From the NCBI GenBank assembly GCA_009840285.1, contig VXOF01000098.1, positions 1 through 42,489 on the forward strand: 42,489 nucleotides of DNA, read 5' to 3'. The notes under the pieces are model-generated. The model did not search any database. It was given only the letters and a program-made list of their open reading frames with translations, and was not told where the DNA came from. Positions within the stretch are counted from its first letter, which is position 1, and each line of letters opens with the position of its first letter. Below are positions 1 to 42,489 of the stretch, in pieces. The stretch comes from Nitrospira sp. SB0662_bin_26. Its GTDB lineage: Bacteria; Nitrospirota; Nitrospiria; Nitrospirales; UBA8639. A program made the position numbers and the translations under genes.

Positions 1-16
1 GAATAAGAGACCTTCC

Positions 17-910
17 ATGCAACTCGTTCAAAAAAATACCAGGTTGCCGAAAATCAACGCCCTGGCGGCATGCTGCCTGATAGCCTTGCTGCCGTTCGGG
101 TGGCCGACGCTTGGCGCCGCCGAGGAACTGACCGGGTCCGCGTTAATCGTGGGGAATGGGCCGGAACGGTACGCGATCGAGGCCTTGGCAAAAAACTTTG
201 AAGCATCGCATCCGAAAACCTCGATTGATTTCTTCTGGCACCAGAACGCCCGGCCCGTCGAAGAGGTTCGGGAAAATGGAGCGGACATCGCCGTGACGGG
301 TCAAGCGGAAAACGATCTTCCCTCAACCACCGTGGCCTGGGACGGCATCGCCGTCGTGACGAATTTTTCCAATGCCATTGAAGACATCACGCGGGAAGAA
401 TTGGCAAAAATTTTCTCCGGCGAAATAAAATTCTGGTCGCAAGTGTACGAGGAGGGCCCGGAAGCCAGAATTTCGTTGATTCACCGGACCTGGAATCAAA
501 ATATCCGCCAACCATTCGAGAAATTCCTCGGCCTTGAAAACCACAAAGGCATCCGGGCAAAAGTCGTCGAAAAAGAAAATGAAACCTTCAAGGCCATCAA
601 TGGCGACATCTATTCCATTTCCTACGTCTCGATGGGACCCGCTTTGCAAGCGCGGAAAGATGGGTACGGCGTGACCCTCCTGTTCGTTGATGACATCGAA
701 CCCGAATACCAAACGGTCCTGGACGGCACCTATCCCATTCGCCGGCCGGTGGTCTTCGTCATGAATCCCAATGCCTCTCCGGTAGCCCTGGCTTTTCTCG
801 AATACGTGCTGTCGCCTCAAGGACAACGAGCCATCAAAGTCGGCGCCAGCGGTCTGTTCCAGGACAAGACCAGTTCAGTCATCAAGTATTACCCGCTCAA
901 AGGGGAATAA
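17..910 (+). CDS. PstS-like periplasmic substrate-binding protein
   Basis: A 297-residue exported protein. Residues 1-35 form a signal peptide with a basic start, a hydrophobic core and an Ala-rich cleavage region ending in GAAEE. The rest resembles the PBP-like phosphate-binding (PstS) family: a VGNGPERYAIEALAKNFE segment near residue 45, a VAWDGIAVVTN segment near 107 and LAKIFSGEIKFWSQV near 129, which match the conserved 'DGIA-V-N...L-IFSG-I-W' blocks. At under 300 residues it is short compared with full PstS, as in the smaller phosphate ABC transporter binding proteins. No pst transport genes follow, so it may be a stand-alone binder or sensor. Ligand identity is an inference. ATG is chosen because it directly precedes the signal peptide. 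Confidence 0.75.
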   Translation: MQLVQKNTRLPKINALAACCLIALLPFGWPTLGAAEELTGSALIVGNGPERYAIEALAKNFEASHPKTSIDFFWHQNARPVEEVRENGADIAVTGQAENDLPSTTVAWDGIAVVTNFSNAIEDITREELAKIFSGEIKFWSQVYEEGPEARISLIHRTWNQNIRQPFEKFLGLENHKGIRAKVVEKENETFKAINGDIYSISYVSMGPALQARKDGYGVTLLFVDDIEPEYQTVLDGTYPIRRPVVFVMNPNASPVALAFLEYVLSPQGQRAIKVGASGLFQDKTSSVIKYYPLKGE

Positions 911-938
911 GCCCGAGTGACGGCGGCACACGCCGGGC
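911..938 (+). terminator. possible hairpin after the binding-protein gene
   Basis: Directly after the stop codon, GCCC and GGGC can pair around an inner GGCG/CGCC stem. No U tract follows, so this is a weak terminator or just a GC-rich hairpin. The remaining sequence to 1096 shows no gene. Confidence 0.25.
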
Positions 939-1096
939 ACTCTCTTGAAGGACCCCGACCATCCATGATACATAGCCCCTCGCCCAACGAACCTCGATGC
1001 TCTCTCCGGAGATTCATGGCCCAGGAACGATTTGGCACGATTTGCTGAGTCAACCAAAGGAACGACCCTTTTTTCGGAGAACCTTCAGGGCAGGCC

Positions 1097-2515
1097 ATGT
1101 TCAAAAAAATCCTCGTTGCCAATCGTGGTGAGATCGCCATGCGGGTCATCCGGGCCTGTCGCGAACTCGATATCGCCACCGCTGCAATCTATGCCGAATG
1201 CGAAGCCACGGCGATTTACGTCAAGAAAGCCCATGAAGCCTATCTGGTAGGCCCCGGTCCGGTCCAGGGATTCCTTGACCCCCAAGGCATCGTCAACTTG
1301 GCCAAACGCATCAAAGCCGACGCCATTCATCCCGGTTACGGGTTCCTGGCGGAAAATGCCCAGTTCGCGCATTTCTGTCGAGAGGCGGGAATCACGTTTA
1401 TCGGACCGTCACCCGAGGCCCTGGAACTGCTGGGTGATAAAGTACAAGCCAGAGAACTGGCCAAACGAATCGGCGTCCCCGTTGTTCCGGGCACGGAAGG
1501 CTGTATCCAGAGCGTCGAAGATGGGCTGAACTTTGCCCGGTCCGCCGGCTATCCCGTGATGGTCAAGGCCAGTGCCGGTGGAGGGGGCCGTGGACTTCGA
1601 GTGGTCCGTTCCGATGAAGAACTGAAAGAAGCCATGGAGTCCGGGGCCCGGGAAGCACAGGCGGCTTTCGGCAATGCCGATCTTTTTCTTGAAAAGTACG
1701 TTGAGCGACCCCATCATATTGAATTTCAGCTTCTGGCGGACAAGGACGGACAGGTCATCCATCTGGGCGAACGCGATTGTTCAATCCAACGTCGCCACCA
1801 AAAAATCATCGAGATCGCCCCATCCTTGATCTTGACCCCGGAACTCAGGAATCAAATGGGCGATGCCGCTATTGCCTTGGCTCATGCCGCGGAGTTTGAA
1901 AACGCCGGCACCGTTGAATTCCTGTTGGATCAGGATGGCCGATACTACTTCATGGAGATGAATCCCAGGATTCAGGTGGAACATACGGTCACGGAAGCGA
2001 TTACGACCATCGACATCGTGCAGGCCCAAATCTGGATCGCCGCAGGACGGCCGCTCATGTACGCGCAGCACGAAGTGAACCTTCAAGGTTACGCGATTCA
2101 ATGCCGGATCAACGCCGAAGACCCGCAGAACGGGTTTCGTCCTTCATCGGGGAAAATCACGGCGTACCTGTCTCCCGGCGGAATCGGGGTGCGGATCGAT
2201 GGCGTCGTCTACAAGGACTATACCGTTCCTCCATACTATGACGCGCTGTTGGCCAAAATGACGGTCCAGGGCCGGACATGGGACGAAGCCGTTCGGCGGA
2301 CGCACCGCTCGCTGGAGGAATTTTTGTTGCGGGGGGTCAAAACGACTATTCCCTTTTTGAAGAACATTATGGAAGAATTCGATTTCCGGAACGGAACATT
2401 CGACACGTCGTACCTCGACTCACACCCGGATCTGTATGAGTACGAACATGAGTTGGTTTCGGAAGATCTTGTAGTGACGCTCGCTGCCGCCATTGCGGCA
2501 TATGAAGGACTGTAA
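1097..2515 (+). CDS. pycA: biotin carboxylase subunit of pyruvate (or 2-oxoglutarate) carboxylase
   Basis: A 472-residue ATP-grasp biotin carboxylase, which uses ATP and bicarbonate to carboxylate the biotin of the partner encoded just downstream. It starts with the family signature MFKKILVANRGEIAMRVIRA. The glycine-rich ATP loop KASAGGGGRG lies at about 157-166, GERDCSIQRRHQK near 225-240, and EMNPRIQVEHTVTE near 289-302. The length is typical of stand-alone AccC/PycA/CfiB subunits. A second, different biotin carboxylase (accC, 18.5-19.8 kb) is next to accB, so this copy most likely serves the carboxyltransferase encoded 41 bp downstream. Whether the substrate is pyruvate or 2-oxoglutarate (CfiB of reductive-TCA bacteria has the same size) cannot be told from this subunit. 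Confidence 0.9.
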   Translation: MFKKILVANRGEIAMRVIRACRELDIATAAIYAECEATAIYVKKAHEAYLVGPGPVQGFLDPQGIVNLAKRIKADAIHPGYGFLAENAQFAHFCREAGITFIGPSPEALELLGDKVQARELAKRIGVPVVPGTEGCIQSVEDGLNFARSAGYPVMVKASAGGGGRGLRVVRSDEELKEAMESGAREAQAAFGNADLFLEKYVERPHHIEFQLLADKDGQVIHLGERDCSIQRRHQKIIEIAPSLILTPELRNQMGDAAIALAHAAEFENAGTVEFLLDQDGRYYFMEMNPRIQVEHTVTEAITTIDIVQAQIWIAAGRPLMYAQHEVNLQGYAIQCRINAEDPQNGFRPSSGKITAYLSPGGIGVRIDGVVYKDYTVPPYYDALLAKMTVQGRTWDEAVRRTHRSLEEFLLRGVKTTIPFLKNIMEEFDFRNGTFDTSYLDSHPDLYEYEHELVSEDLVVTLAAAIAAYEGL

Positions 2516-2556
2516 TGCCTCAACGGCAACGGGCATCGTCAGCGTAAAGGCACCCT

Positions 2557-4509
2557 ATGGCAAAGAAACCGACATTCTGGGACAAGTTCAAAAGACGCGC
2601 TTCACCCAAAAAGCGACGGAAAAGTAAACGTCCGGAAACGTTCGAACTGGAAGCCTCCCCGGGAAGAAAAATTCACCTCACGGACGTGTCCCTGCGCGAC
2701 GGCCATCAATCGTTGCTGGCGACACGCATGCGCACGGAAGACCTGATTCCGACGGCGGAACAACTGGACGCGGTGGGGCTCTGGTCCCTGGAAGTCTGGG
2801 GAGGAGCCACGTTCGACGCCTGCCTGCGATTTCTGAAAGAGGATCCATGGGAACGCTTGAAAGCCTTTCGGCAAGCCGCACCGAACACCAGGCTGCAAAT
2901 GCTGCTCCGAGGGCAAAACCTCGTCGGGTACCGGCATTACGCCGACGACGTCCTGGAACAGTTCATCGTCAAATCCGCGGAACACGGCATCGACGTGTTT
3001 CGCATTTTCGACGCCCTGAACGACATTCGCAATCTGCAATCCGCCATCAGGGTCGTCCGGCAATGCAACAAACACGTGCAAGCCACGATTTGCTATACAG
3101 TCAGCCCGGTGCATAGCCTGCATCACTTCGTGGAACAAGCCAAACGACTCGAAGATCTCGGCACCGACAGCATCTGCATCAAGGATATGGCCGGCCTCTT
3201 ACCGCCTTTTGAAGCCTATGCGCTCGTCAAACGATTGAAGGCGGCGGTGCGCGTTCCCGTCCATCTCCATACGCACTATACGTCGGGTATGGCCTCGATG
3301 TCGTCACTGATGGCGGTTCTTGGAGGACTCGACGTTCTGGATACGGCCCTGTCGCCGCTTGCGGGAGGCACGTCCCATCCTCCCACGGAAACCTTCATCG
3401 CAGCCCTCAGAAAAACGCCGTATGACACGGGATTGGATCTGTCGAAGTTCGCGCCCATCACGTCACAACTGCGAGAAGCAAGAAAGAAGTATCACCAATT
3501 TGAAAGCGATTACACGGGGGTCGATACCGACGTATTGTTGTCACAGGTGCCGGGTGGCATGATTTCGAACCTGGCGTCCCAACTGGCGGAACAAAATGCC
3601 ATCGAGAAAATGAAGGAAGTGCTGGAAGAAATCCCGCTGGTTCGCAAAGATATGGGCTACCCGCCACTGGTGACGCCCACCAGTCAAATCGTCGGCACGC
3701 AAGCCACGCTCAACGTGATAACCGGAGAACGGTACAAGGTCATTACCAACGAAGCCAAGAATTATTTTTTGGGCCTCTACGGCGAACCGCCGGGGTCACT
3801 GTATTCTGCCACGCAACAAAAAGCCATAGCCGACGACGCCCCCATTTCAAACAGACCGGCGGACAACCTTGCCCCTGAATTACAGGAAGCCGCCAAGGAA
3901 CTGAGCGAGCATGACGTCTCCGAGGAAGACGTGTTGTCATATACCCTGTTCCCGTCGGTGGCGTTACAGTTCCTCCACGAGAGGGCAAGCGGAGATCTGC
4001 GGCCCGAACCTCTTGAGCCACTGCCGGAAGGAGGACGGGGCGGCGGGCAACAAGGACTTCATCTGGCGCCGATGGAATTCAACGTCACGCTTCACGGGGA
4101 ATCGTATCACGTGCGGATTTCAGGCTCCGGACGAACGGTCGACGGGAAGAAACCGTACTATATCAAGGTCGATGACAAACTCGAGGAAATCTTCCTCGAA
4201 CCGTTGCAGGAAGTGCTGGCCAGCGGACCGGATGCACCCGTCTCAACCGACACCAGGAGCGACGCCGCCAAAGGAGAGCGGCCCAAACCCAGTGGTCCGG
4301 GAGACGTCACGACTCCCATGCCGGGCCGCGTGGTAAAAATCCTAGTCGCGGAAGGCGCCACGGTCGCCGCCGACGAGCCGGTCATCGTGATTGAGGCGAT
4401 GAAAATGGAAAATCAGGTTACGGCACCGATCGAAGGGACGGTGAAGGCCATCTACGTCAGTGAAGGCGACCTCGTCAATTCCGAAGAAACCCTGATCCGG
4501 CTCGAATAA
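2557..4509 (+). CDS. pycB: carboxyltransferase/biotin-carrier subunit of pyruvate (or 2-oxoglutarate) carboxylase
   Basis: A 650-residue protein that transfers CO2 from carboxybiotin to a 2-oxo acid. Order of parts: a strongly basic N-terminus (KRRASPKKRRKSKR, about 12-25); an HMGL-like TIM barrel opening with LTDVSLRDGHQSLLATRM near 41 and containing the metal-binding LHTH near 237; a conserved C-terminal carboxylase domain; a linker rich in Gly, Pro and Ser; and a biotinyl domain with EAMKMEN, whose lysine (about 616) is the biotin site. The fused biotinyl domain and pairing with a biotin carboxylase argue for a carboxylase and against a sodium-pumping decarboxylase, since no OadB/OadG membrane subunits are present. 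The same architecture is shared by PycB, OadA and CfiA, so substrate is uncertain. The basic N-terminal extension is unusual. Confidence 0.88.
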   Translation: MAKKPTFWDKFKRRASPKKRRKSKRPETFELEASPGRKIHLTDVSLRDGHQSLLATRMRTEDLIPTAEQLDAVGLWSLEVWGGATFDACLRFLKEDPWERLKAFRQAAPNTRLQMLLRGQNLVGYRHYADDVLEQFIVKSAEHGIDVFRIFDALNDIRNLQSAIRVVRQCNKHVQATICYTVSPVHSLHHFVEQAKRLEDLGTDSICIKDMAGLLPPFEAYALVKRLKAAVRVPVHLHTHYTSGMASMSSLMAVLGGLDVLDTALSPLAGGTSHPPTETFIAALRKTPYDTGLDLSKFAPITSQLREARKKYHQFESDYTGVDTDVLLSQVPGGMISNLASQLAEQNAIEKMKEVLEEIPLVRKDMGYPPLVTPTSQIVGTQATLNVITGERYKVITNEAKNYFLGLYGEPPGSLYSATQQKAIADDAPISNRPADNLAPELQEAAKELSEHDVSEEDVLSYTLFPSVALQFLHERASGDLRPEPLEPLPEGGRGGGQQGLHLAPMEFNVTLHGESYHVRISGSGRTVDGKKPYYIKVDDKLEEIFLEPLQEVLASGPDAPVSTDTRSDAAKGERPKPSGPGDVTTPMPGRVVKILVAEGATVAADEPVIVIEAMKMENQVTAPIEGTVKAIYVSEGDLVNSEETLIRLE

Positions 4510-4513
4510 AGCG

Positions 4514-4533
4514 GGGCCAACGATCGCTGGCCC
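4514..4533 (+). terminator. GC-rich hairpin after pycB
   Basis: GGGCCA and TGGCCC form a perfect 6-bp stem with an 8-base loop a few bases after the pycB stop. There is no U tract, so terminator function is uncertain. Confidence 0.35.
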
Positions 4534-4573
4534 AGACGGACAGAATGGCTCAACGCAACCGCCGTGTTCTGCT

Positions 4574-5479
4574 ATGGTGGTGACACCTCGCGACCCTGCT
4601 TCGTTCCGCATACCCTCCCACGTTGACCTGCTCCATCGACACGCCGTTCATGCCGCGACCGTCAACGGCCATCGCGTGGCCTACCTGGACCACGGGGAAG
4701 GCCCGCCCGTCATCCTGATTCACGGGCTGGGAGGCTCCATGTGGCATTGGGAACACCAACAGACCGCGCTCGCACGGTCGTACCGGGTCATTACGCCCGA
4801 CATGTTGGGCTCGGGCCTGTCAGAGAAACCCGAATGTCAATATTCTCCGACCTTTCTCCTCGATACCTTCCGCACGTTTATGGATACCCTCCACGTTCAA
4901 CAAGCCACGTTGATCGGCAGTTCCATGGGCGCCGGCATCGCCATGGGCATGAGCCTGGAACATCCGGACCGCGTCACGAGCCTCGTGCTCATCGGGGGAT
5001 TTCCCGCCAACCTCCTCGACAACATGCAATCGTCGAGAACCAGGCGGTTCATCACGCACCGGCCGCCACTCTGGCTGTCGAAACTGGGAAGTCGGATAAC
5101 CGGCCGATGGTCCATCAAACTGATTCTGCAAGAAATCATTCACAACCACGCCTTGATTTCTTCGATGGTCGTGGAACGGGTTCACCGCCTGCGCTTCCAG
5201 CCCGGCTTCTTCGAAGCCATGTATTCCCAACTGGACCAGATCCCGGAATGGGAAGCGACGTTTGCCCCACACCTGACAGACGTTGCACACTCCACGCTCA
5301 TTCTGTGGGGAGCCTCTGACCGGGTCTTTTCCCCTTCGGTAGGACAAACCCTGCAAACGACCATTCCCGGCAGTTCGTTCCTCCTGGCGCCGAATTCCGG
5401 GCACCTCCTCCAATGGGAAAACCCCGACTTCGTCAATGCCGCCATCCTGCAGTTCCTGGCATCCGAACCCGCCGGTTGA
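4574..5479 (+). CDS. alpha/beta-fold hydrolase
   Basis: A 301-residue alpha/beta hydrolase of unknown substrate. The catalytic triad is visible: the nucleophile elbow GSSMGAG (about residue 115), the acid in LWGASDRVF (about 250), and the histidine in APNSGHLLQWE (about 277). The oxyanion-hole motif HGLGGS is near residue 55. No signal peptide is seen, so it is probably cytoplasmic. It resembles the 2-hydroxymuconic-semialdehyde-hydrolase / haloperoxidase-like group of this superfamily, which is not specific enough to assign a reaction. It lies alone between pycB and tenA. The start used gives a hydrophilic N-terminal extension of about 25 residues before the core fold, and a later start is possible. 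Confidence 0.8.
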   Translation: MVVTPRDPASFRIPSHVDLLHRHAVHAATVNGHRVAYLDHGEGPPVILIHGLGGSMWHWEHQQTALARSYRVITPDMLGSGLSEKPECQYSPTFLLDTFRTFMDTLHVQQATLIGSSMGAGIAMGMSLEHPDRVTSLVLIGGFPANLLDNMQSSRTRRFITHRPPLWLSKLGSRITGRWSIKLILQEIIHNHALISSMVVERVHRLRFQPGFFEAMYSQLDQIPEWEATFAPHLTDVAHSTLILWGASDRVFSPSVGQTLQTTIPGSSFLLAPNSGHLLQWENPDFVNAAILQFLASEPAG

Positions 5480-5560
5480 ATGAACGTCACGTATAGTGAC
5501 AACCCTGGCTCAACCCGGCAGGAACCTCATCCAACCTGCTCGCTGAATGGGGACAACATT

Positions 5561-5589
5561 TTGCCTCCCTAGGCTCAATCGAGTACACT
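5561..5589 (+). promoter_or_regulatory. putative sigma-70 promoter of tenA
   Basis: TTGCCT and TACACT separated by 17 bp, 46 bp before the tenA start codon. Matches are fair. No TPP-riboswitch-like core was seen in this leader. Confidence 0.4.
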
Positions 5590-5635
5590 TTGGCCGGCGC
5601 GGCTATTTTGCTGAATCCATGAGGAGGACTGATTC

Positions 5636-6304
5636 GTGAGTTTTACGGAACGTTTGCACCAATTGGCGAAACCGATCTGGGACGCGCAATTCAAACATCC
5701 CTTCGTGAAGGCCCTCGGCAAAGGTACCCTCCCCCAACGCAAGTTCCGGTATTATATCCTGCAGGATGCCCGGTATCTCGAAGAACTCGCTCGCATATTC
5801 GCCTTGGGCGCGCAAAAGGCCCAAGACCCTGATACGGCGCTTCGCTTCGCCAAACTCGTTGAGGAAACCATCGTGGTCGAACGCGGGCTGCATGAAACCT
5901 ACGGCAAGCAATGGAAGCTGACGGCCGCGGACATGCGAAACACACCCCTCGCCCCCACAAACTACGCCTACTGCCGGCACATGCGCAGCACGGCCCAAAC
6001 CGGCACCTTGGCCGAATTGACGGTCGTGGCCCTTCCCTGCGCCTGGATCTATTGTGCGGTGGGCCGGCACCTGTTGCGAAAAGGCCCACCCTCATCCAGG
6101 CATCCCTATCGGAATTGGTTACTGCTGTACGGATCGCCGGAATTCGCCGAGGTTACCCGATGGATGCGCGCTCTGGTTGATAGAGAAGCCACACGGGCCG
6201 GCAGGGCCGAAAAGGAGCAGATGCGTGAAGCATTTTTGATCAGTTCGCGCTATGAATGGATGTTTTGGGATATGGCGTGGCGTGAAGAACAATGGCCGGT
6301 CTGA
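5636..6304 (+). CDS. tenA: TenA-family thiaminase II / aminopyrimidine aminohydrolase
   Basis: A 222-residue all-alpha TenA-type protein. In this family it hydrolyses aminopyrimidine breakdown products of thiamine, so that the pyrimidine moiety can be salvaged. Family features: an N-terminal helix with PIWDAQFKHPFV, FRYYILQDARYLEELAR near residue 37, the catalytic cysteine in ALPCAWIYC near 134, and a C-terminal EWMFWDMAW segment. It starts with GTG, preceded by a strong ribosome site GAGGAGG seven bases upstream. thiE and thiI elsewhere in the window fit a thiamine salvage role, though they are not in one operon with it. Related proteins (PqqC/CADD) share the fold but lack this cysteine context. 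Confidence 0.82.
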   Translation: MSFTERLHQLAKPIWDAQFKHPFVKALGKGTLPQRKFRYYILQDARYLEELARIFALGAQKAQDPDTALRFAKLVEETIVVERGLHETYGKQWKLTAADMRNTPLAPTNYAYCRHMRSTAQTGTLAELTVVALPCAWIYCAVGRHLLRKGPPSSRHPYRNWLLLYGSPEFAEVTRWMRALVDREATRAGRAEKEQMREAFLISSRYEWMFWDMAWREEQWPV

Positions 6305-6345
6305 GGATCAACGATTCACGAAGCCAGGCCTGAACGTTGTCTTTG

Positions 6346-7365
6346 CTACTCGGACACGGGACCAAAGGCGCCAAGAAAAGGAAACCCACCAACGTGCTGC
6401 AAGGGCGAGTCGGCCTGCAATCGATAATCTCCACGATCAGGCGCGACAAACTTGGGGGCAACGTACACGTCCGAAAAGGCCTGGGACTCGGAAGACGTGG
6501 TTTGGCCATCGACCTGATACTTCACATGAATCTGATATAATCCGTTATGCGAGACGGCGACCTTGTTCTTGACTGACCATGCGACGCCCACTCGGGCTTG
6601 ATCAATAATATTACCGGCAACCCTGCCCGTTGCCTCGTCCTGAAACTTGACCCCGCCCCGATTGCCGACAAGGGTATTCTGAATCAGCGTGGCGTTACCT
6701 TGATCGGCCACCAGGACCGCTTCAAACAAGCTTCGCGTAATGACGTTCCGCTCCAGACGCACGATCGAGGTTCCTCCGACCGACACGCCATGGTCATTAT
6801 CGTGAATCAGGTTGTCGATCAGGGTGGCCTGAGAATCCGCAAACGCGATGCCCGTGGTTTCGCTGCCGCCTATCACGCAATCCTCGATGCGCACGTTTTG
6901 AACTTGTTGGCCGAAGACAAAGCCATTGACTGTGAGATGCTTGAGGGTCACGCCTGAACCATTGAAAATGCCGACGCCCAACCCGCCGTGTTGCTGAACG
7001 GTCAATCCGCGAATTTCCACGTTCGTGGCCCCATAAGGCCATTTGCCGATATGCAGCGTGCCGACCCGTTTCAGCCCCGCGAGAAAGACTTTTTCGGGAC
7101 CTTCGCCAATGACCTTCAGCCCTTCTTTGCTGTGGACCGTGACGTCCTCGGCATAGCGCCCGGTCCGGATGAAGACGGTATCCCCATCCTGCGCTTGATC
7201 GATGGCCTCTTGAATGGACGTGAAATGTCCGGACCCGTCCAGGGCTACGTTCCAGATTGATCCTTCACGAGAGTTGCCCTGCTCTTGAGCAAACAAGACG
7301 CTCGAGCCACACAACGCGAGCCAGACACCGATCGCCATAACGGCTTTCACCCAAAACCTCGTCAT
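6346..7365 (-). CDS. exported right-handed beta-helix protein
   Basis: A 339-residue exported protein. Residues 1-26 form a signal peptide ending in SSVLFAQ. The mature part begins with a segment typical of pectin-lyase-like proteins (DGSGHFTSIQEAIDQAQDGDTVFIRTGRY, about 43-71). Repeated beta-helix turns follow, each with a hydrophobic strand and a small polar turn such as NVEIRGLTVQQHG, NVRIEDCVIGG, TLIDNLIHDND, RLERNVITRS and TLIQNTLVGNRG. The family includes polysaccharide-modifying enzymes and NosD-like periplasmic proteins. No catalytic residues could be picked out, so function is unknown. It is convergent with tenA and divergent from coaE. Confidence 0.78.
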   Translation of the reverse strand: MTRFWVKAVMAIGVWLALCGSSVLFAQEQGNSREGSIWNVALDGSGHFTSIQEAIDQAQDGDTVFIRTGRYAEDVTVHSKEGLKVIGEGPEKVFLAGLKRVGTLHIGKWPYGATNVEIRGLTVQQHGGLGVGIFNGSGVTLKHLTVNGFVFGQQVQNVRIEDCVIGGSETTGIAFADSQATLIDNLIHDNDHGVSVGGTSIVRLERNVITRSLFEAVLVADQGNATLIQNTLVGNRGGVKFQDEATGRVAGNIIDQARVGVAWSVKNKVAVSHNGLYQIHVKYQVDGQTTSSESQAFSDVYVAPKFVAPDRGDYRLQADSPLQHVGGFPFLGAFGPVSE

Positions 7366-7519
7366 CGGGTTCAGTTCCTTATTATTGACTGCATGTCGTC
7401 TTTTTCCATCTCTGACTCATCCGGGACTTCGACACAGAGCGGACATACAGGAAGAGCCGTTTCCCGGTCAAGCTGAGGACTTTCGGAGATCGGAAAAATT
7501 TCCTATACTGGACAATAGA

Positions 7520-8131
7520 ATGATCGTAGTAGGCATCACAGGCGGGCTCGCTTCGGGCAAAACAACGGTGGCTGGCCTGTTTCATGAATGCGGCGCGTTC
7601 GTGATTCAAGCCGACCAATTGGCCCGCACCGTGGTGGCGCCGGGCAAAACGGCCTGGAAAGAGATTGTCAAAACCTTCGGGTCCCGGGTGCTTCAAGCCG
7701 ACCGGACGTTGGACCGGACCGCCTTGGCCAATCTGGTTTTTCATCATCCCCGGAAACTGTCGGTCCTGAATCGCATCGTGCATCCTCGCGTGGCACGCGA
7801 ACAGGTCCGGCAAACCAACGCCATCGCCAGGCAACATCCAAATGCCGTAATCATTTATGATGCGGCACTCCTGATCGAAGCGCGGGCACATGAACGAATG
7901 GATCGGATCATCGTGGTGACCGCCAACCAGCCCATACAAATTCAACGAGCCCGGCAACGGGACGGTCTCACAAGAAAGGAGGCATTGGGACGCATTCGAG
8001 GGCAACTGCCCTTGCGGACCAAACGTCGTTTCGCGGATTATGTCCTGAACGGCACGTTGCCGATTGCCCGGCTCCGGCCAAGGGTACGACAACTCTATCG
8101 GGAGTTTCTTCAAGAAGCGGCCACGCCGTAA
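7520..8131 (+). CDS. coaE: dephospho-CoA kinase
   Basis: A 203-residue kinase that phosphorylates the 3'-hydroxyl of dephospho-CoA, the last step of coenzyme A synthesis. The P-loop GITGGLASGKTT is at residues 5-16. DQLAR near 34, the LNRIVHPRV block near 85-95 and an 'ARQRDGLTRKEALGRI' lid-type segment near 145 fit CoaE. The ATG at 7520 is chosen because it starts exactly at the P-loop strand as in the family. Upstream in-frame codons would add 45 residues with no family match. There is no clear ribosome site, and a TATACT box ends 10 bases before the ATG, so the message may be nearly leaderless. Confidence 0.88.
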   Translation: MIVVGITGGLASGKTTVAGLFHECGAFVIQADQLARTVVAPGKTAWKEIVKTFGSRVLQADRTLDRTALANLVFHHPRKLSVLNRIVHPRVAREQVRQTNAIARQHPNAVIIYDAALLIEARAHERMDRIIVVTANQPIQIQRARQRDGLTRKEALGRIRGQLPLRTKRRFADYVLNGTLPIARLRPRVRQLYREFLQEAATP

Positions 8132-8192
8132 CGTTCAGGCAAGCTGCGTCACGCCTGACCATATTCTCATTTCGCACGAAGGATAGAACGAC

Positions 8193-9110
8193 ATGCACAA
8201 CGTTGTCATTATCGGATCGGGTCCTGCCGGACTCACGGCCGCCGTTTACACGGCTCGGGCCAATCTTGCGCCACTCATGATCGAAGGCTCGCAAGCCGGC
8301 GGGCAACTCACGTTGACGACCGACGTGGAAAATTTTCCCGGGTTTCCCCAGGGAATTATGGGGCCGCAACTGATTCAGGACATGCGGGCCCAGGCGGAAC
8401 GCTTCGGCACGGCGTTTCAGACGGCCGACGTGACCAAGGTCGACCTGAGCCGCAGGCCTTTTACCGTCACGATCAACGACGAAGAAACCATACAGACCCG
8501 GTCGCTGATTATTTCCACCGGTGCGTCGGCCAACCTTTTGGGCCTGGATTCGGAAAGCCGGCTCCTTGGCCATGGGGTTTCGACGTGCGCTACCTGTGAC
8601 GGTTTTTTCTTCCGAGGCCAACCTATTGTCGTCATCGGTGGCGGCGACAGTGCGATGGAGGAAGCCACGTTTTTGACGAAATTCGCCTCCCACGTGACCA
8701 TCGTTCATCGTCGAGACAAACTTCGCGCGTCCAAGATCATGCAGGACAAGGCCATAAAGAATGACAAGATCTCGTTCCGCTGGAATTCCATGGTGGAAGA
8801 AGTCCTAGGCGACGACGTGGTCACTGGTCTTCGCCTGCGGGACGTCGTCACCAATGACATGGCGACGCTGGATTGCAAGGGCGTCTTCGTGGCCATCGGG
8901 CATACGCCGAACACTCAACTTTTCAGGGGACAAATCGAGACTGATGCCAACGGGTACATTCAAACGTCGCATGGGACGGCAACCAACGTGCCCGGTGTGT
9001 TCGCTGCCGGCGACGTTCAGGATCCGCACTATCGTCAAGCGATCACGGCGGCGGGCACCGGCTGCATGGCCGCGATGGATGCCGAACGGTTTCTGGAGGC
9101 TGAAGGGTAA
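8193..9110 (+). CDS. trxB: thioredoxin reductase
   Basis: A 305-residue FAD/NADPH-dependent disulfide reductase. FAD motif GSGPAGL at 8-14, redox pair CATC at 132-135, NADPH motif [10 protein letters not shown] near 150, [13 protein letters not shown] near 175 and the C-terminal FAD motif [15 protein letters not shown] near 270. The length and motif order are those of low-molecular-weight TrxB. The stop codon overlaps the start of thiI (TAATG), so the two are translationally coupled. No thioredoxin gene is in the window. Confidence 0.93.
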
Positions 9111-10291
9111 TGCCCTATGCCCTGGTCCACTATCACGAGTTGGCGCTCAAGGGCCGCAACCGGGGATTTTTTGAACAACGATTGATTCAGCACCTCCAAA
9201 ACTCCCTTAAAAAGACGGACGTCACCGAAGTCAAATCGCTTTCCGGTCGTATCCGGATCACCTTCACGGACGAATCTTCATGGGCGGACGTACAGGATCG
9301 CATCCGCCATACGTTCGGGGTGGCGAATTATTCCCTGGCCCATTCCCTGCCGATCGACTACACAGTGCCGGATATCACGCCGCTCTGCAAAGCTATTGAA
9401 ACCGCTCTTCGATCAATCCCGTATGAAACCTTTCGCGTCACGACCAAGCGCGCGGACAAACGGTTTGTCAAGACCTCCGTCGAACTGAACCGGGAAATAG
9501 GCGCCCACGTGTGCGCCGCGACCGGGAAGCGCGTACGCCTGAACGGAGCCGACGTCAACGTGGTCGTGGAAATCGTCGATCACACCGCGTACTATTCGCT
9601 CGTCAAATACCCGGGGCCGGGAGGGCTCCCCACGGGTATCAGCCGCAACGTCCTGTGTCTCATCTCGGGCGGCATCGATTCACCGGTCGCCGCCTACCGG
9701 ATGATGAAACGGGGCTGTAAGGTCGTCTTCGCGCATTTCCACGGCCGGCCTTATCTCTCGCGAACCTCCGAAGAAAAAGTCCGAGACCTCGTCTCCCTGC
9801 TCACACGCTATCAACTGGCAGCCCGCTTATATCTCATTCCGTTCGGAGACATTCAGCGACAAATCGTACTCGGCTCTCCCGCTCCGATTCGCGTGGTCCT
9901 GTACCGGCGGATGATGATGAGAATTGCAGAGCAACTGGCCGAAAAAGAACATTGCTGGGGCTTGGTCACCGGCGACAGTCTGGGCCAGGTGGCTTCCCAA
10001 ACCGCAGAAAACCTCCAGATCGTAAGCCAGGTGGCTCACCTGCCCATTCTTCGTCCTTTAATCGGGATGGACAAAATCGAAATTACAAATGAAGCGGAGC
10101 AAATCGGGACCTTTCAAACGTCCATCGAACCGGACCAGGATTGCTGTACGTTGTTTGTCCCGCCTCATCCGAATACGCGCTGCCGGCCCGACGTCATTCA
10201 ACAAGCCGAAAACGCGCTGCCGATCCAAGACATGGTCCGCGCAGGGATCGAAACCGCCGAACTCGCCGAATTGTCTTTTCACGCTTCCTAG
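9110..10291 (+). CDS. thiI: tRNA 4-thiouridine sulfurtransferase ThiI, without rhodanese domain
   Basis: A 393-residue ThiI. An N-terminal ferredoxin-like/THUMP part (starting [17 protein letters not shown]) binds tRNA, and a PP-loop ATPase domain with SGGIDSP at 186-192 adenylates U8 of tRNA. It lacks the C-terminal rhodanese domain of the E. coli enzyme (about 482 residues), as in Bacillus-type ThiI, so sulfur for tRNA must come directly from a cysteine desulfurase. The cysteine pair in DQDCCTLF near 344 and a further Cys near 355 lie where such short forms have conserved cysteines. Overlap with trxB hints that reducing power and sulfur transfer are linked, which is inference. Confidence 0.9.
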   Translation: MPYALVHYHELALKGRNRGFFEQRLIQHLQNSLKKTDVTEVKSLSGRIRITFTDESSWADVQDRIRHTFGVANYSLAHSLPIDYTVPDITPLCKAIETALRSIPYETFRVTTKRADKRFVKTSVELNREIGAHVCAATGKRVRLNGADVNVVVEIVDHTAYYSLVKYPGPGGLPTGISRNVLCLISGGIDSPVAAYRMMKRGCKVVFAHFHGRPYLSRTSEEKVRDLVSLLTRYQLAARLYLIPFGDIQRQIVLGSPAPIRVVLYRRMMMRIAEQLAEKEHCWGLVTGDSLGQVASQTAENLQIVSQVAHLPILRPLIGMDKIEITNEAEQIGTFQTSIEPDQDCCTLFVPPHPNTRCRPDVIQQAENALPIQDMVRAGIETAELAELSFHAS

Positions 10292-10313
10292 CCCGCGACA
10301 TTTCCCGATTTCG

Positions 10314-10343
10314 TTGACAGCACTTCAATCCGGTCGATATAGT
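10314..10343 (+). promoter_or_regulatory. strong putative sigma-70 promoter
   Basis: TTGACA and TATAGT with an 18-bp spacer, in the gap after thiI and 86 bp before the dienelactone-hydrolase-like gene. This is among the best promoter matches in the chromosomal part of the window. Confidence 0.6.
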
Positions 10344-10429
10344 CCGGGCAGGTCAAGCCAGGTTTGGATAGGTTGGATTTGCACAACGCAATCCGCCGAT
10401 TCAAACGTCACCCCCCGGGGAAATGCATC

Positions 10430-11245
10430 ATGTCCGAACACGTCACACCGTATACGGCACAGCAAATCGGGTATCGAGCCGTCCGCTTTTCCAGCAAAGG
10501 CGTTTTCGATACGCATAAAGACCAGATGGTCGACCCCTATGCCGCCACCAAAATCCCCAAAGAGCATCAGGTTCAAGGGTTTCAATTTTGGCCACAGGAA
10601 AAAGGGAAATTCCCTTGCGTCATCCTGCTCCATGACAAATGGGGATTGACACCGGACGTGAAAGATTTGGCCATGCGTCTGGCCTGTGAGGGATACGTGG
10701 TCATGCTTCCGAACGTATACGGCCGGCAGGGCGGCATGGTTACGGCCAACGCCGAGGTGGCCGACGCTCTTGCAGAAAGAATCGATCTCACCATGGCCTT
10801 GCAGGACATTAATGCCTCATGCGAATTCTTGAATGCGAATCTCTCCGAAGACCCGAACCTGGAGTTTACCGTGCGGAACGCGCATGCCGCGGTCGGGTTA
10901 GGCTTGGGCGGCACCTTAGCCCTACTTTTTGCCCTCAAACGGAAGCGGTTACGCGCAGCCGTCTCCTTTTACGGAAAACTTCCCGACCCGCTGGATTCAA
11001 TCAAGAACATGTATTGCCCGCTCCTCTACCATGCGGCTGAAACGGACAATGCCGCGACTCCCGATGAACTCGCACAAATCACGAAAGTCGCACAGGAAGC
11101 GGGAAAGACCGTAGAAATACGTCAATATCCCGGCACGGGCATTGGATTTTGCGACCAAGTGCAGCCTGACCTCTACAATGAATCCTCGGCCAAGCAAGCT
11201 TGGGACGACACCATCGCTTTTCTCAAAAAACAATTGCCCGTTTAA
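10430..11245 (+). CDS. dienelactone-hydrolase-like protein lacking catalytic Cys and His
   Basis: A 271-residue member of the dienelactone hydrolase (DLH) family by overall layout: PCVILLHDKWGL near residue 63, LACEGYVVMLPNVYG near 85, the nucleophile-elbow region AAVGLGLGGTLALLFAL near 150, and the C-terminal 'A..AWDDTIAFLKKQL' helix. The normal elbow is G-x-C-x-G-G; here the Cys position is Gly (GLGLGG). The catalytic His normally found in 'Y-x-G-x-x-H-x-F' is Ile (YPGTGIGFCD). So two of the three triad residues appear missing, which makes it a likely pseudoenzyme. ATG at 10430 follows GGGG at a suitable distance; an upstream TTG was rejected. It is preceded by a strong promoter. Confidence 0.72.
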   Translation: MSEHVTPYTAQQIGYRAVRFSSKGVFDTHKDQMVDPYAATKIPKEHQVQGFQFWPQEKGKFPCVILLHDKWGLTPDVKDLAMRLACEGYVVMLPNVYGRQGGMVTANAEVADALAERIDLTMALQDINASCEFLNANLSEDPNLEFTVRNAHAAVGLGLGGTLALLFALKRKRLRAAVSFYGKLPDPLDSIKNMYCPLLYHAAETDNAATPDELAQITKVAQEAGKTVEIRQYPGTGIGFCDQVQPDLYNESSAKQAWDDTIAFLKKQLPV

Positions 11246-11360
11246 CGCATTTTCGCGGCTCAAAAGAAACCACAGCGCACCTGAACATGTGTGCATCCCC
11301 AATGGCATTCCGAACGTTCCTCGCGTGGGCTTCAACCGGCCAAGCTTAGGTCGCTACGCG

Positions 11361-12431
11361 ATGGGTCAAGCGTTACTTATCCTGGTTTTTCTGGCATGGC
11401 CGCACGTTCTTTCGGCGGCCGATTTTGCAGATTTTATGCAAGACAAAGATCCTCGGGTTGTTGCTTCCGATAAAGCCGCCACGGCTTTTTTCCTGAAAAC
11501 GTTCGGTCCTTCCCTCGAATTATCCAGAGGATTGCTGCAACACAGGCGAACTACCCTACCCCTCCCGAAGGAGCTGACGCAGCACCTGTCACCTTTTGTG
11601 ACAAACCTCGCGACGTGGCATCTCACCCATGACCTCCTGAGAGCCCTCGCTCAGGGGAAGACCGCCATGATTCAATCGATTCTCGAGCAACAACAACGGC
11701 AGATCGAGTGGCTCAGACAAACCCAACCGGACGTTCCCGATCTCTTGGCCTTGGTCAAGGCTATCGCCCAATTGCAGCCTCCGGCGCCATCCACACAACC
11801 TCTCTCTCCCTACGATGCCGTCTTCACGCAATTCCTCCATGAACAATACCCGGACTGGACCGGCACCCCGGATAGCTGGTTGACACTGGCACAAACCCAA
11901 GGAGCGGAAGGAGTGCGGAAACGATTACGGGATTCCTGGGATAACCGGCACGAGGCACCTGATCCTGCTCCATCCATCAACCGATTTATCCGGCAATCCT
12001 TTCTGCCGATAGCCACGGCACACGCCAGGGCCGGCCTTTTGCATTTACAGGTCAGAAACGAACGGCAGGCATGGACAACGTGGCAGGCGATCCGAGAATG
12101 GAACAACGATCGAAAAAATGAACAGGGTCTTCGACGCTTATGTGGGACGTGGCAATGGCTTATTCATAATCATCAGAACCATGGCGACCATAAAACAATC
12201 ATGGTCTACCCTCCCCCCTCGCAATACCACCGGATGGATCCCCAACCAGCCATGATCCGCGTGCAAGGAGACACAGTCTACATCAGATGGGAATTTCCGC
12301 GAGGAATCGTGCAGGAAGAAAGCCTTCTGTTTGGTGAAAGAGACCAACTTCTCTCGGGCACCTTCGTGAATAACCTGGGACCCAACGGCAACATCACCGG
12401 CCGCCGCGTAAAGCCATGCCAAGGCGAGTGA
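11361..12431 (+). CDS. exported protein of unknown function
   Basis: A 356-residue protein not recognised. The first 21 residues form a signal peptide (MGQALLILVFLAWPHVLSAA), which decides the start; the reading frame stays open further upstream but without signal-like sequence. The mature part is mostly helical, rich in Gln, Leu and Thr. The last 60 residues (IMVYPPPSQY..., TVYIRWEFPRGIVQEESLLFGE) look like a small beta-rich domain ending in GNITGRRVKPC, as in lipocalin-like 'solubility' domains of some exported proteins. It ends 48 bp before putA. Confidence 0.6.
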   Translation: MGQALLILVFLAWPHVLSAADFADFMQDKDPRVVASDKAATAFFLKTFGPSLELSRGLLQHRRTTLPLPKELTQHLSPFVTNLATWHLTHDLLRALAQGKTAMIQSILEQQQRQIEWLRQTQPDVPDLLALVKAIAQLQPPAPSTQPLSPYDAVFTQFLHEQYPDWTGTPDSWLTLAQTQGAEGVRKRLRDSWDNRHEAPDPAPSINRFIRQSFLPIATAHARAGLLHLQVRNERQAWTTWQAIREWNNDRKNEQGLRRLCGTWQWLIHNHQNHGDHKTIMVYPPPSQYHRMDPQPAMIRVQGDTVYIRWEFPRGIVQEESLLFGERDQLLSGTFVNNLGPNGNITGRRVKPCQGE

Positions 12432-12479
12432 ACGTGCTTGCCAATGGGGAAAGGAGTACAATGTAGGGAGGAGACTGTC

Positions 12480-15455
12480 ATGCACGCGGAACAGTTCCTC
12501 GAACCCTCCATTCGGCATATCGGCCTCACGTTGGCCGAGCACTGTAAAGCCGGCACCCCGGCGGTCCTGAGTCAACGCTGGTGGAATGATCTCCTCATGG
12601 ACTGGAGCATGCAGGATGAGGAATTCAAGGTCCAGCTTTTCCGCTTTGTGGACGTGCTGCCCACTCTTAAAACGGATGAGCAGTTTACCCGGCTCCTTGG
12701 AGAATACTTCGGCCACACGCCCATTCTTCCCCAAGGCATCAAATGGTCCCTGCAAAAACTTCCCGCCACCTGGATCGGCGCCCACGTCGGAGCACTCCTG
12801 CTGCGCAGGCAATTCACGCGCATGGCTTACACATTTATCGCCGGAGATTCCATCCACCACGCGATGCCGGTCTTGAAGCACCTGTGGCAATCGGGACGTT
12901 CCGCGTCTATCGACCTGTTGGGTGAAACCACTGTCAGCGAAGCGGAAGCCGACCAGTACCGGGATCGGTGTTTGGATGTCCTTCGCGAATACGATGAACA
13001 GGCTCGAGCCTGGCCGGGCCGATCACTACTCGAACGTGATCACCTCGGATTGATTCCACGTGCAAACCTGTCGGTAAAGATTTCCGCTCTGTATTCACAG
13101 TTGGACCCGGCCGATCCCGGCGGGAGTTTTGAAGGCGTGGCTTCCCGGCTTCGGCCCATACTGGATTTGGCATTGCAACTACCGGCGTCTCTGACGTTTG
13201 ACATGGAACACTATGAACTCAAGGATCTGACTTACGAAATTTTTATGCGAATCTTCTCCGAGCCCGCGTATCGGAACTATCCGTGGGCGGGCATTGCCCT
13301 CCAGGCGTATCTTCTGGATGCCGACCGCACACTGGATCGTCTTGTGGATTGGGTGCGGCAACGCGGCACACCCGTCAGCATTCGCTTGGTCAAAGGCGCG
13401 TACTGGGACGCGGAAAGCATTCTCAACACGCAACGGGGCTGGCCTGTTCCCGTGTTGAAAAGGAAAACCGAAACGGACGCCAACTTTGAATATCTCAGCA
13501 ACACGTTACTGGCTCACCAGTCACTGCTGCGTCTGGCCTTCGGCACCCATAACTTGCGAAGTCTGGCTCATGCCGAGGCCGTTGCACAAGCCCAAGATCT
13601 CTCCCCGGAAACCTGCGAATATCAGTCGTTGTACGGCATGGCTGATTCATTGCAACGCGCCATTGTCCGATACGGGCGCCGCGTGAGAGTGTACGCGCCA
13701 ATCGGAAAACTCCTGCCCGGGATGGCCTACCTCGTTCGACGGCTGCTGGAAAACACCTCCAACGAATCCTTTCTCTCTCAACAGCGAAAACGGGACACGC
13801 CACTTGAGGTCTTACTCGCCCCACCGGAGGCAACGGTTGCCCAAGCAGACGCTCTTTCTCAACAGAACACAAACTCACGTTTTCACAATGAACCGCACAC
13901 GGATTTCTCACGCGAACCTTCACGTCACGCGATGGTGCAAGCCATTGAGCGGGTCAAACAACGACTCGGGCAGTCACCGTCTTTCCCGGTTCCGGACCCC
14001 ATCGGACAACTGAAAGACGAACTGGTGTCGACCAATCCCAGCCGGCCGGACGAAGTCATTACCCGGATTCCCTGTTATTCCCCCGCAGAAGTGGAACCTG
14101 TGATTCAGAACTCGCTTGAAGCGTTGAAAGCCTGGCGCACCACGCCTGCCGGCACGCGCGCCGATTACCTCCGCGCCGTGGCGGAACGCATGAGGCAGCG
14201 CCGGTTTGACCTGGCTGCCTGGGAAATTCTTGAAACCGGCAAACCATGGCGCGAAGCGGATGCCGACGTAGCGGAGGCCATAGATTTTCTCGAATTCTAC
14301 GCCCGCCACATGCGCCACTTGGGACGTCCGCAACTCCTGGGGCAGGAACCGGGTGAAATGAACCACCTCGAATGGCTGCCACGCGGGGTGGCCGTGATCA
14401 TTTCTCCATGGAATTTTTCGTTAGCCATTCCGACGGGGATGGTCTCGGCGGCCCTGGTCACGGGCAACACCGTGTTGTTCAAGCCCTCGGAACGCTCACC
14501 CATGATGGGGTACCTCTTGTTTGAGCTCTATAAGGAAGCCGGACTTCCTGAAGGTGTGTTGCGCCTCCTCCCGGGCGGGCCTGACGTGGGACAAGCCCTC
14601 ATCGCCCATCCCCGTATCCACGTCATTGCCTTTACCGGATCAAAAGAAGCCGGACTGCAAATCATCCAACAGGCCGCGCAAGTGATGCCCGGCCAATCCC
14701 ACGTCAAACACGTCATTGCGGAAATGGGTGGAAAGAACGCCATCATCGTCGATGACACCGCGGATCTGGATGAAGCCGTCAGTGGAGTCCTGTCGTCTTT
14801 CACCGGGTATCAGGGACAAAAATGCTCTGCCTGTTCCCGGGTCATCGTGCTGGAACCGGTGTATGATGAGTTTGTCGCCCGGTTGACACAAGCGGCGCAA
14901 AGCGTACGTGTCGGTCCACCGGAAAATCCGGCCCATCACATGGGTCCGATGATCGACGAACGCGCCCTCCTGAAAGTTCGGACGTACGTGGATATCGCCG
15001 GGCAAGAAGGGACGGTCCTGCTGGACCGAAAGATGACCGGTGAGGGATGGTTCCAGGGTCCGGTCGTCGTGACCGGAATCCAGCCGCACCATCGACTGGC
15101 GCGAGAAGAGATTTTCGGCCCCGTGGTTGCCGTGCTCCGCTGCGCCACGTTCACGGAAGCCCTGCGCGTCGCCATGCAATCCGAGTTTGCGTTGACCGGC
15201 GGGATCTACTCCCGAAGCCCATCGAATATTCAGCGGACTCGTGAAGCGTTCGACGTGGGAAATTTTTACATTAACCGTCCCATTACCGGTTCGCTGGTCG
15301 GACGACAACCCTTTGGCGGGCATCGCTTGTCAGGGGTAGGCGTCAAGGCCGGAGGGGACGGGTATCTGGAACAATTCATGGTTCAACGGCTGACGTGCGA
15401 GAACACCATACGTCGGGGATTTGCGCCGGCTGATCCGGACCGTCCCGCCCTGTAA
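12480..15455 (+). CDS. putA: bifunctional proline dehydrogenase / glutamate-semialdehyde dehydrogenase
   Basis: A 991-residue fusion that oxidises proline to glutamate. The N-terminal half is the FAD-dependent proline dehydrogenase barrel (NLSVKISALYSQLDP near 198, RLVKGAYWDAE near 305, YAPIGKLLPGMAYLVRRLLEN near 410). The second half, from about 480, is an aldehyde dehydrogenase: PWNFSLAIPTGM near 645, FTGSKEAG near 722, EMGGKNAIIVDD near 745 and the catalytic cysteine in GQKCSACSR (Cys782). There is no N-terminal DNA-binding domain, so it is not a PutA repressor. The start ATG follows a strong GGGAGGAG site. Its last 126 bp overlap a gene on the other strand. Confidence 0.93.
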   Translation: MHAEQFLEPSIRHIGLTLAEHCKAGTPAVLSQRWWNDLLMDWSMQDEEFKVQLFRFVDVLPTLKTDEQFTRLLGEYFGHTPILPQGIKWSLQKLPATWIGAHVGALLLRRQFTRMAYTFIAGDSIHHAMPVLKHLWQSGRSASIDLLGETTVSEAEADQYRDRCLDVLREYDEQARAWPGRSLLERDHLGLIPRANLSVKISALYSQLDPADPGGSFEGVASRLRPILDLALQLPASLTFDMEHYELKDLTYEIFMRIFSEPAYRNYPWAGIALQAYLLDADRTLDRLVDWVRQRGTPVSIRLVKGAYWDAESILNTQRGWPVPVLKRKTETDANFEYLSNTLLAHQSLLRLAFGTHNLRSLAHAEAVAQAQDLSPETCEYQSLYGMADSLQRAIVRYGRRVRVYAPIGKLLPGMAYLVRRLLENTSNESFLSQQRKRDTPLEVLLAPPEATVAQADALSQQNTNSRFHNEPHTDFSREPSRHAMVQAIERVKQRLGQSPSFPVPDPIGQLKDELVSTNPSRPDEVITRIPCYSPAEVEPVIQNSLEALKAWRTTPAGTRADYLRAVAERMRQRRFDLAAWEILETGKPWREADADVAEAIDFLEFYARHMRHLGRPQLLGQEPGEMNHLEWLPRGVAVIISPWNFSLAIPTGMVSAALVTGNTVLFKPSERSPMMGYLLFELYKEAGLPEGVLRLLPGGPDVGQALIAHPRIHVIAFTGSKEAGLQIIQQAAQVMPGQSHVKHVIAEMGGKNAIIVDDTADLDEAVSGVLSSFTGYQGQKCSACSRVIVLEPVYDEFVARLTQAAQSVRVGPPENPAHHMGPMIDERALLKVRTYVDIAGQEGTVLLDRKMTGEGWFQGPVVVTGIQPHHRLAREEIFGPVVAVLRCATFTEALRVAMQSEFALTGGIYSRSPSNIQRTREAFDVGNFYINRPITGSLVGRQPFGGHRLSGVGVKAGGDGYLEQFMVQRLTCENTIRRGFAPADPDRPAL

Positions 15456-16211
15456 GCCGGCTTCTTCCAATTCTTCGGTAATTTCAATCAACCGGTCCTT
15501 GCCTGCTCCGACCATCGGAATCATCTGACGCTCAATGTATTTGACCAACCCCACGCCCTTCACCAACCACAGCGTCATCGTGTCGAAGCCCGTGATACGT
15601 GTGCCGTCTCCGGACAAATGCACCAACAGATTCATGTGCGCTTCCATGCGAATCGCCTTTTCATACGTCCCGACCGGCACGGTCACGGCTTCCTGCCCCG
15701 TGAGGCTCACCGTAGCCTGGACGTCCACGGTCTCCGCCTGTCCGTCACGATCGAGGTCCAAACCCAAATTGAGGTCTTTCCGATCCAATTGATGAAAGGA
15801 GCTTGGAACTTCGAGAGGAAACCGCACGATTTGATAGGGAATCAACTGCCGTTCCAGAATCGTCCCTGGTTTGGATCCATAGTAACGAATACCTGCCATA
15901 TCTCGCAGATAATAACTGTCGGTAGGCCCCTGATCACCGGGATTGGTATCGTGAAACACCGTGACCATGACGCCGTCCTTTTTTTCTGTTCCCGTGACCT
16001 TCGAAACGTTCACGAACGTCTTATCCTCGATCTGGTTAACGACGCCTTCGGCGATGCGCCCTCGGTATTTCCACTCATTTCCCGTTTGATCGGGAAAATA
16101 GACGCCCGCATCCTGGATCACGATAGGCGTAGCCTGCCCGAACCCGGGACTACACCAAACCGCGACCAGACCTGCAACCAGTACGGCTCTCAACACGGCG
16201 AATCCGACCAC
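15330..16211 (-). CDS. exported protein of unknown function, overlapping putA antisense
   Basis: A 293-residue exported protein. GTG at 16211 is chosen because it follows an excellent site (AGGAGAAAAT) and starts just before a signal peptide (AVLRAVLVAGLVAVWCSPGFGQA). The mature part contains FPDQTGNEWKYRG, VFHDTNPG and VPVGTYEKAIRMEAH, then GVGLVKYIERQ. These are typical of beta-rich periplasmic proteins of the DUF3108-like type ('V-G-T-Y-x-x-A...G-V-G-x-V'). The last 40 or so residues, after ITEELEEA, are low-similarity sequence read antisense to the putA 3' end. They suggest the original stop codon was lost and the frame now runs 126 bp into the convergent gene. Confidence 0.62.
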   Translation of the reverse strand: MVGFAVLRAVLVAGLVAVWCSPGFGQATPIVIQDAGVYFPDQTGNEWKYRGRIAEGVVNQIEDKTFVNVSKVTGTEKKDGVMVTVFHDTNPGDQGPTDSYYLRDMAGIRYYGSKPGTILERQLIPYQIVRFPLEVPSSFHQLDRKDLNLGLDLDRDGQAETVDVQATVSLTGQEAVTVPVGTYEKAIRMEAHMNLLVHLSGDGTRITGFDTMTLWLVKGVGLVKYIERQMIPMVGAGKDRLIEITEELEEAGLQGGTVRISRRKSPTYGVLARQPLNHELFQIPVPSGLDAYP

Positions 16212-16357
16212 ATTTTCTCCTGTTTTTCGGTTTTGACACGAAGAGGCAAGCTTCTTTTCACCGTACCATAGCCCCCTCGGCACGGCAAGACAGAGGCGCC
16301 ATCATCCTTGTACCGAGGTTTGCCTTGGCTTCTTCTGTTCGGGATAATCACTGCAAT

Positions 16358-17128
16358 ATGCCCTCGGCATCCACACACACGATTCGGCACCGTGATGAGG
16401 GCTCCACGGACCCTCCCACAGTGCTCGTCCTCGGAGGCTCCGGAGTCATCGGCTCCGCGGTGTGTCTTCGATTCGCGCAGAACGGATGGAACGTCGGCGT
16501 CCACTATCATACCCGGCACGACTCAGCCGATGATGTTGTTCGCAGGATCGAAAATCCGTGTCGAATGGGCCGCTCTTTTCAAGCAGACGTGAGTGACGGA
16601 CGTCAAATCCATACACTCTTTAATCAGGTTCAAACGGTCTGGCCAGAACTCGACGCAATGGTGTGGGCGGCGGGGACGACCACCAACCGCCTCACCGTCC
16701 GCATCACGCCGGTCGAATGGGAGCGCATGCTGCACGTCAACCTCACGGGCCTGTTTCTTTGTCTGCAACAAGGGCTGCGGTTGTTTTCCGAACAACGCGG
16801 AGGCGCCGTGACTGTCGTGAATTCCCTGAGCAGTACCACGGGCGGGACGGGCCAAACGGCTTATGCCGCGTGTAAAGCCGGGGCCTTGGGATTGGTCAAG
16901 TCGGCAGCGAAGGAACTCGGCAAGGCCAACGTCCGCGTCAATGCGGTCTTTCCGGGTTGGCATCAATCGCCTCTCGCCGGAGACGCGTTTCCTGACCCGG
17001 ACCAACTCCAGGCTCACGTTTTGGGACGCACGCCCTCGCTCGATGAGATTGCCGATTTGATCTATGGCTTAACCACGGCTCGGGATATCTCGGGTCAGGT
17101 GTACAACTTGGACAACCGTATCCGGTAG
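16358..17128 (+). CDS. short-chain dehydrogenase/reductase (FabG-like)
   Basis: A 256-residue SDR. It has the NAD(P)-binding glycine motif GGSGVIGS near residue 28, the WAAGTTT block (usual NNAG position) near 108, Ser in VNSLSSTTGG near 156, and the active pair Y-A-A-C-K near 171. VRVNAVFPGWHQSPLA follows as in FabG-like enzymes. The ATG at 16358 replaces an upstream TTG. It ends 4 bp before bioD, so the two are probably one transcript. This suggests, but does not prove, a role around biotin or pimeloyl precursor metabolism. The substrate is unknown. It is divergent from the exported protein gene at 15.3-16.2 kb. Confidence 0.82.
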   Translation: MPSASTHTIRHRDEGSTDPPTVLVLGGSGVIGSAVCLRFAQNGWNVGVHYHTRHDSADDVVRRIENPCRMGRSFQADVSDGRQIHTLFNQVQTVWPELDAMVWAAGTTTNRLTVRITPVEWERMLHVNLTGLFLCLQQGLRLFSEQRGGAVTVVNSLSSTTGGTGQTAYAACKAGALGLVKSAAKELGKANVRVNAVFPGWHQSPLAGDAFPDPDQLQAHVLGRTPSLDEIADLIYGLTTARDISGQVYNLDNRIR

Positions 17129-17132
17129 ACAC

Positions 17133-17858
17133 ATGCCCAACCAGCTTCGACAACCCGGAATCTTCATTGCCGGAACGGATACGAACGTGGGGAAAACCGT
17201 GGTGACTGCCGCCTTGGGACTGGCGCTGCAACAAACCGGCGCCAAGGTCGGAGTCATGAAGCCCGTTGAGACGGGCTCCGCGCCGGACAAGACGAATTCG
17301 GATGTCCACCGACTCAGGAATGTATTTGCGTCCTGCAAGAACGTGGACGTGCGGAACGTCTATAGCCTTCCTTCGCCCGTGGCTCCGCTCGAAGCCGCGC
17401 GGACCGCACAACAAGACATCGACGTTGACGCGATTCTCAATGCCTGCCGAACCTTTGCCGTTCATCACGATTACATGCTCGTGGAAGGCGCCGGAGGCAT
17501 TCTCGTACCCCTGACTGAAACACATGACGTCTGCGATCTGATCAGGCTTCTGGGCCTTCCGTGTCTGATCGTCGGTCGAACCTGTTTGGGTTCGATCAAC
17601 CATACGCGGTTGACCCTCAGGGGACTCCGGGCGGCGGGCATTCCGGTTTTGGGGATTCTGCTCAATCACACCGACACCACGCCGGAAGAACAGCAGGCAT
17701 CCACCGTCAAACTGATCCGTGAACTCAGCGACGCACCGGTCCTGGACCCTCTCCCCTTTCAACCTCAGATGGATTCACAGTGGGAAGACGGCATCAGAAC
17801 GCTCGCAAACCATTCAACTATTGGTGAAGTGGCGAGGATGGTGCAGGAAAGGAACTGA
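17133..17858 (+). CDS. bioD: dethiobiotin synthetase
   Basis: A 241-residue ATP-dependent carboxylase that closes the ureido ring of dethiobiotin from 7,8-diaminopelargonate and CO2. P-loop GTDTNVGKT at about 14-22, KPVETG near 43, and VEGAGGILVPLTE near 115 are all BioD hallmarks. It lies directly behind the SDR gene and close to accB/accC, whose products need biotin. Other biotin genes (bioA, bioB, bioF) are not in the window. Its 3' end overlaps thiE on the other strand by 41 bp. Confidence 0.92.
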   Translation: MPNQLRQPGIFIAGTDTNVGKTVVTAALGLALQQTGAKVGVMKPVETGSAPDKTNSDVHRLRNVFASCKNVDVRNVYSLPSPVAPLEAARTAQQDIDVDAILNACRTFAVHHDYMLVEGAGGILVPLTETHDVCDLIRLLGLPCLIVGRTCLGSINHTRLTLRGLRAAGIPVLGILLNHTDTTPEEQQASTVKLIRELSDAPVLDPLPFQPQMDSQWEDGIRTLANHSTIGEVARMVQERN

Positions 17859-18468
17859 CAAAGTCGCGCATCGCCTGCTCGATAGACGAGGCATCGAACA
17901 CGGCGGAAGCGACGGCCACGCCATTCGCTCCGGATGCGACGACTTCCTCAACGGAATCCAGGGTAATCCCTCCGATCGCAAACACCGGCAACGAGGTCAA
18001 GGGACGAATATCCCGTAATCCGGCACATCCCACGGGCACCTCGTGAGCCTTCTTGGTCGTTGTGGGAAAAAGAGGGCCGTATCCGACATAGTCCGCGCCG
18101 CCACGGGTCGCTTGCGCCACTTCCTCGGGTCGATGAGTCGAGATCCCGATGATCTTGTCGCGTCCCATGATATTCCTCGCCAACGCCAGGGGGAGATCAT
18201 CCTGGCCCAAGTGTACGCCGTCTGCCTCTACCGCCATGGCGATGTCGCACCGGTCATTCACGATGAACAAGACATCCCAGCGAGCGGCCACCTCCCGTAA
18301 TTCTTTAGCCTTGGCGAATACATCCCGCGGGGATCCTGTCTTATTGCGATATTGAAACAACCGGATGCCGCACCCGGCTGCCCGTTCCAAAACGGACGGC
18401 AGATGATGCCTAGGAACCCACTGCTCGTCCAACAACAGATACACACCGGAAAGGGAAGGTTTTGACAC
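17818..18468 (-). CDS. thiE: thiamine-phosphate synthase
   Basis: A 216-residue TIM-barrel enzyme that joins the thiazole and pyrimidine phosphates to give thiamine phosphate. Visible motifs: LFQYRNKTGSPRD near 37 (family Q-x-R-x-K), FIVNDRCDIAMAVEADGVHLGQDDLP near 68-93, GISTHRPEE near 107, ADYVGYGPLFPTTTKK near 124 and VFAIGGI near 160. It begins with GTG without a clear ribosome site, 23 bp after accC. It is probably the last gene of the aroQ-efp-accB-accC-thiE transcript. It converges on bioD with a 41-bp overlap. Confidence 0.9.
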   Translation of the reverse strand: MSKPSLSGVYLLLDEQWVPRHHLPSVLERAAGCGIRLFQYRNKTGSPRDVFAKAKELREVAARWDVLFIVNDRCDIAMAVEADGVHLGQDDLPLALARNIMGRDKIIGISTHRPEEVAQATRGGADYVGYGPLFPTTTKKAHEVPVGCAGLRDIRPLTSLPVFAIGGITLDSVEEVVASGANGVAVASAVFDASSIEQAMRDFVSSFPAPSSPLHQ

Positions 18469-18491
18469 GAGGGGAAAGGCTAAAAAGGTTC

Positions 18492-19841
18492 CTACAGCAT
18501 ACGGCCGGCTAACAACCGATCGAGAAAATTGGTGGAAACACCGCCTTTTTGAAAGTCGGGATCACGCAGGATGAGCCGCTGCAAGGGGATGGTCGTCTTG
18601 ATCCCTTCCACGGCAAACTCGTCAATTGCGCGTTGCGCCCGAGCCAGCGCATCGGCACGATCCCGGCCGTGCGTAATCAATTTGGCGATCAGGGAATCGT
18701 AGTGAGGATGAACCTGATCCGTCGCTTCCAGGGCCGTATCCACGCGAATCCCCGCACCCCCGGGCACTCGAAAACGCGAGACGACACCCGGACTCGGGAC
18801 GAAGGTTTCCGGACATTCCGCATTGATCCGGCATTCGATACTGTGCCCTTGCAACCGGATGTCTTTTTGTCGAAATCCCAACGGAATCCCCGAGGCCACG
18901 CGAATTTGTTCCTTGATGAGATCAATGCCCGTAACCATTTCCGTGACCGGATGTTCAACCTGGATCCGGGTATTGACTTCCATCACGTAAAATTTTCGAT
19001 TTTGATCAAGCAAGAACTCCACGGTGCCCGCGTTTCGATAATTCACGGCTTTGACCACCTGAAGGGCGACGTTCCCCATCTCCTTTCTCAATGACTCATC
19101 CACGACGGGAGACGGGGATTCCTCTACCAGTTTCTGGTAGCGGCGCTGAATCGAGCAGTCCCGCTCTCCCAAATGAACCGCGTGCCCGTGTTCATCGGCC
19201 AACACCTGAATTTCGACGTGCCGGGGTTCGGGAAAAAACTTTTCAAGATAGACGCCGTCGTGAGCAAATCCCGTTCTCGCTTCCACCTGGGCCGATAAAA
19301 TGGCCTTGCCCAGTTCGGCTTCACGACTGACGACCCGCATGCCCCGTCCGCCTCCTCCGGCGGAAGCCTTTACCATCACGGGGTATCCGAGCTCGCTCGC
19401 GACCCGGATGGCATGATCAAGGTTTTGCAGTTCCCCTTCGCTGCCCGGCATGACGGGAATCCCGTGACGGAGCATGGTTTCTCGAGCCTTGACCTTGTCT
19501 CCCAGCAGGGCGATATGTTCGGAGGTCGGACCGATGAACGTCATGCCGACGGATTCGCAGATCTCGGCAAAATGCGCATTCTCCGCCAAGAATCCGTACC
19601 CGGGATGGATGGCATCGGCCCCGGTGATTTCCGCCGCGCTCAACACGTTGGGAATATTCAGGTAGCTCAAGGCACTGTCGCCCGGGCCGATACACACGCT
19701 CTCGTCCGCTTGACGTGCAAAGAGAGACTGTGCATCGACTTCGGAGAAAACGGCGACCGTTTTGATGCCCAGTTCCCGACAGGCACGGATAATACGCAGA
19801 GCGATTTCTCCGCGATTTGCAATCAGGATTTTTTTAAACAC
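18492..19841 (-). CDS. accC: acetyl-CoA carboxylase biotin carboxylase subunit
   Basis: A 449-residue ATP-grasp enzyme that carboxylates the biotin of AccB for malonyl-CoA synthesis. Signatures: MFKKILIANRGEIALRIIRA at the start, MVKASAGGGGRGMRVV near 155-170, GERDCSIQRRYQKLVEESPSP near 230 and EVNTRIQVEHPVTEMVTG near 287. The last two match AccC more closely than the pycA copy in this window. It starts with GTG 27 bp after accB and is read with it. The window therefore has two separate biotin carboxylases serving two different acceptors. Confidence 0.94.
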   Translation of the reverse strand: MFKKILIANRGEIALRIIRACRELGIKTVAVFSEVDAQSLFARQADESVCIGPGDSALSYLNIPNVLSAAEITGADAIHPGYGFLAENAHFAEICESVGMTFIGPTSEHIALLGDKVKARETMLRHGIPVMPGSEGELQNLDHAIRVASELGYPVMVKASAGGGGRGMRVVSREAELGKAILSAQVEARTGFAHDGVYLEKFFPEPRHVEIQVLADEHGHAVHLGERDCSIQRRYQKLVEESPSPVVDESLRKEMGNVALQVVKAVNYRNAGTVEFLLDQNRKFYVMEVNTRIQVEHPVTEMVTGIDLIKEQIRVASGIPLGFRQKDIRLQGHSIECRINAECPETFVPSPGVVSRFRVPGGAGIRVDTALEATDQVHPHYDSLIAKLITHGRDRADALARAQRAIDEFAVEGIKTTIPLQRLILRDPDFQKGGVSTNFLDRLLAGRML

Positions 19842-19868
19842 GGAGTGTCCTCGTGCAGCGAACAGGAT

Positions 19869-20321
19869 TTACGGAAGAGGTTCGATGACAAACAAGGGTT
19901 GTCCATATTCCACGCCCGCCTCATTCCCAACCAGGATCTTGACGACTCGCCCGTCGACTTCGGATTCGATTTCGTTCATCAGTTTCATGGCTTCGACAAT
20001 GCACAGGACCTGCCCTCTGCTCACCAGATCTCCTTCTTCCACGTAGGGCTCGACGTCCGGCGACGATGACCTGTAGAAGGTCCCGACAACGGGCGAGGTG
20101 ACCGTCAACAACCGGGATGAATCCCTGTCTGCAAAGTCTGCGGCCGGTTGGGAAGTTTGACCGGATTCCGTGGAAGAGGACGCCTGTACATTCGCCGCGG
20201 CACCGGATTCACGTCGGACCCGGATACGCACGTCCCCGCGTTGGACCTCGATCTCGGTCAAATGCTGCTCGTTCAGAATTTCAACCAGGTCCTGGATTTC
20301 TTTTCGTTCTTCGCTGTTCAT
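19869..20321 (-). CDS. accB: acetyl-CoA carboxylase biotin carboxyl carrier protein
   Basis: A 150-residue carrier. The N-terminal 40 residues are the helical AccB head (EERKEIQDLVEILNEQHLTEIEV). A flexible Ser/Ala/Gln-rich linker follows, and then a biotinyl domain with EAMKLMNEI, whose Lys113 is the attachment site. The 'SPVVGTFYRSSSPDVEPYVEEGD' thumb-containing segment is diagnostic of acetyl-CoA carboxylase carriers. It starts 3 bp after the efp stop and is followed by accC. Confidence 0.95.
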   Translation of the reverse strand: MNSEERKEIQDLVEILNEQHLTEIEVQRGDVRIRVRRESGAAANVQASSSTESGQTSQPAADFADRDSSRLLTVTSPVVGTFYRSSSPDVEPYVEEGDLVSRGQVLCIVEAMKLMNEIESEVDGRVVKILVGNEAGVEYGQPLFVIEPLP

Positions 20322-20324
20322 GCT

Positions 20325-20888
20325 TCACGACCGGACGCGTTCGACGTAGTCCCGGGTCCGGGTATCGACTTTAATCGTTTCACCGTTCTCAAGATATAAC
20401 GGCACTTTGATGGAAGCTCCGGTCTCAACCACCGCGGGTTTCGTGCCTCCCGAAGCGGTATCGCCTCGCACTCCCGGGTCGGTTTCGACGACCTTCAACT
20501 CCATGAACATCGGCAAGATCATGGAGATGGGACTGCCTTCGTAGAGCAGGATTTCCACCGTCGTGTTTTCTTTGAGCAAGTCGGTATCGTCGCCGAGCTG
20601 CCCTTTTTGATAGGTGAACTGCTCATAGGAGGAGGTATCCATGAACGTATAGGACTCACCGGCGGCATAGAGGAATTGCATCTCGCACTCCTCCAAATCC
20701 GGTTCGTCAAACTTTTCACCCGACCGAAACGTCTTCTCCAGCACCTGACCGGTTTTCAAATTCTTCAACTTGGTCCGGACAAACGCTCCACCCTTGCCCG
20801 GCTTCACGTGTTGAAATTCCACGATATAGTAGGGTGTGCCCTCCAACTCCATCCGGGCGCCATTTCGAAACTCTGCGGTTGAAATCAC
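20325..20888 (-). CDS. efp: translation elongation factor P
   Basis: A 187-residue three-domain factor that relieves ribosome stalling at polyproline stretches. The N-terminal KOW-like domain carries the loop HVKPGKGGAF, with the modifiable residue Lys32. The C-terminal part has the EF-P signature region GDTASGGTKPAVVETGASIKVPLY (written here as neighbouring short motifs GDTASGGTKP and ETGASIKVP). A lysine at the loop tip fits the lysylation type, but no epmA/epmB genes are in view. It lies in the conserved order aroQ-efp-accB-accC. Confidence 0.95.
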   Translation of the reverse strand: MISTAEFRNGARMELEGTPYYIVEFQHVKPGKGGAFVRTKLKNLKTGQVLEKTFRSGEKFDEPDLEECEMQFLYAAGESYTFMDTSSYEQFTYQKGQLGDDTDLLKENTTVEILLYEGSPISMILPMFMELKVVETDPGVRGDTASGGTKPAVVETGASIKVPLYLENGETIKVDTRTRDYVERVRS

Positions 20889-20975
20889 GATTTCCGTATC
20901 CTTTCTCTCACGACAATATTCAGATTTTCACTCATTCGTGTCCAGATTTGTCAGGTGCCGTTGAGCCAACCAGAC

Positions 20976-21428
20976 CTACCCGGATTTCTCCCGGGCTCTT
21001 CTGACGTGGTCAATAGCCGCCCGAACCCCGAGTTCATAACTGAACGCCCCAAAGCCGCTGATCTGGCCGATGGCCACTCCGGCCAGATACGAATGTTGGC
21101 GAAATTCCTCGCGTTGGTGAATGTTCGACAAATGCACTTCAACCGTCGGGACGGTGACACTCAAAATGGCATCACGAAGGGCCACGCTTGTATGCGTATA
21201 GGCCGCAGGATTGATCACAATCGCATCGAATTGGCCTCGGGCTTCCTGAATCCACGATACCAGCTCTCCTTCGCTGTTCGAGTGTTTGGCCTCAAGGGTC
21301 ACCCCTTCGGCCTTCGCCAGTTCCATGAGTCGATCGTTAATGGCTTGAAGGGTCTGATCCCCGTAGGTCTCCTGCTCTCGTACCCCAAGCATATTCAGAT
21401 TGGGCCCATGCAACACCAAGATTCGCAT
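20976..21428 (-). CDS. aroQ: type II 3-dehydroquinate dehydratase
   Basis: A 150-residue shikimate-pathway enzyme converting 3-dehydroquinate to 3-dehydroshikimate. [16 protein letters not shown] near 8-23 contains the catalytic Tyr, [15 protein letters not shown] near 50 and [15 protein letters not shown] near 75 form the active site, and [14 protein letters not shown] near 98 carries the catalytic His. The ATG at 21428 gives the usual family start [10 protein letters not shown]. It is probably the first gene of the operon running to thiE. Confidence 0.94.
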
Positions 21429-21652
21429 TATCAAAGAGTACCCGTACCGTGTAAGTAAGGAAGCATGTTTGAGGGAAGGGAGGAAGGGACGGCCATGCCA
21501 AAACTCAATCCCCCTGGCACACTCAAGTGATTGACATACAAAGGGATTCTAACAAGGCGCGGGCAGCCGGTCAACGAAATGTCGATGTTCAGGGCTTCGC
21601 GGACGGTTGCTGCGTTTCGCATACACGTGGTTCCTTGATTCAAGGCGACCGC

Positions 21653-23140
21653 CTAGGATGCGGCGGCCGATTGCACTTTTTGTGACAGAACGCGGCGGAG
21701 TTCCACCATGCCCAACGTATCCCGCTCGCAATAGGCAAGAAGCGCCGACTCCAGGCGTTGACGCTCGACCCAATCGGTCACAACAAACATCATTCGATGG
21801 TACATGGCCGATGCGGTTGCGCCGTCCTTGATTTCCAAATCTCCATAATCCAAGGACGGGACGAGGGCCGGCAGCACGGACTTGATGGAAAACGAACCTT
21901 GAAAGTCCGGGTGGTAATAATAGGTTTGCAGCACTTCCAGGAGATCCCAGAGACGCTCCCCCACTCGAAGCAGGTCTTTCCGCAGGTGTGGCACGGCTTC
22001 GGCCAACGCCTTCACGATATACTGTTCATACTCGGAGTAGACGCAGATACTGCCTTCGTCCCCAACCGATTCCAACAGGCTCACGGCAATACCTTCACGC
22101 GGATCTTTCCGTTCGGTTGCCAGATAGGCGGTATGCCGCAACGTACCGTCTTCCGCTTCCGTATGGTTCGACCATTGAATCGGTATGGGCTGATAGGGAT
22201 GGGTGTGCGCATACAGGGGAACCGCGGGCATCACCGTCTCGAAATCCAAATGATGGACCGGGTATCGGATCGATTGAAGTTTCTCCGCCAGCTTCGGCGA
22301 CACCCATTCCACGTTCTCCCTCACGCGTTGTTGCAAATGAGGCAGAGAAACCTGGGCGGGGATCTCGTCAATCGTCTCGACTCCCTGTTGACGCAACCGG
22401 CGCACCAGATCTTTCCGACCGGGCAGATAGTAAATCCATCGCGCGGGTTTGGAAGCCGTACAATGCGACCAGAACGGGCATTCATAAGGAGAGTGGCAAT
22501 GGTGATCCGGCTCGACGTTGGGAACCCGGCCTTGACTGAGCATCGCACGCATCTCGTCCAGTCGCGGAGGAATACCAGGCAGTTTTTCCTGAATGGCTTC
22601 CGTGAGATCTTCGACCACGAATAATTGTTGCAGATCCACGTCCCCGCCGGGATAAGCATACTGTCGATTCACGTGCATCAAGGCAATTCCGCTCAGGTTG
22701 AGACCGTTTCCCCGAAGCACGTAGGTTTGCACCGCCAAATCTTCAAGGTGCACGGATTTCACGCGTGAAGCCGCTTTTACTTCAATCAACTTCCAGCTAT
22801 CGTCGACTCGTTCGAGCACGTCCACCCGAACCAAGGTCCCTTCAAATTGAAAAGCGCCCTCAAAAATGGCGGGTACGGCCGGATCGGCCATGAGGGCCGC
22901 GGTTTTTTCCAGGGCGGCAGTTGATTGACGATGACCCTCGGCAACCAACGCGCCCCCGGGAAAATACCGATGCGCGATTTCATTGATCTCCTTCCCCATC
23001 TCCAGCATTATTTGACGCCGGGCATCAACCTCGTCAGCCAACTGGGGATGATGGATCTCCAAATACAACCGTTTATGACATTGGAGTCCGGAGAGAAACC
23101 TGGACTTGGAAAGGCGAGAGGGATCACGAGGACTTGTCAT
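21653..23140 (-). CDS. TM0106/DUF2779-type RecB-like nuclease
   Basis: A 495-residue two-part nuclease-like protein of unknown role. The N-terminal half looks like a Cas4/RecB PD-(D/E)XK nuclease. One cysteine lies in SGLQCHKRLYLE near residue 20 and a cluster CHSPYECPFWSHC near 232, together able to bind an iron-sulfur cluster. The catalytic strand is KLIEVKAAS near 120 with the Gln motif VQTYVL following. The C-terminal half matches the DUF2779 region, with HHLDFETVMPAVP near 310 resembling an RNase H/exonuclease-type D-x-E and YCERDTLGMVEL near 475. ATG 23140 starts just before the conserved 'LSKSRFLSGLQC'. It stands alone; no cas genes or CRISPR array are nearby. Confidence 0.8.
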   Translation of the reverse strand: MTSPRDPSRLSKSRFLSGLQCHKRLYLEIHHPQLADEVDARRQIMLEMGKEINEIAHRYFPGGALVAEGHRQSTAALEKTAALMADPAVPAIFEGAFQFEGTLVRVDVLERVDDSWKLIEVKAASRVKSVHLEDLAVQTYVLRGNGLNLSGIALMHVNRQYAYPGGDVDLQQLFVVEDLTEAIQEKLPGIPPRLDEMRAMLSQGRVPNVEPDHHCHSPYECPFWSHCTASKPARWIYYLPGRKDLVRRLRQQGVETIDEIPAQVSLPHLQQRVRENVEWVSPKLAEKLQSIRYPVHHLDFETVMPAVPLYAHTHPYQPIPIQWSNHTEAEDGTLRHTAYLATERKDPREGIAVSLLESVGDEGSICVYSEYEQYIVKALAEAVPHLRKDLLRVGERLWDLLEVLQTYYYHPDFQGSFSIKSVLPALVPSLDYGDLEIKDGATASAMYHRMMFVVTDWVERQRLESALLAYCERDTLGMVELRRVLSQKVQSAAAS

Positions 23141-23266
23141 GTCTGATCGTTCTTCAAAAATGCCGTGTGTGATCCATGCCAAGCCGGAATGGATCCCTCG
23201 GGTCTTGACAAAAAGCCTGCATTGTTAAAACAATTCCTTCAACTCATGACCTGTGCTTGAAATTCC

Positions 23267-23788
23267 ATGAACGACGAGCCTGAGTACTCTCGACACCGCC
23301 CGGAACCCGTTCTCGACGACGAGCAGGAACGGCAACGAGAAGCCCTGCGCGATTCCGCTGATTCCATCGCTCGCCTGCTCGATTCAGTCGTGCAAATTCC
23401 CGGCACATCGATCCGGGTCGGATTGGATGCCCTGTTGGGCCTGATACCCGGATTGGGCGATTGGATCGCCAATTTAATCGGAACGACGATTCTCTTCCTC
23501 GCCGTCAAACTCGAGGTACCGAAAATCGTGATCGTCCGCATGGCGGTCAACCTGGGGATCAACACCCTGATCGGCACCATCCCCGGCCTCGGCGACGTGT
23601 TTTCCATCTGGTTTCGGAGCAACCTGAAAAATGCACGATTGTTACGGCGTTATACCAGTAAACAAACGACCCGCGCGACTCCCGGAGACTGGCTGTTCGT
23701 CATTGGATTGCTGGTCGGGACGTTCGGCATCGCCATCGGAACATTTGCTCTGATCTTGTGGGGATTCAAGGCGCTATGGAACTCGTGA
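23267..23788 (+). CDS. DUF4112 membrane protein
   Basis: A 173-residue small membrane protein. A charged N-terminus of about 38 residues is followed by two copies of the motif L-I-P-G-L-G-D (GLIPGLGDW near 60 and GTIPGLGDVF near 107), the hallmark of the DUF4112 family. Hydrophobic segments lie between and after them, with a last transmembrane stretch at about 142-168. The function of the family is not known. It is separated from hemW by an AT-rich region. Confidence 0.85.
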   Translation: MNDEPEYSRHRPEPVLDDEQERQREALRDSADSIARLLDSVVQIPGTSIRVGLDALLGLIPGLGDWIANLIGTTILFLAVKLEVPKIVIVRMAVNLGINTLIGTIPGLGDVFSIWFRSNLKNARLLRRYTSKQTTRATPGDWLFVIGLLVGTFGIAIGTFALILWGFKALWNS

Positions 23789-23833
23789 AACCATACCCTT
23801 GGACTGGCTAGGCACCAAACGCCCCGTCATTAC

Positions 23834-24077
23834 TGTGGATAACATTCTCAAAATCTCGATGGGCGCTTCCATGCTGTTGTTAAAACGGTTTGGCCTCCGA
23901 TCTGCTCTGCCTGCAATGGTTTTTATATGATGCAAGGCCAATCACCTTTACACATAAGTATTTTGTTAATTTACTTAAACTACTACATAATTTTTTTTAT
24001 ATGTAACAGCATCATTGCAAAACCGCTACTTCTGTCCACAAATTTTCTTAATTACATGTGGATTACTGTGTTGATAA
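23834..24077. other. AT-rich intergenic region with a DnaA-box cluster (candidate origin-like site)
   Basis: The 443 bp between the DUF4112 gene and hemW hold no convincing gene. They contain TGTGGATAA at 23834-23842, a perfect inverse of the DnaA box TTATCCACA. TGTGGATTA at 24057-24065 and TGTTGATAA at 24069-24077 each differ by one base, and CTGTCCACA at 24032-24040 differs by two. Between them, 23920-24030 is strongly AT-rich with long A and T runs, as in a DNA-unwinding element. This looks like oriC architecture, but dnaA, dnaN, gyrB or parAB are not nearby. It could instead be a DnaA-titration site or chance in AT-rich DNA. Confidence 0.4.
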
Positions 24078-24167
24078 TTCCCATCCAATCACAAACCATG
24101 AACCAAAGAGCGAATTGCCTAATTTTTGTGCAATCGGAATGAAGGTTCCGTTTCGGATTACGCCACG

Positions 24168-24200
24168 CTTGTCCTGCCTGTCCTGAGCGCAGTCGAAGGG
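24168..24200. repeat. dispersed-repeat-like palindromic unit
   Basis: The stretch containing CCTGTCCTGAGCGCAGTCGA resembles the short 'CTTCGACTGCGCTCAGGACAGG' type of intergenic repeat found many times in diverse environmental bacterial genomes. Recognition is from memory of that motif; only one copy is in this window. Confidence 0.5.
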
Positions 24201-24231
24201 CTCATCAGACCTACTCCGACCCACCTGCTTT

Positions 24232-25407
24232 TTACAGCAAAGCCACAGCCACGGTATCAACAAAGCGCAGACCCAAATCAGTCAATCGCACTCGTCCCTG
24301 CTTTTCCACTTGCAACAGCCCTTGCTCTCCCAATTGATGAATCGTTTGAAGCAAGGCCGTTTTCTGCTCCGTCGCTCTCATCCTGACCGGCACTCCGGCC
24401 AACATCCGCAATCCCCATACCATGCGTTCACGATCCACCTGGTCAGGCGATAGACTCGTGACCTCATCTAACGGCAATATTCCCCTATTCAAGGAGTCGG
24501 CATACGATTCCAAGTCCGCCACGTTCCCGAATCGGGCATGGCCAAGGGATGACTGGGCACTGGGACCAAGCCCGAGATACGGCAGGACGCGCCAATACCG
24601 CATATTATGACGACATTCATAGCCGGCACGGCAATAATTGGAAATCTCGTATCGCTCGAATCCCGCGGCAATCAAACGATCGACGGCTTCATCCTCCAAT
24701 GCCAACTGAAATTCCTGGTCCGGCGCTGATCCTTTCCCCTGCATAATATCCCGATGAAAGGGCGATCCGTCTTCCAACGTGTAGGCATAACAGGAGAGAT
24801 GCGTGGGTGAGAGGGAAAGCGCTGCGTCCAAAGTCCGTTGCCATGATTCCATCGACTGCCCGGAAAATCCGTACATCAAATCAAGCGAAATATTCGTAAA
24901 ACCCGCTGACCGCGCCCAAGCAATAGCTTGCCGCACTTCTGCACCAAAAGCTCGTCCTCCCAAGTCCCGGAGTTCGTTCTGATCAAATGATTGCGCCCCC
25001 ACACTCAGCCGTGTAAACCCGGATTGCCGGAGCGTTCCAAGACTGGCGGGCGAGACCGTTCCCGGATGCGCTTCGATGGAGATCTCCGCGTCGTCTTCCA
25101 CCGCAAACCAGTACCGGATGTCATTCAGGATACGGACAAGTTGCCGCGGAGCCAGAGTCGTTGGGGTTCCTCCGCCAAAATAGATCGTCTGAACCGGCAT
25201 CTTGCGGAGTTCCAGGTCACTCGCATACAGACGGAGTTCATGCGCCAATCCGTCCATGAACGCCTGGACGCGGTCTTCCCTGAGACCCTCCATATAAAAC
25301 GCGCAAAACCGGCAACGTGCTCGACAAAAAGGTACGTGCACGTAGATCCCCAGGTTTTCAACCGGCGTCCGCCCAAGGGTCTTCTTGAAATCGGTTACTG
25401 TCGTCAT
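24232..25407 (-). CDS. hemW: radical SAM protein HemW (heme chaperone, coproporphyrinogen III oxidase-like)
   Basis: A 391-residue radical SAM protein. The [4Fe-4S] motif CRARCRFC lies near residue 26, after GIYVHVPF. The motif has HemW's extra aromatic context (CRFCAFY). TIYFGGGTPT near 73, SIEAHPGTVSP near 107, RLSVGAQSFD near 132 and DLMYGFSGQSMESW near 175 are family blocks, followed by ETCRHNMRYW-like ECRHNMRYWRVLPYLGLGPSA near 260. HemW proteins deliver heme to respiratory enzymes and are not oxygen-independent CPO despite similarity to HemN. ATG 25407 is preferred over an upstream GTG that would add 15 residues of low similarity. Confidence 0.88.
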   Translation of the reverse strand: MTTVTDFKKTLGRTPVENLGIYVHVPFCRARCRFCAFYMEGLREDRVQAFMDGLAHELRLYASDLELRKMPVQTIYFGGGTPTTLAPRQLVRILNDIRYWFAVEDDAEISIEAHPGTVSPASLGTLRQSGFTRLSVGAQSFDQNELRDLGGRAFGAEVRQAIAWARSAGFTNISLDLMYGFSGQSMESWQRTLDAALSLSPTHLSCYAYTLEDGSPFHRDIMQGKGSAPDQEFQLALEDEAVDRLIAAGFERYEISNYCRAGYECRHNMRYWRVLPYLGLGPSAQSSLGHARFGNVADLESYADSLNRGILPLDEVTSLSPDQVDRERMVWGLRMLAGVPVRMRATEQKTALLQTIHQLGEQGLLQVEKQGRVRLTDLGLRFVDTVAVALL

Positions 25408-25607
25408 TGGCTCGATCCCTGACCTGAAGTGTAACGCCGGCTCATCCGGCACTCAACGACTACCGCATTCCTTTCCCGGCATCCATCCGTACCGACCCAC
25501 CCGATGATTCTTGATCATTGCCACTCATTCGCGATAGAACGTCACGTTGTTGCAGCATCGAATTCTCATCAACCGCTCACCATCACAATCCAGTCGGAGG
25601 CACACAC

Positions 25608-26612
25608 ATGAACCACACGCCTGAGAAAATCATGCACTTGGGCACGGCATTCTGGGGATCCAAGACCTTGTTGAGCGCGGTCGAACTCGACGTGTTTACG
25701 GTGTTGGCCAGGAAGCCGATGGATGCCGAAACCCTGCGAAAGCACCTCGGCCTGCACGAGCGAAGCGCCATGGACTTTTTCGACGCGCTGGTGGCCCTGG
25801 GCATGCTGGAACGGCAGGAGGGTCTCTATTCCAACACGCCGGAAACGGCCCTCTATCTTGATAAGGCCAAGCCCTCGTATATCGGCGGATTCCTGGCCAT
25901 GATGAACGCCCGGTTGTATGGATTTTGGGGCAATCTCACCGAAGGCTTGAAGACGGGCCTCCCCCAGAACGAAGCCAAAGACGGGAAAAACATTTTTGAC
26001 GTCCTCTACAGCGATCCGGCCAAGCTGGCGAGTTTCATGCAAGCCATGACCGGTGTCAGCATGGGCACCAGCAAAGCCATCGCCCAAAAATTTCCATGGA
26101 AGAATTATCGAACCTTGATCGACGTCGGCTCGGCTCAGGGCGGGTTGATCGTCGAAGTCGGCAAGGCGCATCCGCATCTGACCGGTGGAGGATTCGACCT
26201 CCCCGTCACCGGCCCCATCTTTGAAGAATACGTGGCGTCGTTCGGACTTAGCGAGCGGTTCACATTTATCCCCGGCGACTTCTTTACCGATGACCTGCCT
26301 TCCGCCGATGTGCTCTCCATGGGGCACATCCTGCACGACTGGAACTTGGAGCAGAAAAAGACGTTGATCCAAAAAGCCTACGACGCCCTGCCAGACGGCG
26401 GCGTCCTGCTCGTCTTCGAATCGATTATCGACGACGAACGACGCGAGAACGCGTTCGGGTTGCTGTTGAGCCTCACGATGCTCATTGAAACCCGGGGAGG
26501 ATTCGACTATACGGGCGCGGATTGCTGCAACTGGATGAAAGAGGCCGGGTTCCGGGAAACGCGGGTTGAACACCTGGCCGGCCCCGAATCCATGGTCATC
26601 GGAACGAAGTAA
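25608..26612 (+). CDS. SAM-dependent O-methyltransferase (methyltransferase_2 type)
   Basis: A 334-residue two-domain methyltransferase. The N-terminal winged-helix dimerisation domain (about 10-90, with a '[23 protein letters not shown]' helix-turn-helix-like segment) is followed by a Rossmann domain. SAM is bound through [17 protein letters not shown] near 170, GDFFTDDLP near 222 and the catalytic-region ILHDWN near 240, where His is the usual catalytic base of this class. These enzymes methylate hydroxyl groups of small aromatic or polyketide compounds; the substrate here is unknown. A GGAGG site precedes the ATG. The gene ends 16 bp before the left attachment repeat, so it was next to the tRNA-Leu 3' end before the element inserted. 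Confidence 0.85.
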
Positions 26613-26628
26613 CACCCTTGCAGAAAAG

Positions 26629-26642
26629 TGGTGCTGGAGGCC
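26629..26642. repeat. attL: left attachment core
   Basis: TGGTGCTGGAGGCC, identical to 38178-38191. It corresponds to the 3' end (including CCA) of tRNA-Leu on the minus strand, i.e. the remnant of the original target site. Flanking bases on both sides differ from the right copy, so the identity is exactly 14 bp. Confidence 0.85.
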
Positions 26643-26729
26643 AGAACCATGAAGCTAGAAATCGCCTGTATTCATGCATGATTTAGCGAATTTCGATAAT
26701 CTTTCCCCACGTGATTCCCAACAAAAGCA

Positions 26730-26758
26730 TTGAATCTCTGCCTGTGATCATTTAGACT
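26730..26758 (+). promoter_or_regulatory. putative promoter of the left-end cargo gene
   Basis: TTGAAT and TAGACT with a 17-bp spacer, 50 bp before the ATG at 26808. A 10-bp palindrome TCATGCATGA lies further upstream at 26672-26681. Confidence 0.45.
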
Positions 26759-26807
26759 CGCTATATCGTCACGTTCAAAAAACCATTTAACATGGAGGTC
26801 TGCTAAG

Positions 26808-27206
26808 ATGTCTATTTATCCTGGCTACTATATGTCTACAGGAAAACTAACCGAAGATTACTTATCCTCCATTTCCGAACGGCTCGCCTCGATAGAACAA
26901 ATCATGAAAGAATCTGCCATGCAAGCACGCCCATTCCAGGGAAGGAACCCACACGCACATAAAGAAGTATTTTCAATAGATGCTGACGGGATACACATTC
27001 CTCCCCAACTAAGGGTTCAGCTTACGACGAAGAAAAACAGGGAACTGGAAAATCTTAGGGCACAAGTGCTTCGACTCAACCGTGAACTCTCTGTAAAGAA
27101 CAACACGATCAACCAGAAGGATCACACGATCATTACATTACAAAAACAGATTGCCGACCAAGAGCGGCTTCTGGACGCGTACGCACAAACTAGCGATTGG
27201 GATTAA
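26808..27206 (+). CDS. coiled-coil protein of unknown function (element left-end gene)
   Basis: A 132-residue protein, not recognised. It is the only rightward gene of the element, which is typical of independently expressed cargo or 'moron' genes. Residues 1-60 are mixed polar. From about 72 to 125 a long heptad-like coiled coil runs (ENLRAQVLRLNRELSVKNN, then INQKDHTIITLQKQIADQE). A segment at about 55-67 (FSIDADGIHIPPQLR) looks like a short beta hairpin. GGAGG precedes the ATG. It has its own promoter and ends 40 bp before the convergent zinc-ribbon gene. Roles such as regulator or helper interference are possible but unsupported. Confidence 0.65.
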   Translation: MSIYPGYYMSTGKLTEDYLSSISERLASIEQIMKESAMQARPFQGRNPHAHKEVFSIDADGIHIPPQLRVQLTTKKNRELENLRAQVLRLNRELSVKNNTINQKDHTIITLQKQIADQERLLDAYAQTSDWD

Positions 27207-27246
27207 AGGAAAAGGAGAACGTCGATTCTAGGCCCCTTCTCGTGCG

Positions 27247-27474
27247 TTAGTGAACAGTAGCGACGGGAGCCGACGCGGGAGACTCGACACCATAGATATA
27301 AGCAAGAGACTCTTGCATGTGTTCATCCATGTATGACTCTAACGATTCCCCAGGGGCTTTGCTTTCTCCAAACTCTCGCAACTTGTCCCGAAGATCAACG
27401 CATACCTGACAAAGAGGGAAAGACGGCTCTAGGTGTATCGCTTGCTCTGATTTACAAAAACAGCATTCCATCAT
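27247..27474 (-). CDS. small zinc-ribbon protein
   Basis: A 75-residue protein with a CxxC pair at residues 4-7 (ECCFCKSE) and a second pair near 22-25 (LCQVCVDL), a zinc-ribbon layout, followed by an acidic helical tail. It is coupled to the portal gene through TAATG and is the last gene of the head operon. The function is not known; small zinc-binding proteins at phage operon ends are often regulators or assembly helpers. Confidence 0.65.
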   Translation of the reverse strand: MMECCFCKSEQAIHLEPSFPLCQVCVDLRDKLREFGESKAPGESLESYMDEHMQESLAYIYGVESPASAPVATVH

Positions 27475-28565
27475 TACGCCTCGATTGCCGCTAGTCCACT
27501 GATCCCCGCCGCTTTGTTTGCATCCATGCCAGCCTCGACCATCTTCTTAAATGAAGTAGAACGGGCTGCTATATCGGCTGCAAACATATTAGCGAAGTTA
27601 AGCGATATATCCGTTTCCAGTTTCTTTGATAGTTCCTCGCTCATCAAGTTTGCAAGAGGTTGCACGGAACCATAGATAAATTGCCGCCACGCCTCCCTTG
27701 CACCCTGGCTTGAACCTTGAGCCTCAAATAATCCGGTAGGTACTCCACAAGCCGCTAAAATTGCTCTTCCCATATCGGAACGTAGCACGGCTAACACTTC
27801 GGGAGGGGCTGCACCTATCCTTGAAGGCATCCAATCTCTTTGTGGGGCTGCCTGTCTTCCGTCACCATGTCCGGCTGCGGTAGTCTCAAGTAACGCATTC
27901 TGTCCGCGTAGTGCGTTAATATCCTTCCTTAGCTGATCGTGCATTCCTGGCTTATCATCCGTTCCAGGGCTTTTGTCATGAGGCACAGGAAGTAAATATC
28001 CTACAGGGCCGCTTGCCTCTTCCCCTAATCGTGTCTCAAGACTGGATGCAAGTTTGCCGCTTGTATTACACCAACCTAACGGGCTAATCCCGTTCCAGGG
28101 ACGGCTTGCCTCGAATGAGTAGCGGCAATGGACAACGGCATTTGAAGGTTGATAACTCGACACGCTGCCAGAAGGCCCGTAGATATGAATGTGATAGACC
28201 CACTCGCTTTCATCAACGCCGCCCGTTATATCCCATGAGCCGCACGGAGACAAAACCACGTTTCCCTTTTCCACTCCAATAAGCTGCACGTCTTCCCCAT
28301 AGCGGATAAGGTTTCGTGCAATCAACGCTAAAAGGGAAGGGGTTAGAGCCGCTTTCACTCGTTCGCTTGCCTTCACGTCTGCACCTGCAAACGCACGTGC
28401 ATATTGTCCGGCTGCGGCTTCGACGGCTGCAATCGTCAACGCACTTCCGGCGCTACTTCCCGTTGCTTGAGCCTCTAAATGATTTAGGATTAAATCGTGG
28501 TAGGGCTGCGTTGATCGTGTCTCTATCTTCTCATGCCAATTGAACGGCCAAAAGCTCCAAGTCAT
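27474..28565 (-). CDS. phage portal protein (HK97 type)
   Basis: A 363-residue portal. In HK97-like phages twelve copies form the ring through which DNA enters and to which connectors attach. The N-terminal Trp/Phe-rich start (MTWSFWPFNWHEK) and Ser/Ala-rich VEAAAGQYARAFAGADV segment near 50 fit the family. So do the conserved middle (WVYHIHIYG near 142, VVHCRYSFEASRPWNGISPL near 163) and the 'ILAACGVPTGLFEAQGSSQGAREAW' region near 270. The length is at the short end for portals (usually 380-450). Its start overlaps the adaptor stop (TAATG). In phages portal normally lies directly after terminase; here it is near the end of the operon. Confidence 0.85.
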   Translation of the reverse strand: MTWSFWPFNWHEKIETRSTQPYHDLILNHLEAQATGSSAGSALTIAAVEAAAGQYARAFAGADVKASERVKAALTPSLLALIARNLIRYGEDVQLIGVEKGNVVLSPCGSWDITGGVDESEWVYHIHIYGPSGSVSSYQPSNAVVHCRYSFEASRPWNGISPLGWCNTSGKLASSLETRLGEEASGPVGYLLPVPHDKSPGTDDKPGMHDQLRKDINALRGQNALLETTAAGHGDGRQAAPQRDWMPSRIGAAPPEVLAVLRSDMGRAILAACGVPTGLFEAQGSSQGAREAWRQFIYGSVQPLANLMSEELSKKLETDISLNFANMFAADIAARSTSFKKMVEAGMDANKAAGISGLAAIEA

Positions 28566-28912
28566 TATAATGCTCTTCTCTGCTTGAAGGGAGACAGTAA
28601 CGTTTCTGCTCCACTATGTTTCAAGACGCCTGTTTTATGATTGCTAAAATACTCAACTTCCAAGTCATCAACCTTTTGTGACTTGATCCCGCCGTCACGT
28701 TTCCTTGTGCTATGTATCCAGCCTGTCACTCGTACCACGGCTTCATTTTCGATTGCATCCGGTACGGTAGAGCCGCGTGTATATTCCTGCACTATTGCGC
28801 TTGCAACATCAAAGAGCCGTTGTCCTTTGGTGTCTAAGGTGTCGGTTTCTGTGATGAAGTCATCAAGATTCAACTCTTGAAACACTTCTAACCCTGTGAT
28901 TGTGATTGCCAT
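28565..28912 (-). CDS. head-tail connector/adaptor protein
   Basis: A 115-residue protein resembling gp6-like adaptors of HK97-type phages. It has a short N-terminal acidic helix, then 'FDVASAIVQEYTRGSTVPDAIENEAVVRVTGWIH', where a helix followed by 'A-V-x-x-x-A-G-W' is characteristic of adaptors that build the ring under the portal. The C-terminal part ends 'SGAETLLSPFKQRRAL', and the 'S-G-A-x-x-L-L-S-P-W/F-x-x-R-R-A' ending is typical of the family. It is coupled to the portal gene by TAATG. Confidence 0.75.
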   Translation of the reverse strand: MAITITGLEVFQELNLDDFITETDTLDTKGQRLFDVASAIVQEYTRGSTVPDAIENEAVVRVTGWIHSTRKRDGGIKSQKVDDLEVEYFSNHKTGVLKHSGAETLLSPFKQRRAL

Positions 28913-28923
28913 ATCCTACCTCG

Positions 28924-29658
28924 TTAAAGCCATACATAATGACGTTGCATATCATCAAAATCGTGTTGCCTGTCTGTGTCTCCCTCTTCCTGTTCCTCAT
29001 CTTCTCTTGCCGTCACTTCGCTTTGAGAGTATGCCGGTCTTGTCACAAGGGATAGCTCCACAAGCACCGCTTCGTTAATCTTTCGGATTAGTACCTCTTC
29101 GTTTCCAGGTTCGGGAATGAACTCTTCGGCATTCTTTACTACCTTTGGGTCTGGCATAAGAAACCCAGGGCTAACGCCTCCCACTAAGCCCATTTCAATT
29201 GACTTCACTGTGTCGGAAACATGGCTAGGCCAGTCTTCTTCAGAATCAGGCAAGTCAACGGAAAATTCCAGCCTTGGGTCTGCTTCATCTTCGATTAGCT
29301 TAATGGTAGCCGTTCCCGCCATAAGCGACCCTAGCGGCTTATCAAATGAATGACCGGCTAATATGTGAATGTTACGACGGCTCAAGGCTTCCGTGGCCTC
29401 TTCGACGGCTTGCTTTGCGGCTCCCTCTTTGAGCAACTTATCAAGATCGTCTTTCATTTGTTTGAACATACGTAGCGACCACCGGAAAGCGCGTTTATCT
29501 ATCATTTCCTTACGCCGCTTCCCTCGGTTTCGCATCGTGGCATAACGTCGTAGCTTCCCCCCGCTTAGCCCAAACTTGCCGGATATAGAACGGCCACCAC
29601 CACGGCCACCCCTGCGGATTTCTAACTCAACTGGGTATTCCAAATATTCAAGATTCAT
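28924..29658 (-). CDS. prohead protease (HK97 family U35)
   Basis: A 244-residue protease that trims the N-terminal delta domain of the capsid protein during head maturation. The catalytic His is in GHSFDKPLGSL (His103) and the serine block is VELSLVTRPAYSQ (about Ser203). VGGVSPGF near 160 is the conserved 'G-x-S-x-G-F' segment. An N-terminal basic Gly-rich stretch (RRGGRGGGRS) and a ~20-residue helical insertion before the His strand are unusual. A TAATG overlap couples it to the gene before it. Confidence 0.82.
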   Translation of the reverse strand: MNLEYLEYPVELEIRRGGRGGGRSISGKFGLSGGKLRRYATMRNRGKRRKEMIDKRAFRWSLRMFKQMKDDLDKLLKEGAAKQAVEEATEALSRRNIHILAGHSFDKPLGSLMAGTATIKLIEDEADPRLEFSVDLPDSEEDWPSHVSDTVKSIEMGLVGGVSPGFLMPDPKVVKNAEEFIPEPGNEEVLIRKINEAVLVELSLVTRPAYSQSEVTAREDEEQEEGDTDRQHDFDDMQRHYVWL

Positions 29659-30155
29659 TACTGTATCAAACCTTTCTGTAAGGCTATCTTCACGGCATGC
29701 ACATTATTGAATGCGTCTAATCGCTCTCTAATGCGGCTTAACTGATTGACTACTGCTCCCATGCTTACCCTATTTTTCATAGCGATTATTGTTAGAGACA
29801 AGCCGTTAGAATAGTCCGTTAAGTATGCCGCTTGCTTTGGTGTTATCGTACCTTCTCGTTCGATCTGTTTGTTATAACGTCGTTGATCCATTCTCGCTAA
29901 GGCATCCTCGGAAAATTCATATTGACGGGCTTTCGGATTTTTCCTCTTATGTTGTCGCTTGCGACGTTGCCGGATACTCTCTGCTAGTCTTGCCTTTCTC
30001 TCTTTTCTGTCTGCTATCATGCCCTCGATAACATCTTGCATTCTATCTTCTGTAACGTGTTTCTCTTCCTTTGGTTTTCTCTCATCTTCGGGTTTGAGAG
30101 TGTTTCCTTTGCTATAGATCAACTCTTCTCTAACACTTATTTTTGCTTCCCACAT
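29658..30155 (-). CDS. basic protein with LuxR-like helix-turn-helix end (candidate small terminase)
   Basis: A 165-residue protein of unknown function. ATG 30155 is preferred over an upstream GTG because GAGG lies at the right distance and the GTG falls inside a stable hairpin. The middle is highly basic (RQRRKRQHKRKNPKARQ near 62-78). The C-terminal 55 residues (AYLTDYSNGLSLTIIAMKN, then RVSMGAVVNQLSRIRERLD) resemble a GerE/LuxR-type DNA-binding helix-turn-helix. It lies between capsid and protease, where no such gene is expected. Since no small terminase is recognisable elsewhere and those often carry N-terminal HTH domains, it is a candidate for that role, or a late regulator. Both are inference. 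Confidence 0.6.
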   Translation of the reverse strand: MWEAKISVREELIYSKGNTLKPEDERKPKEEKHVTEDRMQDVIEGMIADRKERKARLAESIRQRRKRQHKRKNPKARQYEFSEDALARMDQRRYNKQIEREGTITPKQAAYLTDYSNGLSLTIIAMKNRVSMGAVVNQLSRIRERLDAFNNVHAVKIALQKGLIQ

Positions 30156-30176
30156 AAAACAATCCTCAAAAAAAGT

Positions 30177-30407
30177 GGGAGGGTATTTGGAGAAACCTTG
30201 TGAAGAAGCCACACAAGGCTATGTTTCGTGACACCCTCCCGTAACTCATAAATGGTGGAGAGAGGTTAGCCTATGCGAGTAAACTAACCTCCCCCCGACG
30301 GAGAAGGAAAAAGGCTCTAGCGGAGTAACTAGAGAGACAACCCTTCTCCGTTGTGAGGAAGGGAAAAAGGCTCTAGGACAGTTAGACTAGAGAGGTAAAC
30401 CCCTTCC
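30177..30407 (-). ncRNA. block of four nested hairpins between capsid and the next gene
   Basis: In the 262-base gap downstream of the capsid gene four stem structures lie side by side. (1) 30177-30184 pairs with 30233-30240, enclosing CCTTGTG/CACAAGG (30196-30202 with 30212-30218). (2) GAGGTTAG 30262-30269 pairs with 30284-30291. (3) A perfect 10-bp stem 30298-30307/30342-30351 encloses CTCTAG/CTAGAG. (4) 30357-30363/30401-30407 encloses another CTCTAG/CTAGAG. Modules 3 and 4 share AAAAAGGCTCTAG and CTAGAGAG with different outer stems, i.e. the pairing is kept while the sequence changes. No U tracts follow, so these are not ordinary terminators. The function is unknown. Confidence 0.6.
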
Positions 30408-30417
30408 CCATTTATCG

Positions 30418-31650
30418 TTATGACGATACGCGGTAAGCAACCTGCTCGAACGCATCCGGCTGAACTAGAAGAACGTCTCCCAAAAGCACATGGAAGGTTA
30501 CGTAACGCTCGCCTCGACTTGAGCCAGAATAAATATCGTCAATGGACACTTGGCCCCAGTGCGGACAAACCGCCACGCGCAAGCCTTCCCGTCCTTTACG
30601 GTACAAAATGGCTTGTGCAATATGGTTTGTCTTATCGGGCATACGCTTATTTGTCCAGAAGCCTCCCGTATACTTTCCGGCATAGGCTGCGGCTGATAAT
30701 TCGCTATCAGTGCCTTGGAAGGTCGAAGCGGCCAAGCGGTAGGTTTCAGGATTGACCACGATAGAAACATCCATCAAGGTATTAGACCAAAGACCATCTA
30801 TTCCGGCGGCATGTTGCTTTGCGAAGCCTTCCCAGTTCACAACACCGGCTGCGGGTGCGGCTGGATTCGTCAAGCGTTCAAAGATACCCGTTAAATTGGC
30901 TCCGCTCCCGTCGCCATTCAAGGCTTGCTTATCCAGTTCATCAGAAAGGACAAGGCTTAGATTTTCCCGAAGCACATTTTCAAAATTCTGCGCTCCCACG
31001 GCTGCCACGTCTTCAAGCGCAATACTCAAACGGGCTGATACCCGTTTAGGTGTTGCCGTTGAAACTGTCATTTCTGCGGCTGTTGCCTCTTGCGCTGCTC
31101 CCTTGGCCTTTGCACCGGCTGTCAATGCCTTGGTAATGGTTGCCGTTGCATAGGTTCCACTCTCAACCCTTGGCATATCAATTCCCAAACGCGGAGCAAT
31201 GGATTTTGCAAACACCATAGGTCTAATCGTGTCCAGGTTGACACCGACCGTAGCAGGCGCACCTGTGACGGCATCGGCTCGTTGTTCAATATCCCACAAC
31301 TCAATCGGGATTCCATCAACCTTAGCGGCTTGTTGTAATTCCAACTCGACACCTTGCGGCAACTTACCGGCCATGTAACGGCCAACGTAGTTAGTCAAAC
31401 TTGCCTTTGATCTCAGTTCGAGTCTTTCCCGTTGCTCGTTATCAAGCGGTTGTGTCTCTTCGCGGGTTTCAAGGTCTTCGCCTTCGGCAAGGATAGCGGC
31501 TCGCTTTTCCGTTTCAAGGTTTTTCATGCTCTGACTAAGCTCGTTCAACTCTTGCAAGTCTTCGGCTGTTTTCTCTTCCTTAGACAACAACTCGTTCATG
31601 CGTTCGCGTGTCTCAGATTGTCTAAGCTCAATTCGTTGTTTGTGCTTCAT
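30418..31650 (-). CDS. major capsid protein (HK97 fold)
   Basis: A 410-residue major head protein. The first ~80 residues are a charged coiled-coil delta domain (RIELRQSETRERMNELLSK, then LQELNELSQSMKNLETEKR) that the prohead protease would remove. The HK97-fold body follows, with 'TGAPATVGVNLDTIRPMVFAKSIAPRLGIDM' near 133, ALNGDGSGANLTGI near 254, and NPETYRLAASTFQ near 301, all typical P-domain and A-domain blocks. ATG 31650 follows AGAAGG; an upstream GTG would overlap the HNH gene more deeply. Downstream lies the hairpin block, not the usual adaptor genes. Confidence 0.9.
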   Translation of the reverse strand: MKHKQRIELRQSETRERMNELLSKEEKTAEDLQELNELSQSMKNLETEKRAAILAEGEDLETREETQPLDNEQRERLELRSKASLTNYVGRYMAGKLPQGVELELQQAAKVDGIPIELWDIEQRADAVTGAPATVGVNLDTIRPMVFAKSIAPRLGIDMPRVESGTYATATITKALTAGAKAKGAAQEATAAEMTVSTATPKRVSARLSIALEDVAAVGAQNFENVLRENLSLVLSDELDKQALNGDGSGANLTGIFERLTNPAAPAAGVVNWEGFAKQHAAGIDGLWSNTLMDVSIVVNPETYRLAASTFQGTDSELSAAAYAGKYTGGFWTNKRMPDKTNHIAQAILYRKGREGLRVAVCPHWGQVSIDDIYSGSSRGERYVTFHVLLGDVLLVQPDAFEQVAYRVSS

Positions 31651-31651
31651 A

Positions 31652-31939
31652 TCACACACCTTCTTTCATGTTTTGCAAAACATAATAATCCCAGGCCCTA
31701 GAGCCTGTTACTAAAGAGCGGCTTTTGCCTCTCTCAACTCTTGACTTGTCTATATGACAGTCACGGCAAAGCGTTTGAAGATTATCTCTTTCATACGGCT
31801 TGCCGCCTTTGAATATCGGGATGACGTGGTCAACTTGATTCGCGTAACCTCCACAATGCCGACACTTCCAGTTATCCCTATCTAAAACATCCTCTCTGAC
31901 TCGCTCCCATTGCCAATTGTGTAAATGAAAGCGACTCAT
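31652..31939 (-). CDS. HNH endonuclease
   Basis: A 95-residue HNH nuclease. Two zinc cysteines in CRHCGGY near 27-30, the HNH core VDHVIPIFKGGKP near 36 with the catalytic His, Asn in NLQTLC, and CRDCH near 62 are all present. Small HNH proteins next to terminase are needed for cos-site cleavage in HK97-like phages. Its ATG overlaps the terminase stop (TAATG at 31939), and its end abuts the capsid start. This supports cos-type packaging by the element. Confidence 0.87.
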   Translation of the reverse strand: MSRFHLHNWQWERVREDVLDRDNWKCRHCGGYANQVDHVIPIFKGGKPYERDNLQTLCRDCHIDKSRVERGKSRSLVTGSRAWDYYVLQNMKEGV

Positions 31940-33408
31940 TAGCACACCAACAATCTAACGCTTGTCTCTACCGGCTTCCGTTGTAGCTGTCTCGCAAGCG
32001 CCCCACCTGCTAAAGTTGCACAAATGGCTACATCGTCACGGCTCTTCCACTTGCGACGTTTGGACACTCTTAGGTTCCCTTCGTCTTCAATCACGATTGC
32101 TTGACTCAAAGAGTAACGGGCTAACGTGCGGCATTCAGGAACGATGCTTAATGGCCCATCGGCAATAAGCCGACGCAAGCCGGTTATATCTTCCGTGGCT
32201 TCACTCCATCGGGTTTTTCTCTCTATGACTTGCCATGACGTAGGAAGTACGTCTAACAACTGATTCAAAAGGAACCTATCGCAATAAATTACTTCCGGCT
32301 CGATTCCTAACAGTGTCATCTTATCAAGCAAGGTTGCCGGTCTTGCATGCCTCACGCCTTCATCAATCAGTAACGTTCCCTCTTCCCATAACTTTTGATA
32401 AAGACCTTTCGGCACTGCGTCTTGCTTCTCCCTGGCTGCAAGGTCTGGTATCCCTCCACAAAGCGCGTAACATTCAGAGCGACCGTTAGGCCATAAACAC
32501 CAAATAGCCGACCATGACCTATGTGCTCCCAGGTCTAACCCCACAATCGGCTTTCCCATTCGCGGAGGAACAGGACGGCTTTCTACCGTTTTCCAGTCTT
32601 CTACTCGACAAAGCATTTCCTCTCTTGTCTCAACTAGCCGGTTAAGCCGGTAGGCTTCAAAGGATGCTTTCAAAGAGGGGTTAGCCTTTGCCTCTTCGTG
32701 TTCCTGCTTCACCGTTCGCGCTAACTCTTTATTCAAACGGAACATGGGATTCACTTTCCGCACCGTGTCCCATGAGTCCCACGGCTCTTCTATGTCTGCA
32801 CTGATACACGTTACATAGGTTCCCGTCTTCGTATTCGTTCCGGCTTTAATCAGTTCCGGCCACCAAGACCCAGGCTCAGAAGGGGAAAGCGTCCCGATAA
32901 GTAGTAACTTCTGCTCCGGCCTCTTCCCAAGGGATTGACGCAACGCATCAAAGAGCAAGGCTCCATTTCGTGTTTCCCAGGCTGCGGGTTCGTCACCTAT
33001 CAGCACGTTAAATTGAGCAAGCCCCATTGCTCGTTTTCCTGAACTGGATATAGCCCTTACCGTGTTCCCACTTGCCTTGTGTTCAATGCGTAGCCGTTGT
33101 ATAGATTCAGCTATACGGTACTCTTTTTCATGCCCTGCAATCGCCTCTTTGATAAACCCAAACACAACCCTTGATTGCTCAATGCTTCCCGATACAATCA
33201 CAACTTCATTAGGCCCCTTCTTCCCTAGCTTCATTTCAGGATCAAGGAACAAGGCTGCAATCCGTCCGCATAGGAAACTCTTGGCATTCCCTCTAGGCAT
33301 GGACAGAGCCGCAATCCGTACCGATTTTGAGAAAGCATTCCGTGACCATCTTTTTAACTCAATGGGAAGTTTGGGTAACGCACCGGCTATTTTCTGTTCT
33401 AATTGCAT
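31939..33408 (-). CDS. terminase large subunit
   Basis: A 489-residue DNA-packaging motor and nuclease. Walker A is SMPRGNAKS (residues 36-44), with the R-G-N-x-K-S form seen in phage terminases. The Walker B-like motif is VLIGDEPAAWE near 135, and the C-motif is LLIGTLSPSEPGSW near 168. The RNase H-like nuclease part has GLDLGAHRSW near 293 and LLIDEGVRH near 350, and ends with KSRDDVAICATLAGGA near 455. The length is slightly below the usual 500-570. The ATG has no good ribosome site; translation may depend on coupling or on the short upstream frames. No small-subunit gene precedes it. Confidence 0.9.
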   Translation of the reverse strand: MQLEQKIAGALPKLPIELKRWSRNAFSKSVRIAALSMPRGNAKSFLCGRIAALFLDPEMKLGKKGPNEVVIVSGSIEQSRVVFGFIKEAIAGHEKEYRIAESIQRLRIEHKASGNTVRAISSSGKRAMGLAQFNVLIGDEPAAWETRNGALLFDALRQSLGKRPEQKLLLIGTLSPSEPGSWWPELIKAGTNTKTGTYVTCISADIEEPWDSWDTVRKVNPMFRLNKELARTVKQEHEEAKANPSLKASFEAYRLNRLVETREEMLCRVEDWKTVESRPVPPRMGKPIVGLDLGAHRSWSAIWCLWPNGRSECYALCGGIPDLAAREKQDAVPKGLYQKLWEEGTLLIDEGVRHARPATLLDKMTLLGIEPEVIYCDRFLLNQLLDVLPTSWQVIERKTRWSEATEDITGLRRLIADGPLSIVPECRTLARYSLSQAIVIEDEGNLRVSKRRKWKSRDDVAICATLAGGALARQLQRKPVETSVRLLVC

Positions 33409-33445
33409 AAATGACTCATATATAAGTAGTTTATCCTACTATTTT

Positions 33446-33509
33446 GACCCCAGTGAGGCAAAAATCAAAAGCCCCTATAAAGCGAAGCCCCACCGACGAT
33501 CAGACCCCA
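33446..33509. repeat. nested direct repeats before terminase (candidate cos/packaging site)
   Basis: GACCCCA occurs at 33446-33452 and 33503-33509. Inside that pair AAGCCCC occurs at 33469-33475 and 33485-33491. The stretch is GC-rich in an otherwise AT-rich area and sits just upstream of the terminase gene, where phage packaging sites are common. Function is inferred from position only. Confidence 0.35.
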
Positions 33510-33575
33510 CAAACGCGAATAAATGCGACACTCCTTTTTATACGTAGTATTTGCCAGGGTCTTTAATCTATTCAT
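33465..33575 (-). CDS. possible 36-residue peptide gene before terminase
   Basis: An open frame of 36 codons starting at an ATG that overlaps the stop of the short frame upstream (TGATG). The product is basic at the N-terminus (MNRLKTLANTTYKKECR) with a hydrophobic glycine-rich end (GLIVGGASLYRGF). It could be a coupled small protein, a truncated remnant, or chance. It partly overlaps the repeat block at 33446-33509. Confidence 0.3.
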   Translation of the reverse strand: MNRLKTLANTTYKKECRIYSRLWGLIVGGASLYRGF

Positions 33576-33646
33576 CAAAGCATGCCTTCCGTTTCCGTCT
33601 GGTGACATGATCTCTTCTCACGCTCATAATTGATTCTCAACATCAT
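33575..33646 (-). CDS. possible 23-residue peptide gene coupled to the gp10-like gene
   Basis: A 23-codon frame whose ATG overlaps the gp10-like stop (TAATG), the same junction used elsewhere in this operon, and whose stop overlaps the next short frame. The product is polar (MMLRINYEREKRSCHQTETE). The coupling pattern is the only evidence. Confidence 0.25.
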   Translation of the reverse strand: MMLRINYEREKRSCHQTETEGML

Positions 33647-34203
33647 TAGAACATACCATCAAGACCTTGAGGTTTAGAGACTTGCCTATACCCGCCTTTC
33701 CAGTAGTGTTTCCCTGCTTTCAGTTTCATATCTGCACCCAGGACGGCAAGGTTAGCCCTCACTTCTGCGCCTATGCGACCGGCTGCGGTAGGGGCTAAGG
33801 TGTTGGCGGCTTCCTCTAGGTATTTCCATTGTCCAACATTCGACCATGATCCAGGAGGGTAGGCTTTGCCTTTTCGATCTAACCCATGAGTCTTACCCGA
33901 ACGGGGCATTTCGTGAATGTAGGTTGCATACGGTACGCCCGTTGTTCCTCCATACCCTAATTCAACCTCATAGACAGGCCCGTACCGTTCCGGCTTATTG
34001 ACGTATGCAGAGGCTTGTAAAGCCCCTGTAGCGACCGGAACCTTTGTCTTTGATAGGGCCATCATGCGCTTACCTTCGCTATGCAAAGACGCACCCACAA
34101 GCAGAGGTATCAATTCCTCGAAGTTCTTAGCCTTCGCCCAGGCTTTTTCATACCCTTCTAAATACACCCTGGCATGCCGTGGTCTTCCTCTAGGACGTGC
34201 CAT
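33646..34203 (-). CDS. HK97 gp10-like head-tail connector / minor head protein
   Basis: A 185-residue protein. 'KTKVPVATGALQASAYVN' near 53-70, 'YEVELGYGGTTGVPYATYIHE' near 78-98 and 'KYLEEAANTLAP' near 127 match the HK97 gp10 family layout (V-P-V-x-T-G-x-L-x-x-S ... G-Y-G-x-x-x-x-x-Y-A-x-Y-x-H-E). In phages these proteins complete the neck between head and tail tube. Its presence without tail genes would let a helper tail dock. It normally lies downstream of the adaptor; here it is at the start of the operon, 3 bp after the LuxR-like gene. GAAGAGG precedes the ATG. Confidence 0.78.
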   Translation of the reverse strand: MARPRGRPRHARVYLEGYEKAWAKAKNFEELIPLLVGASLHSEGKRMMALSKTKVPVATGALQASAYVNKPERYGPVYEVELGYGGTTGVPYATYIHEMPRSGKTHGLDRKGKAYPPGSWSNVGQWKYLEEAANTLAPTAAGRIGAEVRANLAVLGADMKLKAGKHYWKGGYRQVSKPQGLDGMF

Positions 34204-34206
34204 AAT

Positions 34207-34410
34207 TTACCTCTTCACCTTTAGCAGACACCTTAACAACTGCACTTTGGAATGAACGCCTAGACGGTTATATATATCGTAAAAATGAGTGCTAACCGTT
34301 CTAGGAGATACGCCAAGCACTGCGGCTATCTCTCGATCCCGTAACCCATCAAGCATAAGCTCTACTATTTCTAACTGCCTTCGAGTTAAAAGCCGTGCGT
34401 TCCTGTTCAT
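34207..34410 (-). CDS. stand-alone LuxR/GerE helix-turn-helix protein
   Basis: A 67-residue protein consisting of only a GerE-type DNA-binding domain: LTRRQLEIVELMLDGLRDRE, then IAAVLGVSPRTVSTHFYDIY and NRLGVHSKVQLLRCLL. The family pattern (L-T-x-R-E ... I-A-x-x-L-x-V-S-x-x-T-V-x-x-H ... R-L) is complete. GGAGGGAGG lies upstream of the ATG. As the first gene of the head operon it is likely the element's activator of late genes, similar in position to small activators such as AlpA or ArpU in other satellites, though of a different family. Confidence 0.8.
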   Translation of the reverse strand: MNRNARLLTRRQLEIVELMLDGLRDREIAAVLGVSPRTVSTHFYDIYNRLGVHSKVQLLRCLLKVKR

Positions 34411-34441
34411 TAATCAATCCTCCCTCCTATACTCTGCACAT

Positions 34442-34471
34442 AGTCTAACATACGTACTAACCCTATGTCAA
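34442..34471 (-). promoter_or_regulatory. putative promoter of the head operon
   Basis: On the minus strand a consensus TTGACA (34466-34471) is followed after 18 bp by TAGACT (34442-34447; TTAGAC at 17 bp is the alternative). It lies 31 bp before the ATG of the LuxR-like gene. The same TAGACT -10 sequence occurs in the promoter at the element's left end. Confidence 0.55.
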
Positions 34472-34618
34472 GTAAACTACGTAAACTTGTGTTTTTGCGC
34501 TGTACGGCCAGGAACGGCCAATTGAAAACTATTCAGAGAGAGGTAGAGAGTGGAGTAGAGAGAGAAGTATGCTAAGAATCAATCCTCGAAGGAAATAGAG
34601 GGTATATAGAGAGGATGA

Positions 34619-34774
34619 TTAGGTTTGTTTAAACTTAGAATCTAAAGGTCTGGTTTCAGCATATCCAGTACTTTTCATATACAGAGGTTTCCCTAATTTT
34701 CTCGCTTTCTCTATTCGTTGTTTCCCTGTTTTCAGCGAGCCTTGCATCTTTTTCTTCCTTTGTGACTTAGACAT
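34619..34774 (-). CDS. small basic protein (51 residues)
   Basis: A 51-codon frame with a clear ribosome site (AAAGGGG, 7 bases before ATG). The product is very basic (MSKSQRKKKMQGSLKTGKQR, then KARKLGKPLYMKS) with an acidic-poor tail, resembling small nucleic-acid-binding phage proteins. No family is recognised. It precedes the LuxR-like gene by about 200 bp, separated by the head-operon promoter. Confidence 0.5.
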   Translation of the reverse strand: MSKSQRKKKMQGSLKTGKQRIEKARKLGKPLYMKSTGYAETRPLDSKFKQT

Positions 34775-35425
34775 AGCTATCCCCTTTCGGTATTTAACAA
34801 GAGGCCCATATTGCTTTATATATGGTGAATGCTTTTATGGGACGATACTCTTTATTAAACTATTCTCGATAACAGAATATAGACTCTATTAAGTCTAACC
34901 TACTTGTTTCCCCTCTATGCTATCCATCATAGTCCACTGCTCTATATCAAGGAACAGTGCTTGCTATTACTAGCACTTCGATCATGCTTTTTTTAGGAAG
35001 CAATCAAACCCCTTGTTTATCTATACAACGGATGAGTCGGTATCGGCCAATTTTCAAACTCCGATAGGACAGTTTCTAATCTCATTGCCTTAATTTTCAT
35101 TAAAGGCCCCCGAATTGTCGTCTCCACGGATTAGCATGTAAGACTACCAGCTATTTCATCGACCGCTACCGGATCGGGCGGTATTGTCGGCATCCATCTC
35201 CGACACGGAAACGCTTTTATAAGCATCTCATGTATACCATTTTTCGCGGTTTCAAAATATGAGGCGAATGGGGAAAGTTGTATTTTCAATAGCGTACCAA
35301 AAGAAACCGAAAAGAAACGGAAAATAAACCACTCACTAATTGTCACCATTCTAAATGAGAATGCGGTTAAATCTACGTTACGTGTCAATAGGACTAATGG
35401 CCTAGGCTACTAGGTAGATAAAGAA
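34775..35425. other. 650-bp AT-rich region without convincing genes
   Basis: This lies between the head operon and the cargo cassette. It holds only short frames (a 27-codon one at 35017-35100 minus, and a Phe-rich one at 35131-35388 minus). It has several inverted repeats: TAGACT/AGTCTA at 34880-34897, TATCGG/CCGATA around 35041-35066 and TGTCGG/CCGACA at 35185-35205. Near 35299-35330 AAAGAAACC-type units repeat three times. The area could hold the element's replication origin, operators or packaging site. No conclusion can be drawn from sequence alone. Confidence 0.4.
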
Positions 35426-35465
35426 ATACCCAATCGAGAAAGGTGCATTCGCCTCGACTGGGTAT
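35426..35465 (-). terminator. rho-independent-like terminator of the cargo cassette
   Basis: ATACCCAGTCGAG pairs with CTCGATTGGGTAT across a 14-base loop (13-bp stem, one mismatch) and is followed on the minus strand by TTTCTTTAT. It lies 50 bp after the last cassette gene. Confidence 0.65.
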
Positions 35466-35514
35466 GCCAATAAACTGCTTTGCTATTTCCCTTGCAATTA
35501 CCGCAACCCATCCT

Positions 35515-35937
35515 TCATGCCGCAAAGCTTTCTACGTCAGCCAATGTCAATTGACGATGGTTGTCGCCATCGCATATCTCTAGCATATCGATAGAAATGG
35601 CTTTGATCATTTCGCTACATTCATCATCGGTCAGGCAATGTAAATTCATGTGGCACTTGTCGCCAGTATCCGACGGTTTGTATTTAAGTACGGCTTCTTT
35701 GGGTAGATCGGAGGTAGGGATTCTCCAAAAGACAGGAGGGTCTCCTGAGGGTTTTGGGAAATAGAAACGGCGTATGTGTTTACATTCAGTCCCGCTACTC
35801 TCTTTTGCACATTGCGTGTCGATAACTGATACTCCTCTATTTCCTGAGGAATTCTTGAATGCCAAGCTCGTAAATCGCTGCTTTTTCTTACTATAGTGTT
35901 TGCGATGAAAGAGTCGAATAATTTCTTTAACCTCCAC
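35515..35937 (-). CDS. cassette gene C: protein of unknown function
   Basis: A 140-residue protein, not recognised. It starts with GTG after a strong GGGAGGG site that lies inside the preceding gene, so the two overlap by up to 292 bp in different frames. The N-terminus is basic (KEIIRLFHRKHYSKKKQR); a segment 'RRFYFPKPSGDPPVFWRIP' near 57 and a cysteine/His-rich acidic end (GDKCHMNLHCLTDDECSEM near 92-110) follow. It is the last gene before the terminator. It looks more protein-like than the other frame in the overlap. Confidence 0.6.
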   Translation of the reverse strand: MEVKEIIRLFHRKHYSKKKQRFTSLAFKNSSGNRGVSVIDTQCAKESSGTECKHIRRFYFPKPSGDPPVFWRIPTSDLPKEAVLKYKPSDTGDKCHMNLHCLTDDECSEMIKAISIDMLEICDGDNHRQLTLADVESFAA

Positions 35938-36341
35938 GACAACCCTCCCAAATATTCAACTATTTCGTCTATCATCACATCTTTCTTCTTATGGACAACT
36001 TCATCGTTTGTCTCATGTATTATGTCAGTGTGCCCGTCTTGATTACAGAACACCTCCAAAGTGTGCTTTTCATGATAGCCAGAAACTAAAATGCCACCAT
36101 CAAGATCGGGAAACACTTCGATTTCTCTGATGCCGTATTTGATAAAATAGGAATGAATCGTCAATGCCGCTTCAATAGCAAGCTCGGTCGCACCGCGTCC
36201 TTCACCATAATGCCAACCATGATCCAAATCGCGGAATGAGCGAATTTGAGCCCTAATTTTAGGATTTTCCTCAGCGTTATAATTTAACTCAATACCTTGC
36301 ACCATATTCTGGTGCGTGGTCTTGTATGTCCTCACATTCAT
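35646..36341 (-). CDS. cassette gene B: conserved-looking unknown protein
   Basis: The frame spans 231 codons, but the first ~130 residues carry all the visible order: IRSFRDLDHGWHYGEGRGA near 32-50, ALTIHSYFIKYGIREIEVFP near 58-77, DLDGGILVSGYHEKHTLEVF near 78-97 and an acidic HETNDEVVHKKKDV. This is an alpha/beta arrangement I recall as recurring in uncharacterised bacterial proteins ('D-x-G-W-x-x-G-x-G ... E-V-F-P-x-x-D-G-G'). The remaining ~100 residues overlap gene C and look like out-of-frame sequence; a frameshift that removed an earlier stop is possible. Its start overlaps gene A by 4 bp (ATGA). Confidence 0.6.
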   Translation of the reverse strand: MNVRTYKTTHQNMVQGIELNYNAEENPKIRAQIRSFRDLDHGWHYGEGRGATELAIEAALTIHSYFIKYGIREIEVFPDLDGGILVSGYHEKHTLEVFCNQDGHTDIIHETNDEVVHKKKDVMIDEIVEYLGGLSWRLKKLFDSFIANTIVRKSSDLRAWHSRIPQEIEEYQLSTRNVQKRVAGLNVNTYAVSISQNPQETLLSFGESLPPIYPKKPYLNTNRRILATSAT

Positions 36342-36643
36342 TTTTTGGGCCCCTTTTTGGCCTTATCTATAGCTTCTTTTACATTGTCCATTGTCGCAAT
36401 TGTGTGATTTGTTTGGCGCTCCAACACTTGTATTGCTTTGTTTAGATGCGCCACCAGTGTTTTGGCGGTGTTAAATGACATAAGCAATTGGCAATGCTGG
36501 CGACCATTTGTCATGGCAATGATATTTAAATCGGACAATGTTATACCGACTTCGAAACCGTTGAGGTAGATTTGGGGCATGACAACTGCTTGGTCGTCTG
36601 ATTTCTTAATAAGATCGACATCCGATTGTGTTTCGTCAACCAT
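36338..36643 (-). CDS. cassette gene A: small protein resembling the DUF3467 type
   Basis: A 101-residue protein. ATG 36643 is chosen for its AGGGAG site; an upstream TTG was rejected. 'PQIYLNGFEVGITLSDLNII' near 23-42, 'MSFNTAKTLVAHLNKAIQVLE' near 55-75 and a Lys-rich tail give a pattern (N-G-F ... S-D ... A-K-x-L ... L ... E) like the DUF3467-type small proteins of unknown function. It is the first cassette gene, overlapping gene B by ATGA, and has its own extended -10 promoter. Confidence 0.6.
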   Translation of the reverse strand: MVDETQSDVDLIKKSDDQAVVMPQIYLNGFEVGITLSDLNIIAMTNGRQHCQLLMSFNTAKTLVAHLNKAIQVLERQTNHTIATMDNVKEAIDKAKKGPKK

Positions 36644-36699
36644 ATTTTTACTCCCTAAAGAAAACCCGTTCAATTATTTGCTATTAATCTACTACGTTC

Positions 36700-36708
36700 A
36701 TCATACCA
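36700..36708 (-). promoter_or_regulatory. extended -10 promoter of the three-gene cassette
   Basis: TGGTATGAT on the minus strand fits the extended -10 consensus (TG-N-TATGAT), with TTGACT just upstream of it at a distance too short for a normal -35. It lies 57 bp before the ATG of gene A, between integrase and the cassette. Confidence 0.45.
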
Positions 36709-36773
36709 AAAGTCAACCTGGCGGCTTTGATTCAGATAAGCAGCTTCCTTATCGCTTTATTTCTGGCCCTTCC

Positions 36774-37922
36774 TTAATTGCCCTGTTCCGTTTCGTGCTG
36801 TAGGTAATCAGCCCACGCTTGCATGACTTCCTTTCTCTGTTCCAATAAATCAGACCTCAAATAGGCTGCATCAAGACCCTGCAATTTATGGCCTAATGCT
36901 GCCTCTGATACTGCCCTAGCAATCCCCTTTTCTTCGCACCATGTTTTGAAACAGGCTCGACTAATGGCATGAGGTACAGCCGGAATCCCGTTATCCTTGA
37001 CGGCCTTACTAATTGTTGCGTCACTCATGACGCTTCCCCGCTTTGCCGGAAAGATTAATCCGGTATCACCAAAATGCTCTTTAGCTTCATTCAAGATTGC
37101 CAGCGCACGAGAAGACAGAGGGATACATAATGATTCCCCGGTCTTTGTTCGTGGTCCGGGCAAGTGCCACTGTTTCTTTTCCATATCAATCTCGGACCAG
37201 TCCGCTTTTCGTACCTCTTGCGAACGTGTAGCCGTTAGAATCAAAAACTCAAAAGCTAACTTGGTAGATATGAAAGCCGTGCTATCACGAATCGTTTGAA
37301 TCGCTGCTCCGACTTGATCATAGGGAATGGTTTTAAAATGTCCTTTTAGCTTTGTCGCGTTCGGTAAGTGTCTTGTCGATATAGAGTCTACCGGATTGTC
37401 GGAACGGAAACCTTTCGTTTTAGCCCGTTCTAAGACAGCCCCAATACGCCGTTTGACCTTCTGGCCCATTTCATGTTTGGTAGTCCACAACTTTTCGACT
37501 ATTCCTAGCACGTCATTACTTGAAATTGCGTCTACCTGCTTATGCATGATTCCCTTGGCATGTTGCTCTAAACATGCCCTCCAATGTTTTTCTGTATTCC
37601 CTCCATTTTTCCAGGTAGGCCGATTAATCTTAATGACTTCTTCAAGTAACTCTGAAAATGTCGGAACCTCTTCTTTCTTTTCCTTCAAGATAGGTTCACC
37701 TCTATGTACCTTGCGCCGATTATCAAAGGCTTTCTCCCGCGCTTCCTCGATGGAAACTATCGGCCACGGACCCAAGCCAAGATCACGCCGCCGTCCCTTA
37801 ATCACAAGCCTTTGAATCCAGCTTTTTGAGCCTCGCGGAGAAACGCACATATATAATGTTCGATCATCTCGGTACATTCCTCGTTTAGCGAGCTTTTCAA
37901 TCTTCAACTTCGTAAGACCCAT
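36774..37922 (-). CDS. int: P4-type tyrosine integrase
   Basis: A 382-residue recombinase of the P4/DUF4102 type. The N-terminal arm-binding domain is visible (LTKLKIEKLAKRGMYRDDRT, YMCVSPRGSKSWIQR, 'GLGPWPIVSIEEAREKA'). The catalytic domain has Arg in TATRSQEVRKADWSEID near 240, Lys in RTKTGES, and the nucleophile Tyr354 in AYLRSD. ATG 37922 is preceded by an excellent GGGGAGG site; upstream codons were rejected. Box II reads H-A-I-S-R instead of H-x-x-R, one residue longer than usual. It lies 255 bp from the tRNA-Leu 3' end it targets. Confidence 0.93.
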   Translation of the reverse strand: MGLTKLKIEKLAKRGMYRDDRTLYMCVSPRGSKSWIQRLVIKGRRRDLGLGPWPIVSIEEAREKAFDNRRKVHRGEPILKEKKEEVPTFSELLEEVIKINRPTWKNGGNTEKHWRACLEQHAKGIMHKQVDAISSNDVLGIVEKLWTTKHEMGQKVKRRIGAVLERAKTKGFRSDNPVDSISTRHLPNATKLKGHFKTIPYDQVGAAIQTIRDSTAFISTKLAFEFLILTATRSQEVRKADWSEIDMEKKQWHLPGPRTKTGESLCIPLSSRALAILNEAKEHFGDTGLIFPAKRGSVMSDATISKAVKDNGIPAVPHAISRACFKTWCEEKGIARAVSEAALGHKLQGLDAAYLRSDLLEQRKEVMQAWADYLQHETEQGN

Positions 37923-37966
37923 AATTCCTCCCCTGAACGTGTTAGATAAAGAATCACCTAACCTGT

Positions 37967-37995
37967 ATCCTAACATTTTTCCCCACATAATGCAA
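37967..37995 (-). promoter_or_regulatory. putative integrase promoter
   Basis: On the minus strand TTGCAT (37990-37995) and TAGGAT (37967-37972) are separated by 17 bp, 44 bp before the integrase ATG. Confidence 0.5.
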
Positions 37996-38072
37996 GAAAA
38001 ATTCTCAAAATTCTTGAAATTGATTTGACAGACGGGGAGAGGGAAATAGAACGCTGCGCTATTGACAAATTT

Positions 38073-38094
38073 CAATAAACCTTTATATTTATTG
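38073..38094. repeat. inverted repeat near attR (possible arm-binding site)
   Basis: CAATAAA and TTTATTG flank 8 bases in a very AT-rich stretch between integrase and attR, where integrase or excisionase arm sites are expected. Confidence 0.4.
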
Positions 38095-38177
38095 ATATTT
38101 ATGAGATATTACGTAGGGCTGTTTGCGGGATAAAGTGCGGCAGGACGGGGGATTTGCAGGAATCTATTTTGAGAATT

Positions 38178-38191
38178 TGGTGCTGGAGGCC
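38178..38191. repeat. attR: right attachment core within tRNA-Leu
   Basis: TGGTGCTGGAGGCC, identical to 26629-26642. On the minus strand it is the last 14 bases of tRNA-Leu (including CCA), so the tRNA stays intact after integration. Confidence 0.85.
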
Positions 38192-38266
38192 GGACTTGAA
38201 CCGGCACGCTTCTTGCGAAGCACGGGATTTTAAGTCCCGGGTGTCTGCCTGTTTCACCACTCCAGC
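38178..38266 (-). tRNA. tRNA-Leu (anticodon UAA), CCA encoded
   Basis: Read on the minus strand, GCTGGAG and CTCCAGC form the 7-bp acceptor stem, followed by A and CCA. The anticodon stem CGGGA/TCCCG encloses the loop CTTAAAA with anticodon TAA. A long variable arm (TGCTTC, loop, GAAGCG) marks a class II tRNA, and GCCGG TTCAAGT CCGGC is the T arm. The 3' end is the integration target of the element. Confidence 0.95.
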
Positions 38267-38330
38267 ACGGGAAATTCACTCTATCATCACGCTACCGGAG
38301 TGGCAAGAATTCACGCGCGGGTTGCGGCAA

Positions 38331-39359
38331 TCATCGTCCCAATACGTGCTTCTGATACCACGCCCAAAACAGGCTGATACCCTCGCGTACCGGGATTTGC
38401 GGAGCATAGCCCAATAGCTCTCGCGCTCTGGAAATATCGGCGCAAGTGGAAACGATATCGGCCTCCGGCATGGGAGCGGAAACGACGTGCGCCTTTTGTC
38501 CGACGCATTCTTCAATCACTTGAACAAATTCAGCCAATGAAACGGGCTCTCCTCGTCCGAGATTCAGGATCTCGTACCCGAACGGCCGGTCGACGGCGCT
38601 GACCACGCCATGGACGATATCGCTCACGAACGTCCAATCACGGTGCATGTTCCCCGAATTGTAAAGCGGCACGTCATGCCCGAAAAAGATATTGTCCAGC
38701 ACTTTATACGCCATCATGTCCGGGCGTCCCCTGGGGCCGTATACCGTGAAAAACCTGAGAGCCGTAAACGGTAACCCATACACGTGATGATACGAATAGC
38801 CCAACAATTCTCCGGCTTTCTTGCTGGCGGCATAAGGAGCCAGGGGCCGGTCACATGGATCACTTTCGCGAAAAGGGATCGCTTCCGTATTGCCATACAC
38901 GGACGAAGTCGAAGCAAACACGAAGGTGGGCAACGTGTCACGCCGGTCTCGACCCCCAATCCTTCCAACGGCGGCATCCAGCAGATTCAGCGTCCCGTTG
39001 ATATTCACGTCGCAGTAGAGATGGGGATTCTCAATCGAAACTCGAACCCCGGCCATCGCCGCCAAGTGAATAATTCCATCAAATTCGTGAGACGAAAAGA
39101 GTTCTTCCACGGTCTGCCGGTTTCGAATGTCTCCATGGATAAACGTGAAGGCTTCTCCCAGGCCGCTTTGACTCAAGGCTTGGCGGACTTCCTCCAAATT
39201 GGCGCGTTTCCTGTCCGGGTCATAATAGTCGTTCAGGTTATCCAAACCCACAACCCGATCTCCCCGGGCCGCTAACGCCTGGACGGTGTGGCTTCCGATA
39301 AATCCCGCCGCCCCCGTGACGAATAGGGTTCTACTCAAGGCTCTTTCCCTTTCCGTCAT
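38331..39359 (-). CDS. NAD-dependent nucleotide-sugar epimerase (UDP-glucuronate 4-epimerase-like)
   Basis: A 342-residue extended SDR. The Rossmann motif is TGAAGFIGS near 15-23, and LDNLNDYYDPDRKRANL near 39-55 is typical of UDP-glucuronate/galacturonate 4-epimerases. HLAAMAGVRVSIENP near 97, the active Ser/Tyr set SSVYG and Y-A-A-S-K near 165, and RFFTVYGPRGRPDMM near 190 complete the pattern. It would invert C4 of UDP-glucuronate for surface polysaccharide. It is divergent from the ClpS-like gene and adjacent to tRNA-Leu. Confidence 0.87.
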   Translation of the reverse strand: MTERERALSRTLFVTGAAGFIGSHTVQALAARGDRVVGLDNLNDYYDPDRKRANLEEVRQALSQSGLGEAFTFIHGDIRNRQTVEELFSSHEFDGIIHLAAMAGVRVSIENPHLYCDVNINGTLNLLDAAVGRIGGRDRRDTLPTFVFASTSSVYGNTEAIPFRESDPCDRPLAPYAASKKAGELLGYSYHHVYGLPFTALRFFTVYGPRGRPDMMAYKVLDNIFFGHDVPLYNSGNMHRDWTFVSDIVHGVVSAVDRPFGYEILNLGRGEPVSLAEFVQVIEECVGQKAHVVSAPMPEADIVSTCADISRARELLGYAPQIPVREGISLFWAWYQKHVLGR

Positions 39360-39395
39360 GCAAGAGTGAAGTCACGTTCAAAACAACCTTCTTTA

Positions 39396-39424
39396 TTGTG
39401 TGATGGGTACCTCATGAGTACAAT
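39396..39424 (+). promoter_or_regulatory. putative promoter of the ClpS-like gene
   Basis: TTGTGT and TACAAT with a 17-bp spacer, 21 bp before the ATG at 39446. The short leader carries no clear ribosome site. Confidence 0.45.
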
Positions 39425-39445
39425 GCGGCATTATTTGCACACTGT

Positions 39446-39742
39446 ATGAGTAATCTTCCCACCGCAGAAGTGACGGAAGTCACGGAACAGGAAACCGATC
39501 AGGGTACCGGCCGTGACTTTGAAGCCGAAGTGATCGTGTACAATTGCGACTGTCACACGTATCAACAAGTCATCGACTTGTTTTGCCGGCACATTCCCGG
39601 CATGACCTCGTCCAAAGCCTTTGAGTTGGCTTGGCGGATCGACCATCACGGAAACGCCCGAGTCTACCAGGGCACTCAAAAGACGGCTGAAACGATCGCC
39701 CATAAACTTGCAGCCGGCGGGTTGCGAGTCGCCGTTCGCTAG
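39446..39742 (+). CDS. ClpS-like protease adaptor
   Basis: A 98-residue protein. After a polar N-terminus of about 27 residues, the sequence 'VIVYNCDCHTYQQVIDLFCRHI' and 'AFELAWRIDHHGNARVYQG' follows the ClpS fold, including the family's Y-N-D-D-x-T strand, the helix, and the 'H-x-x-G' region. ClpS hands N-degron proteins to ClpAP. One of the two acidic residues of the Y-N-D-D motif is Cys here (Y-N-C-D-C), which may alter substrate recognition. No clpA is adjacent. Confidence 0.7.
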   Translation: MSNLPTAEVTEVTEQETDQGTGRDFEAEVIVYNCDCHTYQQVIDLFCRHIPGMTSSKAFELAWRIDHHGNARVYQGTQKTAETIAHKLAAGGLRVAVR

Positions 39743-39850
39743 GCGATGTCAGGTCGCGTTGATCTCTTTTCGCCCGGACGATCCGAGGGCCGTCTTTCCA
39801 GCGTGAAAAGTTGCAACGTGCTTGTTTCGGCAGTTGTCAAAACAAATCGG

Positions 39851-40504
39851 TCAACGAGATCGTTTCGCTTTTGAGGCCGGCGCGGATCTTGCCTTGCTCG
39901 TCGCCTTGGTCTTCCCTTTGGTTTGGGCTTTTACCTTGGCTTTCGCCGGAGTACGAGGCTGTGCCCGCGGCTTGGAGGTGGGTTTGTGCGTACTCCGCTT
40001 TTGCGCCACGCTTTTCTTCGACACACCTTTAGAAGAAACTTTGCGAGCAACCTTCTTGGGGGCAGATTGAGCCTTCACCGACGCCTTCGCTTTGCGAACG
40101 GGCTTTGGGGCCTTTAAGGACTTGGCCTGCTTTTTAGGTGAAATTTTCGTTTTCGCCTTCGGTGATGCAGATTTTGGAGCAGCTTTTGAAGTTGCAGACC
40201 GTGTCGCTTTCGGTGCGGCTTTAGATTGTTTTGCCGGAGTTTTTTGTTTTGCCGCTGCTTTCTGTCTCTTGGCAGGCCTTGCCTTGGAAGAGGCAGGCGT
40301 TTCCTTTGGCTTTGGAGGGCTCAGCACCGGAAGTGATTTGCGGATTTTCAGGGATTTGAGACTGTCACCGCTATAGACCCGAACCTGATACAACTCCATG
40401 AGTTGATTGACGGCCTTTTGGTCCCCTTTCCGAGCCAGCGCCAGCAAGTGCCGGCGCTGATTCATTTCTTCTTCTTCAGTATGGGATGTGACTCGTCTTT
40501 CCAT
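39851..40504 (-). CDS. H1-like lysine/alanine-rich protein
   Basis: A 217-residue protein in two parts. Residues 1-60 are ordinary (HLLALARKGDQKAVNQLMEL is near 19-38) and may form a small helical domain. From about 62 to the end it is almost wholly Lys, Ala, Ser, Pro, Arg and Thr with repeated K-A-K / P-K-K / S-K-A units, like histone H1-like proteins (AlgP, HctB types). Such tails bind DNA or RNA non-specifically and compact the nucleoid. Low complexity makes homology uncertain. The gene is convergent with the ClpS-like gene. Confidence 0.72.
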   Translation of the reverse strand: MERRVTSHTEEEEMNQRRHLLALARKGDQKAVNQLMELYQVRVYSGDSLKSLKIRKSLPVLSPPKPKETPASSKARPAKRQKAAAKQKTPAKQSKAAPKATRSATSKAAPKSASPKAKTKISPKKQAKSLKAPKPVRKAKASVKAQSAPKKVARKVSSKGVSKKSVAQKRSTHKPTSKPRAQPRTPAKAKVKAQTKGKTKATSKARSAPASKAKRSR

Positions 40505-40592
40505 TCCTATGCCCTAGGGTATCCTCACGACACGATCATTTGCAGAAAACATCACGAAAACACGTCGATGACGGTTCCAAATTAGACTCCGG

Positions 40593-40781
40593 CTATTTTT
40601 TATTACTGAAGACCGCGGCATCACACGAAAAATACTTCAATTGCTTGAGGGGAATGATGATAACTTCCTTGGGAGTGTCAATTTCCAGGATTTCCATATC
40701 ATCGCTGATCGTATGACGAAGAGCATCACTCACCATGAGTTCCTGGTTATCGGTAAACACCACTTTGACCCAATACTGCAC
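40593..40781 (-). CDS. small unknown protein (62 residues)
   Basis: Starts with GTG after a good AAAGGAG site. MQYWVKVVFTDNQELMVSDA and ILEIDTPKEVIIIPLKQLKY suggest a small beta-rich domain, reminiscent of short 'DUF'-type or PilZ-like regulators, but no family is recognised. It lies between proC and the H1-like gene, same strand. Confidence 0.6.
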   Translation of the reverse strand: MQYWVKVVFTDNQELMVSDALRHTISDDMEILEIDTPKEVIIIPLKQLKYFSCDAAVFSNKK

Positions 40782-40863
40782 AATGGACTCCTTTCTTCTC
40801 TTCGCGCCCGCTTGAATTGTACTGTTCCACGGCGATTCTCCGTCACGTCCTTTGACGGCAATT

Positions 40864-41736
40864 TCACGTTATGGTTCGCTTTGCTTGCTGCGATGCAACC
40901 GAGGATTCCCTAGAGACCATAGCCTGTTTTCGTAATTCCTGACAACGAAGGGTTGCGGCTTCAACGGCGCTGACCACCGTTCCTCGCAGTCGTCCTTTTT
41001 CGAGCCGATGCAAGCCGGCGATGGTCGTCCCGCCGGGGGAAGCCACCTGGTCTTTCAGCAACCCCGGATGGGCCTTTGTTTCGACGACCATTTTGGCCGC
41101 ACCCAATACCGTTTGCGCCGCCAGGAGTTGGGCATGCGCACGGGACAGCCCCATTTTTACGCCGCCATCAGCCAAGGCCTCGATAAACAGATACACGTAC
41201 GCCGGTCCGCCTCCGCTCAAGCCGGTCACCGCATCCAGGAGCGGCTCATCAAGCACCACCACTTGTCCCATGGCCTCGAACACTGCCCGGGCAACCTTCA
41301 TTTGGTCGGTCGTCACCCCGGGCCCACCTGCGAGAGCCGTCGCACCTTCCAGAACAATAGACGGCGTATTGGGCATGGCCCGGACCACACGCGCCCGAGA
41401 ATGCAACCCGGCAATAATGGTCGCGATAGACACTCCCGCCGCCACGGTAATAATGAGTTGACCGGAACCTCGAGATAGTTCCAAGCCATCCAAAACCTTA
41501 TTTATAACTTGAGGTTTTATTGCTAAGACAATGATATCACTGGATGCAGCACTCTCTTGGTTATCGCGTGACACGCGGACATTAAAGGTCTTGCGGAAAT
41601 GCGTTAACCGTTGAGCATCCACATCCGTGGCACAAATCTGACTCGGATTCACAATACCTTTTTTCAACAAACCGGAGACAATGGCTTCCGCCATGTTCCC
41701 CGCCCCGATAACGGCTATTTGCTTTTTCTTCAACAT
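40864..41736 (-). CDS. proC: pyrroline-5-carboxylate reductase
   Basis: A 290-residue NAD(P)H-dependent enzyme making proline from pyrroline-5-carboxylate. The Rossmann motif AVIGAGNMAEAI is near 7-18, VRAMPNTPSIV near 120, LSGGGPAYVYLFIEAL near 165 and the ProC signature region VASPGGTTIAGLHRLE near 230. ATG 41736 gives the usual start just before the Rossmann strand; an in-frame TTG upstream was rejected. A ~25-residue polar C-terminal tail exceeds the normal length (about 270). putA earlier in the window runs the opposite pathway. Confidence 0.92.
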   Translation of the reverse strand: MLKKKQIAVIGAGNMAEAIVSGLLKKGIVNPSQICATDVDAQRLTHFRKTFNVRVSRDNQESAASSDIIVLAIKPQVINKVLDGLELSRGSGQLIITVAAGVSIATIIAGLHSRARVVRAMPNTPSIVLEGATALAGGPGVTTDQMKVARAVFEAMGQVVVLDEPLLDAVTGLSGGGPAYVYLFIEALADGGVKMGLSRAHAQLLAAQTVLGAAKMVVETKAHPGLLKDQVASPGGTTIAGLHRLEKGRLRGTVVSAVEAATLRCQELRKQAMVSRESSVASQQAKRTIT

Positions 41737-41841
41737 GATGCGGGTAAGTATATCGTGGATTGTAAGCCCATTCAACTTATGGAGCCCCTGCTATATCGCA
41801 CTATCGGGCGCATGACGGCGTTGTGTCTTCGCTCAACTCTC

Positions 41842-41893
41842 GCTTATCTATCTGATAAGCCTCGGGGTTCGCTGCAGGACGCCTTGCCCTGCA
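41842..41893. repeat. two adjacent hairpins in the proC upstream region
   Basis: GCTTATC/GATAAGC (41842-41860, 5-base loop) is followed 12 bases later by TGCAGG/CCTGCA (41873-41893). They lie between proC and the divergent gene at 42047, in a 271-bp gap that holds no gene. A dispersed repeat or regulatory structure is possible. Confidence 0.4.
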
Positions 41894-41957
41894 TCCCGTT
41901 ATCACAATAAATCAGGGATTCCTTATTGAGCTTGATTGCTCGATTCTGAAAGACGTG

Positions 41958-41985
41958 TTGATTTTTTACGAGGCGGGAGTATAGT
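41958..41985 (+). promoter_or_regulatory. putative promoter of the right-edge gene
   Basis: TTGATT and TATAGT with a 16-bp spacer, 61 bp before the ATG at 42047. Confidence 0.5.
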
Positions 41986-42046
41986 AAAAAGCACGATCAA
42001 GTAGCCACCCTCATGGAATGCCAACCCATGCGAAAGGAGGCTTCTT

Positions 42047-42489
42047 ATGAAAAACTGGCCCGTCGTTCTCATCATCTGTGCGATCTTCAGCGTTTCACTC
42101 ATTATTGTCCCTCAAAGTTCCGCTCGCCGAACGCACTTAACTCCGGAACAAAAGCAACAACTCCAGAAAGCTCAGACCGTATTCGTGAACACCCTTGCGC
42201 TCACGGAAAAAGGGCGAACCAACTCCGAACCACTGCAGGCTCTCGCCTCGCAACGTCTCACGGAAGTCGGATTTTCCGTCACCGCCGACCGCAAGCAAGC
42301 CCACGACGTTGAATTCAAGGTGAAGTGTGAAGAACGGAAAACGTGGACCGGCACCACCGCGGAAGGAGGCGATGCCGAACTGCTTGATGCGCCGGCGCGG
42401 CTCTGGAAGGGACCGGCGTGTTTATTGACCTATCTGGTCGATGGGAAGAACCTTGGATGGTATAAGGAAGTCCGGACTTCCTTCCAGGA
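42047..42489 (+). CDS. secreted protein of unknown function, cut by the window edge
   Basis: An open frame of at least 147 codons that runs off the right end, with AAAGGAGG five bases before the ATG. Residues 1-26 form a signal peptide (MKNWPVVLIICAIFSVSLII, cleavage near SSA). The mature part begins RRTHLTPEQKQQLQKAQTVF and goes on to 'FVNTLALTEKG'; EVGFSVTADRKQAHDVEFKV near 82-101 looks like a beta strand set with two later Cys (KCEERKTW and GPACLLTY). The family is not recognised. It is divergent from proC. Confidence 0.7.
   Translation, partial: MKNWPVVLIICAIFSVSLIIVPQSSARRTHLTPEQKQQLQKAQTVFVNTLALTEKGRTNSEPLQALASQRLTEVGFSVTADRKQAHDVEFKVKCEERKTWTGTTAEGGDAELLDAPARLWKGPACLLTYLVDGKNLGWYKEVRTSFQ

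Follow-up and report, generated by a model that had tools for sequence, protein, structure and literature searches.

Island and integration site

The window, which is the whole 42,489-nucleotide stretch of DNA analyzed here, contains a mobile island of 11,549 bp inserted at the gene for tRNA-Leu(taa). The island is located on contig C106 of a 2.2-Mb assembly that is 98.8% complete, and is bounded by an O-methyltransferase gene (25518–26612) on one side and by the tRNA gene on the other. Its features are as follows.

26629–26642, no strand: attachment repeat, far end; exact repeat, empty sites
26808–27206, plus (opposite) strand: coiled-coil-like ORF, 132 aa; no clear family
27247–27474, minus strand: ORF, 75 aa, overlapping the portal stop; no family match
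27474–28565, minus strand: portal protein, 363 aa; PF04860, 1.6e-10; 45% identical to the C82 portal
28565–28912, minus strand: head–tail adaptor/connector, 115 aa; phrog_442, E 0.0014; homologues in C82 (44%) and L010 (50%)
28924–29658, minus strand: prohead protease (S78); PF04586, 5.6e-14; 56% (L010) and 42% (C82) identical
29658–30212, minus strand: 184-aa protein with a C-terminal helix-turn-helix; 39% identical homologue in L010
30418–31659, minus strand: HK97-type major capsid protein, 413 aa; PF05065, 1.9e-7; 36% identical to the C82 capsid
31652–31945, minus strand: HNH endonuclease, 97 aa; Pfam HNH, 5e-10; phrog_144, 2e-19
31939–33408, minus strand: TerL, terminase large subunit, 489 aa; phrog_9, E 1.9e-39; 73% identical to L010 TerL
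33646–34203, minus strand: 185-aa protein, candidate HK97 gp10-like neck/tail-completion protein; motif only
34207–34410, minus strand: GerE/LuxR-type helix-turn-helix protein, 67 aa; Pfam GerE, 2e-16
34619–34774, minus strand: small basic ORF, 51 aa; no family match
35515–35937, minus strand: ORF, 140 aa, overlapping the 231-aa ORF in another frame
35646–36341, minus strand: orphan ORF, 231 aa; weak match to the candidate defence family PDC-M32A (E 6e-4)
36338–36673, minus strand: orphan ORF, 111 aa; weak TerS-like match (E 0.06)
36774–37964, minus strand: tyrosine integrase, 396 aa; Pfam Arm-DNA-bind_3, Phage_int_M, Phage_integrase; PHROG phrog_1, 7e-43
38178–38191, no strand: attachment repeat TGGTGCTGGAGGCC, tRNA side; exact repeat, empty sites in four congeners
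38178–38266, minus strand: tRNA-Leu (taa), integration target; ARAGORN and Rfam

The sequence TGGTGCTGGAGGCC (plus strand) corresponds to the final 14 nucleotides of the tRNA-Leu gene, CCA included, and within the sequence scanned its second copy occurs only at the far end of the island; the expectation of one such 14-mer by chance in 40 kb is ~3e-4. In four congeners (G004, G001, G012, and G006) the site is empty, with the methyltransferase-side flank and tRNA-Leu meeting exactly at the 14-bp repeat, and the island is therefore an insertion with exact ends. A chance origin of the repeat, considered as an alternative, is ruled out by these empty sites. Both the extent of the island and its attachment repeats, as proposed in the initial annotation, are thus confirmed. 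The GC content of the island is 46%, compared to 53–56% in the flanks. The excised circle, for which a search had been suggested, was sought as an attP junction pattern in the IMG/VR viral contigs; the pattern had no match there, and no packaged or excised island molecule was seen.

The tRNA-Leu gene is an integration hot spot that carries other insertions in congeners. Integrases 53–55% identical to that of the window adjoin tRNA-Leu in G003 (L029:1161-2282) and in G013 (L028:7599-8326), where the copy is split over two frames; no head-gene homologue was found in the stretches examined in these two genomes. The insertion in G011 (L032:1920-11020) encodes a PLD-helicase protein, a Fic protein, an Eco57I-type methylase, and an ApeA-like HEPN protein, a content that marks it as a defence-like island. 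In G008 the insertion (L030:1292-8961) contains three ORFs with sizes matching those of G011 and is probably also of the defence type.

Gene content of the island

Counted from the tRNA, the gene order is integrase, the orphan ORFs of 111, 231/140, and 51 residues, the 67-aa GerE protein, the 185-aa ORF, TerL, and HNH, followed by the HK97-type capsid, the 184-aa protein, the S78 protease, the connector, the portal, and two small ORFs. The integrase and the HK97-type head genes that had been read from the sequence are borne out by profile matches, which cover the integrase, capsid, S78 protease, portal, HNH, TerL, and adaptor.

The remaining ORFs are less easily placed. The 231-aa ORF is possibly cargo. 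It shares ~290 nt with the 140-aa ORF in different frames (35515–36341); the latter may be a second gene or the true continuation of the 231-aa ORF past a frameshift. The 67-aa protein is a candidate regulator of the late operon; the LuxR-type activator described initially does contain a GerE helix-turn-helix, but consists of nothing more than this bare motif. The 185-aa protein has a gp10-like look (VPVxTGAL...ATYIHE), an identity for which searches of Pfam (also at E 10), PHROG, NCBIfam, and the PDB gave no support; BLAST against the Neck1 protein of the C82 element described below gave none either. AlphaFold predictions had pLDDT values of 34 for this protein, the model of which is not usable, and 57 for the 184-aa protein, which is possibly TerS or a regulator. 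The segment between the capsid and the 184-aa gene (30290–30393) contains a 32-nt direct repeat and terminator-like hairpins; at the same position L010, a viral contig, has a 107-aa connector gene that is missing from the window.

No tail, lysis, primase, replication, or repressor genes were recognized in the island with Pfam and PHROG profiles, as the initial annotation had stated, although a repressor or replication gene could be present in unrecognized form among the orphan ORFs. Tail profiles run over the island gave no convincing match, with a single weak coiled-coil match at E 0.011. PHROG and other profiles yielded no convincing TerS either, and this subunit could be encoded by the orphan ORFs of 111, 184, or 67 residues. 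The description of the head and packaging set as complete is thus too strong because TerS was not found, while its head genes, TerL, and HNH are all supported by profiles.

Three tail profiles found no tape-measure or sheath gene elsewhere in the genome, where tail genes next to a split copy would have spoken against a satellite. Profiles of the tape measure (PF10145 and phrog_29, which we take to be a tape-measure family) and of the sheath (PF04984) had no match in the assembly and did match in control genomes; other tail types may escape these three profiles. The only phrog_222 match in the assembly is the Neck1 gene of the C82 element.

The C82 element and a viral relative

Searching the assembly with TerL and with the capsid family revealed, on contig C82, another element built on the same plan, a new finding of this analysis. 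This element comprises 10,511 bp and is located at tRNA-Lys, with a 48-bp repeat of the tRNA-Lys 3′ end at its far side; the site is empty in relatives. The order int–TerL–HNH–capsid–protease–connector–portal is that of the window, and the element additionally encodes a second head/collar protein, a Neck1/tail-completion protein on the opposite strand (phrog_222, 6.9e-12), and a weak AlpA/excisionase-like protein (HTH_17/phrog_66). Identity to the window is 45% for the portal, 44% for the connector, 42% for the protease, 36% for the capsid, 27% for TerL, and 24% for the integrase. The head genes of the two elements are thus related, whereas the elements are unlike in integrase, attachment site, and cargo, and their TerL proteins have diverged much further. 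The 526-residue TerL of the C82 element aligns to those of the HK97-like phages HK022 and HK446 at ~25% identity.

L010 (IMG/VR contig 3300012947_000010), which is 5.8 kb long and incomplete, holds the cassette a third time, with the gene order of the window. It comprises TerL, HNH, capsid, a connector (phrog_3881), a homologue of the 184-aa protein, protease, a second connector, and portal, of which the phrog_3881 gene is an extra one, absent in the window. Identity to the window is 73% for TerL, 56% for the protease, 50% for the connector, 39% for the 184-aa homologue, and ~30% for the capsid. Between L010 and the window, synonymous sites are saturated while the protein sequences stay conserved and no frame is interrupted, a pattern such as would be expected for genes kept by selection.

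These relatives bear directly on the question of whether the island is a defective prophage, decaying where it was integrated after the loss of its genes for tail, lysis, and replication. Such an origin might account for the orphan ORFs, including the two that overlap in different frames, as well as for the missing TerS and helper. However, the two elements differ in integrase, attachment site, and GC content yet share the head-only layout, their head genes are intact and conserved between them, no fragments of tail genes were recognized, and the viral contig L010 holds the cassette once more. A single decayed prophage was rejected as an explanation since two differently integrated elements share an intact head-only cassette, and we regard decay as unlikely overall. 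One tailless cassette in a genome could be a decayed prophage; two of nearly equal size, at different sites and with different integrases, whose intact and mutually homologous head genes follow one order, together with a neck protein from a family that connects heads to tails, are much better explained by satellites that build heads and take over tails.

The island could also be a self-sufficient temperate virus of HK97 type, tailless or with a very short tail, which would rely on orphan genes for entry and on host functions for replication. It does have head, connector, and integration genes, ~2 kb of it encodes unknown proteins, and no helper is known. Genes for adsorption, lysis, and replication were nevertheless not recognized, and the Neck1/tail-completion gene kept in the C82 element implies a tail partner, making autonomy of this kind quite improbable.

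Distribution of relatives

Relatives of the island are very rare. In the phage records searched, TerL of the window had only matches of 23% identity, and its capsid and portal had none; the head genes therefore did not fall inside one ordinary prophage lineage, the placement that had been named as arguing against a satellite. No phage protein was returned by PDB profile searches with the capsid pair and the portal pair or by a TerL search. No other clear relative was present among the 147 to 396 related genomes searched, with a weak capsid match in G036 alone, and none was found by single-protein scans of viral contigs or by two alignment scans of genome_contigs, each resting on two short peptide patterns and thus not exhaustive. 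The G036 match was dropped as a relative, as it lies in an ordinary portal–protease–capsid–connector order. The array in question, on contig C204 (L008 / L011) of this same-family genome, is possibly a prophage of this host group.

The proposed look for the same island in other genomes did not reveal it: the site is empty in four congeners, and TerL, capsid, and portal of the window are absent from all 13 congeners searched. This absence, together with the integrase and the tRNA attachment sites, indicates a mobile island and not a conserved host function. It also weighs against a domesticated head that would serve the cell, for instance as a compartment or as a GTA-like vehicle of gene transfer, a role otherwise suggested by a capsid, protease, portal, and TerL unaccompanied by other phage functions. 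Additionally, to our knowledge, known GTAs carry tail genes, and we consider domestication highly improbable.

Interpretation

The island is integrated at an exact site, its head cassette is intact, it has no recognizable tail, and the design recurs in the C82 element and in a viral contig. Since two tailless head elements are present in one genome, both are probably satellites that use the tails of helper phages, and we consider it likely that the island is an integrative satellite that builds its own head and depends on the tails of a helper. Several observations count against this reading: no TerS, primase, or recognizable repressor was found in the island, no helper phage was identified, no packaged or excised molecule was seen, and relatives are very rare. 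Tail proteins also diverge fast, so that one of the orphan ORFs could be a small adsorption gene that went unrecognized.

For every functional step beyond integration we infer the following course. The integrase would insert and excise the island at tRNA-Leu, and a helper phage would induce it. The late operon would then yield a presumably small HK97-type head built of the capsid, protease, and portal, and TerL and HNH would fill this head with the 11.5-kb DNA of the element. The connector, possibly with a neck protein, would offer a point of attachment for tails made by the helper, and replication and lysis would come from that phage as well.

We can further speculate, with somewhat less than even confidence, that the elements constitute a self-capsid satellite lineage with an origin independent of the known radiations of capsid-forming PICIs (cf-PICIs), in a bacterial group without described satellites, and that two divergent members in one cell exchange head and terminase genes and perhaps compete for helper tails. 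Most descriptions of satellites that build heads and borrow tails come from enterobacteria, Firmicutes, and Streptomyces. Two divergent ones in one distant environmental genome, if true, would imply a wider origin or spread of this strategy, and would offer a natural pair for asking whether different satellites share helper tails.

Comparison with known systems

The HK97-like temperate phages HK022 and HK446 have the same head gene families as the elements described here, but TerL of the window lacks the ~25% match to them that is seen for its C82 counterpart. These are phages of 36–41 kb with tails, lysis, and replication, and of the tail, lysis, and replication modules of an ordinary prophage none is recognizable in the island. 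Canonical PICIs carry AlpA and a primase and have no complete head of their own, whereas the island has HK97-type head genes and no recognized primase. The lack of a primase and of AlpA noted initially holds for the window as far as recognized genes go; of possible counterparts to a PICI-type regulator (AlpA or Stl-like), the window has a GerE-type helix-turn-helix only and the C82 element its weak excisionase-regulator gene.

The closest likeness is to cf-PICIs, which make heads and take tails (PMC10690885, PMC11389934). As in those islands, an integrase and a specific attachment site are found in a chromosomal island that has its own major capsid protein, maturation protease, and portal, as well as TerL with an HNH endonuclease (Pfam, PHROG), and no tail genes in a profile search over the island; head–tail connectors are also present, the weak phrog_442 match being backed by homologues in both relatives and Neck1 in the C82 element. 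Size is a further likeness, at 11.5 and 10.5 kb compared to a cf-PICI mean of 14 kb (PMC10803314). The elements differ from cf-PICIs in that no TerS was found, in AlpA (none recognized in the window and a weak one in the C82 element), in head genes without close relatives in phage records, in the cassette order TerL–HNH–capsid–protease–connector–portal, and in a host that is probably outside the groups listed in PMC10803314. The best reading, by analogy of gene content with published descriptions of cf-PICIs, is that of self-capsid satellites that would work like them and need helper tails. Of the initial proposal of a member or analogue of cf-PICIs, we retain the analogue, based on the exact ends, head cassette, lack of a recognizable tail, C82 element, and viral contig, and do not file the island as a member.

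A second likeness, again in gene content, is to MulchRoom and MiniFlayer, Streptomyces satellites that encode a capsid and packaging proteins of their own and of which MulchRoom has an integrase and a tail that appears to be helper-supplied (PMC10690885). These satellites differ from the elements described here in that they parasitize virulent actinophages and are characterized by terminal repeats and a scaffold gene (PMC10690885).
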